A stretch of 64,000 bases of DNA, taken from Acidobacteria bacterium RIFCSPLOWO2_12_FULL_66_21. GTDB taxonomy: Bacteria > Acidobacteriota > Vicinamibacteria > Vicinamibacterales > 2-12-FULL-66-21. The position numbers and the translations under genes are program-made. Numbering within the stretch: the stretch's first letter is position 1; every line of letters begins with the position of its first letter. Under the pieces are notes generated by a model that was not told where the DNA came from, did no database searches, and saw nothing but the letters and a program-made list of their open reading frames with translations. The stretch spans positions 1-64,000 of the forward strand of contig MELC01000041.1 of NCBI GenBank assembly GCA_001767455.1. Direction: 5' to 3'. Below are positions 1 through 64,000 of the stretch, one piece after another.

Positions 1-79
1 GTCGTGGGGGCAGCAGTTTTCGGGACCGCGATCCGAAACGGTGCAGCGGATACGCGCCTAGCCCCGCAGCTAACCACAC

Positions 80-240
80 TCAGAGCCGATCGAGCGGGCT
101 TCTCACGCCCAGCGGTCCGTTGGCGAGCACATGTGTGTCGATCATCGTGGTGTTCAGATCCGCGTGTCCCAACAGTTCCTGCAACGTCCGGATGTCGTAA
201 CCGTCCTCGAGCGTGTGCGTCGCAAACGAATGCTCTGCCT
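80..240 (-). pseudogene. intI: Integron integrase intI, C-terminal fragment
   Basis: Reading the minus strand from about 232 to a TGA at 80-82 gives [16 protein letters not shown], then [13 protein letters not shown], and ends [15 protein letters not shown]. This is the C-terminus of integron integrases (IntI): the Arg of LRH-SFATH, the His of LLGH and the GVRSPLD tail are characteristic. The usual catalytic tyrosine context TTMIYTHVL reads TTMIDTHVL, so the nucleophile Tyr is replaced by Asp. The rest of the gene lies beyond the inserted element at 1742-2047. The gene is inactive: interrupted, lacking its N-terminus, and mutated at the nucleophile. No attI site or cassette array is seen. Confidence 0.85.
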
Positions 241-262
241 CATGCCGACTGTCGGATTATGC
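241..262 (+). repeat. Left terminal inverted repeat of the intI-disrupting element
   Basis: The 22 bases beginning CATGCCGACTGTCGG match the reverse complement of 1720-1741 at 21 of 22 positions. The repeat contains a short internal palindrome (CCGAC-T-GTCGG), as recombinase core sites often do. A related GCATAATC motif recurs at about 329. Confidence 0.75.
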
Positions 263-382
263 CGAGGCCGCGCTCGGGGGGTGCGGTTCTGCGACGAGTG
301 GAAGGCGCAGCGTCTGTTGTGAACGCGGCATAATCGGGCTCTTCTCTCCTGAGCCAGCCTTGGCGAAGAAGGGAGAGAGGAC

Positions 383-1650
383 ATGCTCGATCAAGTCTTG
401 AACGACGGCGCCGCTGTGCAGCGCATGCGCGCGTCGACACTGGGGTCACAGCTCGATTCGTTCGCTGCGCGTCTGTCCCAGCTTGGATATGCGCGATCGT
501 CCATCCGTGATCGGCTCTGGACACTCGCGGCGCTGGGGAAGTGGCTGAAGCGCCGCGGGCTCGCGGCCACTGATCTCCGACGCGACATCATCGCCGCCTT
601 TCTGACGCGTCGAACACCGAGAAGATGCATTCGTCGTGGCGATGCGGGCCACGCTCCGTCTCTTCCTCGATCATCTTGAGGCGAACGACGTCATTCGGGC
701 GGCGCCACCGAGTAACCCGACGCCAATCGCTCAACTGAAAGCGCGGTACGAGGCGCACCTGCAACACGATCGCGGCCTCTCGCCGGTCACGGGGCCCCGC
801 CATTGGTTTCTGCTCGGGCGCTTTCTGCACGAGCGTTTCGGCGATGGCCCGATCGACCTGCGCGTCCTGACTGCAGACGACGTGACGCGCTCCGTCCTCG
901 CGCAGATTCCCACCCGCTCACCAGCCAGCGCGCAACTCCACGCGTCGACGCTGCGGTCGTTTCTCCGGTTTCTCTGGCAGGCCGGGGAGATCCCGTGCGA
1001 TCTGGCAGCGGCCATTCCGCCGGTCCGGCGGTGGCGCTTGGTCGACGTGCCGAAGTATCTGACGCCCGCCGACGTCACCCGTCTGCTAAACGCGCGACCG
1101 CGCGCTGCTGCTGCTCGCCATCCAAACCGGGCTTCGCGTGTCCGAGCTCATTCACTTGCGATGTGGAGACGTGGCGCTGGGTACCGGCGCGCACATCCGC
1201 TGCGAAGGGAAGGGCCGGAAGCAACGGTGCACGCCGCTCCAGCGTGAAACAGTCGTGCTGATCGCCGCGTGGCTCCGCGAGCGCAACGGCCAGCCCGCTG
1301 ACGCTGTCTTCGCGACTCTGCGTGGTCACACCCTGAGCCGCGATGCGGTCGAACGGTTAGTCGCGCGTCATGCAAAGGCCGCCCAGCGTGCATGTCCGTC
1401 GCTCGCACGCAAGCACGTGAGCCCGCATGTCCTGCGACACACCGCGGCCATGGAACTCCTGGGGCACGGCGTGGATCGCGCGGTCATTGCCCTCTGGCTC
1501 GGTCATGAATCGGTGGAGACGACACAGATGTATCTCCATGCCGACATGCGACTCAACGAGCAGGCGCTGGCGCGCACGACACCCACGGACGTGAAGCCCG
1601 GTCGCTACCGGCCGACCGATCAACTGCTCGCGTTTCTCGAACGCCTTTGA
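383..1650 (+). pseudogene. Tyrosine recombinase/integrase, two frameshifts
   Basis: The product would be a XerC/D-like site-specific recombinase of about 420 residues. Three consecutive frames together give one protein. Codons 383 to about 610 encode the N-terminal SAM-like core-binding region. About 620-1090 encodes the end of that domain and the start of the catalytic domain (PKYLTPADVTRLLNA). About 1095-1650 encodes the catalytic part. Visible catalytic residues are Arg in TGLRVSEL, Lys in GKGRKQR, HVLRH, the His of LWLGHES and Tyr in TTQMYLH. Frameshifts fall near 606-620 and near 1095. The gene belongs to the element that splits intI. The catalytic residues survive, so decay looks recent, but a full-length protein is unlikely without recoding. 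Confidence 0.8.
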
Positions 1651-1719
1651 TCATGCCGACTACGCAGTTTGGAAACGCGCGATCTCCGCCGTCAGCAAGC
1701 GAAGAGCGAGCCCCAGTCC

Positions 1720-1741
1720 GCATAATCCGGCAGTCGGCATG
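1720..1741 (-). repeat. Right terminal inverted repeat of the intI-disrupting element
   Basis: The reverse complement begins CATGCCGACTGCCGG and differs from the left repeat at one base of 22. The intI reading frame stops being recognisable exactly here: the disrupted frame reads CHSLRH and then runs into repeat sequence. Confidence 0.75.
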
Positions 1742-2047
1742 ATGGCGAAGGCTGTGGCAACTCGCCCGCTTGGCCAGTCCCGCAGCGCGGACCGCGGCGG
1801 TCACGGCCATCTGCACGACGGACTCGTGCAGATGGACACGGGACGGCGGGCCGTACGCGGGATTCGTGCAGATCCGCGCCGCCGGAAACACGAACTGCCA
1901 TCGCCACTCCGCCGCGGCGTTCGGATACTTGCGGTCCAGGGCCTCGGGCAACACCACGCGGCCGACCCCGGCGCGCAGGTCCCGCTCATGCTGGCGCCGC
2001 ACGCCGTCGAGGTGAAGCCGCAGCGACTCCACCAGGGGCGTCGAGCT
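1742..2047 (-). pseudogene. intI: Integron integrase intI, internal fragment
   Basis: The minus-strand translation contains LHLDGVRRQHERDL, then GVGRVVLPEALDRKYPNA, then the EWRWQFVFPA block, then HLHESVVQMAVTAAVRAAG and CHSLRH. The long insert between two catalytic blocks, with the KYPNA-EW-WQFVFPA signature, is specific to IntI and separates it from XerC/D. The N-terminal 190 or so residues expected of a 320-340 residue IntI are absent. The homology ends near 2047, where an unrelated reading frame takes over. Together with 80-240 this is the remnant of a chromosomal integron platform. Confidence 0.85.
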
Positions 2048-2148
2048 CGCAGCCCTCGCGGTCCGCGGCGGCCGCACGCTTCATCCGATCGATGAGCTCG
2101 CGGTTTTCGCTCTGGAAGTACTGTTCCTCGGCCTTGCGCTTGTGCCTC
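2048..2148 (-). other. Possible short gene remnant
   Basis: In one minus-strand frame the sequence reads KAEEQYFQSENRELIDRMK followed by RAAAADREG, a charged helical stretch resembling the N-terminus of small cytoplasmic proteins. It has no start codon here and runs into the intI fragment, so it looks like a truncated remnant at a rearrangement joint. The assignment rests only on the protein-like character of about 30 residues. Confidence 0.25.
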
Positions 2149-2151
2149 GCT

Positions 2152-3846
2152 CTAGCGCCGCTTGCCCGCTCCCCAGAGCGCGCGGCCCGGCTTGGCCCCG
2201 GTGTGTTCGCCGTCCTTCAGCACCTGGGTGCCGTTGACGAAGACGTGCTTCACGCCGGTCGCGTACTGATGCGGGTTCTCGAACGTGGCACGGTCGGCGA
2301 TGGTTGCGGGATCGAAGACAACGACGTCGGCGAACATGCCCTCTTTCAGGAAGCCGCGTCGATCGAGCTCGAGATTGCTCGCCGGCAGGCCGCTCAGCCG
2401 GCGGACGGCCTCCTCCAGCGGAATGACCTTCTCCTCGCGCACGTATTTTCCGAGCAGACGCGCGAAGTTGCCGTACGCCCGCGGGTGCGCCGACGATTTC
2501 GTGAACGGCGGCTCCGGGGCCATGGACGCGGCATCCGAGCCGAACGACACCCACGGCAGCTTGATCTGCTTGCGGATGTTGTCCTCGGAGATCATGAAAT
2601 AGACCGTGCCCACCCGGGACCGATCCTCGACGACGAGGTCCATGATCGTTTCGATCGGATCCTTGCCGCGCATCTTCGCGACTTCCGCGAGCGTCTTCCC
2701 GGTCAGCGGCTTCAGCGCGTCCGACTTGAACTCGACGAGCAGCACCCGGCCCGGCGATCCCGCGGCCAGGTACAGGTTCTCCCACGTGTCGCTCGGCGTG
2801 CCGATCTCCGCCGCGATCTTCTTGCGCATCGCGGGATCCGACAGCCGCGTGTACGCCGCGTCGTAGCCGCCGTCGAGGACCCACGGCGGCATCGCCGCGT
2901 CGAGCCCGGTCGCCCCTGCGGTATAGGTGTACATGTCGGCGGTGATCTTCAACCCCTGCGTGCGCGCGGCTTCGATCTTCGCGATGGCCTGGTCCATCTT
3001 CGGGTAGTTCTTCTGACCGGCCGCCTTCAGGTGGTAGATCTCGGCCGGGATGTTCGCCTCGCGGCTGATGCGGATCAACTCGTCGATCGCTTCGAGCAGC
3101 CGGTTCCCCTCGCTGCGCATGTGCGAGATGTACTTGCCGCGGTACTGCGCGGCGACCTTGCACATCTCGACCAGCTCCTCGGTCGACGCATAGAACGCCG
3201 GCGCATAGATCAACGACGACCCGATGCCGAGCGCGCCGGCTTCCATCTCCTGCCGCACGAGCGCGCGCATTTCGTCGAGCTGCGCCGCTGTCGGCTTCTT
3301 GTCTTCGAGCCCGATGACGTGCTCGCGGACCGTCGTGGCGCCGATGAACGACGCCACGTTCGGCGACACGCCGCGATCCTCCAGTCCCCGCAGGTACTCC
3401 GACAGTGTGGTCCAGGTAATCTCGTACCTGATGTCGCCCATCTGCTCGACGGCGCGCTTCTTCATCTCGCCGGTGAGCGGGCCCATCGAGCTGCCCTCGC
3501 CGAAGATCTCGGTCGTTACGCCCTGGCGTATGTCCCCCTGCGACCTGCCGTCCGCGATGAGCGAGTCGGTCGACCAGGAGAGCATGTTGATGAAGCCTGG
3601 CGCGACGGCAAGGCCCTTGGCGTCGACGACCTTTGACGCCGTCGCGCCGGTCAGGTCGCCGACCGCGGCGATGAGATCGCCCTTGATCCCGACGTCGGCT
3701 GTCCGGCCCGGCACGCCAGTGCCGTCGTACGCCGTGCCACCGCGCACGATGACATCGAACGTCGGCTGCTGCTGGGTGATCGCACGTTGCGGGTACAGCG
3801 CGACCGCGAGAAGGAGTGCAGTGACTGAGAGCCTGGAGAGGCGCAT
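2152..3846 (-). CDS. Exported amidohydrolase of the N-acyl-D-amino-acid deacylase family
   Basis: This 564-residue protein has a signal peptide (MRLSRLSVTALLLAVALYPQ). It is followed by the composite amidohydrolase fold: the N-terminal beta-sandwich (FDVIVRGGTAYDGTG), then the metal-dependent barrel with KYISHMRSEG and IYHLKAAGQ (histidine ligands) and GSDAASMAPEPP (Asp), closing with KPGRALW. The family cleaves N-acyl-D-amino acids or related amides. The HxH normally found in PGFIDVHTH reads PGFINMLSW, and the usual cysteine ligand context is GEGSSMGPL, so part of the canonical metal site is missing. The start at 3846 was chosen over an upstream in-frame codon because it opens directly into the signal peptide. 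Confidence 0.85.
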   Translation of the reverse strand: MRLSRLSVTALLLAVALYPQRAITQQQPTFDVIVRGGTAYDGTGVPGRTADVGIKGDLIAAVGDLTGATASKVVDAKGLAVAPGFINMLSWSTDSLIADGRSQGDIRQGVTTEIFGEGSSMGPLTGEMKKRAVEQMGDIRYEITWTTLSEYLRGLEDRGVSPNVASFIGATTVREHVIGLEDKKPTAAQLDEMRALVRQEMEAGALGIGSSLIYAPAFYASTEELVEMCKVAAQYRGKYISHMRSEGNRLLEAIDELIRISREANIPAEIYHLKAAGQKNYPKMDQAIAKIEAARTQGLKITADMYTYTAGATGLDAAMPPWVLDGGYDAAYTRLSDPAMRKKIAAEIGTPSDTWENLYLAAGSPGRVLLVEFKSDALKPLTGKTLAEVAKMRGKDPIETIMDLVVEDRSRVGTVYFMISEDNIRKQIKLPWVSFGSDAASMAPEPPFTKSSAHPRAYGNFARLLGKYVREEKVIPLEEAVRRLSGLPASNLELDRRGFLKEGMFADVVVFDPATIADRATFENPHQYATGVKHVFVNGTQVLKDGEHTGAKPGRALWGAGKRR

Positions 3847-3902
3847 GCGGGGATTATATGGGTTCGCAGCTTCCGCCGTAGCGCGTGAGCGCGAAGCCGG
3901 CT

Positions 3903-3992
3903 GGCTCGTGGCTCGCAGCTCGTGGCTCGGAGGCCGCGGGCGGCAGCTCGTCTGCCGAGCTGCGACCCGCGACCTCTGAGCCACGAATTCTG
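3903..3992. repeat. Paired tracts of degenerate 7-bp units
   Basis: From 3903, four units read GGCTCGT, GGCTCGC, AGCTCGT, GGCTCGG. From 3958 to 3992, five units read GAGCTGC, GACCCGC, GACCTCT, GAGCCAC, GAATTCT. The second tract resembles the reverse complement of the first, so the spacer could fold into an imperfect hairpin. The same unit family recurs at 51313-51431. Confidence 0.6.
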
Positions 3993-4002
3993 GAGGCCGC
4001 GC

Positions 4003-6408
4003 CTATTGCGCGCGGAGCGCCGCGACCGGGTCGACGCGGCTCGCGCGGCGGGCCGGCACCCAGCACGCAACGGCCGCGACCGCGGTCAGGATGATGACCG
4101 CGGAAACAAGCGTCACCGGATCCCTGGCGGGCAAGCCGTACAGCAGGCTCGTCAGCAGGCGCCCGAGCGCAATGGCCCCCGCAAACCCGGCGGCGATGCC
4201 GACCGACGCGAGCGCCATGCCTCTCCGGACCACGCTCGTCACGAGCTGACCGGGCGATGCGCCGAGCGCCGCACGCACGCCGAATTCACGGGTCCGGCTC
4301 GCGACCGCATAGGCGTTGACGCCGTAGACGCCCACCGCCGCCATCAGCACGGCGACCAGCGCGAACGACGCGATGAGCAGCATGTTGAAGCGCGGGCTCA
4401 CCAGCTGGCGCGCGAACTGTTGCTCGATCGTCTGGAACAGGTTCAGGTGGATGTCGGGATTGATGGCAGCGACCCGCGCCTTGATCGACTGCTCGATCCC
4501 TGGAATGCCGGGCGCGGTCCGCACGACGAGGTGAGCCGCGCCGCGCCGATACTGCTGGATCGGCCAGTAGATCTGCGGCGGCACGATTTCGTCGGGACGC
4601 CACGGTCTCACGTCCGCCGCGACGCCGACGATCTCGGCGGGGTGACTTTGGACGGTGACGCGCCTGCCGATCGGGTCCTCGCCCGGGAAGAACCGGCGCG
4701 CGAGCGCCTCGTTGATCACCGCCACGTGCGGGGACCCGAACTGGTCCGAGTCGCTGAACCCGCGGCCCTTCACGAGCCGGACGCCCAGCGTTTCGAAGTA
4801 GTGCGGATCCATGTCGAACCACTCGACGGTCGGCATCTTGTCGGGCGGCAACGTGGGCTGCCCCTCGATGGCGATGGTATCGGTGTCCCCGCCGCCCAAT
4901 AGGGATCCGGATCCGCCGGATGTGAGCGCGACCGCCTCGACGCCCGGCAGCGTGGCCACCTCGTCGCGTACCTGCTGCATCAGGGACACGATCGCCCCCC
5001 CGCCTGGCAGCCTGGGCGGCACCATGAACGTGGTCACGATGCTGCTGCGATTGAAGCCCGGATCCCACTGCATGAACCGCGCATAGCTGCGCGTGAGCAG
5101 CCCGGCGCCTGCGAGGAGGACGAGCGCGAGCGACAACTGGACGACCGCGAAGACGGACCGCAGCCGGGTATCTGTCCCACCGCCGCCGCGCGTACCTTTG
5201 AGGGCGGTATTGAGATCGGTCTTCCACGCGCGGCGCGCCGGGGCGATGCCGAAGATCATGGCCGTGGCCGTCGCGAGCAGGAGCGCGAACACCATGACGC
5301 GGGCATCGACGCTGACCTCATCCAGGCGCGGAATGTTCGCAGGCGCGACCGCGACGAAAGCTGCCGTCGCCCAGACGGCGAGCAACAGGCCGAACGCGCC
5401 ACCGGCCAGCGAGAGGACGAAACTTTCGGTCATGAGCTGTTGCACGAGGCGCCGCCGTCCGGCACCGAGCGACGCGCGCAGGGCGAACTCCGCCGCTCGC
5501 CCGGTGGCCCTCACGAGCAGGAGGCCGGCTACGTTCGCGCAGGCGATGAGCAGCACGAACGCCGCTGTGCCAAGGAAGATCCAGAGCGTCGTGCTGGTGT
5601 CGCCCACCGTTTTTTCGCGCAGCCCCAGGATCTTGAGTCCCCAGTCCTTGTTGGCTTCCGGATAGGCGCTCGCGAGCTGTGAGCGGACGACGGTGAGTTC
5701 GGCAAACAACTTCGACTGTGTGACACCAGCGGCCATGCGGCCGACCGCCTGGAATCCGCGCCAGTTCCGGTTGGCCACGCTCTCGGGACTGGCGGTCAGC
5801 GGCTTCCAGAGCAGCGCGTCCATGTACGGGTCCGGCATCCACACGCCAGCCGGGAGGACGCCGATGATCGTGAACGGGGAGCCATCGAGCATGATCGAAT
5901 GACCCACGATGGACGAATCGCTCCCGAGCCGGCGCTGCCAGAATTCCTGGCTCACCAGTGCCACGTGGTTCGAGCCCTTCGGGAGGTCGCCTTCTTCGAT
6001 CAATCGTCCGAGCATCGGCCTGACGCCGAGCGCCTTGAAGAACCCCGGAGTGACAATCCCTCCCATGCCGCCGTACTTTTCGGTGCCGCTCTGCGCGCTG
6101 AAGGACTCGGTGCGCGCGACGCCGGCGCTGTCGAGCGCGCTCGTCATGTGCGCCCAGTCCCACACGTTCATCGGCGACGCACCGCACCAGCCCGCGGGGA
6201 CCGCGGCATTGGTCTCGCAGAGCGCAACGACCCGTTCGGACTCGGGGAACGGCAGCGGCCGCAGGAGGATGTTGTCCACGACCGCGAAGATGGCGGTGGT
6301 CGAGCCGACGGCGAGCGCGATGGTCGCGACAACGGCGGCAGTAAAGGTCGGTGACTTGAAGAGCGTTCGAAACGCGAAACGGATGTCGCCGAGCACCCTG
6401 TCAATCAT
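4003..6408 (-). CDS. ABC transporter permease, ADOP (acidobacterial duplicated orphan permease) type
   Basis: This 801-residue membrane protein has the duplicated MacB-periplasmic-core plus FtsX architecture. The N-terminal helix is AAVVATIALAVGSTTAIFAV, and the first periplasmic core carries the typical LRPLPFPESERVVAL. A first FtsX helix set follows (LGTAAFVLLIACANVAGLLL onward), then a second periplasmic core (FFPGEDPIGRRVTV, a signature of the family) and a C-terminal FtsX set ending VDPVAALRAQ. No ATPase gene adjoins it, as is usual for ADOPs. ADOPs occur in large numbers in Acidobacteriota, which makes this gene a useful lineage marker. The substrate is unknown. Confidence 0.92.
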   Translation of the reverse strand: MIDRVLGDIRFAFRTLFKSPTFTAAVVATIALAVGSTTAIFAVVDNILLRPLPFPESERVVALCETNAAVPAGWCGASPMNVWDWAHMTSALDSAGVARTESFSAQSGTEKYGGMGGIVTPGFFKALGVRPMLGRLIEEGDLPKGSNHVALVSQEFWQRRLGSDSSIVGHSIMLDGSPFTIIGVLPAGVWMPDPYMDALLWKPLTASPESVANRNWRGFQAVGRMAAGVTQSKLFAELTVVRSQLASAYPEANKDWGLKILGLREKTVGDTSTTLWIFLGTAAFVLLIACANVAGLLLVRATGRAAEFALRASLGAGRRRLVQQLMTESFVLSLAGGAFGLLLAVWATAAFVAVAPANIPRLDEVSVDARVMVFALLLATATAMIFGIAPARRAWKTDLNTALKGTRGGGGTDTRLRSVFAVVQLSLALVLLAGAGLLTRSYARFMQWDPGFNRSSIVTTFMVPPRLPGGGAIVSLMQQVRDEVATLPGVEAVALTSGGSGSLLGGGDTDTIAIEGQPTLPPDKMPTVEWFDMDPHYFETLGVRLVKGRGFSDSDQFGSPHVAVINEALARRFFPGEDPIGRRVTVQSHPAEIVGVAADVRPWRPDEIVPPQIYWPIQQYRRGAAHLVVRTAPGIPGIEQSIKARVAAINPDIHLNLFQTIEQQFARQLVSPRFNMLLIASFALVAVLMAAVGVYGVNAYAVASRTREFGVRAALGASPGQLVTSVVRRGMALASVGIAAGFAGAIALGRLLTSLLYGLPARDPVTLVSAVIILTAVAAVACWVPARRASRVDPVAALRAQ

Positions 6409-6564
6409 GGCGGGCTTGCCTCACTCGGATGTTATGACTGGAAATACAGACCCGCTGGTGGCAAGTCGGATGCCAAGGAAAACCCTGGAGAATAGCGCGC
6501 CGCGGAGACCGACGTGCCTCAGACTGTCCGCCTGTGGGACGAGGACGTCCGGGGCTGAACGGAG

Positions 6565-9447
6565 TCACCTCCGGATCGGCACCTTCGCCCTCAACTCCTC
6601 AAACCAGTTTAGGAGGATGCTGACTTCCGTGACGACCGACGGCCACTGCGGCGTCAGACGTTTCACGCCGTAGAACCGCTGGCCGTCGCGCGAGACGTCG
6701 TAGCACCTCATCGGGAGGCAAGGGAGCGCAAGCTCGGTTACATTGAACTCGAAGAGCGGCCTCGGGCGGCCAGGCGGCGATCCGGGCTCGAATGCAGCCG
6801 CCATCATCCAGCTCCTGCCGGTCTTCAAATCCGGCTCGGTCACGAAAAACAACTCCGTCCCCTTCGGATGCCAAGCGGGAGTAATGCCGCCCTCGATGGA
6901 AACCAGCTGAGCTGAGCCCGGGCCGGGGAATGGCCGAACATAGATCTCGGGCCGGCCCGATTCGTAAGACCCGTACGCCAGCCAGCGGCCGTCAGGGGAC
7001 AGCTCCGGCCACTGCTCGACAGCTGGAGTGGCGATGACCTGCCGCACAGCGCGCTGTCCATTCGCGAGCGTCACCATCACGATGTCGCCATCTCGTACGG
7101 CGGCCACCTGCTGTCCATCGGGCGTGAATGAACCAGGAAACAAGTTGCCGTTGACGAGCACCTGCGGTGGCGTCGTCTTGTCAACGCGCTGCATCGCGAG
7201 CGACCACCGCCCCCCCGTGAGCCATCGTGATACGAGCTGGTCGCCATCCGGCGACCAACTCAGATTCGGCGCCTCCCCGGTCAGGTTCAGAGGTGAGAGG
7301 TTTGTGCGGTCAAGGTCGTAGAGCCAGACGCCCGCCTCTCTCACGTTCCTGATGACGATCGCAAGACGGCGGCCCTTCGGAGACACTTTCACCATCCAGT
7401 GGTATTGCCGCACCGGTGCGCCAATCGACGTTACGCGGCCCCCGCGGTCCACCGTGACCAATTCTGCCTCGGCATAGTCCACCACCGGCCCCGGTACCCA
7501 TGCAAGCGTCCCTGTCGGTGCAACGGCGAACTGCCCCGCACCCGTCTGGTTTAGAGGTGGTGTCAGTGACTGCGCTACTGTGTGATCGAGGACCGGGAGT
7601 TCCTTCCCCACTTCGAAACGCTCGGGATCGAATGGCACCGCGTACAACTGGCCCACGCGCATGAACAAGAGGTGGCCGGTGGGCACGTAGCGCGCGTCCG
7701 ACGCATTCGTCAGAAGGACTTTCCGGTCCCCGGTCGTAAGCATCTGCGCCACGATCTGCTCGTCTCCCCACGACCAGGCTCGTTTGCGCACCGTATAGAG
7801 AAAAGAACGTCCGCCGGGCAGCGGCCACGGCAGGAAGTGTCTCAGCTCGGTCTCGACCCTCTTTGTGACAGCCGTCGGCGCGCCCCCGTCCGGAATCCGC
7901 CAGATGCGCCCGTCGCTGTTGTTTCCAAAGAACAGGTCGCCGCGATCGTCCCAGACCAGGCCTACGGGGGGATCCTTGATGCCGGGCGCAAGATCCGCCA
8001 CGGCGCCACCGGCAAGCGGCATTCTACGAATTGCGCCTTTGGACCAGAATGCCAGCCACCGCCCGTCCGGTGACACCGCCGGGACCTGTGCGTCCTCGGT
8101 GCCCTTCAGTGGCTGTGCCTCTTCGGCTTCGGCGTCCAGCGAGCGGGCGTAAAGCTGCTGAACACCGCCGCGACGGCCGACGAAGATCAGTGTCTTGCCG
8201 TCCGGGGCCCACGCCAACGCCGTGCGCGAACCCCCCGGTGTCGACGGAGGATAAGCGCCGGGGACACCGCCGGAGTTCAGGTCCTCGGCGGGTTTGACGC
8301 TCAGGCTGACGTGCGCCGGGAACGGGCTCGGACTCGCAGGCCTCAGCGACCACATCACGCCGGCCCCGATCCCGGCCATGGCCACACTACCGGCGACCAG
8401 CAGCGCGGTGCGCACTTTCTGTCGTTCCCGGTCGTGAACGCCTGTCACGGGGCGGATGCGGCTCGTCTGGGTCGGGCCGAGCTCCTGCGGAATGTCCTCC
8501 TTCCGTAGATCAACCGCCGGCCCCACTGACAGCTCCCTCAGCGCGAATGCCAGATCGCTGGCGGTCTGAAACCGGGCCGCTGGCGCCTTCGCGAGGCACC
8601 GGTCGACGATGCGCGAGAGCACGGGGGGAATCGGCCGATCGCCGCGCGCCTCGAGCGGCGCGGGCGCCTCGCGCAGGATCGCGGTGAGGGTGTCAAGCGT
8701 CGTCGCCCCGCTGAACGCCCGCGTGCCACCGAGGAGTTCGTAGAGCACGCACCCGAAGGCGAAGAGATCGGCCCGCTGATCGACCGGCTCGCCGCGCACC
8801 TGTTCGGGCGCAACGTAACCGGGGGTGCCGACCACGACAGATGTCGGCGTGGCGTTCACAGCGCGCGTCGGTGCAAGGGTCGCGGATGCCGCGTCCCTCG
8901 CGACCTCCGCGGTTTTCGCCAGACCGAAGTCCAGGATCTTCACGCGGTCCTCGGCGGTGACGAACAGGTTTTCGGGCTTCAGGTCGCGATGAACGATCCC
9001 GTGCGCGTGGGCGGCGGCGAGCCCGTCGGCGATCTGGATGGCGTAATCGAGCGCGCGCGCGAGTGGCACGGTAGCTGGCGCGCCAGCCGCGCCTGCGACG
9101 GCGAGGTAGGCCGGCGATGTGGCACCCTCGGCCGCGGCGTTGTCGATGACGTCCCGGAGCGTCCGCCCTTCGAGCAGTTCGGTGACAAGGTACGCCGTCT
9201 CGTGCTCACGGCCAACATCGAACACCGACAAGATGTTCGGGTGATTGAGCGCGGCGGCGGCGCGCGCCTCGCCTTCGAAGCGCTGGAGGCGCTCGGGATC
9301 ATCGGCGAACTCGGCCGGGAGGATCTTGATCGCGACGTCCCGCCCCAGGCGGTGGTCGTGCGCGCGATAGACCTCGCCCATGCCGCCGGACCCAATGGCG
9401 GGACCGAGCCGATACGGCCCCAGGTACGTGCCGCTGCTCGTCGGCAT
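6565..9447 (-). CDS. Serine/threonine protein kinase with C-terminal propeller domain
   Basis: The protein is 960 residues. The kinase domain (about 8-300) has an intact glycine loop [12 protein letters not shown] lysine, HRDLKPEN (His153-Asp155), DFG (173-175) and a [10 protein letters not shown] activation segment. A single transmembrane helix follows at about 348-365. The outer part carries repeated TolB/WD40-like blades ([36 protein letters not shown]). Kinases of this layout are abundant in Acidobacteriota and are thought to link an external sensor to cytoplasmic phosphorylation. The start at 9447 gives [14 protein letters not shown]; the in-frame codon 13 residues upstream adds nothing conserved. 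An ECF sigma gene lies just upstream on the same strand. Confidence 0.9.
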
Positions 9448-9510
9448 GGCTGCTTTCGGAGGCCTACAGTATAGACGCGCGGTCAACCGCCGGTGGCTCA
9501 GGTCCCGGGA

Positions 9511-10257
9511 TCAACGTTCGAGTCTGCCGCGGCTGACAATGGCCAGCATCTCCCGCAGCTCGGCATCCACGGCGTCGTCGTCTTGCACCGTGTCCGCGAC
9601 GACTTCCCGCAGCGCGACCTGGAACTGCTGCCGCATGCGGTGAAGCATGACGCGCAGGCTCCCCTCCGAGCTCGAGAGGCGCGCTGCGAGTGTCGCGTAT
9701 GACTCGTCAGGCTCGTCGAGCACGAAGCGCCTCAGCGGATCGTAGAACCGGCTGTCCTTCATCCAGCCGGCTCGGTGTCTCGCGTCGAGGCGGTCCAGGG
9801 CCGCATCCAGCGCGTCGGCCGCCCATTGCCGCGCGAACACCTCCTCGGGGGTGAGCGTATCGGCCGGCTGGCGGGCATAGCGCTGCTCGCCGTCGTCGAA
9901 ATCGAGCGTCAGGTGCACCCGTCCACCACCCCGCATCTGGGTCCGGGACAGGTCGTATTCGTTCGAGAGGAAGTTCCGGACGGCTGACAGCAAGAAGGAT
10001 CGGAACCGCCCGCGTTCCTGCCGCGCTTTTGCGAAATGGCCCTTGTCGATGACCGCCGTGAAGAAGGCTTGCGTCAGGTCTCGTGCGTCTTCGACCGGCC
10101 GGCCGCTGCGGCGGATGAACGCGTAGACGGGTGTCCAGTAAATCTCGCAGAGTGTCGAGAGCGCCTCGCGCGCGCCGTCCTCCCGGAGCGCCAGCACCAA
10201 GCTCCAACGCGTCGTCTTGAATCGGCCTTTCTGGTGATCGCGTGCGGGCTCTGTCAT
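9511..10257 (-). CDS. ECF-type sigma factor
   Basis: This 248-residue protein is of the long ECF type found with serine/threonine kinases. It has the TTRWSLVLA opening, region 2 with YAFIRRSGRPVEDARDLTQAF and RGRFRSFLLSAVRNFLSNE, and region 4 with SYATLAARLSSSEGSLRVML. No anti-sigma gene is adjacent. Instead the next gene downstream on the same strand is the receptor-like kinase, which suggests control by phosphorylation (inference). Start MTEPARDHQKGRF at 10257 is preferred; two further in-frame starts lie just upstream. Confidence 0.85.
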   Translation of the reverse strand: MTEPARDHQKGRFKTTRWSLVLALREDGAREALSTLCEIYWTPVYAFIRRSGRPVEDARDLTQAFFTAVIDKGHFAKARQERGRFRSFLLSAVRNFLSNEYDLSRTQMRGGGRVHLTLDFDDGEQRYARQPADTLTPEEVFARQWAADALDAALDRLDARHRAGWMKDSRFYDPLRRFVLDEPDESYATLAARLSSSEGSLRVMLHRMRQQFQVALREVVADTVQDDDAVDAELREMLAIVSRGRLER

Positions 10258-10399
10258 GCGTCCGCGCATTGTCCACCCGCTGGCGCGCCCGAGCAAGGCC
10301 CTGAACGACCGGCGCTGTTAACGGCCGACCTGCAGTCCTTTATCCCCTTCCAGCGGGTGAGCTGCCGCCGCCGGCGGCCCGCCTCGCGGGAAGCGCGTC

Positions 10400-11152
10400 A
10401 TGCAGATCTGCCGGCACGTCGGACTGCGCGCGATCGCACTTGCGGTCGTCCTGGCCAGCGCGGTCGTTCACGCGATCCCAGAGCAGCGTACGGTGGCTGG
10501 GGCCCGGACGGCGCCGGGCGACGGCGCCGCGGTAATGCCGCCGACTGCTTCGGATCTCAAGGCCGTGGGATCCGTCGACCGGTGGCGCCGGCTGATCGCT
10601 GGTGAGCGGGGCGCGCTTCCACCGTACGAGCGGTTGGTCGTCGCCGACCGCGCAGGACGCATCCTCAGGCGCGCGGATGGGAGCGGACGGGGCGTCGGCA
10701 TCCCGCCCGATTGGATGCCGCTCTTGTGCGATCGGAGCGCCGCGCTGATCCTGGCGCACAACCACCCCGAAGGTCAGAGCCTCAGCATCGACGATCTGTC
10801 GCAGTTCGAGAAGCCGGGTGTGGCCGTGACGATTGCCGTCGGACACGACGGCAGCCTCTACGTCGCGGCGGCAGGCAGGTCGTACCACGCGGCGGAATTC
10901 GCTCAGGTGTACGCTGCCGCGAGCAGCGAAGTCACGCGCATGTTGCGCCTGCACCAGTCCGCTTCCGCGGCCGCCGTGACAGTCCATCGGAACCACCTGG
11001 TCGCGCTCGCGCTCGCGCGGGCAGGCGTGATCGTCTATCGCGCGGACCTCGGGCTCGAGCGACGCCAGGCTTACAACTCGTACGGGCTGCAGTTCGACGA
11101 CATCGTCCACGCGGCCGCGGCGAAGGTTCACGACTCGAGCAACGGCCGCTGA
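10400..11152 (+). CDS. Exported JAMM/MPN-like protein
   Basis: The product is 250 residues. A signal peptide (residues about 1-25, AIALAVVLASAVVHA) precedes a domain with ALILAHNHPEGQSLSIDDL. This matches the JAMM metal-binding pattern HxHPxG followed by SxxD (His120, His122, Asp132), as in RadC and deubiquitinase-like JAB proteins. JAMM domains in bacteria are usually cytoplasmic, so an exported copy is unusual. The gene stands alone between a sigma factor and an efflux operon transcribed towards it. The family assignment rests on the motif alone, and no substrate can be proposed. Confidence 0.6.
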   Translation: MQICRHVGLRAIALAVVLASAVVHAIPEQRTVAGARTAPGDGAAVMPPTASDLKAVGSVDRWRRLIAGERGALPPYERLVVADRAGRILRRADGSGRGVGIPPDWMPLLCDRSAALILAHNHPEGQSLSIDDLSQFEKPGVAVTIAVGHDGSLYVAAAGRSYHAAEFAQVYAAASSEVTRMLRLHQSASAAAVTVHRNHLVALALARAGVIVYRADLGLERRQAYNSYGLQFDDIVHAAAAKVHDSSNGR

Positions 11153-11173
11153 ACGGGGACGCGGCTGACCGTT

Positions 11174-14100
11174 CTACTTCTTGCCGGTCGCTACACCACC
11201 GGCGACCCAATCGACATTGACGCGCGCGACCCTGTAATCTCGCTCGCCGCGCGCGAGGTTTCCTTTCGCCAGCAGCAGATTGAGCTCGGCGTCCTGCACC
11301 TCGAGATGCGTCTTCACACCGAGCTCGTAGCCCTTTTCGGCGAGAAAGAGGAGTCGCTCGGCCTGGCGCACGGTGCCGCCGAGCGCCGTGAGGATCTCGG
11401 CCGCCTCGCGGGCCGCATCGACGGCCAGCCGGACCTCCAGCGCGATGCCATCCCGCGCCTTCACTTCGTCGAGCGAGGCGCGTGAGAGATCCGTGCGCGC
11501 CTGCGCCACCCGTCCCTTGCCGCGCATGCCGTCGAACAGGGGGACCGTGGCGAAGATGGAGGCGCTCCACGACGTGCCGTTCGCTGAGATCGACGGCAGG
11601 CCCATGCTGCGCTTCCCGAGGCCGGCGGCGAAATCGACGCGGGGCTTCGTCGCCGCCCGCGCGATCGTGACCAGCTCGCCATAGATCGACCGCTGATCGC
11701 GCAGCTCGGAGAGCTCCGGCCGGTGCTGCAGCGCGTTCTTCAGCACGTCCTCATAAACAGGCGGCGGATCGATCGCGACCGGCGGGAGCGGCGCCACGTC
11801 GAAATCCGCCGGCTCCGCGAGCAGCCACCGCAGCCGCTCGATGCCGGCCCGCACCAGGTTGCGCGCGCGAATGACCGGCGGACGCGCGTTGTCGACCGAC
11901 ACCTGCGCCGACAGCACGTCGTAGTCGGTTGCCGCGCCGGCCGAGACCTTGCGTTGTGTTTCCGCAAGGTGGCGTTCCTTCTGCGCCAGGTCCTCCTCGG
12001 CGAGCGACGCGGAGGACTTGGCGGCGATGACGTCGTAGTACGCCGTGGCCACGTCGCGGGCGACGGCCTGCTCGAACCGCAGGAGCTGCGCATCGGCGAG
12101 GTGGAAGCCGACGCGCGCGGCGCGGACGCCCGCGCCGACCTGGCCCCACGTGAAGACCGCCTGCCGCACCCGCACTTCCGCGACGCGAATGTCCTGCCGT
12201 CCCCCGAAGATCTCCCGGATGTCGCCGCCGCTGGAATCGTCGGAACCAAACCCGGAGAAGCCGCTGAACAGCTTGCTCTGGGTGTTGTCGAATTGCCGGA
12301 GGATCGTACCGGCGAACGTCACGTCCGGGAGGGCCGCGGCCCGTTCCTCGAGGTACTTGCCCTGCACCCAGCCGTGGTACTGGCGCGCCTTCTCGACGTC
12401 GTGGTTCTGTTTCGACGCGATCGCCAGCGCGTTGTCCAGCGTCAGCACCCGGGCGGGCCGCGCTGGCGCCTCCTGCGCGCGCGCGGGCGCGGCGCAGACG
12501 ATTGCGAGCACGATCGTCGTGGCCACCGCTTCGACCGGTATCGCCGCCTTGCGGCGCCTTCGTACCCATCCGGCGAGGTCGTCGAGCAGCGTGTACACCA
12601 CCGGCACGACGATGAGGGTGAGGAGGGTCGAGGTGATGAGGCCGCCGATGACGGCGCGCGCCATCGGGGCGCGCATCTCGCCGCCGGATCCGAGACCGAG
12701 GCCGAGGGGCAGCATGCCGAAGATCATCGCGGAGGTCGTCATGATGATCGGCCGGAGCCGTGTCCGGCCCGCCTGGATCACCGCGGCACGGCGCTCCAGC
12801 CCCCGTCTCCGCAGCACCTTCGTGAAGTCCACGAGCAGGATCGCGTTCTTCGTGACGAGCCCCATCAGCATGATGAGCCCGATGAGCGACATGATGTTGA
12901 CCGTGTCCCCCGTCGCGCGGAGCATCAGCGCCATGCCGACAATCGACAGAGGCAGGGACAGCATGATGGCGAGCGGATCGATGAACGATTCGAACTGCGC
13001 GGCGAGAATCAGGTAGACGAACACGATCGCCAGGATCAGCGCTTCGGCCATGTAGCTGAACGACTCCACCATCGCCTCGTTCTCGCCCGAGATCACGACG
13101 TGGTAGCCGGGATCGAGGTCGAGCTTCGCGGCGACGGCGTTGACGTTGGCGACCGCCGTCCCGAGCGGCATGCCGTCCATGTTCCCGCTGACGACGACCT
13201 CCCGGGACAGATCCATGCGGTTAATCTCCGAGGGCGTGGTGCTCAGCTCGTAGCGCGCGACGCTGCCGACGGAAATCAGCCGCAGGCCGTCCTTGCCGGC
13301 CACCGCCAGGCGGAGCGCCTGCACCTGTTCGGCGTCGCGGCGCCCCTCGGCGGGCAGCCGCACGCGCACGTCGCGCGACTCGCCGGTCTCGTCCTGGAAC
13401 GTGGTGACGGCGCGTCCGCCGACGAGCGCGCCGATGGGGTTCGCGACGCCGGCGGTCGAGAGGCCGACGTCGGACGCCCTCTCGCGATCGACAATCAGCC
13501 GGTACTCCGGCGTATCGTGCTCGAGCGTCGCTTCCAGATCGACGATGCCGGGCACCTCGTACAGGCGGTCCTTCAATCGCCGCGCGTACATCTTCAATTG
13601 CGAGATGTCCTCGCCGCGGATGTTCACGAGGAGCGGCTTGCGGCTGTCCATCGATTGCGCCTGCAGCAGCGACGAGACGATGCCCGGGATCTCGAGGAGC
13701 CGCTGGCGCACGCCGCGCTCGATTTCGCGTTGCGGGCGCCGGCGCTCCTCGCGATCGCTCAACTTCACGTACACCCGCGCGTCGCGCACCGTCCCGGCGT
13801 CTCCGGCGCCGATGCTCGCGTACGTGCTCTTGACCTCCGGCACGGTGCCGAGCATCGCGAGCACCTGCTCCAGCCGGCCGCGCGTCTCGTCGATCGACGC
13901 GTCTGGCGCGGTCTTGAACGAGACGACGAATTCGCCCTGATCGGAAGGGGGGAAGAACTCGTTCTCGAGCGTCGAGAGCACCCCCATGCCGGCGATGAAT
14001 GCCGCGATCGCCACGCCGGCGACCGCCAGGCGGTGATTCAGCGCCCATCCGACCACCCCGCGGTATCCGTCGGCCGCGCGGTCGAACCCGCGGTTGAAGA

Positions 14101-15622
14101 CGTCCAGGCCGCGCGCGATGAAGTGGCGCCTGCCCGTGCGCGCGATGTCCGGATCCGTCCACCGCGACGACAGCATCGGATCCAGCGTGAAGGAGACGAA
14201 CAGCGAGACGGCCACGGCAAAGGCCACCGTGATCCCGAACGCGAAGAAGAAGCGTCCGACGATCCCCTTCATGAACGCGACCGGAATGAACACCGCGAGC
14301 ACCGAGCACGTGGTCGCGACCACCGCCAGCCCGATTTCGCTCGTGCCCTCGCGCGCCGCCTCGAAATGATCCTGCCCGTGCTCCAGATGCCGCACGATGT
14401 TCTCCCGCACCACGATCGCGTCGTCGATGAGGAGGCCGATCGCGAGCGAGAGCGCCATCAGCGTCATGATGTTCAGCGTCATGCCGGCGAAGTTCATGAC
14501 GATGAACGCCGACATCACCGAGATCGGCAGCGTCAGGCCGGTGATGACCGTCGAGCGCCACGAGTTGAGGAAGATGAAGACGATCAGGATCGTGAGCAGC
14601 CCGCCGATGATCATCGTCTGCTGCACGTCGGCGACCGCCTCCCGGATGAAGACGGAGCCGTCGCGCACCAGCTCGATGGTGGTTCCGGCGGGAAGCTCCG
14701 GCTGAAGCGCGGCGACTTCCGCCTTGACGGCGTCGGCCACTCCGACCGCGTTGGCGCCGGACTGCTTCAGGATGTCGAGCGCCACGGCGCGCGTCCCGTT
14801 GACAAAGGCGAGCGAGCGCACTTCCTCCACCGAGTCGGTGACTTTGGCGACCTCGCCGAGCGCGATCGGCCGCCCCCCGCGGGTCGCGATCACCATCGTG
14901 CGGAACTGGTCGACGCTGGCCGCGCGCGCCTCGACGCGCAGCGGCACCTCCGCGCCCCGGCTCGTCATCCGGCCGAGCGGCGTGTCGATGTTCTCGCCTC
15001 GCAGGCCGGCGATCACTTCGTCCACGCCCATGCCGAGCGCGTCCAGCCGGTCCGGCTGGACCTCGACGCTCACCTCGCGCGTGACCGGGCCGATCAGGTC
15101 CACCTTGCCGACGCCGAGCACGTTCTCGAGGCGCCGCTGCACCTTCGTCTCGACCAGCGCCGTGAGGTCCCGCGGAGACAGGCTCGTCGAGCGGACCGCG
15201 AGCGACACGATTGGAATGCCGCCGATGTCGATCTTCTCGATGACGGGATCCTCGATCGTCGCGGGCAGATCCCCGCGGATCGCCGCGATCTTCGTGCGCG
15301 CGTCCTGCACCACGCGATCGATGTTCACCTCGAGCTGGAATTCGACGACGACCTGCGAGACGCCTTCCCGGGAGGTCGAGCCGATGTGCCGTACTCCGGC
15401 GATCGGGTTGACCGCTTCCTCGATCCGCTTCGAGACGTCGCGTTCGACCGTTTCGGGCGAGCCGCCGGGGAGGATCGTGATGATCGAGATCACCGGGATC
15501 TCGACGTTGGGATAGAGATCGATGGCCAGGCGGCGGTACGACGCCGTGCCCAGGGTCACGAGCGCCAGCATCGCCACGGTTGCCGAGACCGGCCGCTTGA
15601 TCGAGAGGTTGGAGAGCAGCAT
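11174..15622 (-). CDS. RND efflux pump fused to a TolC-like outer-membrane factor
   Basis: The protein is 1482 residues in two modules. Residues 1 to about 1025 are a hydrophobe/amphiphile-efflux RND pump (AcrB/MexB class): SIKRPVSATVAMLALVTLG at the N-terminus, the LLIDDAIVVREN helix with paired aspartates, and an ITSTLLTLIVVPVVYTLLDD end. Residues about 1030-1048 form a second, internal signal-peptide-like segment ending APARAQE. Residues 1049-1482 are an outer-membrane factor with duplicated TolC coiled-coil repeats (LTLDNALAIASKQNHDVE; LFLAEKGYELGVKTHLEVQD). The reading frame is continuous. The periplasmic adaptor is encoded 4 bp upstream. The internal signal suggests cleavage into two working subunits (inference). 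Confidence 0.9.
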   Translation of the reverse strand: MLLSNLSIKRPVSATVAMLALVTLGTASYRRLAIDLYPNVEIPVISIITILPGGSPETVERDVSKRIEEAVNPIAGVRHIGSTSREGVSQVVVEFQLEVNIDRVVQDARTKIAAIRGDLPATIEDPVIEKIDIGGIPIVSLAVRSTSLSPRDLTALVETKVQRRLENVLGVGKVDLIGPVTREVSVEVQPDRLDALGMGVDEVIAGLRGENIDTPLGRMTSRGAEVPLRVEARAASVDQFRTMVIATRGGRPIALGEVAKVTDSVEEVRSLAFVNGTRAVALDILKQSGANAVGVADAVKAEVAALQPELPAGTTIELVRDGSVFIREAVADVQQTMIIGGLLTILIVFIFLNSWRSTVITGLTLPISVMSAFIVMNFAGMTLNIMTLMALSLAIGLLIDDAIVVRENIVRHLEHGQDHFEAAREGTSEIGLAVVATTCSVLAVFIPVAFMKGIVGRFFFAFGITVAFAVAVSLFVSFTLDPMLSSRWTDPDIARTGRRHFIARGLDVFNRGFDRAADGYRGVVGWALNHRLAVAGVAIAAFIAGMGVLSTLENEFFPPSDQGEFVVSFKTAPDASIDETRGRLEQVLAMLGTVPEVKSTYASIGAGDAGTVRDARVYVKLSDREERRRPQREIERGVRQRLLEIPGIVSSLLQAQSMDSRKPLLVNIRGEDISQLKMYARRLKDRLYEVPGIVDLEATLEHDTPEYRLIVDRERASDVGLSTAGVANPIGALVGGRAVTTFQDETGESRDVRVRLPAEGRRDAEQVQALRLAVAGKDGLRLISVGSVARYELSTTPSEINRMDLSREVVVSGNMDGMPLGTAVANVNAVAAKLDLDPGYHVVISGENEAMVESFSYMAEALILAIVFVYLILAAQFESFIDPLAIMLSLPLSIVGMALMLRATGDTVNIMSLIGLIMLMGLVTKNAILLVDFTKVLRRRGLERRAAVIQAGRTRLRPIIMTTSAMIFGMLPLGLGLGSGGEMRAPMARAVIGGLITSTLLTLIVVPVVYTLLDDLAGWVRRRRKAAIPVEAVATTIVLAIVCAAPARAQEAPARPARVLTLDNALAIASKQNHDVEKARQYHGWVQGKYLEERAAALPDVTFAGTILRQFDNTQSKLFSGFSGFGSDDSSGGDIREIFGGRQDIRVAEVRVRQAVFTWGQVGAGVRAARVGFHLADAQLLRFEQAVARDVATAYYDVIAAKSSASLAEEDLAQKERHLAETQRKVSAGAATDYDVLSAQVSVDNARPPVIRARNLVRAGIERLRWLLAEPADFDVAPLPPVAIDPPPVYEDVLKNALQHRPELSELRDQRSIYGELVTIARAATKPRVDFAAGLGKRSMGLPSISANGTSWSASIFATVPLFDGMRGKGRVAQARTDLSRASLDEVKARDGIALEVRLAVDAAREAAEILTALGGTVRQAERLLFLAEKGYELGVKTHLEVQDAELNLLLAKGNLARGERDYRVARVNVDWVAGGVATGKK

Positions 15623-15626
15623 GGCG

Positions 15627-16754
15627 CTAGGACTTCCCGGCCGCGGCCACGGCCACGCGCTCGCGGTCCCGCAGGGCGAAGGCGCCGCGCGTGACCACCT
15701 GGTCGCCGGCGCTCAGCCCCTCCACGACCTCGACCTTCGTGTCCGCCGCGGCGCCGACGCGGACCGGGCGCTTCTCGGCCTGGCCGTTCCGCACGACGAA
15801 GACGTCCGCGGTCCGCTCGGTGACGTTCCAGTTGAGAAGCGCTTCGCGCGGCACGTGCAGCACCCCCCGTCGCGTGCCGGTGACGATGCGGCCCCTCACG
15901 AAGAGGCCGCCCCGCAGGGCGCTGTCGGTGTTCGGCACCTCCGCCACGATCTTCGCCGCGCGGCTCGCCGCATCCACCGCGGGGTTGATGAACATGACCT
16001 TGCCGACGAAGGTGCGGCCGGGGACGGCGTCGGTCGTGAACTCGAGCGGCTGCCCGATGCGGATGCCGGAGAGGTTCGAGGACGGCACGTCGACGGTGAG
16101 GTCGAGCAGCCGGTTGTCGACGATACGGAACATGGGATCGCTGCTGCCCATGTTCTCGACCCGGTCGCCGACGCTGATGTTGCGCTCGGCGACGATGCCG
16201 TTCATCGGCGAGTGGATGAACGATTTCGCGAGCCGCGCGTCGCCGGTCCTGACCTGCGCCGTGGCTGCGCGACTGGCCGCCTCGGCGGCCTCGAGCGCCG
16301 AGGCCGCCTCGTCGAGCCCCTGCTGCGTGATCAGTCCGTACTCTTTGAGTTGCCGCGCGCGCTCGTGCTCGCGGCGCGCCCGCGCCTCGGCGACCGTCGC
16401 CTGTGCGACAACGGCCTTGAGCGCCTCGAGTCCCGCCTCGGTCTCGGAGGTGTCCAGCCGCGCGAGTCGCGCCCCTTTCTTCACGGGCACCCACTGCGTG
16501 ACGTACACCGCCGTGACGGTGCCGGACACCTCGGACTTCACGTCGGCCGAGAATTTCGGCGCCAGCGATCCGATGACGTCCACGGCGCTCGTGAGGTCGG
16601 TGGTGAAGGCGGGGGCGACTGATACCGCGACCGGCGGCCGTCCGGCCGGCGCCGCCTTCGCGGCCTGTTCGGCCGTGTTCGGGCCGCATCCGGTGAGTGC
16701 GACCGCGGCGGCCAGACCCACGACAAGCCCACCGGTCCTGATGATCTGCACCAT
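15627..16754 (-). CDS. RND efflux periplasmic adaptor (membrane fusion) lipoprotein
   Basis: This 375-residue adaptor begins MVQIIRTGGLVVGLAAAVAL followed by the lipobox cysteine of TGCGPN. It continues with the split biotinyl-lipoyl-like domain (SEVSGTVTAVYVTQWVPVKK and SPMNGIVAERNISVGDRVE), an intervening alpha-helical hairpin (about 130-190), a beta-barrel and the membrane-proximal domain (VVEGLSAGDQVVTRGAFALRDRERV). It would join the RND pump to the outer-membrane factor encoded in the fused gene 4 bp downstream, so the two genes form a complete tripartite system. The start at 16754 was chosen because it places the lipobox correctly; longer in-frame extensions are not conserved-looking. 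Confidence 0.9.
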   Translation of the reverse strand: MVQIIRTGGLVVGLAAAVALTGCGPNTAEQAAKAAPAGRPPVAVSVAPAFTTDLTSAVDVIGSLAPKFSADVKSEVSGTVTAVYVTQWVPVKKGARLARLDTSETEAGLEALKAVVAQATVAEARARREHERARQLKEYGLITQQGLDEAASALEAAEAASRAATAQVRTGDARLAKSFIHSPMNGIVAERNISVGDRVENMGSSDPMFRIVDNRLLDLTVDVPSSNLSGIRIGQPLEFTTDAVPGRTFVGKVMFINPAVDAASRAAKIVAEVPNTDSALRGGLFVRGRIVTGTRRGVLHVPREALLNWNVTERTADVFVVRNGQAEKRPVRVGAAADTKVEVVEGLSAGDQVVTRGAFALRDRERVAVAAAGKS

Positions 16755-16914
16755 GGCGAACGTGTGCTCCCTTGTTGGCTGTAGAGTGTTTGGGGACGGG
16801 AAAATCGTCCGGGGGCCGGGCGATTCACGATCCGTTCCGGTCGCGCAACCCGTTGTGGCCGTGGGATGTGCGGCCGGGCCGCCGCCCGACCGCAAAGAAC
16901 CGGCTGTCGACCCA

Positions 16915-17056
16915 CCGGGAATCCGTCAGGGGTCCGTCAGGGGTCTGACCCCGAAACGTCACGCGCCGCGTCAAATCGGGGTCAGACCCCAAACGGTCCC
17001 GTGCCAAGCGCCGAAGGGGTCAGACCCCGGGAGGCGGTCAGACCCCGGGAGCGGAA
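16915..17056. repeat. Cluster of GGGGTCAGACCCC palindromes
   Basis: Between the efflux operon and the aminopeptidase, both reading outwards, there are at least four copies of GGGGTCTGACCCC or GGGGTCAGACCCC and half-copies (near 16938, 16979, 17018, 17037). They are perfect or near-perfect palindromes separated by 20-40 bases. Because the flanking genes diverge, this spacer must also hold both promoters; I could not identify them. Confidence 0.6.
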
Positions 17057-17095
17057 GGACCCCGGAACGCGGAAATCCCATGACAAAATCGACCG

Positions 17096-18352
17096 ATGCG
17101 TAATCTCCAAGCGATACTGCGCGCCCACGCCGATCTGGCGGTCAAGGTGGGCGTGAACCTGCAACCCGGCCAGCGGCTGCTCGTCATCGGGCCGCTCGCC
17201 AACGGCGGCGTGGCGCTGGAAGCGGCGCCGCTCGTCAGGGAGATCGCCGCAAGCGCGTATCGCGCGGGAGCGCGGCTGGTCGAAGCGCTCTGGGGCGACG
17301 AGGCGCTGCAGCTCGCGCGCTTCCGGTTGGCGCCGCGCGACTCGTTCGACGAAACGTCACGCTTTCTGCCCGCCGCGCTCGTCGAGCACGCGGACGCCGG
17401 AGACGCGATCCTCTCCGTGTACGCCAACGATCCCGATCAACTCAAAGACGAGGATCCCGGTCTCATCACCGCCGTGCAGCAGGCGACCGCGCGCGCCGCG
17501 CGTCCATTCCGGGAGCGCATCTCGCGTAATGCGACGAACTGGTCCGTCGTCGCGGCGGCCGCTCCGGCGTGGGCCCGGCGGGTCTTTCCGGACGTCGATC
17601 AGGACCGGGCGCTCGAAAGGCTGTGGGACACGATTGCGCGCCTGTGCCGGCTCGACGCGCCCGATCCGGTCGCCGCGTGGCGTTCGCATCTCGAAAGCCT
17701 GACCATGCGGAAGGATCGGCTCAACCAGAGCCGCTACAAGGCGCTGAGATACCGCGGCCCCGGCATCGACCTGACCATCGGACTGCCGGAAGGACACGTC
17801 TGGGTGAGCGGGCAATCGACCAGTCCGAGAGGCATCGCGTTCGCGCCGAACATCCCGACCGAGGAGGTCTTCACCCTCCCGCACAAGGATCGCGTCGACG
17901 GCGTCGTCTCGTCGTCCAGGCCGCTCAGTTATGGCGGAACGCTCATCGACGACTTCCGTATCGAGTTCATCGAGGGACGCGCGGTGCGCGCGACGGCGGC
18001 CAAGGGAGAAGCGGTCCTGCGGGAGCTGATCGGGACCGACGGGGGGGCCGCGAGGCTCGGCGAAGTCGCGCTCGTGCCGCATGGGTCCCCGATCTCGCAG
18101 TCCGGTCTGCTGTTCTACAACACGCTGTTCGACGAGAACGCGGCGAGCCACGTCGCCCTTGGATCGGCCTACACGTTCACCCTCGCGGGAGGAGCGGCGC
18201 TGAGCGACCACGACTTCGAGCGCGCGGGCGGCAACCGCAGTGCCGTCCACGTGGACTTCATGATCGGTTCCGGCGGTCTCGACATCGACGGCGTTCGCCA
18301 TGACGGCGCGACCGAGCCGCTGATGCGCGCGGGGGAGTGGGCAGAGGCTTGA
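17096..18352 (+). CDS. M29 family aminopeptidase
   Basis: This 418-residue protein matches thermophilic aminopeptidases of family M29 (AmpS/AmpT/PepS): two-domain metal-dependent exopeptidases of the cytoplasm. Characteristic stretches are the N-terminal LQPGQRLLVIGP, the central GLPEGHVWVSGQ, and the metal-site block FAPNIPTEEVFTLPHKDRVD. The C-terminal half has GEVALVPHGSPIS, SGLLFYNTLFDENAASHVAL, and HVDFMIGSGGLDIDGV. The expected Glu, His, Tyr and Asp ligands all appear in these blocks. Length is normal for the family (about 410). It has no signal peptide and stands alone. Confidence 0.93.
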   Translation: MRNLQAILRAHADLAVKVGVNLQPGQRLLVIGPLANGGVALEAAPLVREIAASAYRAGARLVEALWGDEALQLARFRLAPRDSFDETSRFLPAALVEHADAGDAILSVYANDPDQLKDEDPGLITAVQQATARAARPFRERISRNATNWSVVAAAAPAWARRVFPDVDQDRALERLWDTIARLCRLDAPDPVAAWRSHLESLTMRKDRLNQSRYKALRYRGPGIDLTIGLPEGHVWVSGQSTSPRGIAFAPNIPTEEVFTLPHKDRVDGVVSSSRPLSYGGTLIDDFRIEFIEGRAVRATAAKGEAVLRELIGTDGGAARLGEVALVPHGSPISQSGLLFYNTLFDENAASHVALGSAYTFTLAGGAALSDHDFERAGGNRSAVHVDFMIGSGGLDIDGVRHDGATEPLMRAGEWAEA

Positions 18353-18378
18353 GGTCAGGGTTCCAGGGGTCTAAGGTT

Positions 18379-18615
18379 CTAGGAGGTTCTGGCGCCGGCA
18401 GCGACGCGCTTTTTTCTGGACGAGGAAGCTGCCGCGCCCTGGCGCGATTGCCGCGGACCCCGATGGAGTGCCTGCGCTGGTCCGACGAGGCCGCTCGTTG
18501 ATATCTGAAGCCCCGGAATTCGCGCGGACGGAGGAGTACTTTCGCGCAGGTCTGACAAGGGCGGGATAGATGCGGTGAGAAGCGCCGCGGCCGCAAGAAT
18601 CGAAACAGAGGACAT
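18379..18615 (-). CDS. Small exported hypothetical protein
   Basis: This 78-residue frame is preceded by a strong Shine-Dalgarno (GGAGGT six bases before the ATG). It starts MSSVSILAAAALLTASIPPL, which looks like a signal peptide, and the remainder is rich in Ser, Arg and Ala with no recognised domain (GLQISTSGLVGPAQAL; SSSRKKRVAAGARTS). It lies alone in a 400-bp gap and points away from the GH3 gene. The ribosome-binding site and signal peptide favour a real gene, but there is no homology support. Confidence 0.4.
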   Translation of the reverse strand: MSSVSILAAAALLTASIPPLSDLRESTPPSARIPGLQISTSGLVGPAQALHRGPRQSRQGAAASSSRKKRVAAGARTS

Positions 18616-18759
18616 CGGCTGACCTCCGGGGTGGATGGACCTGATGACTGGCATGCTAGTATCGCGCGGTTGAAGAACGCAACCGTAACCTGGGTCTTCT
18701 GTTGCCATTTCGCCGGGGACGTCGTCGTGCAGACGCTCGGTCCCCGTCTATTGCCGTGA

Positions 18760-21411
18760 ATGCGCACGCTGCTGTTGTCCCTCTGCGCGCTCATCGCTGC
18801 CGGGTCGTGGCAGCCGTCCACGCCGCCATACAGGAATCCCAGGCTGCCCGTCGAGGCGCGCGTCCGCGATCTGCTCGGCCGGATGACGCTCGAAGAGAAG
18901 TTCTGGCAGCTCTTCATGATCCCCGGCGATCTCGACGAAGCGTCGCACGACTACTCCCACGGCGTCTTCGGGCTTCAGATCTCCGTCGCGCCGCGCGAGG
19001 CTGACGGAACCGGACCTCTCTCTCCCCGCGCCGCCGCGCGCGCGCACGCGGAGCGCATCAACGCCATCCAGCGCTTCTTCGTAGACCGCACGCGACTCGG
19101 CATCCCCATCATCCCCTTCGAGGAAGCGGTCCACGGCCTTTCGCGTGACGGGGCGACGATGTTCCCGCAGGCGATCGGCCTCGCGGCGACGTGGGATACG
19201 AACCTGATGTCGCGCGTCGCGACCGCCATCGCCGCCGAGACCCGCACCCGCGGCATCCGCCAGGTCCTCTCACCGGTCGTCAACATCGCCGACGACGTGC
19301 GGTGGGGGAGAGTGGAGGAGACCTACGGGGAGGATCCGTACCTGAGCGCGCGGATGGCGCGGGCGTTCGTCGAGGCGTTCGAGCATGCCGGCGTCGTCGC
19401 GACGCCGAAGCACTTCGTCGCGAACGCCGGCGAAGGCGGACGCGACAGCTATCCCATCGATCGCAGCGAGCGCGCCCTCGGCGAGCGCTACTTCCCGCCG
19501 TTCGAAGCAGCTATCCGCGAAGCCGGGGCGCGTTCCGTCATGACGGCTTACAACTCCGTGGATGGATCGCCGGCAACACAAAACCGCCGGCTGCTGAACG
19601 GCGTCCTGAAAGAAACCTGGCTGTTCCGCGGGTTCGTGATCTCGGACGCGGCGGCGACCGGCGGCGCGACGGTGCTGCACATGACGGAGCCCGACACGCC
19701 GACCGCCGCGAAGGACGCATGGGAGGCGGGTCTCGACGTCGTCTTTCAATCGTCATATCCGCAGTTCCGGCCGTACTGGGAGGCAGTCCGGCGCGGACTC
19801 GTCGCGCCCGCCGTGATCGACGCCGCGGTGTCGCGCGTGCTGCGTGTCAAATTCGAGCTGGGCCTGTTCGAGGACCCATACGTGGATGGCGGGGCCGCGG
19901 CCGCCTCGAACGGCAGCGCCGCGCATCTCTCGCTCGCGCGCGAGGCGGCGCGCGCGTCTCTCGTCCTTCTGAAGAACGAACGCGCCACGCTGCCGGTCGA
20001 TCCGGGCATCAGGTCCATAGCCGTAATCGGGATGGACGCCGAGGCGGCGCGGCTCGGCGGGTACAGCAGTCCCGGTGTCGAGAAGGTTTCGATCCTGGAC
20101 GGGCTGCGCCGCAGGTTCACGACTGCTGACATCCGGTACGTCCCCGGGCCCGGCCGCACGATACGCGACACAGTCGTCGTACCTTCCGAGCAATTCGCAT
20201 CGCGTGCAGGTGGCGGGAGCGCTCCCGGGCTCAAGGGTGAATACTTCGACAACATCAGGCTCGAGGGCACGCCGCGCCTCGTGCGCACGGATCGGCGCGT
20301 TGACTTCGGTTGGACCCTCAACCCGCCGGGCCGAGGCATTCCGTTCGACTGGTACTCCGTGCGCTGGTCCGGCACCATCGTCGTGCCGGCCGGCGGCGTC
20401 CGCCGGATTGGCGTGGAAGGCGACGACGGGTATCGCCTGTTCATCGACGGCCGCGCCGTCATCGACAACTGGCGAAAGCAGTCGTCGGGACGGCGCCTTG
20501 CCGACGTCTCCCTCGCCCCGGGATCGCGCCACGACGTTCGACTGGAGTATTTCGAGAGCACAGGCGTCGCGCGCGTGAAGCTCATTTGGGACGCGGGCGT
20601 TTTGGACGACTCGCAGACGAGAATCGACGAGGCCGTGGCGCTCGCGCGCAAGAGTGATGTCGCTGTCGTCGTTGCGGGTGTCGAGGAGGGAGAATTCCGC
20701 GATCGCGCATTTCTCCGCCTGCCCGGCCGTCAGGAAGAACTGATTGAGGCCATCGCGACGGCAGGCAAGCCGGTAGTCGTCGTGCTCGTGGGCGGAAGCG
20801 CGGTTACGATGTCGCGCTGGATCGATCGCGTGGACGCCGTGATCGACGCGTGGTATCCGGGGGAGCGCGGCGGCGAGGCTGTCGCGGATCTGCTCGCCGG
20901 CGACTACAGTCCGTCCGGGCGGCTGCCCATCACGTTTCCCATCGCCGAGGGACAGCTGCCGCTCTACTACAACCACAAGCCGACCGGCCGGGGCGACGAC
21001 TACGTCGACCTGACCGGCCGCCCGCTGTTTCCCTTCGGGTTCGGGCTGAGCTACACCACCTTCGAATACTCGGCGCTCTCTCTGGCGCCGGGGACGATTG
21101 CGCCGTCGGGCAGGACCGTCATCGGCTGCACGGTGAAGAACGCGGGCACACGCGAGGGCGACGAAGTCGTCCAGTTATACGTCCGCGACGTGCTGGCATC
21201 GGTCGCGCGGCCCGTGATGGAGCTGAAGGGGTTCGAGCGCGTTCACCTCACACCCGGCGAATCGCGGGAGATCCACTTCGAGCTTGGTCCCGACAACCTG
21301 CGGATGCTCGACCGCGATATGCGGTGGGTGGTCGAGCCCGGCGCCGTCAGGATCATGATCGGCAGCTCGTCGCGCGACATTCGTCTACGCGGCGAATTGA
21401 CCGTCCGCTGA
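18760..21411 (+). CDS. Exported GH3 beta-glycosidase with inserted PA14 domain
   Basis: This 883-residue protein starts with a signal peptide (MRTLLLSLCALIAAGSW). The GH3 N-terminal barrel has LGIPIIPFEEAVHGLSRDGA, the WGRVEETYGEDPYL block, TPKHFVAN (KH motif) and the nucleophile region FRGFVISDAA. The second GH3 domain follows, interrupted at about 480-630 by a PA14 carbohydrate-recognition module (GLKGEYFDNI; GDDGYRLFIDGR; VRLEYFESTG). A fibronectin-III-like C-terminal domain ends the protein. The layout matches BglX-like beta-glucosidases or xylosidases acting on plant oligosaccharides in the periplasm or outside. Its substrate cannot be fixed from sequence. Confidence 0.92.
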   Translation: MRTLLLSLCALIAAGSWQPSTPPYRNPRLPVEARVRDLLGRMTLEEKFWQLFMIPGDLDEASHDYSHGVFGLQISVAPREADGTGPLSPRAAARAHAERINAIQRFFVDRTRLGIPIIPFEEAVHGLSRDGATMFPQAIGLAATWDTNLMSRVATAIAAETRTRGIRQVLSPVVNIADDVRWGRVEETYGEDPYLSARMARAFVEAFEHAGVVATPKHFVANAGEGGRDSYPIDRSERALGERYFPPFEAAIREAGARSVMTAYNSVDGSPATQNRRLLNGVLKETWLFRGFVISDAAATGGATVLHMTEPDTPTAAKDAWEAGLDVVFQSSYPQFRPYWEAVRRGLVAPAVIDAAVSRVLRVKFELGLFEDPYVDGGAAAASNGSAAHLSLAREAARASLVLLKNERATLPVDPGIRSIAVIGMDAEAARLGGYSSPGVEKVSILDGLRRRFTTADIRYVPGPGRTIRDTVVVPSEQFASRAGGGSAPGLKGEYFDNIRLEGTPRLVRTDRRVDFGWTLNPPGRGIPFDWYSVRWSGTIVVPAGGVRRIGVEGDDGYRLFIDGRAVIDNWRKQSSGRRLADVSLAPGSRHDVRLEYFESTGVARVKLIWDAGVLDDSQTRIDEAVALARKSDVAVVVAGVEEGEFRDRAFLRLPGRQEELIEAIATAGKPVVVVLVGGSAVTMSRWIDRVDAVIDAWYPGERGGEAVADLLAGDYSPSGRLPITFPIAEGQLPLYYNHKPTGRGDDYVDLTGRPLFPFGFGLSYTTFEYSALSLAPGTIAPSGRTVIGCTVKNAGTREGDEVVQLYVRDVLASVARPVMELKGFERVHLTPGESREIHFELGPDNLRMLDRDMRWVVEPGAVRIMIGSSSRDIRLRGELTVR

Positions 21412-21451
21412 ACCTTCCCGTCCGCGCGCGAGTAAGACAAGGTAGACAGTC

Positions 21452-21985
21452 ATGCCGGACGATCTGGAGCGCGACCTCCTCGACCGGTTCGTTCGAGGCG
21501 ACCAGGACGCGTTCGAGGCGATCTTCAGGCAGTTCCAGGTGGAGGTCTACCGATGGATCCTGCGAATCGTGCGGGACCCCTCGGCCGCGGAAGACGCGCT
21601 GGTGGACGCCTTCTGGCGTGCCTATCGCGGGCGCGCCGGATTCCAGCCGTCGCGCGGCTTCGGCGCGTGGATGCGTCGGATTGCGACCAACGCGGCGCTC
21701 GACCACCTCAGAAGGTCGCGCAAAGCCGCGCGGCTGATCGCCGGAGGCGATGCAGTCGCCGCGCCCGCCGGGGCCGATCGCGCGACGATCGAGTCGATCG
21801 TTCGCGCCTTTGCCGCGCTCCCGCCCGGCCTGCGAGTTGTCGCGACGCTCGCGATCGTCGAGGAGCGGCCATACTCCGAGATCGCCGATGCCCTCGACGT
21901 GCCAGTCGGAACCGTCAAGTCGCGCGTCTTTCGCGCGGTTCGAATATTGAGAGAAGAACTGGCCCGCCAGGGTATCCACCCATGA
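21452..21985 (+). CDS. ECF sigma factor (RpoE-like)
   Basis: This 177-residue sigma-70 factor has region 2 (DAFEAIFRQFQVEVYRWILR; RDPSAAEDALVDAFWRAYRG; ATNAALDHLRRSRK) and region 4 (LPPGLRVVATLAIVEERPYS; IADALDVPVGTVKSRVFRAV). The spacing and length are standard for an ECF factor. The next gene starts inside its stop codon (ATGA overlap), so the two are translationally coupled. The partner is probably its regulator. Confidence 0.9.
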   Translation: MPDDLERDLLDRFVRGDQDAFEAIFRQFQVEVYRWILRIVRDPSAAEDALVDAFWRAYRGRAGFQPSRGFGAWMRRIATNAALDHLRRSRKAARLIAGGDAVAAPAGADRATIESIVRAFAALPPGLRVVATLAIVEERPYSEIADALDVPVGTVKSRVFRAVRILREELARQGIHP

Positions 21986-22191
21986 ACGACGACGCCCGTC
22001 TCGAGCAGATGCTGCGCGCGGCGCTGCCGCCGATGGAACCGGCCGCGCCTTCCCGCGATGTCTGGCAGTCGATCGTGGCTCGCGGCGGCAGCCGGCGCCC
22101 GGGCTGGATTGACGTGGCGATTGGCGCGATGACGATCCTTGCGCTGCTGCGGTTTCCCGGCTGGCTCTGGCTCCTCGCGTATCACCTGTAA
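21982..22191 (+). CDS. Tiny membrane protein coupled to the ECF sigma gene
   Basis: This 69-residue protein overlaps the sigma gene by four bases (ATGA). It has a charged N-terminal half (MNDDARLEQMLRAALPPMEP; SRDVWQSIVARGG) and one C-terminal membrane helix (WIDVAIGAMTILALLRFPGW). Position and topology suggest a minimal anti-sigma or sigma-tethering protein, but the HxxxCxxC zinc motif of classical anti-sigma domains is absent. The function is inferred only from operon position. Confidence 0.6.
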   Translation: MNDDARLEQMLRAALPPMEPAAPSRDVWQSIVARGGSRRPGWIDVAIGAMTILALLRFPGWLWLLAYHL

Positions 22192-22201
22192 GGAGAACAC
22201 C

Positions 22202-22636
22202 ATGCGGCCGCATCCATTGCTTCGCGCCTATATGGCCGGGATCGTGGTTCCGACGCTGTTCCTGCTCGTCATCATGGCCGTCAACGCGTATCACCGGTAC
22301 TACTTCGAGGTCCCGAACCAGTTCGTGCTGGGACTGCCCGCGCGTCCGCTCGAGCGCGCGATCCTGTTTCCCATGGCGATCGTTCCGAACATCTGGGGCG
22401 TGTGGAACATGTTGCGCCTCGCGCTGCCGTCGCGGCTGCGTTTGTCGATCGGCATCCACGGCGCGCTGCTCGTGCTGGTGTTGATCCCCGGCGGGATTCT
22501 GCTGGCGCGCACGCTTGACGTCTTCACGATCCAGATGCGCTTCGCGCTGCCGATGGTGCCCATCGGCATGGCGATCTACTACCTCGCCTGGAAGTACATC
22601 GTCGGATTCCTGAACGACGAGATGGGAATAGGGTGA
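22202..22636 (+). CDS. Multi-pass membrane protein, function unknown
   Basis: The start ATG at 22202 follows AAGGAG closely. The 144-residue product has about four hydrophobic segments (MAGIVVPTLFLLVIMAVNAY; ILFPMAIVPNIWGVWNML; HGALLVLVLIPGGILL; PMVPIGMAIYYLAWKYIVGF). It is the third gene of the sigma-led operon, 10 bp behind the tiny membrane protein, and is probably a target or modulator of the same stress response (inference). I do not recognise a family. A REP palindrome abuts its stop codon. Confidence 0.7.
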   Translation: MRPHPLLRAYMAGIVVPTLFLLVIMAVNAYHRYYFEVPNQFVLGLPARPLERAILFPMAIVPNIWGVWNMLRLALPSRLRLSIGIHGALLVLVLIPGGILLARTLDVFTIQMRFALPMVPIGMAIYYLAWKYIVGFLNDEMGIG

Positions 22637-22661
22637 GGCAGCCCTGAAGGGCTGCGCAACA
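22637..22661. repeat. REP-like palindrome
   Basis: This is a single copy of GGCAGCCCTGAAGGGCTGC followed by GCAACA, just after the stop codon of the membrane protein gene and between convergent genes. The hairpin arms GCAGCCCT/AGGGCTGC pair perfectly. It could act as a bidirectional terminator. Confidence 0.7.
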
Positions 22662-22682
22662 CGTCCCACGAAGACAGGGGAG

Positions 22683-23681
22683 CTAGCCCTGCGCGAGTAT
22701 TCCCCGCAGCGTGTCCGCGCATGCGCGGCTCTCCGCGTCGCCGGTCACGATCTCAATCGCGTCGGGGCTGCTCACGCCGAGCTTGACTTCCACCGCGCGG
22801 GCGATCTGCTCCTGCTGGAAGATCGGCCGGCCCATGATCGCCTGGTTCGCGCCGAGCGACTTCAGCATCGCCACGCCGACCGCGTCGACCGCGACGCGAT
22901 CGTCGCCGGCAATCATCACGTTCCCGGCCTTCAGCTCGCCACGCGACGGGCCGCCGTCCGTGAAGGCCGCCACGCCGTCCAGAACGATCAGGCTCGGCTT
23001 GTACCCCGTGTTCAGTTCCGCGATCATCCTCCGCATGTCGGGCGAGCGGTGCATCGTCCGGCGGATTGGCTTCGGCGTGAGGCCGACCGCCAGCTTGAGC
23101 GACAGGGTGAAGACGCCGCCGGCGCCGTGCGTCTTGAGGCAGCACGTGGTGACGGTGTACTCGGAGTCGACGATGAGCCGCGGGAGGTGGAAGCCGTCGG
23201 GCCAGTTCGTGCCCGCGGCAGGGAAGGCGACCCAGTCGCTCTCCGGGATCTGCTCGTAATCGACGACGTCGAATTTGAGGTCGCGCGCGAGATCGAAAGT
23301 GCCCTTCTGTTCCATCACGCCGTGCGTCCGTGGCGGACCGCTCGACTCGCCAAGCGTGATCGAGCGCGCGCCGCGCTCGTGCAACTCGGTGACGATCTGC
23401 GCGAGGGTGTCGTTGTGCGTGGATCCGGGCGTCGCATCGGCCGAATTGAAGTTCGGCTTGATGACGACCTTCTTGCCGGAGAGGCCGCGAGGGTTGAGCA
23501 GTTTCAGGACTTCGGTGACGCCGCGTTTGCGATCGGTCGTCCGGACGAGCGCGACGCCGCTCCGGCGCGGGCCCATGATCTGGGCCAGATCGCCGGCGCC
23601 AAGAATCGGGAAAGCAGCAAGGCCGGCGGAAACAGTACGGACGAAGTCACGCCGGTTGACGCCATGGCAGGAGTGCGGCAC
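22683..23681 (-). CDS. DUF362 family protein with Tat signal
   Basis: This 332-residue protein opens with a twin-arginine signal (NRRDFVRTVSAGLAAFPIL). The DUF362 domain follows: GLSGKKVVIKPNFNSADATP, LGESSGPPRTHGVM, VTTCCLKTHGAGGVFTLSLK and SLIVLDGVAAFTDGGPSRGE, with MIAGDDRVAVDAVGVAML near the end. DUF362 proteins are often linked to iron-sulfur clusters, but no ferredoxin-type cysteine motif is visible here and the biochemical role is unknown. Export folded by the Tat route fits a cofactor-bearing periplasmic protein. Confidence 0.85.
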   Translation of the reverse strand: MPHSCHGVNRRDFVRTVSAGLAAFPILGAGDLAQIMGPRRSGVALVRTTDRKRGVTEVLKLLNPRGLSGKKVVIKPNFNSADATPGSTHNDTLAQIVTELHERGARSITLGESSGPPRTHGVMEQKGTFDLARDLKFDVVDYEQIPESDWVAFPAAGTNWPDGFHLPRLIVDSEYTVTTCCLKTHGAGGVFTLSLKLAVGLTPKPIRRTMHRSPDMRRMIAELNTGYKPSLIVLDGVAAFTDGGPSRGELKAGNVMIAGDDRVAVDAVGVAMLKSLGANQAIMGRPIFQQEQIARAVEVKLGVSSPDAIEIVTGDAESRACADTLRGILAQG

Positions 23682-23722
23682 GGACGGCCTCCTTGGGAAG
23701 CGGTATGAAGGATGCCATCACT

Positions 23723-24904
23723 CTACTCCCGTTTCGTGACTTTGGCACCGTCCCGCACCGCGTCGCTCGGAAACACGATGATCTGATCGCCGGCCGACAG
23801 GCCCCGCAGGACCTCCGCATCGAGCCCGTTGCGCTCGCCGATCTCGACGGCGCGCGTCGCAGCCACGCCGGCCTGAACGCCGTAGACGGCCCAGCTCGAT
23901 TCGTGGCGGAACAGGCTGCTGGTCGGGATCTTCAGCACCTTCTCGCGCGACGACACCACGATGCGGACCTCCACGCGGTAGCCATCGCCGATGGACGCCC
24001 GCCCCTGCGGCGGATCGTCGAAGTCGACGATCACGTTGACGCGCTGCTCCTCGACGCCGAGCGCGGAGATCTTGGTGAACCCTGACGGCTCGATGCGGCG
24101 CACCCGGCCGGTGAGCGGATGCTCGCCGCCCCACTGCTCGATCAGCACCTTCTGCCCGGGCTGCACTCGGACCGCGGCGCTGGAGAGCAGGTCGGACACG
24201 ATCTCGAGGTCCCTGACGTTTCCGATTTCGAGCAGCGGCTGTCCGGTCGGCACGACCGCTTCGCTCTCCTGAAGCCGGCGCAGCACCACGCCGTCGATCG
24301 GCGACCGAAGGGGTATGGTCGACGCGCGGCCGCTGCGCGTCTGCATCAGGCCCGCGCGGGCGACCTCGTGCTGGTACTCGGCCGTGCGGACCGCAAACCC
24401 GGCGGACTGGAGCGCGCGCTCGAGTGACTGCGCCTGCTGCTCCGCCGCGTCGAGCTCGCGCGGCGCGATCACCTTCTGCTCCACGAGGCTCCGTGAGCGC
24501 TTCAGCTCGGCCTGCGCGAACGTGAGGTCCGCCTTGATGCGCTCGCGATCCGCCCGGGCGCCGCCGACGGCTGATTCCGCGGCCTTCAGCCGCCCTTCAA
24601 GTTCCGCGCGCGTTCGCACGTCGAGCAGCGCGGGATCCGAGGGCTCGAACTGCGCGAGGATCGTCTTGCCGGCCACCACGGGATCGCCCGGCTCCAGCTC
24701 GATGCGCCGCATCCGGCCGGGCACCGGGGCCGAGACGATGTACCGATCGCGGATGCGCGTGCGCCCCTCTTCGTCAACCGTCACCTGGAGGTCGCCGCGT
24801 TCCACGTTCGCGAAGTCGGCCGGCACGGGCTGCGGCCGGAACGCCCAGAATCCGAGCAGCGCCAGGACGAGGATGACCGGACCGATACGGAGGAGTCGTT
24901 TCAT
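23723..24904 (-). CDS. HlyD-family periplasmic adaptor of an ABC exporter
   Basis: This 393-residue protein has an N-terminal membrane anchor (IGPVILVLALLGFWAF) followed by a lipoyl-like half (YIVSAPVPGRMRRIELEPGD), a long helical hairpin (about 95-185), and the second half (TIPLRSPIDGVVLRRLQESE). The beta-barrel and membrane-proximal domains end in GLSAGDQIIVFPSDAVRDGA. It would connect the ABC permease and ATPase encoded upstream on the same strand to an outer-membrane channel. A 235-bp repeat-filled spacer separates it from the permease gene, longer than usual within such operons. Confidence 0.88.
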   Translation of the reverse strand: MKRLLRIGPVILVLALLGFWAFRPQPVPADFANVERGDLQVTVDEEGRTRIRDRYIVSAPVPGRMRRIELEPGDPVVAGKTILAQFEPSDPALLDVRTRAELEGRLKAAESAVGGARADRERIKADLTFAQAELKRSRSLVEQKVIAPRELDAAEQQAQSLERALQSAGFAVRTAEYQHEVARAGLMQTRSGRASTIPLRSPIDGVVLRRLQESEAVVPTGQPLLEIGNVRDLEIVSDLLSSAAVRVQPGQKVLIEQWGGEHPLTGRVRRIEPSGFTKISALGVEEQRVNVIVDFDDPPQGRASIGDGYRVEVRIVVSSREKVLKIPTSSLFRHESSWAVYGVQAGVAATRAVEIGERNGLDAEVLRGLSAGDQIIVFPSDAVRDGAKVTKRE

Positions 24905-24909
24905 TGATC

Positions 24910-25139
24910 AAGAAGCCGGCAGCCGGCAGCAGGCAGCAAGCAGTGGATCACGCTGTCGCGCTGCGAAAGCCTTCTTATTCAGCGGAACACCTCGACACAC
25001 TGCCAGCTGCCCGCTGCCCGCTGCCTGCTATTCTCTTCTTGTTTCGGAAGCACGCAGCATGCAGCACGCGGAAGGCAGTGTATCAAGCTGTCACGCTGTC
25101 AGCTTGTCTCACTGCCAGCTGCCCGCTGCCAGCTGCCTG
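24910..25139. repeat. Two pairs of complementary 7-bp-unit tracts
   Basis: The spacer is almost wholly built from degenerate 7-bp units. The first tract reads AGCCGGC, AGCCGGC, AGCAGGC, AGCAAGC. Its complementary counterpart near 25005 reads ACTGCCA, GCTGCCC, GCTGCCC, GCTGCCT, GCTATTC. Both kinds recur at about 25050 (AGCACGC, AGCATGC, AGCACGC) and at 25110-25145. This makes two successive forward/reverse modules able to fold as long imperfect hairpins inside the exporter operon. Confidence 0.65.
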
Positions 25140-27509
25140 CTATTCCCTTGTCTTCAACACCGCCACCAGATCGAGATGATCCAGCCGGCGGCGCACCGCC
25201 AGGCCGGACAGGGCCGCCGCGACGAGCACCGCGGCCGTCGCGTACGCATATGTGCGGACCGTGATGACGAGAGGGAACCGGTACAGCTCGTTGCTCAACG
25301 CGTTGAGCAGCACGCCCGCAGAAATGTACCCGACCACGAGGCCGATTGGAATCGCCATCACGACGACGACCGCCAGCTCCCCCAGGAGAATGAACGAGAT
25401 CTCGCCCCGCGTGAAGCCGAGCACGCGGAGGCTCGCCAGCTCCCGGCTGCGTTCCGACAACGAGACGCGCGCGGCGTTGTACACGACGCCGCCGGCGATG
25501 ATGCCGGAAAAGAGCAGGTTGAAGAAGATCATGATGTAGAACGTATCCGCGAGCGTCTTCTGAAAGCTCTCGATCGCCGTTTGCTTCAGGTTTACTCCCG
25601 CGACCATGGGCGTCCTCTTCAACCGTCGATAGAGGGAGCCCGCGGCTGAGGGATCGACCGTGAGAAACGCGCCGGAGATGGTGTCTCCTTCGCCGAGCAG
25701 ATGCCGCAGGGCGTCGATCTCCATGTAGGCCGACGTGCCCATGTACTCTTCGACGATTGCCGCGACCCGCACGTCCCGCACGGGACGGCGTCCGTCGAGG
25801 ACTTCGATCGTAATGGGATCGCCGGGCCCGGCGCCCAGCACCTCCGCGAGCGCGTCCGAGAGGACGAGTCCCTGGGGCGGGAGGCGGATGGGGCCCGAGC
25901 GAACATCCACGACACGCCTGAGTTCGGGCTGCGCGACCAGTCCCTGGAGCGACGTGATGCGCGATCTGTGCGCGGAGCGCAGCCGGACCGGGACGGCGCG
26001 CACCGGCTCGGCGTAGAGGACGCCCGGCAGCCGGCCCATCTCGTGGATGGCTCGCGCCGAGGCTGGCAGCACCAGCGAGACGGTCACGTGCTGCCGCTCG
26101 ATCGAGAAGAACTGAAGGTCCATCAACACCGCGATCGCGTCGATGAAGAACGTGCCGAGCACCAGCAGCGTGATAGCGGTGGCAATGCCGATGACGGACG
26201 TAGCCGCGCGGACCGGATGCCGTCCGACGTTCCTCAGGATCATGCGGACCGGCGCCGACAGCAGGCGCGCCAGTCCCGCGCGTTCGAGCCAGCTATGCCG
26301 GTATCGCGCGGGCGGCTCGGGCCGCATCGCCTCCGCTGGCGGAAGGGCCGCGACCCGGTACACGGCATTCACGGCGCCGAGGATCGCCGCCACAAAACTC
26401 ACGATGACGCCGCCGGCGACGACGGCCGCGGGCAGATGGTACTGGAGCACCGGAAACCGGAAGAACGCGTTATACAGCTGGATCATGCCCGAACCGAGCA
26501 GCGACCCGAACACGGTCCCGATTGCGGCGCCCGCCGCGCCGATGAGCAGACTCAGCTTCGTGTAGTGCCACACCAGCTCCACGTTCGTGTAGCCGAGCGC
26601 CTTCAGCGCCGCGATCTGCTCCCGCTGCACCGCGACGATTCGCGTGAGGACGACGTTCAGCAGGAAGGCGGCGACCGCCAGGAACACGACCGGCAGGATG
26701 AAGCCGACGTTCTGCAACTGTTTCAGCTCGCTGTCCAGGTAGAAATGTGACGTCTGCAACGAGCGCGGTATGGACCCCAGGCCGCCATAGATGGACAGCA
26801 TGCGATCGAGACGGGCGATCACGTCCGCGCTCGATGCGCCAGGCAGCAGCGTGAGGGACAGGTTGTTGAACCCCCCCTCCATGTTGAACGCGGCGGCCAG
26901 GCTCCGCCCCTGCATCCAGATGATGCAGAACCGCGAGTCGTCCGGCACCAGCTCGCCGGGCCGGATGCTGTAGATGTACTCCGGCGACAAAGCGACGCCG
27001 ACGATCTCCAGCTCACGCCGGCGCCCGTTGATGATCGCGCCGAGGCGATCGCCCGGTCCGAGCGACCGCGAGATCGCGAAGGCCTCGCTGACCAGCACCT
27101 CGTCCGCGCGCCCGACGGCCGGAAAGCGCCCGCGCCGGAGGAAGAGATCGTTGAGCATCGGCGCATGCGGGATGTCGATCCCGATCAGCCTCGCGCTGGC
27201 AGGCTCCGACAGCTTCGGGACGTCGAGCGTCACGTCCACGACGACCCGCGTGTCGGCGCGGGCGACGCCCGGAATGGCGGCCACGCGGTCCTTCACGAAC
27301 AGCGGCGCGCGCGTCATCCCGGTGAACACGTCCGCGAACCTGTACCGCTCGTAGTACATCGTCTGTGTCAACCGCAGCGATGCGAACGTGCTCAGATACG
27401 TAATGAACATCGCCACGCCGGCGCCGATGACGAGGCTGATCGCCAGCGCCTGGCCCTTGAGGTGCCAGACGTCACGAAGGAGCTTGCGGTCGAGCGGCCG
27501 GATCACCAT
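25140..27509 (-). CDS. ABC transporter permease, FtsX-like (DevC/MacB-related)
   Basis: The protein is 789 residues. It starts [20 protein letters not shown] and overlaps the ATPase gene by seven bases. It contains a first membrane helix ([20 protein letters not shown]), a periplasmic domain, three FtsX helices around 280-420, then a second helix and periplasmic domain and a C-terminal FtsX set ([20 protein letters not shown]). Length and duplicated layout resemble large FtsX permeases encoded with HlyD adaptors. The motif [14 protein letters not shown] is typical of the coupling region. The probable job is export of a lipid or small molecule; the substrate is unknown. A much longer upstream frame is a shadow of the ATPase gene. 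Confidence 0.88.
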
Positions 27510-28207
27510 GACAGCTCCGACGCCATGACCTTGTGCTCGTTGCGCCGCTCGCTGACGATGTGTCCGTCGGACAGGCTGACGACGCGGTCGGCCATGCCGG
27601 CGACCGCCGCGTTGTGGGTGATGACGGCGGTGGTCGTGCCGAGCTCGCGGTTCACCTGCGCAATCGCCTCGAGGACGAGCACGCCCGTGGCAATGTCGAG
27701 CGCGCCGGTCGGCTCGTCGCACAGAAGCACGTCGGGCCGCTTGGCGACCGCCCGCGCAATGGCGACGCGCTGCTGCTCGCCGCCAGAAAGCTGCGACGGA
27801 AAGTGGTCGAGCCGGTCCGTCAGATTGACGAGCCGCAGCGCCTCTTCCGGCGCCATCGGCGTGTCGACAATGTCCGTGACGAGGGCGACGTTTTCGCGCG
27901 CGGTGAGGCTGGGAATCAGGTTGTAGAACTGGAACACGAACCCCACGTGGCGCCGTCGGTACATCGTCAGCGCGCGCTCGTCGGCGGTCGTGAGGTTCTG
28001 CCCGCGATACGTGACGGTGCCCGACGTGGGCACGTCGAGTCCGCCGAGGATATTGAGCAGCGTGGACTTGCCGCTCCCCGAGGGGCCGAGCAGGACGAGG
28101 AACTCCGACTCGTGCAGCTCGAGGTCGATCCCACGCAGCGCGTGTACGTCCACCTCGCCCATGTGGTAGACCTTGGTGATGCCGCGCGCGGTGAAGACGG
28201 GGAGCAC
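27503..28207 (-). CDS. ABC transporter ATP-binding protein (LolD/MacB class)
   Basis: This 234-residue ATPase has Walker [10 protein letters not shown], the Q-loop [14 protein letters not shown], signature [14 protein letters not shown], Walker [13 protein letters not shown] and the H-loop AVITHN. The [12 protein letters not shown] context and the GALD sequence are typical of ATPases serving FtsX-type mechanotransmission exporters. It is the first gene of a three-gene operon with the permease and the HlyD adaptor. A heptamer repeat array lies directly upstream, where the promoter should be. Confidence 0.93.
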
Positions 28208-28217
28208 GTCCTTACTT

Positions 28218-28294
28218 TAGTCGATAGTCGATAGTCGATAGTCGATAGTCGATAGTCGATAGTCGATAGTCGATAGTCGATAGTCGATAGTCGA
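28218..28294. repeat. Perfect heptanucleotide tandem array (11 units)
   Basis: Eleven exact copies of TAGTCGA (77 bp) fill the space between two divergent genes, the ABC ATPase (start 28207) and the GH29 fucosidase (start 28310). Seven is not a multiple of three and the plus-strand unit contains TAG, so the array is not coding in that direction. Perfect identity implies recent slippage, and copy number could vary the spacing of one or both promoters (inference). Confidence 0.9.
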
Positions 28295-28309
28295 GGGTAC
28301 ACTCTTCAG

Positions 28310-29719
28310 ATGACCAGGCGGGATTTCCTCGTCGCCGCCGGTGCGGTCCTGGCCGTACCGCGCGCCCCCATCCATCTGCGGCCTGCCCTGAGCTCTTCGA
28401 AGCTCCGGTCGAAGGGGCCGGCCCCTTCGCCACCCCAACTCGCGTGGCAGCGCGACGAGCTCGCCATCTTCGTCCACTTCGGCGTGAACACGTTCACCGA
28501 TCGCGAGTGGGGCGACGGCAAGGAGGATCCGGCGATCTTCGCACCCGGCGCGCTCGATGCGCGGCAGTGGGCCAGGGCCGCGCGCGCCGGCGGCTTCCGC
28601 GCGGTGATTCTGACCGCCAAGCACCATGACGGCTTCTGCCTGTGGCCGACGCGGACGACGGAGCACTCCGTCCGGCGCAGCCCGTTTCGAGCGGGCGGCG
28701 GCGACGTCGTGCGCGAGTTCGTCGACGCCTGTCGCGCCGAAGGCCTCCGGCCGGGTCTGTATCTGTCGCCCTGGGACCGCAACAATCCGGTCTATGGAGA
28801 CTCGCCGCGCTACAACGATCTCTATTGCGACCAGCTCACCGAGCTGCTCACGAACTACGGCTCGCTCAGTGAAGTGTGGTTCGACGGCGCGAACGGCGAA
28901 GGGCCCAACGGCCGGCGCCAGGTGTACGACTGGCCGCGCGTGTTCGCGCTGGTACGGCGGCTCCAGCCGAACGCGGTCGTGTTCTCCGACGCCGGCCCGG
29001 ACGTGCGATGGTGCGGCAACGAGAACGGCACCGCGGGAGAGCCGAACTGGTCCACGGTCGATCCGGCCGCGGTTCCGTATCCTGGCGCGAGCGGTCCCGG
29101 GATCACCGAGGCGCTGCAGCACGGCCATCCGGACGGGCGCGTGTGGCGGCCCGCGGAGGCGGACACGTCGATCCGGCCGGGATGGTTCTACCATCCGGCC
29201 CAGGACGGGCGAGTCAGGACGGCCGATCAACTTGTCGATCTGTACTTCAAGTCGGTCGGGCGAAACGCCAAGCTGCTGTTGAACGTGCCGCCCACGCGCG
29301 ACGGGTTGCTGCACGAGATCGACGTCGCTCGACTCGCCGGAATGCGCGAGCGCCTGCGCGCGCTCTTCGCCGTGGACCTGGCGCGTGGAAGACGAGTCGC
29401 GGCGGTGCGCGGCGGCCTCGCGCCGGCGTTCGAAGTGGATCTCGGGCGGACCGTTACCGCGTCGATCGTGCGCCTCGCGGAGGACATCACAAAAGGACAG
29501 GCGGCCGCCAGGTACACGCTTCACGCCCAACTCCCAACTCCCAACTCCCAACTCGGGGGAGAGTGGCGCGTGCTTTCGAGCGGCGCAACGATCGGCTACG
29601 CGCGGATCGATCGATTCGAACCCGTGCCCGCGCGGCGCCTCCGCGTTGTTGTCGAAAACGCCGTCTCCGCTCCGGGACCGTTGACGATCCAGGTGTTTGC
29701 AGGCGAACGAACACCGTGA
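28310..29719 (+). CDS. GH29 alpha-L-fucosidase, Tat-exported
   Basis: The product is 469 residues. A twin-arginine signal (MTRRDFLVAAGAVLAVP) precedes the GH29 barrel: FVHFGVNTFTDREWG, VILTAKHHDGFCLWP, GLYLSPWDRNNPVYG, nucleophile Asp192 in SEVWFDGANG and LLLNVPPTRDGLLHEIDVAR. A C-terminal beta domain follows. It should hydrolyse alpha-L-fucosides in the periplasm or outside. Two oddities: residues about 25-45 are encoded by a copy of a dispersed repeat (CCCTGAGCTCTTCGAAGC onward), and residues about 406-415 by a 4-unit heptamer array (29526-29553). Both lie in linker or peripheral regions, where insertion may be tolerated. Confidence 0.92.
   Translation: MTRRDFLVAAGAVLAVPRAPIHLRPALSSSKLRSKGPAPSPPQLAWQRDELAIFVHFGVNTFTDREWGDGKEDPAIFAPGALDARQWARAARAGGFRAVILTAKHHDGFCLWPTRTTEHSVRRSPFRAGGGDVVREFVDACRAEGLRPGLYLSPWDRNNPVYGDSPRYNDLYCDQLTELLTNYGSLSEVWFDGANGEGPNGRRQVYDWPRVFALVRRLQPNAVVFSDAGPDVRWCGNENGTAGEPNWSTVDPAAVPYPGASGPGITEALQHGHPDGRVWRPAEADTSIRPGWFYHPAQDGRVRTADQLVDLYFKSVGRNAKLLLNVPPTRDGLLHEIDVARLAGMRERLRALFAVDLARGRRVAAVRGGLAPAFEVDLGRTVTASIVRLAEDITKGQAAARYTLHAQLPTPNSQLGGEWRVLSSGATIGYARIDRFEPVPARRLRVVVENAVSAPGPLTIQVFAGERTP
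29526..29553. repeat. In-gene heptamer array (4 units of CCCAACT)
   Basis: Four exact copies of CCCAACT lie inside the fucosidase gene and encode HAQLPTPNSQL in the C-terminal domain. Twenty-eight bases is not a multiple of three, so gain or loss of one unit would shift the frame. Confidence 0.85.
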
Positions 29720-29935
29720 GTGAGCCGCGTGAGCGGGGTGGGGATCGTGGGGTCCCCGCCCTTCGACGACGCTCAGGGCGTGCCGAGCCCGTTGAAGCAC
29801 GCGAGCGAGCGCGTAGGGGGACCTGGCCCGCCTCCGCCGCGAAGCGGCTTCGGCGAGGTCTCGCCGGAGCGCGACTGACAGCGCGGGCGCGAAGGCGGAC
29901 GGGGCGAAGCCCCCCAGGGGTTGAAAGGGAGTAGT
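29717..29935. repeat. Dispersed repeat, GAGCGGGG type (copy 1)
   Basis: The sequence starts at the fucosidase stop codon with TGAGTGAGCCGCG and contains GGGGATCGTGGGGTCCCCGC. It then has an inverted pair CCCTTCGACGACGCTCAGGG / GCCGAGCCCGTTGAAG and ends with GGGGCGAAGCCCCCCAGGGG. Most of it is repeated at 30887-31015. It fills the gap before the DinB-like gene; no further gene is visible in it. Confidence 0.75.
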
Positions 29936-29936
29936 C

Positions 29937-30482
29937 ATGATCGATGCCGCGTATTTCGAGGACTCGGTGCTGCAGCTTCGCAAGCTGAAGAAGCTCGCCG
30001 ACAAGGCGATCGGGCAGACGGAGGATCAGCACCTCTTCGTCAGGCTCGATCCGGAAGCGAACAGCATCGCGCTCATCATGAAACACATCGCCGGCAACAT
30101 GCGGTCGCGCTGGACGGACTTCCTCACGGCCGACGGCGAGAAGCCCGATCGCAATCGCGACAGCGAGTTCGAGGAGGAATCCGAGACCCGCGCGGCCACA
30201 CTGGCCACCTGGGAGGACGGCTGGAACGTCATGTTCCGGACGCTCGAATCGCTCTCCGCGGCGGATCTCGAGAAGACCGTCTACATTCGCGGCGAGGCGC
30301 ACACCGTCATGCAGGCGATCGGCCGCCAGATGACCCACTACGCGAGCCACGTGGGCCAGATCGTGTTTCTGGCCAAGCACTTCGCGGGTTCCCGGTGGAA
30401 GTCGCTCAGCATCCCGCGGGGCAAGTCGAAGGATTTCGAAGTGGCGAAGGACGGCCGCCCCTACAACGTCGAGCAGCGGTAG
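29937..30482 (+). CDS. DinB-like protein of the DUF1572 family
   Basis: This 181-residue protein fits the four-helix DinB/YfiT-like superfamily, DUF1572 branch. Recognisable pieces are LFVRLDPEANSIALIMKHIA, GNMRSRWTDFLTADGEKPDR, and ADLEKTVYIRGEAHTVMQAI followed by THYASHVGQIVFLAKH. His residues in IMKHIAGN and THYASHVGQ match the metal-binding triad of the fold. These proteins are cytoplasmic; related members are thiol-dependent transferases, but no substrate is known for this branch. The start at 29937 follows AGGGAG; a frame starting 16 bases upstream is a shadow. Confidence 0.85.
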   Translation: MIDAAYFEDSVLQLRKLKKLADKAIGQTEDQHLFVRLDPEANSIALIMKHIAGNMRSRWTDFLTADGEKPDRNRDSEFEEESETRAATLATWEDGWNVMFRTLESLSAADLEKTVYIRGEAHTVMQAIGRQMTHYASHVGQIVFLAKHFAGSRWKSLSIPRGKSKDFEVAKDGRPYNVEQR

Positions 30483-30495
30483 ACTACGCGCTGAA

Positions 30496-30606
30496 GGCAG
30501 CCCTAACTAAAGGGCTGCGCAACAGGAACGCGCGGTGTTGGAACCATGTTGGTGTTGGAACCGTGTTGGTGTTGGAACCGTGTTGCGCAGCCCTTTAGGG
30601 CTGCCT
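30496..30606. repeat. Inverted pair of REP palindromes around a 17-bp repeat
   Basis: A REP copy at 30496-30523 (with a small ACTA insertion in the loop) faces an inverted copy at 30581-30606. Between them, about 2.6 copies of TGTTGGAACCGTGTTGG are arranged in tandem. The whole spacer between the DinB-like and DUF2007 genes is repeat-derived, a BIME-like arrangement. Confidence 0.75.
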
Positions 30607-30616
30607 GGCATCGACC

Positions 30617-30889
30617 ATGGCTGATCCAAAACCGACGCCTGACGCCGAGCTCGTCAAGGTATTCGTGACCGGGGACGCCGGTCTGATCGGCGTCGCGCGG
30701 TCGCTGCTCGACGCCGAGGGCATCGACTACATGCTGCGCGGCGAAGGGCTGCAGGATTTGTTCGGCATCGGCCGCGTGAGCGGCTACAACTATGTCGTCG
30801 GTCCGGCGGAATTCTGGGTCCGCTCCGAGGACGCCGCCCGCGTAACGGCGCTGCTCAACGATCTCGGCGCGAGCGAACGCAATGAGTGA
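30617..30889 (+). CDS. DUF2007 putative signal-transducing protein
   Basis: This 90-residue protein has the DUF2007 fold pattern: VKVFVTGDAGLIGVARSLLD followed by AEGIDYMLRGEGLQDLFGIG, then VVGPAEFWVRSEDAARVTAL. Such proteins are small, single-domain and of unknown mechanism, often annotated as signal-transducing. The start at 30617 directly follows the repeat block, and the gene ends in the next dispersed repeat. Confidence 0.85.
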   Translation: MADPKPTPDAELVKVFVTGDAGLIGVARSLLDAEGIDYMLRGEGLQDLFGIGRVSGYNYVVGPAEFWVRSEDAARVTALLNDLGASERNE

Positions 30890-31015
30890 GCCGCGCGAGC
30901 GGAGCGGGGATCGTGGGGTCCCCGCCCTTCGACGACGCTCAGGGCGTGCTGAGCCTGTCGAAGCACGCGAGCGAGTGCGTTGGGGGGGGCTGGCGGGGCG
31001 AAGCCACCCAGGGAG
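30887..31015. repeat. Dispersed repeat, GAGCGGGG type (copy 2)
   Basis: Like copy 1, it begins at the stop codon of the upstream gene (TGAGCCGCGCGAGCGG). It contains GGGGATCGTGGGGTCCCCGC, the inverted pair CCCTTCGACGACGCTCAGGG / CTGAGCCTGTCGAAGC, and GGCGGGGCGAAGCCACCCAG. It is nearly collinear with 29717-29840, but its right half is shorter. Confidence 0.75.
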
Positions 31016-31049
31016 TAGACGATCTCGGCGACACCAACACATAACAAAA

Positions 31050-32360
31050 ATGGAAACACGCGTGCGTCGCATCATCTTGACAACGGCGCTGCTGGTCGTG
31101 GTTTTCGCCACCGGCGGCGGAGTGCTTTCGCAGTCGGCCACGAAGAGAACTTCCGTTGTCCCTTCCTCGGGCTTCGCGGCCGACCGGCTCGCGCGAATCG
31201 ACGGCGTCCTGCAGCATTACGTGGACGACAACCAGATCGGCGGCGCCGTCGCGCTGGTGCTGCGCGACGGCAGGAAGGTGTACGAGCGCGCGGTGGGCTG
31301 GAGCGACAAGGAAGCCGGCCGGCGGATGACGCCGGACACCATCTTCCGCATCGCCTCACAGACGAAAGCGCTCACCAGCGTCGGCATCCTTTCACTGGTG
31401 GAGGAAGGGAAGATTGGAATCACCGACCCCGTCAGCCGGTTCGTTCCTGCCTATGCGAAAACGACGGTGGCCGTCCGCAAGGAAGGCGGCGGCATCGACA
31501 TCGTGCCGGCGCGCCGCCAGATCACGATCCGCGACCTGCTGACGCACACCGCGGGCATCTCGTACGGCACCGATGCGCACATCCGCGCGCTGTACCAGGA
31601 GAAGGGGCTCGGCCCCGCGGCAGGCAACGGCTGGTACACGGCGGACAAGGACGAGCCGATCTGCGACACGATGGAGCGGCTCGCGACACTGCCGTTCGTA
31701 TCGCAGCCCGGCGAATCGTGGGTCTACGGCTACAACACGGACATCCTCGGCTGCGTCGTCGAGCGCGCGTCCGGCGTGCCTCTCGACCTGTTCATTCGCA
31801 CGCGGATCACCGGTCCGCTCGGGCTCGAGGACACGCAGTTCTTCCTCCCGCCCGCCCAGCGCGATCGCCTGGCAGTGGTGTACGCGAGCGGACCCGATGG
31901 CAAGATGGTCCGCGCACCTGAAGGAGGGCGCGGTCAGGGCTCGTACGTGGACGGACCCCGCCGCAGCTTCGCGGGCGGCGCCGGATTGCTGTCCACCGCG
32001 CGCGACTACGCGCGGTTCCTCGAGATGATCCGCAAGGGCGGCGCCCTCGACCGCGTGCGCATCCTCTCGCCGCGCGCCGTCCGGCTGATGACCACCAACC
32101 AGGTCGGCACGCTGCACTCGACGACCGGCCTCGGCTGGGGACTCGGCTTCGAGACCACGGATCGCTACGGCGCGAACGGCATGGACGCGCCGCGCGCGTT
32201 CGGATGGGGAGGCGCGTACGGGTCGAACTACCGTGTCGACCCCGAGTCGCGTATCACCATGGTGCTCATGATCCAGCAGATGCCGAACACGACCGACATC
32301 GCGCGCAAGTTCTCGACGATGGTGTATCAGGCGCTGATGGATTCGGAAGGGCAGCCCTAA
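31050..32360 (+). CDS. Exported serine hydrolase (class C beta-lactamase/esterase family)
   Basis: This 436-residue protein starts METRVRRIILTTALLVVVFA, a signal peptide. The catalytic SxxK is in FRIASQTKALTS, the second-motif tyrosine lies in SWVYGYNTDILG, and the third motif region is FGWGGAYGSNY. Family members include esterases, D-aminopeptidases and beta-lactamases; the substrate here is not predictable. Its last residues, EGQP, and the TAA stop are encoded by the left arm of a REP palindrome, so the C-terminus has been redefined by repeat insertion. Confidence 0.88.
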   Translation: METRVRRIILTTALLVVVFATGGGVLSQSATKRTSVVPSSGFAADRLARIDGVLQHYVDDNQIGGAVALVLRDGRKVYERAVGWSDKEAGRRMTPDTIFRIASQTKALTSVGILSLVEEGKIGITDPVSRFVPAYAKTTVAVRKEGGGIDIVPARRQITIRDLLTHTAGISYGTDAHIRALYQEKGLGPAAGNGWYTADKDEPICDTMERLATLPFVSQPGESWVYGYNTDILGCVVERASGVPLDLFIRTRITGPLGLEDTQFFLPPAQRDRLAVVYASGPDGKMVRAPEGGRGQGSYVDGPRRSFAGGAGLLSTARDYARFLEMIRKGGALDRVRILSPRAVRLMTTNQVGTLHSTTGLGWGLGFETTDRYGANGMDAPRAFGWGGAYGSNYRVDPESRITMVLMIQQMPNTTDIARKFSTMVYQALMDSEGQP

Positions 32361-32608
32361 AGGGCTGCGCAACCCGATCGCGTGCGCCGCGGTGTTGCGC
32401 AGGGCTTCAGCCCTGCCTATTGCGCAACCCGATCGCGTGCGCCGCGGTGTTGCGCAGGGCTTCAGCCCTGCCTGTTGCGCCACCCGATCGCGTGCGCCGC
32501 GGTGTTGCGCAGGGCTTCAGCCCTGCCTATTGCGCAACCCGATCGCGTGCGCCGCGGTGTTGCGCAGGGCTTCAGCCCTGCCTGTTGCGCAGCCCTTCAG
32601 AGCTGCCT
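32350..32608. repeat. REP palindromes with a 55-bp four-unit tandem array
   Basis: A REP copy (GGCAGCCCTAAAGGGCTGC) overlaps the end of the serine hydrolase gene. From 32367 to 32586, four 55-bp units follow, nearly identical. Each has ACCCGATCGCGTGCGCCGCG, then TGTTGCGCAGGGCTTCAGCC, then CTGCCTATT or CTGCCTGTT. Units 1 and 3 share the A and units 2 and 4 the G, suggesting duplication of a dimer. A final inverted half-copy lies at 32584-32608. Confidence 0.88.
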
Positions 32609-32616
32609 GACGATCG

Positions 32617-34182
32617 TCAACGCGTCCCGGCAGTCGCCGGCGCGCTCGACGACTTGATGAACGCCGCCGTGTCGCGCTTCAGCGCGGCGTGCGCCGAAGG
32701 CCGGATGTACATCATGTGGCCGCCTTCGTAATAGGTGAACGACACGCGGTCGGTCACCGGCTTGTCGTAAGCGAGATGGGTGAAGTTGAATTCCGCGCCT
32801 CCAACCAGCGTCGCCATGTCGTAGTACCCGCACACGACGAGCACCTTCAGGAACGGATTCTTCGTCATCGTCAGGCGCAACTGATCCGTCATGTCCATGT
32901 AACGGTTCTGCACGTACGTCCACGGCCGCACGTTGCCCGACGTCGGGTAATCGAGCTCCGACTCCCATTTCAGCTCGTTCTTCACGTAGTCGCGGAACAT
33001 GGCGACGTAGGCGCCCTGTAACGCCGTGTTCGATGGATCGAACTCCTGGAACTCTCCCGCCGCGTCAGCGTCGATTGCCGTAAAGCGGCTGTCGAGCCGG
33101 CCGACGACGCGCCGCTGGTCCCGCAGCAGCTCCTTGCGAAAGCGTCCCGAGTCGACGCGGAGATTGGCCGCGAGAATGAACTTCGGCGACAGCCCAGTGT
33201 GGCGCGCGAGCGTGTCGGCCATGCCCGTACGCTCGACGTCGGACAGCGTGTTGCCTTTCGTCAGCGCCTGCATGTAGTCGCCGAACGCGAACTTCCGCGC
33301 CTCGTCGACGACCTGCGCGACCGTCTTCTGCTGCTGCTCAGGCGCGAGCTTCTTGTGATACCAGGCGGTCGCGGCAAACGTCTCGATCTGGACCGCGTAG
33401 GCGATGTCGTTGTCGGGCGACGGCGAGAGCGTCTGGTACGTGAGCAGCGAGGAGACGAGGACGATCCCGTTCAGCTCCACGCCGTGGCGCGACTGCAGCT
33501 CCTGCGAGAGGCCGGCGGATCGAATCGTTCCGTAGCTTTCGCCAATCAGGTACTTCGGCGACGGCCACCGGCTGTAGGCGGTGAGGTACTCCTTGATGAA
33601 CAGGCCGAACGCGCGGATGTCCCCTTCCTGGCCGTGGAACTGCGCGTTCTCGACGCCGGCGACGACGCGGCTGAAGCCGGTGTCGATCGCGTCGACGAAG
33701 ACGAGATCGGACACGTCGATGAGCGAGTTCGGATTGTCGACCAGCTCGTACGGAGGCGCCGGCTGGAATCCCTCGCCGGCCATCTTCACGTGCCGCGGCG
33801 CGAACGATCCCATGTGCAGCCAGACGGACGCGGATCCCGGTCCGCCGTTGTAGAGGAAGGAGACGGGCCGATTCTTCACGTCCTCGCCGTCCTTCATGTA
33901 TGCGACGAAGAACATGCGCGCGGCAACCTTGCCGTCCTCGAGGCGAATCGGCACCGTGCCGGTCGTCGCGGTGTACTTGATCTCGCGTCCGTCGAGGCGG
34001 ATGGCGTGTGAGGTCTGGGACACCTTCTCCTCGGCCGCCGTGGCCACCTCGTAGCGGCCGCGCTGCTGCTCCGGCGGCTGGGCGTCGGGCTGCGCACTCC
34101 CACGTCTGGGCGGCTGCGCGAGCGCCGCGGGAACGAGAAGGATGGAGGCGACGATGGCATGAAACAGGTGACGTCTGAGCAT
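32617..34182 (-). CDS. Exported S10 serine carboxypeptidase-like protein
   Basis: The protein is 521 residues with a signal peptide (LFHAIVASILLVPAALAQ). S10 features are SFLYNGGPGSASVWLHMGSF (oxyanion region), the nucleophile elbow YLIGESYGTIR (Ser216), the Asp context VVCGYYDMAT and the His context YYEGGHMMYI. It should remove C-terminal residues from peptides in the periplasm. A Pro/Gln-rich linker (residues about 22-42) follows the signal. It converges on the repeat array after the serine hydrolase gene. Confidence 0.92.
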   Translation of the reverse strand: MLRRHLFHAIVASILLVPAALAQPPRRGSAQPDAQPPEQQRGRYEVATAAEEKVSQTSHAIRLDGREIKYTATTGTVPIRLEDGKVAARMFFVAYMKDGEDVKNRPVSFLYNGGPGSASVWLHMGSFAPRHVKMAGEGFQPAPPYELVDNPNSLIDVSDLVFVDAIDTGFSRVVAGVENAQFHGQEGDIRAFGLFIKEYLTAYSRWPSPKYLIGESYGTIRSAGLSQELQSRHGVELNGIVLVSSLLTYQTLSPSPDNDIAYAVQIETFAATAWYHKKLAPEQQQKTVAQVVDEARKFAFGDYMQALTKGNTLSDVERTGMADTLARHTGLSPKFILAANLRVDSGRFRKELLRDQRRVVGRLDSRFTAIDADAAGEFQEFDPSNTALQGAYVAMFRDYVKNELKWESELDYPTSGNVRPWTYVQNRYMDMTDQLRLTMTKNPFLKVLVVCGYYDMATLVGGAEFNFTHLAYDKPVTDRVSFTYYEGGHMMYIRPSAHAALKRDTAAFIKSSSAPATAGTR

Positions 34183-34243
34183 CGGGATCTCCTCGGAAGC
34201 GACGGCGGAGGGCAGATGATAGCCCTTCGACAGGGCGCAGGGC

Positions 34244-34407
34244 TAGTGTCCCGTCCCCGTGGTTCGTGACATAACTCCCGGGCGGGGCATTCCGTCTGGC
34301 TGCGTTGCTCCTTCCTCAAATACACCCAGTATTCTCGGTCGTCGCGCCTTGCCAGCCAGGCGCCGCGCTCCGGGATTGATGCCACGATCCACGGGGACGG
34401 GACACTA
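34244..34407. mobile_element. MITE-like element, 164 bp
   Basis: The ends TAGTGTCCCGTCCCCGTGG and CCACGGGGACGGGACACTA are inverted repeats, and similarity extends imperfectly to about 36 bp. TA at each outer edge could be a target duplication of the IS630/mariner type. The interior (GCGTTGCTCCTTCCTCAAAT and following) encodes no transposase. It lies between the promoter side of the S10 peptidase gene and the Smr gene, in a spacer of about 250 bp without other features. Confidence 0.65.
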
Positions 34408-34433
34408 GCAGGCGCCGCCGGTTGTATGCAGAG

Positions 34434-34697
34434 CTACACGTCCTGCCTCAACTGTGCCACTGTGGCCCCGAGGTGGGTCTCGGGCGCGTCCTGGAATGAT
34501 CGCACCAACGGATGCCGCTCGAGCACCGCCTGGACGATGCCGCGCTGCACACCCCGCCCGCGGCCGTGAATCAGCCGCACCTCGCGCAGGCCGGCCTCAT
34601 GCGCCGCGCGCACGTATTCCTCGACCACCGACGCCACGTCGCGTGGAACAAAGGCGTGCAGGTCGAGGGTGCCCTCAATCGGTATTCGATGGATCAT
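34434..34697 (-). CDS. Smr domain protein
   Basis: This 87-residue single-domain protein begins MIHRIPIEGTLDLHAFVPRD, with the LDLH motif. It continues with REVRLIHGRGRGVQRGIVQA, the HGxGxG signature of the Smr domain (MutS2 C-terminal nuclease-like). Stand-alone Smr proteins are implicated in nucleic-acid cleavage or ribosome rescue; the role of this one is unknown. Length fits a bare Smr domain. Confidence 0.88.
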   Translation of the reverse strand: MIHRIPIEGTLDLHAFVPRDVASVVEEYVRAAHEAGLREVRLIHGRGRGVQRGIVQAVLERHPLVRSFQDAPETHLGATVAQLRQDV

Positions 34698-34799
34698 TGA
34701 GCAAATCGCCTTTCCGCCTTCGCAACGCTCGAGCTGGCGCGGGAAAAACGGGTTGCAACTACCCGGGCCATTATCCTATGCTCACGAGCACCCCGCCTG

Positions 34800-35351
34800 A
34801 TGACGAGAGCTCAGCTTCGCATCGTGCCCGTCGCCGCCGGAGCACAACGCGTCGACCTCGTCGAGTCGATCCGTCGCGCAGAGCCGGGGGCCGAGCCGCG
34901 CCTGTACGCGGCGTTCGGACCGCGGGTGCAGCATCTTGCCGGCCGGTACGGGCGCTTTGGCCGCGTGGCCGCCGAGCTGCGCTCGGAGGTGATGCTCCGG
35001 GTGCTGACGACGATCCGATCCGGACGCGTGTCGGCCGGGGAGCCGCTCGCCGGGTTCGTGCTCAAAACGGCGCGCGACGTCATACGGGAGTTCGCCCGGC
35101 AGTTGAATCGGCGCGCGGGCCCGGTGCAGGCCCAAGTCAGCTCCGTTGACGCCGACGCGCGCGCCGTGGGGGCCCTGCGGGAGGCGATCCAGGGGTTCGG
35201 CGATACGGACTGCGCGTTTCTCCGGATGCACTACTACGAGGACTTGCCCCATCGGGAAATCGCGCGGCGTCTCGGCGTCGGGGTCGAGCGCGTCCGCCGG
35301 ATCGAGTCGCGGACGCTCGCAGAGTTCCACGCCGCATACGGCGGGCGGTGA
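34800..35351 (+). CDS. ECF-like sigma factor of the CHAT operon
   Basis: This 183-residue sigma-70-like factor has region 2 elements (EPRLYAAFGPRVQHLAGRYG; RVAAELRSEVMLRVLTTI; LAGFVLKTARDVIREFARQL) and a region 4 helix-turn-helix (DTDCAFLRMHYYEDLPHREI; ARRLGVGVERVRRIESRTLA). It is the first gene of a set with a zinc-finger membrane protein and a TPR-CHAT protease. Region 2 is divergent, so it may recognise its own promoter class. The spacer before the next gene is a dispersed repeat. Confidence 0.82.
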   Translation: MTRAQLRIVPVAAGAQRVDLVESIRRAEPGAEPRLYAAFGPRVQHLAGRYGRFGRVAAELRSEVMLRVLTTIRSGRVSAGEPLAGFVLKTARDVIREFARQLNRRAGPVQAQVSSVDADARAVGALREAIQGFGDTDCAFLRMHYYEDLPHREIARRLGVGVERVRRIESRTLAEFHAAYGGR

Positions 35352-35530
35352 ACGCGAACGAAGCGGAGCGAGCTGCGAGGAGCGAGCGCGGCGAAGTGAG
35401 CTTGGCGGGGTGCCCGCCTTCGCAACCGCCGGGCCAACCCGTCGCTTCGGCGAGGCAAGCGGATCGAAGAAAGCAAGAGCGCGAGCGTGGCGGAACGAAG
35501 CAAGCTTGGCGGGGTGCAGGGGCACCGCCT
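35352..35530. repeat. Dispersed GAGCGAAGCGAGC-type repeat spacer
   Basis: The gap between the sigma and anti-sigma genes is occupied by repeat-like sequence with two copies of AGCTTGGCGGGGTGC (near 35399 and 35504) and several GAGCGAGC-like words. It resembles fragments of the dispersed repeats at 29717 and 30887. I see no gene in it. Confidence 0.5.
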
Positions 35531-35538
35531 ATCAAAAA

Positions 35539-36261
35539 ATGACTCACGACGAGATCGAGCGCTCCGATATCCTGGACCGCTACGCACGCGGCGAGCTGTC
35601 CGGCACCGAGCGCGACGAGGTCGAAGCGCACTACTTCGGCTGCGACGCCTGCTTCGAGCGCGTGCAGGACGCCGCGCGGTTGAAGGGCGCCGTGCGCGCG
35701 GCCGTCGACGATGCCTGGCTCGCGGGATCGGCGCGCGGGATGACCTCGCCGGTCCCGACGAAGTGGGCGTTCGTGCCCGTGGCCGCCTCGCTCCTGCTCG
35801 TGACGGCGTTGGGCTGGCTCGCGCTGTTGCGCGTACCGCAACTGCAGCAGGAAGCCGCGGACGCGCGCACCGAGCGGGACGCGGTGCTGGCGCGTGCGAG
35901 GGTGACCACGCCGCCGCCGCCGGCCGAACCGGAGGCCAATGTCCCGGTCGCCATCCTCCAGGCGGAGCGGAGCACGGGCGCGCCCGCCGTGCTGACGGTG
36001 TCGCGGTCGGCGAGCCACGTGCTGCTCTGGATTGACGCGCCCGGAGTCGGCGACGGCGCGCGTCTGACCATTCGCTCGGCCGTCGGGGCGGATCGAGTGC
36101 AGATCCCCGCGCTGCGCCGCAACAACGAAGGCGCCTTTGTCGCGAGCGTGCCGTCCGCCTTGCTTCCTCCCGACACGTACCGAGTGCGGCTGTTTCGCTC
36201 CTCGTCTCCTGACGCGCCGCTCGCGGCCGAGTACCTGCTGCGGGTCGTCGCGGGGCAGTAG
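35539..36261 (+). CDS. Membrane anti-sigma factor with zinc-finger domain
   Basis: This 240-residue protein has an N-terminal zinc-binding anti-sigma domain with His31, Cys35 and Cys38 (EAHYFGCDACFERV). One membrane helix follows at about 76-98 (WAFVPVAASLLLVTALGWLA), then a short coiled coil and a periplasmic beta-rich domain (ILQAERSTGAPAVLTVSRSA; PPDTYRVRLFRS). The topology is that of anti-sigma factors controlled by periplasmic proteolysis. The stop codon overlaps the GTG start of the CHAT gene by one base, so the two are translationally coupled. The start at 35539 follows the spacer repeat. Confidence 0.85.
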   Translation: MTHDEIERSDILDRYARGELSGTERDEVEAHYFGCDACFERVQDAARLKGAVRAAVDDAWLAGSARGMTSPVPTKWAFVPVAASLLLVTALGWLALLRVPQLQQEAADARTERDAVLARARVTTPPPPAEPEANVPVAILQAERSTGAPAVLTVSRSASHVLLWIDAPGVGDGARLTIRSAVGADRVQIPALRRNNEGAFVASVPSALLPPDTYRVRLFRSSSPDAPLAAEYLLRVVAGQ

Positions 36262-38975
36262 TGCGTCAGCCCAGCATCCTCAGCCGGCTTGGCGCGGCGG
36301 TGCTGGCCGCGGCGGCCATCATCGGTCTGGGGGGCTTCGCCCCGCCAGACGTCCGGGGGCGCCCGCTCGCGGGGACCCAACGATCGCCACTCCGCTCGCG
36401 CGGCACACTCACTTCGTTCGTTCGCTCCGGTCCTGCGGCTCGCGGCACGGCCCGCCAGACGCCAGCGTCGACCCAGGAGACCTCCAAGGCAATCGATGCG
36501 CTGCTCGCGAAATCGGCCGAGGCCCAGGTCCGGGGCGAGTTCGCCGAGATGCAGCAGGCAGCCGAGCGCGCGCTCGATCTGAGTCGCGCGTCCGGCGATC
36601 CGCTTCGAACCGCGCGCGCCCTTCTCGCGATAGCCACGTCGAAGTTCTACCAGTCGAAGATCGTGGACGCGGTTCCGCTCCTGCGCGAGGGGCTGCCGCT
36701 CGCCGTCGCCGCGGGCGACCGGAAGCTGGAGGCGCGGTATTACAACGGGCTCGGCCTCAACCTGCGCGAGCTCGGTGAGCACGAAGAGGCCGTCGATTAC
36801 CTGCGGCGGGGCCTCGAGCTCCAGCGCGCCGAGGGCGATCGGCTGGAGCAGAGCCGCGTGCTGCGCAACATCGCCGTGCTCTACTGGATGCTGGGCGACA
36901 CCGAGCGTGCCGGACTGAACGCGCGGCAGGCGCACGCGCTGGCGGTCCAGGCGGGCGACGTGATGTTCCAGAAGCTGACGCTGGAGACCGTCGCCATTCA
37001 GCAGCTCGCGGCCGACGATCCGGACGCCTCGGTCGAGACCCTCAACCGCGCGCTCGGTCTGCCGCCGACGCCGCAGGCGCCGCTCATCGACATGGAGGTG
37101 CTGGGCAACCTCGCCGCCGCCGAGCTCGCGCGCGGCCGTTACGACGCCGCCGTCGCGACCGCGACGCGATCGCTCGACGTGCCGCAGAGCAGCGGATACC
37201 CGTTCGGCCGCGCCGTCATGTACGGGATTGTCGGCCAGAGCTGGTACCGGCTTGGTCGAATGGACGAGGCGCTCCGGTGGCTGATGAAGGCGCGTGAGTC
37301 GTGGCGCACGCTCGGCGAAGCCGTGCATCCCACGCGCGCGCTGGAGACGGAGCTGTGGATCGCCCGGGTGCTGCGCCGCCAGGGGGAGAAGCGCGCGGCG
37401 CTCGATATCGACCTGGCACTGCTCGACGGCATGGACCGCGCCCTGGCGAGCACGAACGTCAACGACGTGTCGCGCGCGACCGCGGCGACCACGGCAGCGG
37501 ACCTGTACACCGAGACGATCGGTCTGCTGCTCGAACAAGGACGGATCGAGGACGGGTTCGACGCCTCGGAGCGTTACCACGCGCGCTCGTTCCTCAGCAC
37601 GCTGGCCGAATCGCGCAGCGGGGCGGCGCGCGCGCTGACGGCCGGCCAGCGCACGCGCGAGGCGGCGTTGGCCTCGCGCGCCTCCGGAGTGCAGAAGCAG
37701 TTGTGGGACCCGGCGCTCCCAGCCCCGGCGCGCGCGTCGCTGACTCGCGACCTGGCGGCCATCGACGACGAATTCGACGCCCTGCGGCGCGAGATCCGCC
37801 GCAGCAATCCGAAATATGCGAGCGTCAGGTACCCGGCGCTCGCCACCGCCGCGGAACTGATCGCCGCACAGCCGCGCGGCTCGGTCCTCCTGTCGTTCGT
37901 GCTCGGCGACGAGCAGTCGTTCGCATGGGCGATCACCGGCCGCGGCATCACCGCCGCGACGCTGCCGGCGCGGTCCGCGCTCGAGTCGCAGGTTGGCGCG
38001 TACCGGCGGATGATCGCCCGCAGGCCGTCGATCTCGGGACGCGCGGCGCGGCGCGCGTCGATCGAACGCGCCGGACGCGCCCTCTATCACACGCTCATCG
38101 CACCGCTCGCTCCCGCCTTCGCCGGCGCCACTCGCGCCGTCATCATCCCCGACGGAGCGCTGCACCTGCTGCCCTTCGAGGCGCTCGTGCCCGAAGGGAC
38201 CGGGACGCGCCACCGGTGGTGGGTGGAGCAGGTCGCGATCAGCGAAGCCCCGTCAGCCTCGGCGCTGAAGACGATCGATGAGGCGCGCCGCGTGCGTCCG
38301 ACCTTGCAGCTTCTTGCCGTCGGGGCGCCCGTATATCCGGAGAGCGGGACGCAAGGGTCCGCGAGCCGCGAGACCCACATGGCCGACAGCGGGCTGCAGC
38401 TCGTCGCGCTGCCGTTCTCGCGCGTGGAACTCGAGGGGATCGCGTCGCTCTATCCGGCACGCGCGCGGCGGCTTTACGCGGGCGGCGCCGCCACCGAGGA
38501 TGCCGTCAAGCAGGCCGCGCCCGGCGGCTACCGGTACGTGCACTTCGCGACCCATGCGTACGTCAACGACGTCCGCCCCAGCCGATCGGGCATCGTCCTC
38601 GACATGAACCGCAAGGCAAAAGAGGACGGCGTGCTGCAGGCTGGCGAGGTCATGGCGCTGGAGCTGAACGCGGATTTGGTCACGCTGTCCGCGTGCAGCA
38701 CCGGGCTCGGCAAGGTTCTGAGGGGAGAGGGAATCCTGGGTCTCGTCCAGGCCTTCCTCTATGCAGGCTCCAGGTCGGTCACGGCCAGCCTGTGGAACGT
38801 CAACGACGCGGCGACGGCGACACTGATGCGGGAGTTCTACTCGGGCCTGCGCCGGGAGCTGCCGCGTGACGCCGCGCTGCGCGGCGCGAAGCTGAGGCTC
38901 GCGAGATCGGCCGACCCCCGTCTGAACGACCCATACTACTGGGCGCCGTTCGTGCTCGTGGGAAGCAGCAAGTAG
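36261..38975 (+). CDS. Exported TPR-CHAT caspase-like protease
   Basis: The product is 904 residues. The N-terminus is hydrophobic (LGAAVLAAAAIIGLGGFA), a signal peptide or anchor. TPR repeats span about 75-450 (LEARYYNGLGLNLRELGEHE; AVDYLRRGLELQRAEGDR; YGIVGQSWYRLGRMDEALRW). The CHAT domain fills the C-terminal third, with the catalytic dyad His765 in YVHFATHAYVND and Cys812 in LVTLSACSTGLGK. CHAT proteases cleave specific protein partners. It is translationally coupled to a membrane anti-sigma gene whose periplasmic domain would be in the same compartment. Residues about 24-60 are encoded by a dispersed repeat. The GTG start overlaps the upstream TAG. Confidence 0.93.
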   Translation: MRQPSILSRLGAAVLAAAAIIGLGGFAPPDVRGRPLAGTQRSPLRSRGTLTSFVRSGPAARGTARQTPASTQETSKAIDALLAKSAEAQVRGEFAEMQQAAERALDLSRASGDPLRTARALLAIATSKFYQSKIVDAVPLLREGLPLAVAAGDRKLEARYYNGLGLNLRELGEHEEAVDYLRRGLELQRAEGDRLEQSRVLRNIAVLYWMLGDTERAGLNARQAHALAVQAGDVMFQKLTLETVAIQQLAADDPDASVETLNRALGLPPTPQAPLIDMEVLGNLAAAELARGRYDAAVATATRSLDVPQSSGYPFGRAVMYGIVGQSWYRLGRMDEALRWLMKARESWRTLGEAVHPTRALETELWIARVLRRQGEKRAALDIDLALLDGMDRALASTNVNDVSRATAATTAADLYTETIGLLLEQGRIEDGFDASERYHARSFLSTLAESRSGAARALTAGQRTREAALASRASGVQKQLWDPALPAPARASLTRDLAAIDDEFDALRREIRRSNPKYASVRYPALATAAELIAAQPRGSVLLSFVLGDEQSFAWAITGRGITAATLPARSALESQVGAYRRMIARRPSISGRAARRASIERAGRALYHTLIAPLAPAFAGATRAVIIPDGALHLLPFEALVPEGTGTRHRWWVEQVAISEAPSASALKTIDEARRVRPTLQLLAVGAPVYPESGTQGSASRETHMADSGLQLVALPFSRVELEGIASLYPARARRLYAGGAATEDAVKQAAPGGYRYVHFATHAYVNDVRPSRSGIVLDMNRKAKEDGVLQAGEVMALELNADLVTLSACSTGLGKVLRGEGILGLVQAFLYAGSRSVTASLWNVNDAATATLMREFYSGLRRELPRDAALRGAKLRLARSADPRLNDPYYWAPFVLVGSSK
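36330..36440. repeat. Dispersed repeat copy inside the CHAT gene
   Basis: The words GGCTTCGCCCCGCCAG, GGGGACCCAACGATCGCC and CTCCGCTCGCGCGGC appear in the same order as in the reverse complement of 30887-31015. Here they are translated, just after the signal peptide, as GGFAPPDVRGRPLAG followed by TQRSPLRSRGTLTSF. Confidence 0.65.
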
Positions 38976-39000
38976 CAGGCAGCGGCAGCGTGAAGGCCTT

Positions 39001-39354
39001 CTACGTTCTACGTTTCTCGTACTCGGCCGTCACGCAGGCGCTGATTCCGCCGCGGACCGAGAAGTTGCCGCTGACGCGCATGCGGCGCGGGCTGCAGGCG
39101 CCGACCAGGTCGTCGAGGATCTGGTTGGTGACCGCCTCGTAGAAGATGCCCTGGTTCCTGAACCCCACCATGTAGTACTTGAGCGCTTTCAACTCCAGGC
39201 AGAGTTGGTCCGGCACGTAGGCAATGATGATTTCGCCGAAATCGGGGAGTCCCGTTTTGGGGCACACCGACGTGAATTCGGGGCAGCGGATTTCGATCTC
39301 GTAATCGCGCCCCGGCCGGGGGTTGGGGAACGTCTCCAGGTTGGGGCTCGACAT
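39001..39354 (-). CDS. queF: NADPH-dependent 7-cyano-7-deazaguanine reductase QueF
   Basis: This 117-residue protein is the short unimodular QueF (YkvM type). It reduces preQ0 to preQ1 in queuosine biosynthesis. Signature elements are [16 protein letters not shown], with the catalytic Cys; [20 protein letters not shown], including the QueF-specific ELKxLK; and [16 protein letters not shown]. The start [15 protein letters not shown] at 39354 gives the usual short N-terminus; an in-frame ATG six codons upstream is also possible. No other queuosine genes lie in the window. Confidence 0.95.
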
Positions 39355-39409
39355 GACAGAAAATTGTAGCATTCGGGCCGATTTTCCTGCTGTGCCGGCG
39401 CCGTCGTGA

Positions 39410-39439
39410 TTGACACCGCAAAACACCGCGCGCTAGGAT
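39410..39439 (+). promoter_or_regulatory. Candidate sigma-70 promoter upstream of the HU gene
   Basis: TTGACA (39410-39415) and TAGGAT (39434-39439) are separated by 18 bases. The site would transcribe towards the HU gene with a leader of about 180 bases, and diverges from queF. Confidence 0.5.
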
Positions 39440-39627
39440 ACGGCCTGATTTCGCATTCTTCGAACAGCAGGGCGTCGCGTGCCGCGTGCGCCGGATGCGG
39501 CGTGTCGGGAGCTTGTCGTTCGATCGGATGTCATGAAATGGCGGGATCACTTCTCCGCAACCGCCGCACGCGCGCGCGGCCGATACTGCGGGTCCAGATG
39601 AGCGCGCTCCAGCAAGGGGAATAGCCG

Positions 39628-39927
39628 ATGGCAGAGGCCCGCAGGATGGGCAAATCCGAACTCTTCTCGCACTTCGCGGATCGCTTCGAGGTCAAGCGGA
39701 CGCAGGCGCGGGAGTTCTTCGACGAGCTGAACACGCTGGCCGAGAAGGAGTTGAAGCGCTCGGGCGAGTTCGTGCTCCCGGGGATGGTGAAGCTGGTCGT
39801 CCAGAAGCGCAAGGCGCGCCTGGGACGCAATCCGGCCACGGGCGAGCAGATCAAGATTCCCGCCAAGACCGTCGTCAAGGCGCGGATCGCGAAGCAGTTG
39901 AAGGACACCGTTCTGCCGAAGAAGTAG
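39628..39927 (+). CDS. HU/IHF-family DNA-binding protein
   Basis: This 99-residue protein has the bacterial histone-like fold: helices MGKSELFSHFADRFEVKRTQ and ELNTLAEKELKRSGEFVLPG, then the DNA-embracing arm KARLGRNPATGEQIKIPAKT followed by VVKARIAKQLKDTVL. RNPATGE in the arm is the classical HU signature with the DNA-intercalating proline. It compacts and bends DNA non-specifically or semi-specifically. The sequence is slightly divergent from canonical HU in its first helix. Confidence 0.93.
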   Translation: MAEARRMGKSELFSHFADRFEVKRTQAREFFDELNTLAEKELKRSGEFVLPGMVKLVVQKRKARLGRNPATGEQIKIPAKTVVKARIAKQLKDTVLPKK

Positions 39928-40125
39928 GCAAGCAGATCCACACGGTGTTCCGCGCATCGACGCGGTCTCATCGGCCCCTGGCGCCGCCCCGACGGCGGGC
40001 CGCCAGAGGGCCGATTGTTTTGAATGCGCCCAGGATCGAGTGCGCATTCAACCTCGCCGTAGCCTCGCCGAAGCTCGTAGAGCGAAGGCGGGCGGAGGCG
40101 GGTCGGTCTGCGGTCCGTCGACCCG

Positions 40126-40371
40126 CTACGCCGCGACTGACGGGCGCGCGGCGAGCACGCGGCTGTACACGGTGGCCGGCGCCAGCCGCGCGACCTTCGA
40201 TTCGAGGCTCGTCATCGTGTCGTCGTCGAGGATGATGCGATCCGAGGCGTCGAGCATGACCTCGCAGCTGTACCGGCGAGTCCCCCGCGCCGTCTTCTGC
40301 TCGTAATAGCGAAGGCCGTACACTTGGCCGTCCACTTCGATTTCGGCTGTCTTTACCAGTTTCCGGAACAT
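40126..40371 (-). CDS. Small hypothetical protein
   Basis: This 81-residue protein (MFRKLVKTAEIEVDGQVYGL onward, containing YYEQKTARGTRRYSCEVML and DRIILDDDTMTSLESKVARL) is preceded by GGGGGA at good spacing. The pattern suggests a small beta-sheet domain followed by a helix. I do not recognise a family. It lies about 50 bp behind the sensor kinase gene and may be co-transcribed with the RiPP-like locus. Confidence 0.6.
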   Translation of the reverse strand: MFRKLVKTAEIEVDGQVYGLRYYEQKTARGTRRYSCEVMLDASDRIILDDDTMTSLESKVARLAPATVYSRVLAARPSVAA

Positions 40372-40421
40372 CGTTCCCCCTTTTTCCATCATTCTGTCGG
40401 CGTTCGGCGCGCACGGCGCGT

Positions 40422-42173
40422 TCAGCCCGCAACGAGCATCGGGCGCGCGCGCGTGCGCGGAAAATCGATCACGAAGGTCGTGCCCTTGCCGACTTCGCTC
40501 GTGACCGTCACATTGCCGCCCAGCTGTTCCACGATCTTCTTGGAGATGGCGAGGCCGAGCCCGAGGCCGCGGCGCTTGGTCGTCATGAAGTCCTCGAAGA
40601 TCGCGCCGAGCCGCTGCTGCGGGATGCCGCAGCCGGTGTCGTCCACGCGGACCTGCACGCGATCGCCGTGCAGGTCGGTGCTGACGACGATCCGGCCGCC
40701 CGGCGCCGTCGCCTGGATCGCGTTGAGTATCAGGTTGCGGTACACGCGGCCGAGCGCGAAGACGTCCCCTTCGATGTAGCCGGGCTGGTCCGACAGCTCC
40801 GTCTGGAGCGTCAGGCCCGCCGTCTCCGCGTGCGGCTGCATCGCCTCGACGCTCTCGGCCACGCTGCGGTTGACGTCCACGACGAATCGCTCGAGCGGGA
40901 TCGGCCGCGCGATGTTGCGGAGGTCGTCGAGCACGCGCTTGATGATCACGAGCTCGCGGTCGACCGTTCGCTTGAACGTCTCGCGGTACTCCGCGTCCTC
41001 GAACATCTTCTGGATCAGCTTGCAGCTGTTGCCGATGTTCTGAATCGGGTGCGACAGGTCGTGCACCAGGCCGGCGGCAATCCGACCGAACATCGCCTGC
41101 CGCTCCTGCTTGCGGACGTCCTCCTGCAGCTCGACGAGGCGATCGGTCATCGAATTGAAGGCGGTGCCGAGCTGCATGATTTCGTCGTTGCCCGAGAGCG
41201 CCACCCGCGCGTCGAGCTTGCCATCGGCGATGGCGCGCGTCACCTTCGTCAGCGCGAAAATGCGGCTGATGAACGACCGCGCCCAGAACCAGCCGACGAC
41301 GAGCGTGCCGAGCAGCGCGACGCCAATCGCGATGATCAGCTGCCGCTGCAGCTCCGAGTAGACGGCGAACGCCTCGCTGGTCGGCTGCTCGACGATGACC
41401 GTCCAGTCCGGCCGCGAGACCTGCGCGATGACCGCGAGGATCTCGCGGCCGCGCGCATCGGTGAACTTCTTCGGAGCGGGCTCGGTTCCCTCGCGCATGG
41501 CCGCGGCCAGCCGCCGCTCGGACTCGGAGGCCTTGGCGCCGCTCGCGATGAGCCCCTTGTCGTTGGGATTGCCGTGAGCGATGAGGGTGTCGCTGCCGTC
41601 CATCAGCAGCGCGTAGCCTTCCGAGCCCACGTGGATGCTGTCGACCGTCCGCCACAGTTCCTCGAGCGAGATCTCCGCCACGATCCAGCTCGGGTCCTGC
41701 AGACCGCCGCCGAGCGGCACGGCGATCGTCGTCGTCGGCAGCGAATCCGAATCGAGATGCGGCGGGGCGACGAAAAACCCTTCCGCGCTCCCCGACTGCG
41801 GCAGGTCCGCCAGGTCCGCGTCGGGCTGCGCGATCCGGCTCGTCGCGAGCACGCGGCCGCCCGCGTCGAGCAGCGTGATGTGACGGAACTCCCTGAAGTC
41901 GAGAACGTGGTTGCGCAGGATGCGGGTCTGCTGCCAGGGCTCGAGCTGCGTGTTGCGCAGCTCGGTGCCGATCGAGGTCAGGACGCGGAGGTTGTTCTCG
42001 AAGTAGAGGCTGATGCGCTTGGCGATCTGCTGGGCGACGGCCAGGTTCCCCTTGGCGACCGACTCCTCGGTGCCGGCGCGGAGCGATCGGAAGGACACGA
42101 AGCCATAGAGCACGAGCGGCAGGACCGCGGCCGTGACGATGAGCAGGACGAAGCGGGATGTGATGCTCTTCAT
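40422..42173 (-). CDS. Sensor histidine kinase with Cache-like sensor and HAMP
   Basis: The protein is 583 residues. TM1 (FVLLIVTAAVLPLVLYGFVS) is followed by a periplasmic double-Cache-like sensor to about residue 275, TM2 (LIIAIGVALLGTLVVGWFWA) and HAMP (LTKVTRAIADGKLDARV; GNDEIMQLGTAFNSMTDRL). The phosphoacceptor histidine is in AGLVHDLSHPIQNIGN, and the ATPase has the N box LILNAIQA, DDTGCGIP, and RGLGLGLAISKKIVEQLGG. The start overlaps the stop of the solute-binding protein gene (ATGA), so the two are translationally coupled. Its likely partner is the NtrC-type regulator at 45980-47368. Confidence 0.92.
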   Translation of the reverse strand: MKSITSRFVLLIVTAAVLPLVLYGFVSFRSLRAGTEESVAKGNLAVAQQIAKRISLYFENNLRVLTSIGTELRNTQLEPWQQTRILRNHVLDFREFRHITLLDAGGRVLATSRIAQPDADLADLPQSGSAEGFFVAPPHLDSDSLPTTTIAVPLGGGLQDPSWIVAEISLEELWRTVDSIHVGSEGYALLMDGSDTLIAHGNPNDKGLIASGAKASESERRLAAAMREGTEPAPKKFTDARGREILAVIAQVSRPDWTVIVEQPTSEAFAVYSELQRQLIIAIGVALLGTLVVGWFWARSFISRIFALTKVTRAIADGKLDARVALSGNDEIMQLGTAFNSMTDRLVELQEDVRKQERQAMFGRIAAGLVHDLSHPIQNIGNSCKLIQKMFEDAEYRETFKRTVDRELVIIKRVLDDLRNIARPIPLERFVVDVNRSVAESVEAMQPHAETAGLTLQTELSDQPGYIEGDVFALGRVYRNLILNAIQATAPGGRIVVSTDLHGDRVQVRVDDTGCGIPQQRLGAIFEDFMTTKRRGLGLGLAISKKIVEQLGGNVTVTSEVGKGTTFVIDFPRTRARPMLVAG

Positions 42174-43732
42174 CGCGCCGCTCGTCGTGTCGGCTCGACG
42201 GGCCGCCACTGCCAGATGTTCGCGAAAATGTCCAGGTTGGTCCGGTCGCCGAGGCTGAAGCGCGCGTCGACCGCGCGGGTCGTCTCCTGCCACGCGAGGA
42301 ACACCGCGGGCGCGTCCTCGTAGAAACGCTGCTGGAGATCGGCGACAGCCGTCCGCGTCTCGTTGTCCGACCGCGCCGCGCGCAGGCGCTCCAGAATCGC
42401 GTCCGCTCCGGCGTACCCGGAATCCTGCATGAGCGGGATGCCGGGCTGCGGCGAGTGCCAGTAGCGGTACGTCCAATCGAACGACCGTCCGCTGTTCACC
42501 TGGAACAGGTAGGCGTCGAAATCGTTCGCGCCGATGCGCTTGATGAGGTTGCGCAGCGTGGCGGGTTCGAGCGCCATGTCGACGCCGACGTCCGAGAGTT
42601 GGCGCTGCAGCAGCAGCGCGATCCGCTCGAATTGCGGGTCTTCGCTCCAGAAAAGGCACGTGAAATGGAAGCGGCTGGCCATCTGTCCGGGCGCGGCGCT
42701 CCGGATCGGCAGACCCGCTGCATCCAGCCGCAGCCGCGCGGCCACCGGGTTGTAGGTGTAGCGGCGCGCGGCCGTGCTGTAGGCCCAGTGGGACGGCCAG
42801 ACGGGATCGTCGGCGATGCGGCCGTGGCTGCGCATCGCGTCGCCCACGATCTGGCTGCGGTCGATCGCCTCGGTGACCGCGCGGCGCGCCTCGACGCGGC
42901 CGAGAATCGGGTGCCGGAGGTTGAAGACGAGGGGGATGTAGAAGGGCTTGAGCGATGAGTAGGTCTCGATCTCCGAGGACCCCTGGAGGAAATCGACCGA
43001 TTCCCTCGCGACCTCCTGCACCATGTCGACCTCGCCGCGCATCATGGCCGCCCAGGCGCTGCGCTGCGATTCATACGTGGCGATTTCGACGCGTTCGATC
43101 GCCGGGACGCCGCGGTAGTAGCGCCCGTAGCGCTCGAACTCGAGGTGCGGGACGCGCGTCACGATCCGAAACGGCCCCGTGCCGACGTTCGGATCGTCGC
43201 TCGCGACGATCGTCGTGTTGGTCAGCTCGTTCAGAAGAAACGCATCCGGCCGGCTGAGGCGGAGCACGATCGTCCTGTCGTCGGACGCCTCGACGCTCTC
43301 CACGTAGGCGAACCCGCCGAAGTAGTCGGTGTTCCGTGCCTCCTTCAATGCTCGCTGCAGAACTGGCAGGACTTCATCCGAGGTGACCGGACGCCCGTCG
43401 TGGAACGTGGCTCCGGCGCGCAGGAAGAGCCGCAACGTTCGCCCGTCGTCCTCCCACGTCCAGCTCTCGGCAAGTCTGGGCGTGGGACGCCCATTCCACC
43501 CGACAGCGATCAGCGAGTCGGCAAAGAGCATGTTGATGAGAACGGGCAGACCGCTCTGCAGCGACGTTCCGCCGAGGCCCATTCCGATCCGGAAGCTGAC
43601 CTGGGACTGCGGCCGGGCCGTTTCGCGACGGCAGGCGCCCGATGCCATGAGACCGGCGCCCGCCAGACACACGACCAGCACGCACCGCACGAGCGCGGAT
43701 CGGTCGCATGATCGCCGGCGGCCTTGATTCAT
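42170..43732 (-). CDS. Family 5 extracellular solute-binding protein (peptide-binding type)
   Basis: This 520-residue protein has an N-terminal export signal with a possible lipobox (VCLAGAGLMASGAC). The family 5 (OppA/DppA) pattern follows: PRLAESWTWEDDGRTLRLFL, GATFHDGRPVTSDEVLPVLQ, NVGTGPFRIVTRVPHLEFER, FNLRHPILGRVEARRAVTEA and QRFYEDAPAVFLAWQETT. Such proteins bind peptides or similar ligands in the periplasm. No transporter permease or ATPase is adjacent; the next gene is a coupled sensor kinase, so it may present ligand to the kinase (inference). A TTG three codons upstream is a possible alternative start. Confidence 0.9.
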   Translation of the reverse strand: MNQGRRRSCDRSALVRCVLVVCLAGAGLMASGACRRETARPQSQVSFRIGMGLGGTSLQSGLPVLINMLFADSLIAVGWNGRPTPRLAESWTWEDDGRTLRLFLRAGATFHDGRPVTSDEVLPVLQRALKEARNTDYFGGFAYVESVEASDDRTIVLRLSRPDAFLLNELTNTTIVASDDPNVGTGPFRIVTRVPHLEFERYGRYYRGVPAIERVEIATYESQRSAWAAMMRGEVDMVQEVARESVDFLQGSSEIETYSSLKPFYIPLVFNLRHPILGRVEARRAVTEAIDRSQIVGDAMRSHGRIADDPVWPSHWAYSTAARRYTYNPVAARLRLDAAGLPIRSAAPGQMASRFHFTCLFWSEDPQFERIALLLQRQLSDVGVDMALEPATLRNLIKRIGANDFDAYLFQVNSGRSFDWTYRYWHSPQPGIPLMQDSGYAGADAILERLRAARSDNETRTAVADLQQRFYEDAPAVFLAWQETTRAVDARFSLGDRTNLDIFANIWQWRPVEPTRRAAR

Positions 43733-43824
43733 GTGCGTCAAAATGGAACGGGGCTCGCTCGCGGTCGAGGCCGGACTTTCATTGAGTGGCTCATTATCTC
43801 ACCCGCTGAAGCGCGGGCCGGCCG

Positions 43825-43920
43825 CTACGTGCGCGGCTCCGGCAGTCCCTCGACGACCCACGGGCAGACGGGATTGCTGGACGGAGTCTTGCCGGCCTTC
43901 TTGATGACGATGATCTTCAT
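43825..43920 (-). CDS. Candidate RiPP precursor peptide 3
   Basis: This 31-residue gene is preceded by GAAGAGG eight bases before the ATG. The peptide starts MKIIVIKKAGKTPSSNPV and ends CPWVVEGLPEPRT. It is a near copy of the gene at 43982-44077: 5 differences in 96 bases, and only residues 4 and 31 change. The basic N-terminus would be the leader and the Cys-Pro-Trp-containing C-terminal half the core. It lies downstream of a radical SAM/SPASM maturase on the same strand and just before the solute-binding protein gene. Too short for routine gene callers. Confidence 0.8.
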   Translation of the reverse strand: MKIIVIKKAGKTPSSNPVCPWVVEGLPEPRT

Positions 43921-43981
43921 GTGAGTGTCCTCTTCAGGAATCTGGTGACGATGGAATCGAATGATGAATGCCGGCCGCGCG

Positions 43982-44077
43982 CTAGTTGCGCGGCTCCGGC
44001 AGTCCCTCGACGACCCACGGGCAGACGGGGTTGCTGGACGGGGTCTTGCCGGCCTTCTTGATGACGGTGATCTTCAT
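43982..44077 (-). CDS. Candidate RiPP precursor peptide 2
   Basis: This 31-residue gene has GAGGAG seven bases before the ATG at 44077; a second ATG two codons upstream is too close to the ribosome-binding site. The peptide starts MKITVIKKAGKTPSSNPV and ends CPWVVEGLPEPRN. The duplicate at 43825-43920 keeps the leader and core unchanged, apart from residues 4 and 31, which argues for selection on the peptide. The shared PW(V/L)V(E/D) motif with the 27-residue gene upstream marks the probable modification site. Confidence 0.82.
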   Translation of the reverse strand: MKITVIKKAGKTPSSNPVCPWVVEGLPEPRN

Positions 44078-44139
44078 GTGCATGCTCCTCACTGATTCAG
44101 TTGCCGAAAGGTGACGGGTGACAGTGGCGAGCCGCGCCT

Positions 44140-44223
44140 TCAGCGCAGGTGCTCGACCGGAACGTCCACCAGCCAGGGGTGCAGCGTTCCCTTCTTCTTG
44201 TCCGTCTGCTTGCCGTTCTTCAT
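44140..44223 (-). CDS. Candidate RiPP precursor peptide 1
   Basis: This 27-residue gene starts 31 bp after the maturase stop codon, with GAGGAG six bases before the ATG. The peptide has a Lys-rich leader (MKNGKQTDKKKGTL) and a C-terminal half HPWLVDVPVEHLR. It aligns with the other two peptides only at (C/H)PW(V/L)V(E/D), where they read CPWVVEGLPEPR. Conservation confined to this core, with a divergent leader, suggests a shared maturation site centred on the tryptophan. Confidence 0.78.
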   Translation of the reverse strand: MKNGKQTDKKKGTLHPWLVDVPVEHLR

Positions 44224-44254
44224 GACGTCTCCTCTTGTTGTGAATGACGTGCCG

Positions 44255-45682
44255 CTAGTTGACCGTCTGCAGCTCGGCCGCGGCGGCGTCGCGGGCGAGC
44301 GAGACCAGCCCCGCTTCGAAGCTGGTCTTGTGGCAATTCGGCCGGTTCTTGTCCCCGAGTTCGGCGTGCGCGGCCACGGTGCAGCCGCCGGCGCACACCG
44401 GGATGAACGCGCAGTCGTCGCAGTCCTTCCAGGCGGCGAGCGCCTCGAAGCGTGCCGCCGCGCTCTCGCGCGACGCGTCCCGCCGGCCGTCGATGTGGCC
44501 CGTCGATTCCTTGGCGTCGCCGCTGAATCCAGGGCACGCGTACAGCGCGCCGTCCGGCCCGATCGTATGCGCGTGGCGGCGATGAATCTCGCAGGGGCCC
44601 ATGTGGACGCCGTCGACCGTCGAGAAGCCGCGCTTCGTCGTTTCGTCGCGCAGGAACGACATCTTCTCGTCGACGAAATTACAGTTGTCGCAGATGCTGG
44701 TGCCGCCGCCCGCGGAGGTCATGCACGTGCCGTTGAGCGGCTTGCCCTGGCTTCCGACCACCGTCAGGGGAATCATTCCCTTCGGCGCCACGGGCTTGGG
44801 CTCGCGGATCACCGGCTTGAACGACACGCGCGTGAGCTTGTCGGCGAAGTCCTGCCCGGCGAGGAAGTCGAGCAGCGCCGGATAGCTGTCGACCGAGCCC
44901 TCGTCGAAGTTGCCGCCGATGGCGATCCGGCACTTGCCGGCGACCTGCCGCACGTTGTGGATGATCCTGTCGAAGGTCCCCTGCCCGCCGCGCAGCGGCC
45001 GCATCCTGTTGTGCGTGTCCTTATCGCCGTCGAGCGTGATCTTCACCCCGTCGAGGCCGTACGGCAGCAGCCGGTCCACGACTTCGGCCGTCAGCAGCAG
45101 GCCGTTGGTGATGATGCTCGAGCGCATCCGCACGCCCCGCGCCTCGCATGCCGCCCATAGCCGCTCCGACAGGTAGTAAACGACCGGCAGGTTGAGGAGC
45201 GGCTCGCCGCCAAAAAAAGTCAGCGAAAAGCTCTCGGATCCGAGCCTGTCGAGCTGATCCTCCGTCCACTGTGCGACGCGGGCCGCCGTTTCGAGCGTCA
45301 TCTTCGCCGCGAACCTGTTGTGGTCGCCGTGATCGCCCTGGAAGCAGTAGTCGCAGGCGAAGTTGCACTGCAGCGTCGTCAGCACCGTGACCCGGAGCTG
45401 GTCGTCGTTCTCGCGGACGCTGTGGAAGTAGTCCTCGAGGCGGCGCCGTTCGGCGCCGCGGTCGTCGACGACGAAGCCGTGCTCGGTGAGGGTCGAGAGC
45501 GCGTCGCGCTCGTCGGCCGTGAGCGCCGACTCCGGCGCACCCGCCGCCAGACGGTCGAGAAGGGCCGCAACCTCGCGCGACACGATCAACTGCGCGTCCG
45601 TGAAGGTGTTCATCAGGAACACCTCGTCGCGGTCGGCGACTTCGCCGAGCGGCACACGGACATTGAACATCGAAGGCTGCAT
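44255..45682 (-). CDS. Radical SAM/SPASM peptide maturase
   Basis: The protein is 475 residues. The radical SAM cluster motif is Cys106-x3-Cys110-x2-Cys113 in LQCNFACDYCFQGDHG; FFGGEPLL is the GGE SAM-contact motif. The C-terminal SPASM region has many cysteines for auxiliary clusters (CMTSAGGGTSICDNCNF; GALYACPGF; CDDCAFIPVCAGGC; NRPNCHK). SPASM maturases install thioether or carbon-carbon links on ribosomal peptides. N-terminal residues 1-80 form a separate domain that may bind the leader. The start at 45682 follows GAGGAG; an upstream in-frame extension runs through the regulatory region and is not used. Three tiny peptide genes follow directly. Confidence 0.93.
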   Translation of the reverse strand: MQPSMFNVRVPLGEVADRDEVFLMNTFTDAQLIVSREVAALLDRLAAGAPESALTADERDALSTLTEHGFVVDDRGAERRRLEDYFHSVRENDDQLRVTVLTTLQCNFACDYCFQGDHGDHNRFAAKMTLETAARVAQWTEDQLDRLGSESFSLTFFGGEPLLNLPVVYYLSERLWAACEARGVRMRSSIITNGLLLTAEVVDRLLPYGLDGVKITLDGDKDTHNRMRPLRGGQGTFDRIIHNVRQVAGKCRIAIGGNFDEGSVDSYPALLDFLAGQDFADKLTRVSFKPVIREPKPVAPKGMIPLTVVGSQGKPLNGTCMTSAGGGTSICDNCNFVDEKMSFLRDETTKRGFSTVDGVHMGPCEIHRRHAHTIGPDGALYACPGFSGDAKESTGHIDGRRDASRESAAARFEALAAWKDCDDCAFIPVCAGGCTVAAHAELGDKNRPNCHKTSFEAGLVSLARDAAAAELQTVN

Positions 45683-45770
45683 GCGCACTCCTCGGGCACG
45701 TTGCCGGACGAACGATAACCTTGGGGGATAGTCGACGGCCGAGATAGACGTCGGCGTCACCGTGGAGAAG

Positions 45771-45786
45771 TGCAACGGGTATTCCG
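45771..45786 (-). promoter_or_regulatory. Candidate sigma-54 promoter of the maturase operon
   Basis: Read on the minus strand the site is CGGAAT-ACCCG-TTGCA: a GG doublet and a GC doublet separated by exactly ten bases, with a consensus -12 box (TTGCA) and a degenerate -24 box. It lies about 90 bp upstream of the maturase ATG. The neighbouring upstream gene encodes a sigma-54 activator, which supports the assignment. Confidence 0.45.
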
Positions 45787-45803
45787 ATCCCGTTTTTTGT
45801 GTC

Positions 45804-45874
45804 CAAAGAGTCGTATCGCCGAGCTCGGCGTCAGGCGGAGGCCGAAAAATACAGATCTGTGATGCGACTCTTTG
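45804..45874. promoter_or_regulatory. Inverted repeat, candidate enhancer (UAS) for the NtrC-type activator
   Basis: CAAAGAGTCGTATC (45804-45817) and GATGCGACTCTTTG (45861-45874) are inverted repeats matching at 13 of 14 positions, with a 43-bp spacer. They lie 20-90 bp upstream of the sigma-54-like promoter, where activator dimers usually bind. The spacer includes A+T-rich sequence (GAAAAATACAGATCTG) that could ease looping. Confidence 0.5.
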
Positions 45875-45979
45875 AATCCTGAGGTACCGTGCTGAACCCG
45901 CGCATGAGCTTCGTTCGCGAAGAAGATCGGCCAACTGGTTAGCCGCACCAGCCAATTTTTGGGCCGCCGTCCCCCTTTT

Positions 45980-47368
45980 CTAGGCGCCGCGCAGCTTCCG
46001 TGCGATGTCGCGCAGGTCCAGGCGCGACATCTTGTGTTTGAGGGTGCTCAGGGGAATACCCAGGTAGCGCGAGGTGGCCGTGACGTTCCAGTCCGACTTC
46101 TCCAGCGCCCGCAGGATGAAGTTGCGCTCGAACGTGTCGCACGCCTCCTGGAACCTGGCGTCGGGCACCGTGGGCCCGCCGGAGTCGAGTTTGGCGAAGT
46201 GGTACTCGAGTGGCAGGTCTTCGTCCGTGATCCATTCCTTGTCGCTGACGGCGACGAGGCGCTCGATCAGGTTCTCCAGCTCGCGGATGTTCCCCGGCCA
46301 CCAGTACGACGCGAGGATCTTGAGCGCCGAGCCGGAGATGCCGCGCACCGGCTTCCTGAACTTCGCCTTGTACCGATCCAGGAACAGCCGCGCGAGCTCC
46401 GGCAGATCCTCGATGCGATCCCGCAGCGGCGGCATGCGGATCGGGATCACGTTGATCCGGTAGTAGAGGTCTTCGCGGAAGCGCCCCTCCTTCACGGCCT
46501 TGTCCAGGTCGACGTTGGTCGCGACGATCAGGCGGAACTCGGTCTTGATTGGCTTCGTTCCGCCGACGCGTTCGATTTCCCCCTCCTGGATGGCGCGCAG
46601 CAGCTTGGCCTGGAGGTCGAATCGCAGATCGCCGATTTCGTCGAGGAAGAGCGTGCCGCCGGCGGCCAGCTCGAACTTGCCGAGCTGCTGCTTGTGCGCC
46701 CCGGTGAATGCGCCGCGCTCGTGGCCGAAGAGCGTGCTTTCGACGAGCTCGTGCGGGATCGCCGACAGGTTCACCGCGATGAACGCCTCCGATCCGCGCC
46801 CGGACTCGCGGTGCAGCAGGCGCGCCAGGAGCTCCTTGCCGGTACCGCTTTCGCCGAGGATGAGCACCGTGGCGGACAGCTTCGCCACCTTTTGCACCAG
46901 ATCGACGATGTCGCGAATCTGGCGGCTCGGGCCGATGAGGAACTCGCGCTCGCTTTGCTCGGCGACCTGCGCGCTGAGCGTGATGACCTGCCGGTTCAGA
47001 TCCTGCCGCTCGCACGCGTTTCGCACGAGCGAGCGCAGCTCGTCGTAGTCGAAGTTCTTGGTGATGTAGTGGTAGGCGCCGTGCTTCATCGCCTGCACGG
47101 CCGTCTCGACCTCGTTGATGGCCGAGATCATGATGCACTCGATGAGGCTGTAGTTCTCCTTGACGATCTTCAGCACGTCGAAGCCGCTGATGCCGGGCAG
47201 CCGCACGTCGAGCAGGATCAGGTCGACGTCTTCCTGCTTCAGCAGCGACAGCGCCCCCTCGCCGCTCGAGACCGTCAGTACGCGGTAGTCGCGCTTCAGG
47301 ATGGCCGCGATCGTGTCGCGCATCCCGAGGTCGTCGTCGCAGATGAGAATCGTCTTCGAGCTGGCCAT
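45980..47368 (-). CDS. NtrC-family sigma-54-dependent response regulator
   Basis: The protein is 462 residues. The receiver domain has the acidic pocket CDDD and phosphoacceptor Asp54 in [10 protein letters not shown]. The AAA+ domain has Walker A GESGTGKE (172-179), the sigma-54 contact loop GAFTGA (219-224), Walker [12 protein letters not shown] and the arginine-finger region [15 protein letters not shown] Fis-type helix-turn-helix ends the protein ([20 protein letters not shown]). It should activate sigma-54 promoters when phosphorylated, presumably by the histidine kinase at 40422-42173. A GG-N10-GC site and an inverted repeat sit between it and the maturase gene. Confidence 0.95.
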
Positions 47369-47434
47369 CGGAACCCCGAGATTGTAGCAGAAGCCTTGCT
47401 TCCAACTCGTTGCCCCTGTTAAGGTACGACGGTT

Positions 47435-47692
47435 GTGGAGTACGCCCTGCTCGCAGCAGTCCTGCTGCTCGCCATCGGCACCCGGGTCTCCGTCCGCCGT
47501 CTCTCCCGGAAGCTCGAGGCGCTCACCCAGTCATACTGGGAGTTGCGTTACGACTACACGCGGCTGCGTTCTCGGGTCTCGCGTCTTGGCGGCGGAGAGG
47601 ACGCGGGTGACGCGCCCGTCGAGCCCGTGCCGCCCGCGCCGTCCGAGTCATTCGTGCCTCTCTCGGCGATCAGGAAGAAGCCCGCTCAGTAG
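47435..47692 (+). CDS. Small membrane-anchored hypothetical protein
   Basis: This 85-residue protein starts at a GTG. It has one N-terminal membrane helix (YALLAAVLLLAIGTRVSV), a short coiled coil (RLSRKLEALTQSYWELRYDY) and a Pro-rich tail (DAPVEPVPPAPSESFVPLSA). I recognise no domain. It precedes the dihydrolipoyl dehydrogenase gene by 14 bp, so it is probably the first gene of that operon. Confidence 0.6.
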   Translation: MEYALLAAVLLLAIGTRVSVRRLSRKLEALTQSYWELRYDYTRLRSRVSRLGGGEDAGDAPVEPVPPAPSESFVPLSAIRKKPAQ

Positions 47693-47706
47693 AGTGTCAT
47701 TCAGTC

Positions 47707-49149
47707 ATGGCCAATGAATACGACGTGCTGGTAATCGGCTCCGGGACCGGCGGCTACGTCGCCGCGATCCGCGCCGCGCAGCTCGGGTTGAAGACCGCCG
47801 TCATCGAGCGCGCGCCTGTCCTCGGCGGCACGTGCCTCAACTGGGGGTGCATCCCCACGAAAGCGCTGCTCGAGCACGCTCACGCGCTCAAAGTCGCGCA
47901 GGACTGGAAGGAGTGGGGGCTCACGCTCGGCCAGGCCGCCCTTCGACAGGACTCAGGGCAGGCTGTCGGCATCGACATGGGGCAGGTCCATGCGCGCAAG
48001 GACAAGATCGTCAAGAGCCTGACCGGCGGCATCGAGATGCTGTTCAAGAAGAACAAGATCGACTGGATCAAGGGGAGCGGCCGCCTCGCCGGCACGGGCA
48101 GGGTGGAGATCACCGAAGGGGCCAGGCAATCGCTCGTCGCGCGCAAGGAGATCGTCGTGGCCACCGGCTCCCAGCCGCGAGGCGTGCCGGGCATCGAGAT
48201 CGATCGCAAGCGGATCATCACGAGTGACGAAGCGATCCATATGAAGGCGATCCCGAAGTCGATCGTGATCCTCGGCAGCGGGGCGGTCGGCGTCGAGTTC
48301 GGATCGATCTTCCGCCGCTTCGGCAGCGAGGTCACCATCGTGGAGCTGCTGCCGCGGCTCGTCCCGCTCGAGGACGAGGCCGTCTCCGCGGAACTCGAGA
48401 AATCGTTCAAGAAGCAGGGCACCAGGGTGCTGACCGGAACGACAGTGACGGCCGCCAGGGCTGGCGAGGCTGGCGTGGAGCTCGACGCGCAGACCTCCGA
48501 TGGCAGGACCGTGAAGCTCAACGCCGAGTACGTGCTCGTCGCGACCGGTCGCGGCCCGGTGACCTCCGGCCTGGGCGCGGAGGACGCCGGCCTTCGCATG
48601 GAGCGCGGCTACATTCACGTCGACAAGGAATTCCGCACGAGCGTCGCGGGTGTCTCCGCGATCGGCGACGTGATCACGTTCGACGAGCCCGGCCATCCGC
48701 AGCTCGCGCACCTGTCGTCGGCCGAAGGGATCGCGCTCGCCGAACGCATCGCCGGCAGGGAATTCCGGCCCATCAACTACGAGCAGGTCCCTGGCTGCAC
48801 GTACTGCGATCCGGAAATCGGCAGCGTGGGATTGTCGGAGAAGAAGGCGCAGGAGCGCGGCTACGACGTCAAGGTGGGCACGTTCAAGTTCGGCGTCCTC
48901 GCCCGGGCGCGCATCGCGGGAGAGACCGAAGGCTTCGTCAAGATTGTGTCCGAGAAGAAGTACGACGAGATCCTCGGCGTCCACATGATCGGCCCGCGCT
49001 CGACCGAGCTCGTGGCCGAGGCGACGCTCGCCCTCCGCCTCGAGTGCACGGTGGAAGAGCTGGTCCGCACCATTCACGCGCACCCGACGATGTCCGAGGC
49101 GGTCGGCGAGGCCGCTCACGCTGCGCATGGGGCGGCGATCCATGCGTGA
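47707..49149 (+). CDS. lpdA: Dihydrolipoyl dehydrogenase (E3)
   Basis: This 480-residue flavoprotein has the FAD-binding GSGTGGYVAAIRAAQLGLKT, the redox disulfide GGTCLNWGCIPTKALL, the NAD-binding GSGAVGVEFGSIFRRFGSEV and the C-terminal His-Glu catalytic region HAHPTMSEAVGEAA. It reoxidises dihydrolipoyl groups of 2-oxoacid dehydrogenase complexes. It leads the set of E1 alpha, E1 beta and E2 genes that follows. Confidence 0.96.
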   Translation: MANEYDVLVIGSGTGGYVAAIRAAQLGLKTAVIERAPVLGGTCLNWGCIPTKALLEHAHALKVAQDWKEWGLTLGQAALRQDSGQAVGIDMGQVHARKDKIVKSLTGGIEMLFKKNKIDWIKGSGRLAGTGRVEITEGARQSLVARKEIVVATGSQPRGVPGIEIDRKRIITSDEAIHMKAIPKSIVILGSGAVGVEFGSIFRRFGSEVTIVELLPRLVPLEDEAVSAELEKSFKKQGTRVLTGTTVTAARAGEAGVELDAQTSDGRTVKLNAEYVLVATGRGPVTSGLGAEDAGLRMERGYIHVDKEFRTSVAGVSAIGDVITFDEPGHPQLAHLSSAEGIALAERIAGREFRPINYEQVPGCTYCDPEIGSVGLSEKKAQERGYDVKVGTFKFGVLARARIAGETEGFVKIVSEKKYDEILGVHMIGPRSTELVAEATLALRLECTVEELVRTIHAHPTMSEAVGEAAHAAHGAAIHA

Positions 49150-49150
49150 T

Positions 49151-49257
49151 AAGAGTGAAGAGTGAATGGTGAGGTGAGCGGCGGTCGTGCCAGGCCGTCC
49201 GGTCGGACGATTTGAACACCGACGCCCCTCCTTCGCCCTTCACGCTCCACCCTTCGC
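49151..49257. repeat. Paired 7-bp-unit tracts in the 2-oxoacid dehydrogenase operon (site 1)
   Basis: Forward units AAGAGTG, AAGAGTG, AATGGTG, AGGTGAG (49151-49178) are matched about 50 bases later by CCTTCGC, CCTTCAC, GCTCCAC, CCTTCGC (49230-49257), which resemble their reverse complements. They fill the spacer between the E3 and E1 alpha genes. Confidence 0.6.
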
Positions 49258-49264
49258 TTTTTGT

Positions 49265-50317
49265 ATGCCCTCTTCCCACCGCCCATCAGAGGCTTTGAGC
49301 AGGAACCAGTTCCTCGAGATGTACTACTTCGCGCGCCTGGCGCGCGACATCGAGGAGCGGCTCGTCATCCTGTTCCGTCAGAGCAAGGTCATCGGCGGGC
49401 TCTATCGCAGTCTCGGCCAGGAAGGGGAATCGGTCGCGAGCGCGTACGCCCTGCAGCGGACCGACGCCATCCTGCCGCTCATCCGCAACATGGGCGCACT
49501 CACCACCATGGGCGTGCGGCCGCGCGAGATCTTCCGCCAGTACATGGCGAAGGCGACCGCGAACTCGCGAGGACGCGATCTGAACATTCACCTCGTGCAT
49601 TTTCCCGCGGATGGCGCGCATGAACCCGTGATCGTGGGGCCGATCAGCATGCTGGGGGATTCGATCCCGGTCGCGGCGGGGATCGCGATGGGCGCGCGCA
49701 TGGCCGGCCGGCCGCTCGTCGCGATGGCGTGGATCGGCGATGGCGCGACGAGCACCGGCGCCTTCCACGAAGGGCTCAACTTCGCCGCCGTCCAGAAGAT
49801 CCCGCTCGTTGTGGTTGCCGAGGACAACAAGTACGCGTATTCGACGCCGATCTCGAAGCAGATGGCGATCGCGCGCATCGACGAGCGCGCGGCCGCTTAC
49901 GGCATTCCCCACGAGCTGGTCGACGGCAACGACATGCTCGCGGTGTACGACGTCGCCAAGCGGATGGTCGACGACGCGCGGTCCGGGGGCGGCGCGGCGC
50001 TCCTCGGCGTCGACACGATGCGCATGCAGGGACACGCGCAGCACGACGACGCGCGCTACGTGCCGAAGACGCTCGTGGACGAGTGGAGGCGGAAGGATCC
50101 GCTCGACCGCTATCGCAAGACAGTGATGGAGCGTGGCGTCGCCGCGGAGACGGACTTTGCCGACATCGACGCGATGACGAGGAGCTACGCGGCGGAGGAG
50201 GCGCGGCTCGCGGAAGACGAGCCGATGCCGGACCCCGCCACCCTCACGCGTGGCGTGTACGCCGGAGACGACTTCGCGGTGCCGCGAGTTGAGCTCGTGC
50301 GGTCGCCGTTCGCATAG
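49265..50317 (+). CDS. 2-oxoacid dehydrogenase E1 component, alpha subunit
   Basis: The protein is 350 residues. The thiamine-diphosphate motif starts at AWIGDGATSTGAFHEGLNFA and ends with EDNKYAYST. The heterotetramer-type N-terminus is YYFARLARDIEERLVILFRQ with GGLYRSLGQEGESV. With the beta subunit it decarboxylates a 2-oxoacid and transfers the acyl group to E2. Pyruvate and branched-chain oxoacids are both possible; sequence alone does not separate them. The start ATG at 49265 lies directly after a heptamer tract. Confidence 0.92.
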   Translation: MPSSHRPSEALSRNQFLEMYYFARLARDIEERLVILFRQSKVIGGLYRSLGQEGESVASAYALQRTDAILPLIRNMGALTTMGVRPREIFRQYMAKATANSRGRDLNIHLVHFPADGAHEPVIVGPISMLGDSIPVAAGIAMGARMAGRPLVAMAWIGDGATSTGAFHEGLNFAAVQKIPLVVVAEDNKYAYSTPISKQMAIARIDERAAAYGIPHELVDGNDMLAVYDVAKRMVDDARSGGGAALLGVDTMRMQGHAQHDDARYVPKTLVDEWRRKDPLDRYRKTVMERGVAAETDFADIDAMTRSYAAEEARLAEDEPMPDPATLTRGVYAGDDFAVPRVELVRSPFA

Positions 50318-50320
50318 ATC

Positions 50321-51295
50321 ATGGCGCTCCTTACCTACCTCGAGGCGATCCGCGCGGCGCTGCACGAAGAAATGGCCCGCGACGAGCGCGTGTTCGTCAT
50401 CGGCGAAGACGTGGGCCCGTATGGCGGCGCATTCAAGGTGACCGACGGGCTGTTCGACAGGTTCGGCGCGGCACGCGTCGTCGACACGCCGATCTCGGAG
50501 ATCGCGATCGTGGGCGCGGCGATTGGCGCGTCGTACATGGGCATGCGCCCGGTCTGCGAGATCCAGTTCATCGACTTCATCGCGAATGCGTTCGACATGC
50601 TCACGAACTTCGCCGCGACGAGCCGGTACCGCAACGGCGCGGCTGCATCGATCGTCGTCCGCGGGCCGTGCGGCGGCGGAGTGGGCGGCGGCCCGTTTCA
50701 TTCGCTCAACCCGGAGTCGTTCTTCCTGAACACGCCGGGGTTGAAGATGGTCGAGCCCTCGACGGCGCACGACGCGAAGGGACTGCTCAAGGCCGCGATT
50801 CGCGACGATGACCCGGTCCTGTTCTTCGAGCACAAGTTCCTGTACCGGCGCGCGAAGGATGAGGTGCCGGACGAGGACTACGTGGTGCCGATCGGAAAGG
50901 CGGCCGTGCGCCGTGAGGGCAGGGACGTGTCAATCGTGACGTTTGGAGCGATGGTGCACACGGCACTCGACGCCGCCGCGAAGCTGAGCAGCGAAGGAGT
51001 CGAGGCCGAGGTGCTCGACCTCCGCAGCCTCGCACCCCTCGATCGCGAGACGATTCTCGAGAGCGTGGCGAAGACCAGCCGCGCGCTCCTGCTGCACGAG
51101 GCGACTCGAACCGGGGGCATCGGCGGGGAGCTGGCGGCCATCATCGCGGAGGAGGCGTTCGAATACCTGGACGCGCCGATCGTGCGGGTCGCATCGGCCG
51201 ACACGCCGGTCCCCTATTCCCCCCCGCTCGAGGCGGCCTTCCTCCCGAACGTCGACAAAGTGGTCGAAGCCGCCAAGCGTTTGGTGAAATACTGA
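50321..51295 (+). CDS. 2-oxoacid dehydrogenase E1 component, beta subunit
   Basis: This 324-residue protein starts three bases after the alpha-subunit stop. Typical elements are MALLTYLEAIRAALHEEMAR, VFVIGEDVGPYGGAFKVTDG, VDTPISEIAIVGAAIGASYM and VVRGPCGGGVGGGPFHSLNP (the E1-beta GG-PFHS block). The transketolase C-terminal domain reads EVLDLRSLAPLDRETILESV. It completes the E1 heterotetramer. Confidence 0.94.
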   Translation: MALLTYLEAIRAALHEEMARDERVFVIGEDVGPYGGAFKVTDGLFDRFGAARVVDTPISEIAIVGAAIGASYMGMRPVCEIQFIDFIANAFDMLTNFAATSRYRNGAAASIVVRGPCGGGVGGGPFHSLNPESFFLNTPGLKMVEPSTAHDAKGLLKAAIRDDDPVLFFEHKFLYRRAKDEVPDEDYVVPIGKAAVRREGRDVSIVTFGAMVHTALDAAAKLSSEGVEAEVLDLRSLAPLDRETILESVAKTSRALLLHEATRTGGIGGELAAIIAEEAFEYLDAPIVRVASADTPVPYSPPLEAAFLPNVDKVVEAAKRLVKY

Positions 51296-51312
51296 AGAAC
51301 GTGGAATGCTGC

Positions 51313-51431
51313 GGCTCGCAGCCCGCAGCTCGGCCCGAAGTGGGCGCTCGCGGGGCGGGCTCTTGGCCCGGCGCGGCGCGCGCGCTTCGAACGTCGAGGA
51401 ACGAACTGCGAGCAACGAGCTGCGAGCTGCG
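51313..51431. repeat. Paired 7-bp-unit tracts in the 2-oxoacid dehydrogenase operon (site 2)
   Basis: Forward units GGCTCGC, AGCCCGC, AGCTCGG (51313-51333) and reverse-type units AACTGCG, AGCAACG, AGCTGCG, AGCTGCG (51404-51431) flank a very G+C-rich centre. The units are the same family as those at 3903-3992. The module separates the E1 beta and E2 genes and could affect read-through. Confidence 0.62.
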
Positions 51432-51446
51432 ACAAGGATCAGAGAT

Positions 51447-52751
51447 ATGAACGTGATGATGCCGCAGATGGGCGAGTCGATCGCCGAAGGGACCATTGTC
51501 CGGTGGATCAAGAAGGTCGGCGAACACGTCGATCGTGACGAGCCGCTCTTCGAGATCTCGACCGACAAGGTCGACGCGGAGATCCCCTCTCCGTCGGCTG
51601 GCGTGCTCACCGAGATCAAGGTCAAGGAAGGCGAGACCGTCCCGGTGAACAGCGTGGTGGCGACGATCGGCTCCGCCTCCGACGCTGACGCGGCTACGGC
51701 GAGACCAGCGCCGGCCACGCCGTCGCCGGGCGAGTCTCAGACGCCCGGAGTGCTCCCGGAAGCGGCGGTCGGGCAACCCGAGGTGACGCAGGCCGGGTCA
51801 ACCCAGGCGCCTGCAGCTCCGGCGCCTCCACCGGCGGCGGGTCCGGCGTCGAAGGAAGATCTTCGCCGGCAGAAATCGTCGCCGCTCGTGCGGCGGATCG
51901 CGCGTGACAACAACGTCGATATCTCGGGGATTCAGGGCACCGGCATCAGCGGGCGCGTGACGAAGAGCGACATCCTCGGGTACATCGAGTCCGGCAAGGC
52001 GGGTGGCAAGGCCGCGTCGGCTCCCGTGCCGACGCCCGCCGGGCCCGTCTATCGTCCGGGCGAGAACGTCCGCGTCGTGCCGATGACGATCATGCGCAAG
52101 AAGATCGCGGAGCACATGGTGCTCAGCGCGCATACGTCCCCACACGTCTACTCTGTATACGAGATCAACTTCGGCCGGGTGAGCGCGTTGCGCGAGAAGC
52201 GGAAGGCGGAGTTCGAGGCCGCGGGCGCGAAGCTGACGTTCACTGCGTTCATCGCGAAGGTGGCGATTGACGCGCTGCGGCAGTTCCCGATCGTGAACGC
52301 GTCGGTCGACGGCGACAACATCGTGTACAAGAAGGACATCAATCTCGGGATCGCCGTCGCGCTCGACAACGGGCTCATCGTCCCCGTCATCCGCAACGCG
52401 GACGAGAAGAACCTGCTGGGCCTGACGCGCGCGATCAACGACCTCGCGGCCCGCGCGCGATCGAAGAAGCTCAATCCTGACGAGGTGCAGGGGGGCACCT
52501 TCACGATCACCAATTCGGGTGTTTTCGGCGCGCTCTATGGATTGCCGCTCATCAACCAGCCGCAGGTCGCCATTCTTGGCGTCGGTGGCATCGAGAAACG
52601 GGCGGTGGTGATCGACGACGCGATTGCGATTCGGCCGGTGTGTCACATCACGCTCGGGTACGACCACCGTCTCGTGGACGGCGCCGATGCCGGGCGGTTC
52701 CTGTCGTTCCTGAAGGAGCGGCTTGAGAACTTCGACGAAAGCCGGATGTAG
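51447..52751 (+). CDS. 2-oxoacid dehydrogenase E2 (dihydrolipoamide acyltransferase)
   Basis: This 434-residue protein has one N-terminal lipoyl domain with the lipoylated lysine in EISTDKVDAEIPSPSAGVL, then an Ala/Pro-rich linker (about 85-140). The subunit-binding domain is SPLVRRIARDNNVDISGIQG. The trimer-forming catalytic domain has TAFIAKVAIDALRQFPIVNA and the active-site DHRLVDGADAGRFL. It carries acyl groups between E1 and CoA and forms the complex core. The start at 51447 opens directly into the lipoyl domain; in-frame sequence upstream is repeat-derived. Confidence 0.95.
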   Translation: MNVMMPQMGESIAEGTIVRWIKKVGEHVDRDEPLFEISTDKVDAEIPSPSAGVLTEIKVKEGETVPVNSVVATIGSASDADAATARPAPATPSPGESQTPGVLPEAAVGQPEVTQAGSTQAPAAPAPPPAAGPASKEDLRRQKSSPLVRRIARDNNVDISGIQGTGISGRVTKSDILGYIESGKAGGKAASAPVPTPAGPVYRPGENVRVVPMTIMRKKIAEHMVLSAHTSPHVYSVYEINFGRVSALREKRKAEFEAAGAKLTFTAFIAKVAIDALRQFPIVNASVDGDNIVYKKDINLGIAVALDNGLIVPVIRNADEKNLLGLTRAINDLAARARSKKLNPDEVQGGTFTITNSGVFGALYGLPLINQPQVAILGVGGIEKRAVVIDDAIAIRPVCHITLGYDHRLVDGADAGRFLSFLKERLENFDESRM

Positions 52752-52764
52752 CGCGGAACGGGTC

Positions 52765-53418
52765 GTGCGCGAGATCCACGTCGCCCGGCTGGGCGTCGTC
52801 CCTTATGCGGAGGGGCTCGAGCTGCAGCGACGGCTCGTCGAGCAGCGGAGGAGCGGCGAGATTCCCGACCAGCTTCTGCTGCTGGAGCACCCGCCGGTCA
52901 TCACGCTGGGCGTGAGGACGCGGAACGGCCGATCGCACGTGCTTGCCAGCGATGCGGCCCTCGAAGCGCAAGGGGTCGGGGTGTTCGAGACGGGCCGCGG
53001 CGGGGACGTCACGTATCACGGTCCCGGTCAACTCGTCGGGTATCCCATACTCGATCTGCGTCCCGATCGCTGTGATGTGCACCGGTACGTCCGGGATCTC
53101 GAGGAAGTGCTCATTCGGACGGCGGCCGCGTTCGGTGTGGAGGCATCGCGCGCGGCTGGGCTGACCGGCGTCTGGGTTGGGAACGAGAAGCTCGCGGCGA
53201 TCGGCGTCCGCATCGCGCGGTGGGTCACCAGCCACGGTTTTGCCTTCAACGTGACCACGAACCTGGGCCATTTCGGCCTGATAGTTCCCTGCGGCATCAC
53301 GGATCGCGGCGTGACGTCCCTGGCGCGTCTGCTTGGCCGCGCCGTCCCGATGACCGACGTCGAATCGGCCGTCGTCAGCGCCTTCCGCGCCGTTTTCAGC
53401 GCAAAAACGTCCTCCTAA
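52765..53418 (+). CDS. lipB: Lipoyl(octanoyl) transferase LipB
   Basis: The protein is 217 residues from a GTG start at 52765. A TTG at 52723, overlapping the E2 gene, would add 14 residues. Signature elements are VPYAEGLELQRRLVEQRRSG, LLLLEHPPVITLGVRTRNGR, ETGRGGDVTYHGPGQLVGYP, the acyl-site Cys and Lys (GNEKLAAIGVRIARWVTSHG; GLIVPCGITDRGVTSLARLL). It moves octanoyl groups from acyl carrier protein to lipoyl domains such as that of the E2 just upstream. Coupling to the E2 gene makes functional sense. Confidence 0.95.
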   Translation: MREIHVARLGVVPYAEGLELQRRLVEQRRSGEIPDQLLLLEHPPVITLGVRTRNGRSHVLASDAALEAQGVGVFETGRGGDVTYHGPGQLVGYPILDLRPDRCDVHRYVRDLEEVLIRTAAAFGVEASRAAGLTGVWVGNEKLAAIGVRIARWVTSHGFAFNVTTNLGHFGLIVPCGITDRGVTSLARLLGRAVPMTDVESAVVSAFRAVFSAKTSS

Positions 53419-53558
53419 ACGACTGTCGTTGCCGCAGTTACCAGATTGGCGGGTCTTCGGCGCAAGACCTTCCGTCTAAACAACTTCGCGGCCGCGCCCC
53501 TTCTGGGCGGAATAGGGCGGCGGGGTGGGGTGTTTTGTCCTTCACGGGGGGAACAGGA

Positions 53559-54179
53559 ATGCGGCAGCTACAGGCCGAGCGGGAGCTGATCGGCAGGATG
53601 CAGGCCGGCGACGAGGCCGCCGTGGCCGACATGGCGGAGACCTACGGACCGCGCGTCCACCAGCTTGCGTTTCGCTACTTGAAGAACTGGGAGGACGCCG
53701 AAGAGGTGACCCAGGACGTCCTGCTGAAGGTGCATCGAAAGATCGATGCCTTCCGCGGCGACGCGGCGCTCTCGTCCTGGATCTACCGCATCACCTTCAA
53801 CACGGCGATGTCGCGGCTGCGCAACGGCCGTTTCAGCCGGCCCTTCGAAGTCGCGCCGCACGAGCGGCGGATCTCGGACGCCCCGCCCGCGCCGCCGCTC
53901 GAGCCGGCCGACTGGTCATCGCTTGCCGACGATCAGATCCTGCGCGGAGAGATGCGGCAGCGGCTGATCCGCGCGCTGACGCACCTGCCCGAGGTGTACA
54001 GAACCCCGGTCATCCTGCGCGACATCCACGGACTCTCGACCGAAGAGGCCAGCGCCGTCCTGCACGTGAAGGCGCAGACGCTGAAGTCGCGGCTGCATCG
54101 CGGACGCCTGATTCTGCGCCAGCACCTTTCCGACTTCGCGGGAGGACTCGCGCTGCACACGCGAGAGGAAGCGCAATAA
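53559..54179 (+). CDS. ECF sigma factor (RpoE-like)
   Basis: This 206-residue sigma factor has region 2 (FRYLKNWEDAEEVTQDVLLK; VHRKIDAFRGDAALSSWIYR; FNTAMSRLRNGR) and region 4 (LPEVYRTPVILRDIHGLSTE; EASAVLHVKAQTLKSRLHRG). The linker is long and Pro-rich. No anti-sigma gene is adjacent. The 140-bp leader contains two TCTAAAC/CTAAAC words (near 53413 and 53475) but no clear promoter. Confidence 0.9.
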   Translation: MRQLQAERELIGRMQAGDEAAVADMAETYGPRVHQLAFRYLKNWEDAEEVTQDVLLKVHRKIDAFRGDAALSSWIYRITFNTAMSRLRNGRFSRPFEVAPHERRISDAPPAPPLEPADWSSLADDQILRGEMRQRLIRALTHLPEVYRTPVILRDIHGLSTEEASAVLHVKAQTLKSRLHRGRLILRQHLSDFAGGLALHTREEAQ

Positions 54180-54223
54180 GACGAGGTGCCGGGTGCGGGG
54201 GTGCTCGGTGCTCAACACCGACG

Positions 54224-55057
54224 TTACGCGCGGTCGAGCGCGTTCTCGAGCAGCGTCCGCTCCTGCCTGGTGAGTGACGGTTCCAACACCCGCCGCACGC
54301 CCTCGGAGCCGAGCTCCGCGGGCATCGCCGCCACCCGCCCGCCAGGCAACGCCACGAAACACGAATAGCGTCGCCGCGCGCCGGCCGCGATGGCTTCCAC
54401 GACGCGGGCGGCCGCTGACGCCAGGGCATACGGGCCGGGCGGCCACAATCCCGGAATCCGCGCGCTCAGCGCCGCGATCTGGTGCGGCGGCATCTGCGAC
54501 GCGAGCGGCTGGCCGAAGGCCGCAGCCTCCTCCCACGCGACGACGGCGGACTTTGGCGGCACGCCGACAACGCGCAGTGACACCTCCACGCCCGAGCCAT
54601 CCACCATCAGGCCCGCGATCGCTCGAAGCGCGGACTCGAGCGCGAACGGCGCGGACCCGATGATGCGCGACGGCGCGATATGCAGCTCGCCGACGCCGCG
54701 CGCGATCAACTCGCGCTGTCCGGCGCCGACGCACACGAGCGGCGACCGCCGCTCGAAGCCGGCGAGTTGACGGAGTAGCGCGAGGCCCGCCTCGCCCGCG
54801 TACTCGGCGGATCCCGCCGCCTGGTCGGCGATGACGATCGCGTCGGCTCCCGCCGCGGCCAGTATCGACCCCGACGCGCTGACGCGCGTGCTGAACCGCT
54901 CGACCGGCGACGACTGCAGGATGTCGAGCGCCTTGCCTTCCGCGACCTTCGCCTCCGCGTCGATGAGGCGCACTTCCCCGATCCGGCCGCGCCCGGCCAG
55001 CTTGTGCGCGAGCGCGCCGCCTGCCGGACCGGCGCCTATGATGGCAATCAGGGACAT
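54224..55057 (-). CDS. Malate/lactate dehydrogenase-like protein with degenerate active site
   Basis: This 277-residue protein starts with a Rossmann fold (MSLIAIIGAGPAGGALAHKL) and the family-specific VAEGKALDILQS. The catalytic apparatus is altered. The cofactor-side NP(V/A)(D/N) reads CVGAGQ. The substrate-binding Arg loop is absent. The histidine of the GxHG catalytic loop is missing, since the expected place reads RVVGVPPKSAVVAWE. RIIGSAPFALESALR corresponds to the helix that normally carries the catalytic Asp-Arg pair. It is about 30 residues shorter than the family. Probably a non-canonical NAD-binding protein rather than a working malate dehydrogenase. Confidence 0.65.
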   Translation of the reverse strand: MSLIAIIGAGPAGGALAHKLAGRGRIGEVRLIDAEAKVAEGKALDILQSSPVERFSTRVSASGSILAAAGADAIVIADQAAGSAEYAGEAGLALLRQLAGFERRSPLVCVGAGQRELIARGVGELHIAPSRIIGSAPFALESALRAIAGLMVDGSGVEVSLRVVGVPPKSAVVAWEEAAAFGQPLASQMPPHQIAALSARIPGLWPPGPYALASAAARVVEAIAAGARRRYSCFVALPGGRVAAMPAELGSEGVRRVLEPSLTRQERTLLENALDRA

Positions 55058-55079
55058 GAGGACGGACTATTCTAGTGGC

Positions 55080-55862
55080 ATGAGTACAGCGCCACAAGAT
55101 GGACGAGTTGCCGTCGTCACCGGCGGCTCGCGAGGGATCGGCCTGGCCATTGCCGAGGCCTTCGTCGCTGCCGGCGCCGCCGTCGTCGTTTCCGGACGGG
55201 ACCAGTCGCACCTGGACGCAGCCGTCATGCACCTGTCGTCGGGCGCCACGGAAGCCGCGGCGCGCGTCCACGCCGTCCGCGCCGACGTCGGGAAGCCTGC
55301 CGAAGCCGCGCGGACGATCGAGGCCGCGGTCGAACGCTTCGGGGGGCTCGATGTCCTGGTCAACAACGCGGGAGTCGGCCTCTTCGCGAACGTGGCCGAC
55401 ATGGACGTCACCGACTGGCAGGACGTGATCGACACGAACCTGAGCGGCGTCTTCTACTGCTGCCACGCCGCCATCCCAAGGCTCCGGCAGCGCGGCGGCG
55501 GCTGGATCATCAACATCAGCAGCCTTGCGGGCAAGAACTCGTTCGTGGCCGGCGCGGCGTACTGCGCCTCGAAAGCGGGTCTCAACGCGTTCAGCGAATC
55601 GTTGATGCAGGAAGTCCGGTACGACAACATCCGCGTCAGCTACGTCATGCCCGGATCGGTGGCGACCTCCTTCGGCGGCCACGGCGCGGTAGCGGCGGGC
55701 CCGGGCGCCGAAGCGCCAGGCGCGAAGGCGGCGGCGCGTCCCGGTGAGGACTGGAAGATCGCGCCGGAAGACATCGCGCAGGTCGTCATGGATCTGATCG
55801 CGCAGCCGGCGCGGACGCTTGCCAGCCGCGTCGAGATCCGGCCGTCGAAGCCGAAGAAGTAG
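55080..55862 (+). CDS. Short-chain dehydrogenase/reductase
   Basis: This 260-residue classical SDR has the cofactor motif VVTGGSRGIGLAIAEAFV, the structural NNAGVG, catalytic Ser in IINISSLAGKNSFV and the YCASKAG Tyr-Lys pair. The sequence resembles 3-oxoacyl-ACP reductases. The Asp after strand 4 (HAVRADVGKP) is kept. An Ala/Gly/Pro-rich insert (GHGAVAAGPGAEAPGAKAAA) lies in the substrate loop near residue 200. The start at 55080 diverges from the malate-dehydrogenase-like gene with only 22 bp between the starts. Confidence 0.92.
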   Translation: MSTAPQDGRVAVVTGGSRGIGLAIAEAFVAAGAAVVVSGRDQSHLDAAVMHLSSGATEAAARVHAVRADVGKPAEAARTIEAAVERFGGLDVLVNNAGVGLFANVADMDVTDWQDVIDTNLSGVFYCCHAAIPRLRQRGGGWIINISSLAGKNSFVAGAAYCASKAGLNAFSESLMQEVRYDNIRVSYVMPGSVATSFGGHGAVAAGPGAEAPGAKAAARPGEDWKIAPEDIAQVVMDLIAQPARTLASRVEIRPSKPKK

Positions 55863-55871
55863 GGATCGCAG

Positions 55872-56837
55872 ATGGACCAGACCATCGCGCACTACAATCT
55901 GCTCGACCGGATCGGCGAACGGTCGTTCGGGGAGGTGTATCGTGCGCGGGACACGCGATACGGCCGGACCGTCGCGCTCAAGCTGATTGCGGCCGGCACC
56001 CTCGGCGCGAGGCGGGACGCGTTCCTCGACGCCGCACGCGCGGCCGCCACGCTGTCGCACCCGAACATCGCCGCGCTGTTCGACGTCGGCGAACAGGACG
56101 GCGACTGCTACCTCGCCTACGAGTTCGCCACCGGCGGGACGCTCGCGCGGGAAATCGCCGGCCGGTCGATGAATCCCCGCCGCGCGCTTGGCATTGCCGT
56201 CCAGGTGGCCGATGCGCTCGCTGACGCGCACGCCCAGGGGCTTCTTCACGCCGATCTGCGTCCCGGCACCATCATCGTGACCGAGAAAGGCAACGCGAAG
56301 GTTCTCGATTGCGGCATGGCGACATGGACGCGCGGCGGCGAGGTCCGCGCCCGTGCCGCGCACCATCCCGACGAGCTCGGCGCCGACACGCTCCCCATCG
56401 TCGCCTACATGTCGCCAGAGCAGGCGCTCGGTGGCCTCGTCGATGCCCGGACGGACATCTTCTCGCTTGGAGTCATCATTCACGAGATGCTGACTGGCGC
56501 CAATCCCTTCGCCGCGGACTCGGCAGCCGATGCCCTCGTGAAGATCACCAGTGTGGCGGTGCCGCCGCCATCGACCATCAACAGCGACGTGCCGCCCGAT
56601 CTGGACGCCATCGTTCTTCAGGCGCTTGCGAAGGAGATCGACAAGCGCCACCAGGGGGCCGCGCTGCTGGCCGCGGAGCTGCGCTGCGCCGCCGCGGTGC
56701 TCGAGACCCGCTCGGGCACGCCGCCTTCGGACGCCGTGTTGAACCTGGACGACGAGGGTGGGACAGGCAAGTGGTGGGCCCTCGGCCTGGTCGGCGTCGC
56801 GTTGCTGGGCGCCGCCGGGTGGTGGCTGACTAGATGA
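55872..56837 (+). CDS. Membrane-anchored kinase-like protein, probable pseudokinase
   Basis: This 321-residue protein has the bacterial serine/threonine kinase fold and a C-terminal membrane helix (WWALGLVGVALLGAAGWWL). Key positions deviate. The glycine loop is GERSFG (second Gly to Arg17), the helix-C Glu is Ala54 (FLDAAR for FxxEAR), the catalytic loop is HADLRPGT (Asn to Thr133), and DFG is DCG (146-148). Lys37, Asp128 and SPE (181-183) remain. These changes are typical of kinases with weak or no catalysis, which act as scaffolds or sensors. It lies 9 bp behind the SDR gene. Confidence 0.8.
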   Translation: MDQTIAHYNLLDRIGERSFGEVYRARDTRYGRTVALKLIAAGTLGARRDAFLDAARAAATLSHPNIAALFDVGEQDGDCYLAYEFATGGTLAREIAGRSMNPRRALGIAVQVADALADAHAQGLLHADLRPGTIIVTEKGNAKVLDCGMATWTRGGEVRARAAHHPDELGADTLPIVAYMSPEQALGGLVDARTDIFSLGVIIHEMLTGANPFAADSAADALVKITSVAVPPPSTINSDVPPDLDAIVLQALAKEIDKRHQGAALLAAELRCAAAVLETRSGTPPSDAVLNLDDEGGTGKWWALGLVGVALLGAAGWWLTR

Positions 56838-57783
56838 GCGCCTTCAGCTTTTCGGGATCGATGTTCGCGCCGGAGACGATCGCGGCGATCTTCCGCGATC
56901 CCGCCGGCAGCCCGCCGTTCAGTATCGCCGCGGTGGCCGCCGCGCCCGCCCCCTCCGCGATCAATCGCTCCACGCGCACGAGTCCCGACACCGCTTCGGC
57001 AAGCCGCGTTTCATCGACGAGCATGATGCTGGCGACCAGCGATCGCACGATGTCGAACGTGATCGTGTCGGGGTCCAGATTGCCGCTCAGTCCATCGGCG
57101 AGTGTCCGCCCGACATCGATCGTGACGATGTGACCCGCCGCAAGGCCGTGTGTGAACGGAGAGGACGCTTCCACCTCGACACCGATGACCGCGGTCCGCG
57201 TCGAAAGGCCGCGGACCGCGGTCGCGATCCCGCTTATCAGCCCGCCTCCGCCAATCGGCACGATGACGAGATCGAGGTCGGGCTGATCCTCGAGCAGCTC
57301 GAGGCCGATCGTGCCCGCTCCCGCAATGACGTCCGGATGTGAATACGGAGAGATGAACAGTGCGCGTCCTGACGCGCCGTGCTCCTTCGCGCGAAGCTCG
57401 GCCTCGTCGTAGTCGCGGCAGGGCCGCAGCTCCGCGCCCAATTCCCCGATCGCGTCGAGCTTCGTTCGCGGCGCGTGGTCCGGCGCGTACACCGTCAGCG
57501 GCAGGCCCGCTTGCTTCGCGGCATAAGCCATCGCCCGGCCGTGATTGCCCGCCGACGCGGTGACGAGCGGCGTCGCGCGGTCGCCTGTCTCCTCGAGCCG
57601 CTTGAGGACGGCGTTGAACGCGCCGCGCACCTTGTACGAGAACGTGGGCTGGAGCGATTCGAGCTTGAGGAAGACGTCGGCGCCGGCGATCGACGACAGC
57701 CAGGCTGAATGACGCAGCGGCGTCCGCAGGACGCGTCCCTCGATGCGCCCGGCGGCGTCGCGGATATTGTCGAAGGCGATCAG
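56830..57783 (-). CDS. Threonine dehydratase / serine racemase-like PLP enzyme
   Basis: This 317-residue fold-type II PLP enzyme has the PLP lysine in QPTFSYKVRGAFNAVLK, the Ser-Ala-Gly-Asn loop TASAGNHGRAMAYAAKQ, the glycine-rich phosphate site VPIGGGGLISGIATAV and a C-terminal VSGANIDPEKLKALI. It would deaminate threonine or serine, or racemise serine. Length is that of the short, unregulated (TdcB-like) form. No ATG, GTG or TTG lies upstream of VRGAF in frame, although conserved sequence (FDNIRDAAGRIEGRVLRTPL) does. The likely start is a CTG at 57783 overlapping the stop of the receiver-domain gene. Confidence 0.85.
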   Translation of the reverse strand: MIAFDNIRDAAGRIEGRVLRTPLRHSAWLSSIAGADVFLKLESLQPTFSYKVRGAFNAVLKRLEETGDRATPLVTASAGNHGRAMAYAAKQAGLPLTVYAPDHAPRTKLDAIGELGAELRPCRDYDEAELRAKEHGASGRALFISPYSHPDVIAGAGTIGLELLEDQPDLDLVIVPIGGGGLISGIATAVRGLSTRTAVIGVEVEASSPFTHGLAAGHIVTIDVGRTLADGLSGNLDPDTITFDIVRSLVASIMLVDETRLAEAVSGLVRVERLIAEGAGAAATAAILNGGLPAGSRKIAAIVSGANIDPEKLKALI

Positions 57784-58148
57784 GAGGTGGGCCGACCCGC
57801 GGCGGCCAGCAGAATGTCGGCGAGCCGTCCGGCGAACGCCGACCGTGCCATCACGTCGTCGATCCCCGCCTGGCGCGCGGCCTCGATGACGGCGGTATGG
57901 ACGTGCGACACGAAACCCAGCGTGGGAATCGATGCGAGGCCGTCGTCCGCTTTCATGGACGCGACGGTCGCGATTGGATCGGCTTTGGCGCTGTTGAGAT
58001 CGAAGATCACGAGCGACGGCCGGAGCGCGCGCGCCTGCTCGAGGATTTCGGACGGCGTGCGCGCGAACGTCACGTCGATGCCGGCCTGTTTCGCGGTCGT
58101 GCGGATCTTCGAGCTGAAGAGCAGGTCATCGACGGCCACGAGAATCAC
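57780..58148 (-). CDS. Receiver-like single-domain protein
   Basis: This 122-residue protein reads MILVAVDDLLFSSKIRTTAK, then LRPSLVIFDLNSAKADPIAT, then SIPTLGFVSHVHTAVIEAAR, and QAGIDDVMARSAFAGRLADI. The alternating pattern and the central Asp of VIFDLN resemble a response-regulator receiver domain. The N-terminal acidic pair is VDD and the lysine loop is replaced by MARSAF, so phosphorylation is uncertain. The GTG start at 58148 is chosen because sequence upstream is REP-derived. Its stop overlaps the dehydratase start. Confidence 0.6.
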   Translation of the reverse strand: MILVAVDDLLFSSKIRTTAKQAGIDVTFARTPSEILEQARALRPSLVIFDLNSAKADPIATVASMKADDGLASIPTLGFVSHVHTAVIEAARQAGIDDVMARSAFAGRLADILLAAAGRPTS

Positions 58149-58170
58149 GCTCGAATGATACCGCACCCCA

Positions 58171-58316
58171 GGCAGCCCTGAAGGGCTGCGCAACACCCGA
58201 GTAGGACGGGGCCGGGTCCTGCCACTTGCACCCCAGGCAGCCCTGAAGGGCTGCGCAACACCCGAGTAGGCCGGGGCCGGGTCCTGCCATTTGTTGCGCA
58301 GCCCTTCAGGGCTGCC
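58171..58316. repeat. Three REP palindromes with a 65-bp direct repeat
   Basis: REP copies at 58171-58195 and 58236-58260 are direct repeats with a 65-bp period that includes CCCGAGTAGGACGGGGCCGG. A third copy at 58292-58316 is inverted. The inverted copy supplies the last codons (RQP) and TGA stop of the CDP-alcohol phosphatidyltransferase gene. Confidence 0.85.
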
Positions 58317-58989
58317 TCACCCGAATCAGCGGCTCGGCGGCATACAACATCCGTGTATGCGCCACCGCTGACGCGATGAACGTCGCGATCAACCCGACGA
58401 TGCCGGCGACCGCGCCGACGTCGAACAGGAGGACACTGAGGCCGCCGATCGACACCTGCGGCGAGCGAAGGAGCTGCAGCGTCCCGATCGCCAGCAGGAT
58501 GCGCAGCTCGGTGGGGCCGAACTTCCAGTACGAGATCTTGAACGTGCCCACGGCGTGGGTGGCGAGGCCGATCTCGATCGTCATCAGGTAATAGGCAACG
58601 AGGAGCGCGGCGGCGACGAGGGGGGTCATGTGCCCCCCGAGCGCCAGGCCGGCGATGATGAACAGCGTGCCCGCGGCGTCCAGCACGTGATCGACGTAAA
58701 AGCCATAGCGCGGCCGCTCGTGGTGGCGGACGCGTGCCAGCGTGCCGTCGAGACTGTCGCCGAACCAGTTCACCGCCAGGAGCAGGACTGCGCCCAGCAG
58801 GGCGGCCGGCGACCCTTGCCAGTAGCACAGCCCGACTCCGGCCATGGCCACGCCCGCGAGAATCGTCAGGTGGTCCGAGTTGACGCGGGACGGCATCCGT
58901 CCCGCCATCCAGATCAGGCAGCGCTTTTCCAGCGGCGCCAGCACGCTTTCCTGGACCCGGACAGCTTCCGTGTAGGTTGTAGTAGTCAT
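58306..58989 (-). CDS. CDP-alcohol phosphatidyltransferase family membrane protein
   Basis: This 227-residue integral membrane enzyme has the family signature DSLDGTLARVRHHERPRYGFYVDHVLD split over two helices, matching DGxxARx8Gx3Dx3D. About six hydrophobic segments surround it (LTILAGVAMAGVGLCYW; GTLFIIAGLALGG; VGAVAGIVGLIATFIASAVA). It would transfer a phosphoalcohol from CDP-alcohol in phospholipid synthesis; the acceptor is not predictable. The C-terminus (RVRQP) and stop codon come from a REP palindrome. Confidence 0.9.
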   Translation of the reverse strand: MTTTTYTEAVRVQESVLAPLEKRCLIWMAGRMPSRVNSDHLTILAGVAMAGVGLCYWQGSPAALLGAVLLLAVNWFGDSLDGTLARVRHHERPRYGFYVDHVLDAAGTLFIIAGLALGGHMTPLVAAALLVAYYLMTIEIGLATHAVGTFKISYWKFGPTELRILLAIGTLQLLRSPQVSIGGLSVLLFDVGAVAGIVGLIATFIASAVAHTRMLYAAEPLIRVRQP

Positions 58990-59111
58990 GATTGATCCGG
59001 GGCCCCCTGACCCCGGTTGGCTCACTGCGCTACGCGGCGCCTTCGCGCGCCGCGCCGTTCCGTTCGCGTTCTTGTTATGACATGCGAAAATGGGGGGTCG
59101 AACGGCTCATC

Positions 59112-59750
59112 ATGATTATCGAGACCCGCGCGGTCGAACCTTTCTTCAAGAACGGCTTCGTCATCGGTTGCGAGGAAACGAAGGAGGGGGTCGTCATCGA
59201 CCCCGGCGACGAAGTGGACCTGGTGCTGGACGCGGTCAGGCAGCACGACCTTACGGTCCGCTATATCCTCCTGACCCACGCGCATCTCGATCACGTCACG
59301 GGCGTGGCGGCCGCCAAACGGGCGCTCAACGTGCCGGTCGCGCTTCACCGGGCGGACAACTTCCTGTACGAGGCGGTGGTGCAGCAGGGACTCATGTTCG
59401 GTCTGCGCGTCGAACCGCAGCCGCCGATTGATCTGTTCTACGACGGCGAAGGACCGCTCAGGTTCGGCCGGTACGCCGCATGGGTCCGGCATACGCCGGG
59501 GCACTGTCCGGGAGGCGTGTGCCTCGACGTAGGACGCGAGGGTGAGCGCGCGCGGACGCTCTTCGTCGGCGACACGCTGTTCGCCGGATCGATCGGGCGC
59601 ACGGACCTGCCTGGCGGGGACTTCGACACGCTGCTCGCGTCGATCCGCAACGTGCTCTTCAGCTACCCCGACGACACGGTCGTCTATGCAGGGCACGGAG
59701 AGCCCACGACCATCGGCCGCGAGAAGCGCACGAACCCCTTTTTGAAGTGA
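59112..59750 (+). CDS. Metallo-beta-lactamase fold hydrolase (glyoxalase II-like)
   Basis: This 212-residue protein has the zinc motif LLTHAHLDHVTGV, the third His in VRHTPGHCPGGVCLD, the bridging Asp in LFVGDTLFAGSIGRTDLPGG and a final His in VYAGHGEPTTIGREKRTNPF. The order and the GRTDLPGG block match small glyoxalase II-like hydrolases that act on thioesters such as acylglutathione or related low-molecular-weight thiols. The start at 59112 is preferred; an in-frame ATG ten codons upstream is possible. Confidence 0.93.
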   Translation: MIIETRAVEPFFKNGFVIGCEETKEGVVIDPGDEVDLVLDAVRQHDLTVRYILLTHAHLDHVTGVAAAKRALNVPVALHRADNFLYEAVVQQGLMFGLRVEPQPPIDLFYDGEGPLRFGRYAAWVRHTPGHCPGGVCLDVGREGERARTLFVGDTLFAGSIGRTDLPGGDFDTLLASIRNVLFSYPDDTVVYAGHGEPTTIGREKRTNPFLK

Positions 59751-59766
59751 CCCACCAATTCACGGA

Positions 59767-60300
59767 TTACTTCTTCGGCTTCACTTTCAGATCGTTGACG
59801 ACGTCCTTCACGCCGTCGGTCGCGCGCGCCCGCGCCTCGATCTTGTCCCTGATCGCCTGTGACTCCACGGTGCCGGTGATCGACACGACGCCTTCCTTCG
59901 AGTCGAACGACACGCCGCGGCCGTCGAAGTCCCACTCGGTGCGGTCCTCGAACATCTTGCTCAGGCGGTTCTCGATCTGGTCATCGACGCCGCCGTAGTC
60001 GACGCCCTCCACCGCGACCTCATTGACGACGTGGCCGCTCGTGCCGACGACCTGCTGCGCGAGCTCTTCGGCGCGCCGCTTGTCGGCAGCCGAGTCCACT
60101 TTTCCGGTAAGGTGCAGCGTCTGGTCGTCGTTCTTCCAGTTGACGTTGACCTTGTTGTCGAGGTTCGCGCTCTTCAACTGATCGTTGACGCGCGCCTCGT
60201 AGTCCGGCTTGTTCCCGTTGTACGACTTGGAGCAGCCGACTGTCAGCGGGGCGACGCCGAGCAGCGCGGCGAGTGGAAGAATTCTCAGCAAGTGCTTCAT
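59767..60300 (-). CDS. Periplasmic BON-domain lipoprotein
   Basis: This 177-residue protein has a lipoprotein signal (ILPLAALLGVAPLTVGC) and two BON domains: LKSANLDNKVNVNWKNDDQT with LHLTGKVDSAADKRRAEELA, and FDGRGVSFDSKEGVVSITGT with VESQAIRDKIEARARATDGV. BON domains associate with membranes, and such proteins guard envelope integrity under osmotic or other stress (OsmY type). It stands alone, converging with the metallo-hydrolase gene. Confidence 0.9.
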   Translation of the reverse strand: MKHLLRILPLAALLGVAPLTVGCSKSYNGNKPDYEARVNDQLKSANLDNKVNVNWKNDDQTLHLTGKVDSAADKRRAEELAQQVVGTSGHVVNEVAVEGVDYGGVDDQIENRLSKMFEDRTEWDFDGRGVSFDSKEGVVSITGTVESQAIRDKIEARARATDGVKDVVNDLKVKPKK

Positions 60301-60436
60301 CGATGGTCCTCCTCCTGACGTCCTCGGAGGACGAGAGCAATCGCGTGGCCAGTCTTAATCGATGAGATGCACAGGCAGGGCTTCCGCCTTCGCGCGAAGC
60401 GCTTCGGCGGACCGCCGTAGCCTTGGCGGAGGCTGG

Positions 60437-60736
60437 TTAGGGCTGCCTCGAGCGGGAAATGATGAACTCGACGCGGCCGACGCCGAGCCGGTCGCCTTCC
60501 TTCAGCGACGCGCGCGTGACGCGCGTGCCGTTGACGAACGTGCCGTTGGTGCTCTCGAGGTCCACGACCTCGAGCGCGGTCGCCCCGGCGAGCAACTGGC
60601 AGTGGAGCCGCGACACGAGGCCCGCCTCGACGGTGAATTCCGCGCCAGTCGAGCGGCCGATCGTCTTGATGTTCCCCGGAAGAATGCGGAACGTGAAGGG
60701 CGCCTCGGCGCCATCGGCGGTCTTCAGAAGCCACAT
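60437..60736 (-). CDS. FHA domain protein
   Basis: This 99-residue single FHA domain has the phosphothreonine-binding elements KTIGRSTGAEFTV, SRLHCQL and ESTNGTFVNGTRV. It binds phosphothreonine peptides made by serine/threonine kinases, which this genome carries. It follows pntB by four bases, an unexpected partner for transhydrogenase genes. The C-terminus SRSRQP and the TAA stop are encoded by a partial REP palindrome. Confidence 0.92.
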   Translation of the reverse strand: MWLLKTADGAEAPFTFRILPGNIKTIGRSTGAEFTVEAGLVSRLHCQLLAGATALEVVDLESTNGTFVNGTRVTRASLKEGDRLGVGRVEFIISRSRQP

Positions 60737-60740
60737 GAGG

Positions 60741-62144
60741 TCAGACTTCCTTCATCGCCGCGATGAGATCCATGACGGCCTTCTTGCCGTCGGCGAAGTA
60801 CATCAGCGTGTTGTCGGCCGCGAAGAGCGGATTGGGGATGCCCGCGAACCCGGGGCTCAGGCTCCGCTTGATCACGACGACGGTGCGCGCCTTGTCGACG
60901 TCGAGGATCGGCATCCCCGCGATGGGGCTCGTGGGATCCGTGCGCGCGAGGGGGTTGACGACGTCGTTGGCGCCGATCACGATGGCGACGTCGGTCTGCT
61001 GGAACGACGAGTTGATCTCGTCCATCGCCTTCAGCTTGTCGTACGGAATGTCCGCCTCGGCGAGCAGCACGTTCATATGACCCGGCATGCGCCCGGCCAC
61101 CGGGTGGATCGCGAATTCCACCTCCGTCCCCTTCGACTCCAGCAACTGCATCAGGTCGCGCACGGCGTGCTGTGCCTGCGACACCGCCATGCCGTATCCC
61201 GGCACGATCACCACGCGGCTCGCCCCGTCCAGCAGCATCGCGACCTCTTCGGCGGAGGCCGCCTTTATCCTGCCCCCATACACGACGTCGGCCGTCGGCC
61301 CGCCCGCCGCCGGTCCGATGTGCCCCAGCAGGACGTTCGCCAGCGATCGGTTCATGGCCTTGCACATGATCTGCGACAGGATGATGCCCGACGCGCCGAC
61401 GAGCGACCCGGTGACGATGAGCACCTCGTTGTCGAGCACGAATCCGGTCGCCGCCCCCGCCAGCCCTGAGTACGAATTGAGCAGCGCGATGGCGACGGGC
61501 ATATCGGCGCCGCCAATCGGGATGGTGAGGAGAATCCCGAGGATCGAGGCGAGGACCACGACGATCCAGTAGGCGGTGATCCGCGAGGTGTCGGCGCCCG
61601 TCACGATCCAGACGCTGATGGCGACGCACGCGAGGCCGAGCGCCAGGTTCAGCGGCTGCTGCCCGGGAAAGTGGATGGGCTTGCCCGGCAGCAGGAATTC
61701 CTGCAGCTTGTCGAAGGCGACGAGGCTGCCCCAGAAGGTGACGGCGCCGATGATCCCGCACGCGGCGGTCGCGATCAGGAACTGCGCCGTCGGCGCGGTG
61801 TGGACGTCGACGAGGGCGGCTCCCGCCACGAGGACCGACGCGCCGCCGCCGAACCCGTTGAGCAGCGCCACCATCTGCGGCATCGCCGTCATCTGGATCT
61901 TGAGCGCGAGGACCGCGCCGGCGGCCGAGCCCACGAGGATGGCCGCGAAGATCAGGATGTAGGCCTGCGTGCCGGAACCAAGCACGTTGCGATCGACCAG
62001 CGTCGCCACGATCGCGAGCAGCATGCCGAAGGCGCCGATGATGTTGGCGCGGACGGCGGTCTTCGGGTGCGCGAGCCCCTTCAGGCCGAGGATGAACAGG
62101 ATCGACGCGACGAGATACGCCAGGTTGACGATCGAGGGGTTCAC
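60741..62144 (-). CDS. pntB: NAD(P) transhydrogenase subunit beta
   Basis: The protein is 467 residues. About nine membrane helices (ANIIGAFGMLLAIVATLVDR and others) are followed by the NADP-binding domain III, with VVIVPGYGMAVSQAQHAVRD, IHPVAGRMPGHMNVLLAEAD, VAIVIGANDVVNPLARTDPT and VVVIKRSLSPGFAGIPNPLF. It couples hydride transfer from NADH to NADP with proton entry across the inner membrane. The gene order pntAA, pntAB, pntB with 4-5 bp gaps shows an operon. Confidence 0.97.
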   Translation of the reverse strand: MNPSIVNLAYLVASILFILGLKGLAHPKTAVRANIIGAFGMLLAIVATLVDRNVLGSGTQAYILIFAAILVGSAAGAVLALKIQMTAMPQMVALLNGFGGGASVLVAGAALVDVHTAPTAQFLIATAACGIIGAVTFWGSLVAFDKLQEFLLPGKPIHFPGQQPLNLALGLACVAISVWIVTGADTSRITAYWIVVVLASILGILLTIPIGGADMPVAIALLNSYSGLAGAATGFVLDNEVLIVTGSLVGASGIILSQIMCKAMNRSLANVLLGHIGPAAGGPTADVVYGGRIKAASAEEVAMLLDGASRVVIVPGYGMAVSQAQHAVRDLMQLLESKGTEVEFAIHPVAGRMPGHMNVLLAEADIPYDKLKAMDEINSSFQQTDVAIVIGANDVVNPLARTDPTSPIAGMPILDVDKARTVVVIKRSLSPGFAGIPNPLFAADNTLMYFADGKKAVMDLIAAMKEV

Positions 62145-62148
62145 GCCG

Positions 62149-62427
62149 TCAGTCCTTCTTCTTGAACATGTGCAGCATGCGATGCGTCACGAGGAAGCCG
62201 CCCACGACGTTGATCGTGGCGAAGACGATCGCGATGAAGCCGAGCGCGGTGGAGTAGGGGCTGGGCGTGGCGACCGAGAGCATCGCGCCGATGATCGTGA
62301 TGCCGGAGATCGCGTTCGACCCCGACATCAGCGGCGTGTGCAGCAGCGGCGGCACCTTGTTGATGACTTCGAACCCGATGAAGATGGCGAGGACGAAGAC
62401 CGTCAGCGCCGCGACGAATGCTTCCAT
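62149..62427 (-). CDS. pntAB: NAD(P) transhydrogenase subunit alpha part 2
   Basis: This 92-residue membrane protein has three helices (FVAALTVFVLAIFIGFEVIN; LMSGSNAISGITIIGAMLSV; GFIAIVFATINVVGGFLVTH) and ends with MLHMFKKKD. It is the membrane part of the alpha subunit, encoded separately as in the three-subunit transhydrogenases of many bacteria. Confidence 0.96.
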   Translation of the reverse strand: MEAFVAALTVFVLAIFIGFEVINKVPPLLHTPLMSGSNAISGITIIGAMLSVATPSPYSTALGFIAIVFATINVVGGFLVTHRMLHMFKKKD

Positions 62428-62432
62428 GAGTC

Positions 62433-63566
62433 CTATTGTTCCTGCAGCCGCGGATGGACGACCTGGCCGCCGCGCGTGAGCAGCGTCTCACGCGTGATCT
62501 CGTCGTCCGTGTTGATTGGAAGGGTGGCCTGCGCGGCGCCGTCCCTGCCGAGCAGGTGCGCGAGGAACGTCGTGATGTTCTTCGAGTACATCTGGCTCGC
62601 GTGGTACGGCACGAGCGCCGGCGGATTCGACGGCCCGAGAACCGTCACGCCCTGGTGGACGACCGTCTCGTCGGGACGTGTCAGCTCGCAGTTGCCGCCC
62701 CGCTCGGCGGCGAGATCGACGACGACCGAACCGGGCGCCATCGCCTCGACCATGGCGGTCGTCACCAGGATGGGCGCGCGCCTGCCGGGAATGAGCGCCG
62801 TCGTAATCACGACGTCGTGGGCCGCGACCACTTTCATCATCATCTCGCGCTGGCGCTCGTAGAACGATTCGTCCTGCGCCTTCGCGTAGCCGCCCTTGTC
62901 TTCCGCGTCCGCGGCTTCGAGCGCGAGCTCCACGAATTTGGCCCCGAGGCTCAGGACCTGTTCCTTGACGGCCGGACGCACGTCGTACGCCTCGACCTTC
63001 GCCCCCAGCCGGCGGGCGGCCGAGATCGCCTGAAGGCCCGCGACGCCGGCGCCGACGACGAACACGCGCGCCGGAGAGATCGTGCCGGCCGCAGTCATCA
63101 GCATCGGGAACATGCGCGGCAGCGCGTTGGCGGCGAGCAGCACGCCCTTGTAGCCGGCGATCGTCGCCATCGACGACAGCGCGTCCATGCTCTGCGCGCG
63201 CGTGATGCGCGGCATCAGCTCCATCGAGAACAGCGACGCGCCGCTCGACGCCAGCGCGCGGACCGCGCCGGGCGCGCCGAGCGGATCGGCGAAGCCGATG
63301 ACCGCCTGTCCCTGCCTGAGGAGTCCGGGATCGCCCGGTGTCGCGCGCACCTGCAACAGGATGTCCGACGTCCGGAAGACGTCGGCCCGCGAAACGACCG
63401 TCGCGCCGTGCGTCCGGTATGCCTCGTCGGTGAAGCCGGCGGCGGTGCCGGCGCTCTGTTCGACCGCGACCTCGAGCCCCGACTTGACCAGCGAAGTGAC
63501 GGTCGCGGGAATCACCGCGACGCGCGTCTCTCCCGGGCAGATCTCCTTCGGGATTCCAACCTTCAT
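62433..63566 (-). CDS. pntAA: NAD(P) transhydrogenase subunit alpha part 1 (NAD-binding)
   Basis: This 377-residue soluble subunit resembles alanine dehydrogenase: MKVGIPKEICPGETRVAVIP, ALSSMATIAGYKGVLLAANA, FVVGAGVAGLQAISAARRLG and TTALIPGRRAPILVTTAMVE, with the RQD-like loop region present. It binds NADH and passes hydride to domain III of PntB. It heads the operon. The start at 63566 is chosen over one three codons upstream because the family begins MKVGIPKE. Confidence 0.96.
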   Translation of the reverse strand: MKVGIPKEICPGETRVAVIPATVTSLVKSGLEVAVEQSAGTAAGFTDEAYRTHGATVVSRADVFRTSDILLQVRATPGDPGLLRQGQAVIGFADPLGAPGAVRALASSGASLFSMELMPRITRAQSMDALSSMATIAGYKGVLLAANALPRMFPMLMTAAGTISPARVFVVGAGVAGLQAISAARRLGAKVEAYDVRPAVKEQVLSLGAKFVELALEAADAEDKGGYAKAQDESFYERQREMMMKVVAAHDVVITTALIPGRRAPILVTTAMVEAMAPGSVVVDLAAERGGNCELTRPDETVVHQGVTVLGPSNPPALVPYHASQMYSKNITTFLAHLLGRDGAAQATLPINTDDEITRETLLTRGGQVVHPRLQEQ

Positions 63567-63577
63567 CGATCTCAAGT

Positions 63578-64000
63578 CTATTTCATTTGACGGGTGCCGC
63601 GCAGCCAGTCGGCGATCGTGGTCGTGACAACCGGAGGGATCGTCTTGTCTGAAAGCGATCCGTACTCCGAGACCTCGCCGGTCACGGCGGGGACGAGAAG
63701 ATGATTCAGGCCCGGGATGTGCACCGCTTCGGCTCCACGGGCTTTCTTGCGCGCGCCCGCGAGCTCCGCGAGCCGGTCGGCATGACGCGGAAGGATCTGC
63801 TTGTCGAGATCTCCCTGCACGATCAGGACCGGGTGCTTGATCGCTTTCATCGCCTTCGCGGGGTCGAACAGCAGGAGGCTCCTGAACAGCGGCGAGTCGG
63901 CCTGTTTCCGCAGTTCCGGCGGGACCGCGTCCCAGCCCTTGTCGGTCATCACCGCCGCCTGGATCTTCCGCTGCAGGTCGATCTTCGTCTGCCGCTCGGC
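63578..64000 (-). CDS. Alpha/beta hydrolase, C-terminal part (runs off the window)
   Basis: The reading frame is open to the right edge, so the N-terminus with the nucleophile is outside. Visible parts are KHPVLIVQGDLDKQILPRHA, the strand with the catalytic Asp, and AVHIPGLNHLLVPAVTG, with the catalytic His. The cap-side helix region AVPPELRKQADSPLFRSLLL precedes them. This is the C-terminal third of a serine hydrolase of the dienelactone hydrolase/esterase type. The substrate cannot be told. It lies 11 bp before pntAA. Confidence 0.75.
   Translation of the reverse strand, partial: AERQTKIDLQRKIQAAVMTDKGWDAVPPELRKQADSPLFRSLLLFDPAKAMKAIKHPVLIVQGDLDKQILPRHADRLAELAGARKKARGAEAVHIPGLNHLLVPAVTGEVSEYGSLSDKTIPPVVTTTIADWLRGTRQMK

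Follow-up and report, generated by a model that had tools for sequence, protein, structure and literature searches.

A radical SAM/SPASM maturase with small precursor peptides in a candidate signalling operon of the Vicinamibacterales

Described systems closest to the locus

The closest described relatives of the locus studied here are systems built around an RRE-bearing radical SAM/SPASM enzyme, namely the ranthipeptides (freyrasin, from PapA/PapB, and SCIFF, from CteA/CteB) and QhpD. In ranthipeptides, a Cys donor is joined by a non-alpha-carbon thioether to an Asp or Glu (or Thr) acceptor a few residues further on. PapB links a Cys to an Asp or Glu and is not strict about their spacing (PMC9413430). 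For SCIFF, a Cys32-Thr37 link at +5 was reported and a later study put the link at Thr34 (PMC8326336); the title of a paper cited there links SCIFF-derived ranthipeptides to quorum sensing. Relatives of the sensory part of the locus are CuaDSR, a triple of binding protein, kinase and regulator (PMC10384115), and MbnE, a relative of OppA/AppA that binds the RiPP methanobactin (PMC7558416).

The window, i.e., the whole stretch of DNA that was analysed, comprises 64,000 nucleotides of contig MELC01000041.1 from Acidobacteria bacterium RIFCSPLOWO2_12_FULL_66_21, a member of the Vicinamibacterales. Its maturase is an RRE-radical SAM-SPASM enzyme like those of the ranthipeptides and QhpD, and its class I precursors carry C-X4-[DE], for which a ranthipeptide-like chemistry is proposed below. 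Unlike ranthipeptides, the system has a single Cys per peptide of ~31 residues and a companion class without Cys, and it is set among genes for a binding protein, a kinase and an NtrC-type regulator. SCIFF has six Cys in about forty-five residues, whereas nearly all peptides here have one. Ranthipeptides would be expected to have a donor Cys in every precursor, whereas the class II peptides, including precursor A of this locus, have none. Like CuaDSR, the locus combines a solute-binding protein, a histidine kinase and a response regulator; unlike CuaDSR, it also encodes a presumed peptide ligand and the enzyme that would mature it, and its output is of the NtrC/sigma-54 type. With MbnE it shares an OppA/AppA-type periplasmic protein, for which RiPP binding is known in MbnE and proposed here. 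It differs from the methanobactin system in its regulator and in that no MbnB/C or MbnT was found among the neighbours tested.

The maturase and its distribution

The maturase gene (44,255–45,682, minus strand) encodes 475 aa with an N-terminal RRE-like domain. Pfam Radical_SAM matched with E 1e-16, and both a CxxxCxxC and a 7-Cys SPASM motif are present. Across 57 orthologues, C106, C110 and C113, as well as C364, C383, C421, C424, C430, C434 and C450, are invariant or nearly so. The nearest solved protein by sequence is CteB, with which the AlphaFold model (pLDDT 75) aligned over residues 4–468 (Z 22.5, 3.7 Å over 382 residues). As CteB bears an RRE and the alignment starts at residue 4, the maturase includes this domain. 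The fold of TigE, an enzyme of different chemistry, matched nearly as well (Z 21.5). A further trio of cysteines, C320, C331 and C334, lies outside the usual SPASM set and is invariant in all 57 orthologues; it is possibly an extra metal site, in a segment (residues 296–335) that the model renders with pLDDT below 50.

The sequence-only reading that first singled out this locus had not recognised the core motif as a named RiPP class, and our searches likewise place the maturase and its precursors in no named family. The best NCBIfam model for the enzyme is TIGR04280, the geopeptide maturase, with 258.9 bits against a cut-off of 400, and all 37 orthologues compared matched this best-scoring named enzyme family. 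The present system is set apart from the geopeptide system by the enzyme score alone. Scores were also low for CefB (193 bits, cut-off 600), TIGR04463 (187 bits, cut-off 525) and the PapB family NF047865 (118.8 bits, cut-off 340). We therefore rejected membership of the geopeptide, PapB, SCIFF and CefB families, as the maturase falls far below the cut-offs. None of 396 genomes drawn evenly from the phylum had a TIGR04280 match above cut-off. Two TIGR04280-like loci elsewhere in the phylum (L091 and L092) adjoin ABC transporters and represent a different system. An anti-phage role was considered and dropped, with generic viperin-like radical SAM matches only. NCBIfam has no model for the precursor peptides.

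Maturase orthologues with 56–74% identity were found in 66 of 162 Vicinamibacterales genomes, and the 396 genomes of the phylum yielded 19 matches, all 19 in this order. The system is thus confined to Vicinamibacterales among the genomes searched. Plasmids gave only remote SPASM proteins, with ~25% identity or less among the matches listed. Downstream sequence was long enough in 55 distinct loci, and in 53 of these an intact precursor gene lies directly 3' of the maturase. One exception, L043, has no precursor gene after the maturase; in the other, L067, the frame is broken by two stops, which reflects either degeneration or poor assembly. In the 900-base stretches that follow the maturase, the pattern of leader plus core was matched 49 times, versus 17 times elsewhere (463 kb, both strands), and close pairs of precursors had a pS of 0.25–0.70 versus a pN of 0.04–0.20, which indicates purifying selection. 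The three precursor genes of the window are thus real genes and not chance ORFs. The sequence-only reading had predicted many independent loci with a conserved core, which is what these genomes contain, and had named loci without the small genes, or small genes free of purifying selection, as grounds for giving it up; the precursors proved to be both retained and constrained. A profile search of the remaining genome found no further precursors (best outside match E 3). Our search of the literature outside subscription journals found no paper that joins radical SAM RiPPs to Vicinamibacterales or that names geopeptides. Taken as a whole, this is very likely a genuine RiPP family, one that is in no NCBIfam or Pfam model.

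Precursor peptides and the modified residue

Three precursor genes follow the maturase on the minus strand, each preceded by its own GAGG or GAGGA ribosome-binding site. Precursor A (44,140–44,223) is a class II peptide of 27 aa without Cys (MKNGKQTDKKKGTLHPWLVDVPVEHLR, ending LHPWLVDVPVEHLR). Precursors B (43,982–44,077; MKITVIKKAGKTPSSNPVCPWVVEGLPEPRN; profile match E 3e-12) and C (43,825–43,920; MKIIVIKKAGKTPSSNPVCPWVVEGLPEPRT; E 6.6e-11) are class I peptides of 31 aa that are nearly identical and end in CPWVVEGLPEPR. The three genes of 27–31 codons described from the sequence alone are thereby confirmed, as is the different leader of the first.

In 38 diverse class I peptides, Cys is the sole invariant residue, and the leader takes the form MKI-x-[VI]-[VI]-KK. 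The constant features of the class are one Cys and an Asp or Glu five residues on (C-X4-[DE]). An Asp or Glu stands at +5 in 57 of 61 peptides, a set from which a spurious entry had been dropped and to which two further finds had been added. Pro occupies +1 in 46 of 60 peptides; the same wider set has Trp (36) or Phe (11) at +2 and, in 50 peptides, V, I or L at +4. Nearly all precursor peptides contain a single Cys. The peptides of L075, L099, L079 and L098 have A, C, T and S at +5, respectively, instead of D/E, and keep a Glu at +9. In L059 (6578–7165), four nearly identical class I copies are arranged in tandem with a spacing of 162 bp.

These alignments bear on which residue is modified. 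The motif PW(V/L)V(E/D), put forward as the core by the sequence-only reading, stood in part: the Trp can be replaced, and the constants are the Cys and the D/E at +5. That reading had favoured the Trp as the target, and a Trp or Phe linked as a cyclophane or by another aromatic bond would fit the W or F at +2 of most class I peptides as well as the PWLVD kept by Cys-less class II peptides in 11 loci. However, roughly one in three class I peptides lacks Trp (e.g., CITVVDD, CDFYIDD and CVQMVDD), many carry T, S, V, I, Q, L, C or A at +2, and the core window of several lacks any aromatic residue. The Cys, on the other hand, is invariant, and it was lost together with the maturase in the genome described next. 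An aromatic link is therefore improbable, and the claim for Trp is not supported.

In genome G044 (locus L110), the maturase has been deleted and the binding protein is reduced to a remnant, the kinase gene can no longer be read in a single frame, and the regulator, the sigma-54 promoter and one precursor are kept. The invariant Cys of this leftover precursor (MKKIVTIKKAPTQAKPQGISPIYLDDVPATRKSPH, core QGISPIYLDD) has become Ser. Its leader, the Pro and positions +4 and +5 are retained; of the core pattern, the Cys alone is gone. The replacement of Cys on loss of the maturase points to Cys as the target. Although this is a single case, the pattern is what would be expected if the Cys mattered only through the action of the maturase. 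The class I Cys is thus likely to be the modified residue.

As the maturase resembles CteB, which forms thioethers, PapB makes Cys-Asp/Glu links and a +5 link was reported for SCIFF, a thioether between the Cys and the Asp or Glu at +5 is the most economical proposal for class I. A Cys-Asp/Glu thioether ring, i.e., ranthipeptide chemistry, would be the likeliest product. The A, C, S or T that one family of peptides has at +5 counts against it.

The class I core also resembles that of AgrD (C-X4-[DE][DE]..P), which would allow the Cys to close a thiolactone on the +4 carboxylate after cleavage before D/E. One peptide reached 18.7 bits where the cut-off is 19, but it is 1 of 38 and falls below the threshold. 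A thiolactone would also leave the SPASM enzyme unexplained, and the genome has no AgrB (no PF04647 match). Any likeness to AgrD would hence be convergent, and we consider this bond very improbable next to the thioether.

Class II peptides lack Cys and have a near-invariant PWLVD (PFLVD in one peptide). They occur in 11 loci, always beside class I: this one and L026, L032, L036, L038, L039, L047, L051, L059, L064 and L083, of which the one in L064 is a doubtful reading frame of only 14 residues. The class II peptide is usually the first in the operon. As these peptides have no Cys, thioether chemistry cannot explain them. The Cys-less companion thus raises the question of whether it undergoes a second chemistry or acts as an unmodified partner or antagonist.

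Sensor genes, promoter and a possible circuit

The sequence-only reading covered the maturase and the peptides correctly but ended at positions 43,825 and 45,682, and so did not reach the genes for the binding protein, the kinase and the regulator, or the promoter. All of these genes lie on the minus strand. Upstream of the maturase, in a position that is kept among loci, an NtrC-family response regulator of 462 aa (45,980–47,368) has receiver, sigma-54 interaction and Fis HTH domains according to Pfam. Downstream of the precursors, a family-5 (OppA/DppA-like) solute-binding protein (42,170–43,741; PF00496, E 3e-61), which is probably a lipoprotein, starts at TTG 43,741 or ATG 43,732. A histidine kinase of 583 aa with a periplasmic dCache domain and HAMP (40,422–42,173) was assigned from Pfam, kept position and co-occurrence, and its start overlaps the stop of the binding-protein gene. 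The order of NtrC regulator, maturase, precursor(s), family-5 binding protein and dCache kinase is the same in every locus that is long enough. Maturase and kinase were found together in 62 genomes, the maturase alone in 4, the kinase alone in 10 and neither in 86 (Fisher p 6e-29). Apart from G044, almost all departures from this pairing are found at or near the end of a contig, as judged from match positions and the lengths of the fetched contigs.

Among the neighbours tested we found neither a permease nor an exporter or protease, which agrees with the earlier remark that no protease or exporter adjoins the peptides. The lack of a permease and the adjoining kinase suggest that the binding protein acts as a co-sensor, like that of CuaDSR; judged from genes alone, the locus has linked genes for binding protein, kinase and regulator and no linked ABC permease. 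The model of the binding protein matches the folds of AppA, NikZ and DppA (Z 34–36). This protein is the fastest-evolving member of the unit, with 31–46% identity where maturases keep 56–74%. Distances between precursor cores track those between binding proteins when the maturase and a neighbour gene are controlled for (partial r 0.14–0.32, p 0.001–0.05; 22–33 loci, without full phylogenetic correction), whereas leader distances do not under the same controls. As the core distances also track the maturase equally well in some sets, co-evolution of core and binding protein is suggestive only.

Ligands of family-5 binding proteins further include metals, sugars and opines, which counts against the peptide as the ligand. 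The modified peptide might be a metallophore, a Cys/Asp peptide that binds metal and is recovered as a complex by the binding protein, as methanobactin is by MbnE. The MbnE precedent, the NikZ-like fold and weak matches of 6 of the 38 peptides to methanobactin models (best E 0.03) are in line with this. Yet each peptide offers one Cys only, the neighbours tested yielded no TonB receptor, permease, exporter or MbnB/C, and the regulator is not a metal-responsive one, which makes a metallophore improbable.

A sigma-54 (-24/-12) promoter, CGGAATACCCGTTGCA (45,771–45,786, minus strand), starts 104 bp before the ATG of the maturase. The motif was found upstream of the maturase in 43 of 55 orthologues, versus 0.5 expected from shuffled sequences and 1 on the reverse strand. 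Further upstream, two NtrC-type activator sites, GCCAA-N4-TTGGC, are arranged in tandem 21 bp apart (45,930–45,964, minus strand), with 2 mismatches to a consensus that was derived from orthologous upstream regions. In many loci, such sites occur in tandem (21 bp apart) or singly ~100–220 bp upstream of the promoter. An unstranded inverted repeat, AAAGAGTCGTATC ... GATGCGACTCTTT (45,805–45,873), lies between the activator sites and the promoter. In the 6.5-Mb genome, the only match to the tandem array with at most 2 mismatches is the one at 45,930–45,964, and the recognisable target of the regulator is thus its own operon. No credible further member of the regulon emerged from a search with the tandem sites, which gave a single match at 3 mismatches on contig C60.

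We propose that the NtrC-type regulator, bound to the tandem GCCAA-N4-TTGGC sites, would switch on the sigma-54 promoter. The transcript would encode the SPASM maturase, one to several precursors of ~30 residues, the family-5 binding protein and the dCache kinase. The N-terminal RRE of the maturase would grip the MKITVIKK-type leader, and the enzyme would cross-link the single class I Cys, most likely through a thioether that joins it to the Asp or Glu at +5 (C-X4-[DE]) and so closes a six-residue ring. Once trimmed, this ring peptide may reach the periplasm by a housekeeping route, where its capture by the binding protein would modulate the kinase and hence phosphorylation of the regulator, with feedback on the operon. 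In this proposal, a small hydrophobic ring would be read by a histidine kinase as in Agr, with the difference that a SPASM enzyme stands in place of AgrB and the leader is unrelated. Its basis is the gene set, gene order and co-occurrence, the promoter and activator sites, the conservation of the core and the loss of Cys with the maturase; the bond, the export route, the identity of the ligand and the sign of the feedback we infer.

A competing explanation is that the modified peptide is an output, such as an antimicrobial or other effector, and that the binding protein and kinase sense a nutrient, a cell-wall peptide or the product of a rival. The many ligands of family-5 binding proteins would allow this, and a single target promoter in the genome is what would be expected for a dedicated inducible product. 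However, the locus has no immunity, protease or exporter gene, and arms-race peptides would not be expected to form a single-copy, vertically inherited unit that is found in one bacterial order and keeps its core. In addition, the deletion in G044 took most of the binding protein along with the maturase but spared promoter and regulator. An effector role is unlikely on this evidence, although more credible than a metallophore.

For the signalling circuit, the chances are evenly balanced that the operon is a self-contained RiPP signalling unit with feedback, and we give about even weight each to a thioether at +5 and to the product acting as the ligand for the binding protein-kinase-NtrC circuit of its own operon. 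To our knowledge, no peptide pheromone has been described for Acidobacteriota. That a radical-SAM-stapled ring peptide serves here as a Gram-negative quorum-type signal that is made, sensed and fed back by one operon is a tentative suggestion, to which we give somewhat less than even weight. With similar caution, the circuit might be regarded as Agr-like and built from unrelated parts. If this is right, peptide communication would extend to a little-studied order, with ligand, maturing enzyme and receptor identified and testable together. Ranthipeptide-type chemistry would then be joined to a sensor of binding protein, kinase and sigma-54 output, and the class I peptides would be a minimal single-ring SPASM substrate.

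The carriers of the operon are soil and groundwater acidobacteria. In the window, the unit is flanked by pyruvate dehydrogenase genes upstream and QueF downstream. Beyond QueF, a zinc-finger (zf-HC2) gene followed by a TPR-CHAT gene lies on the plus strand (35,146–38,972).
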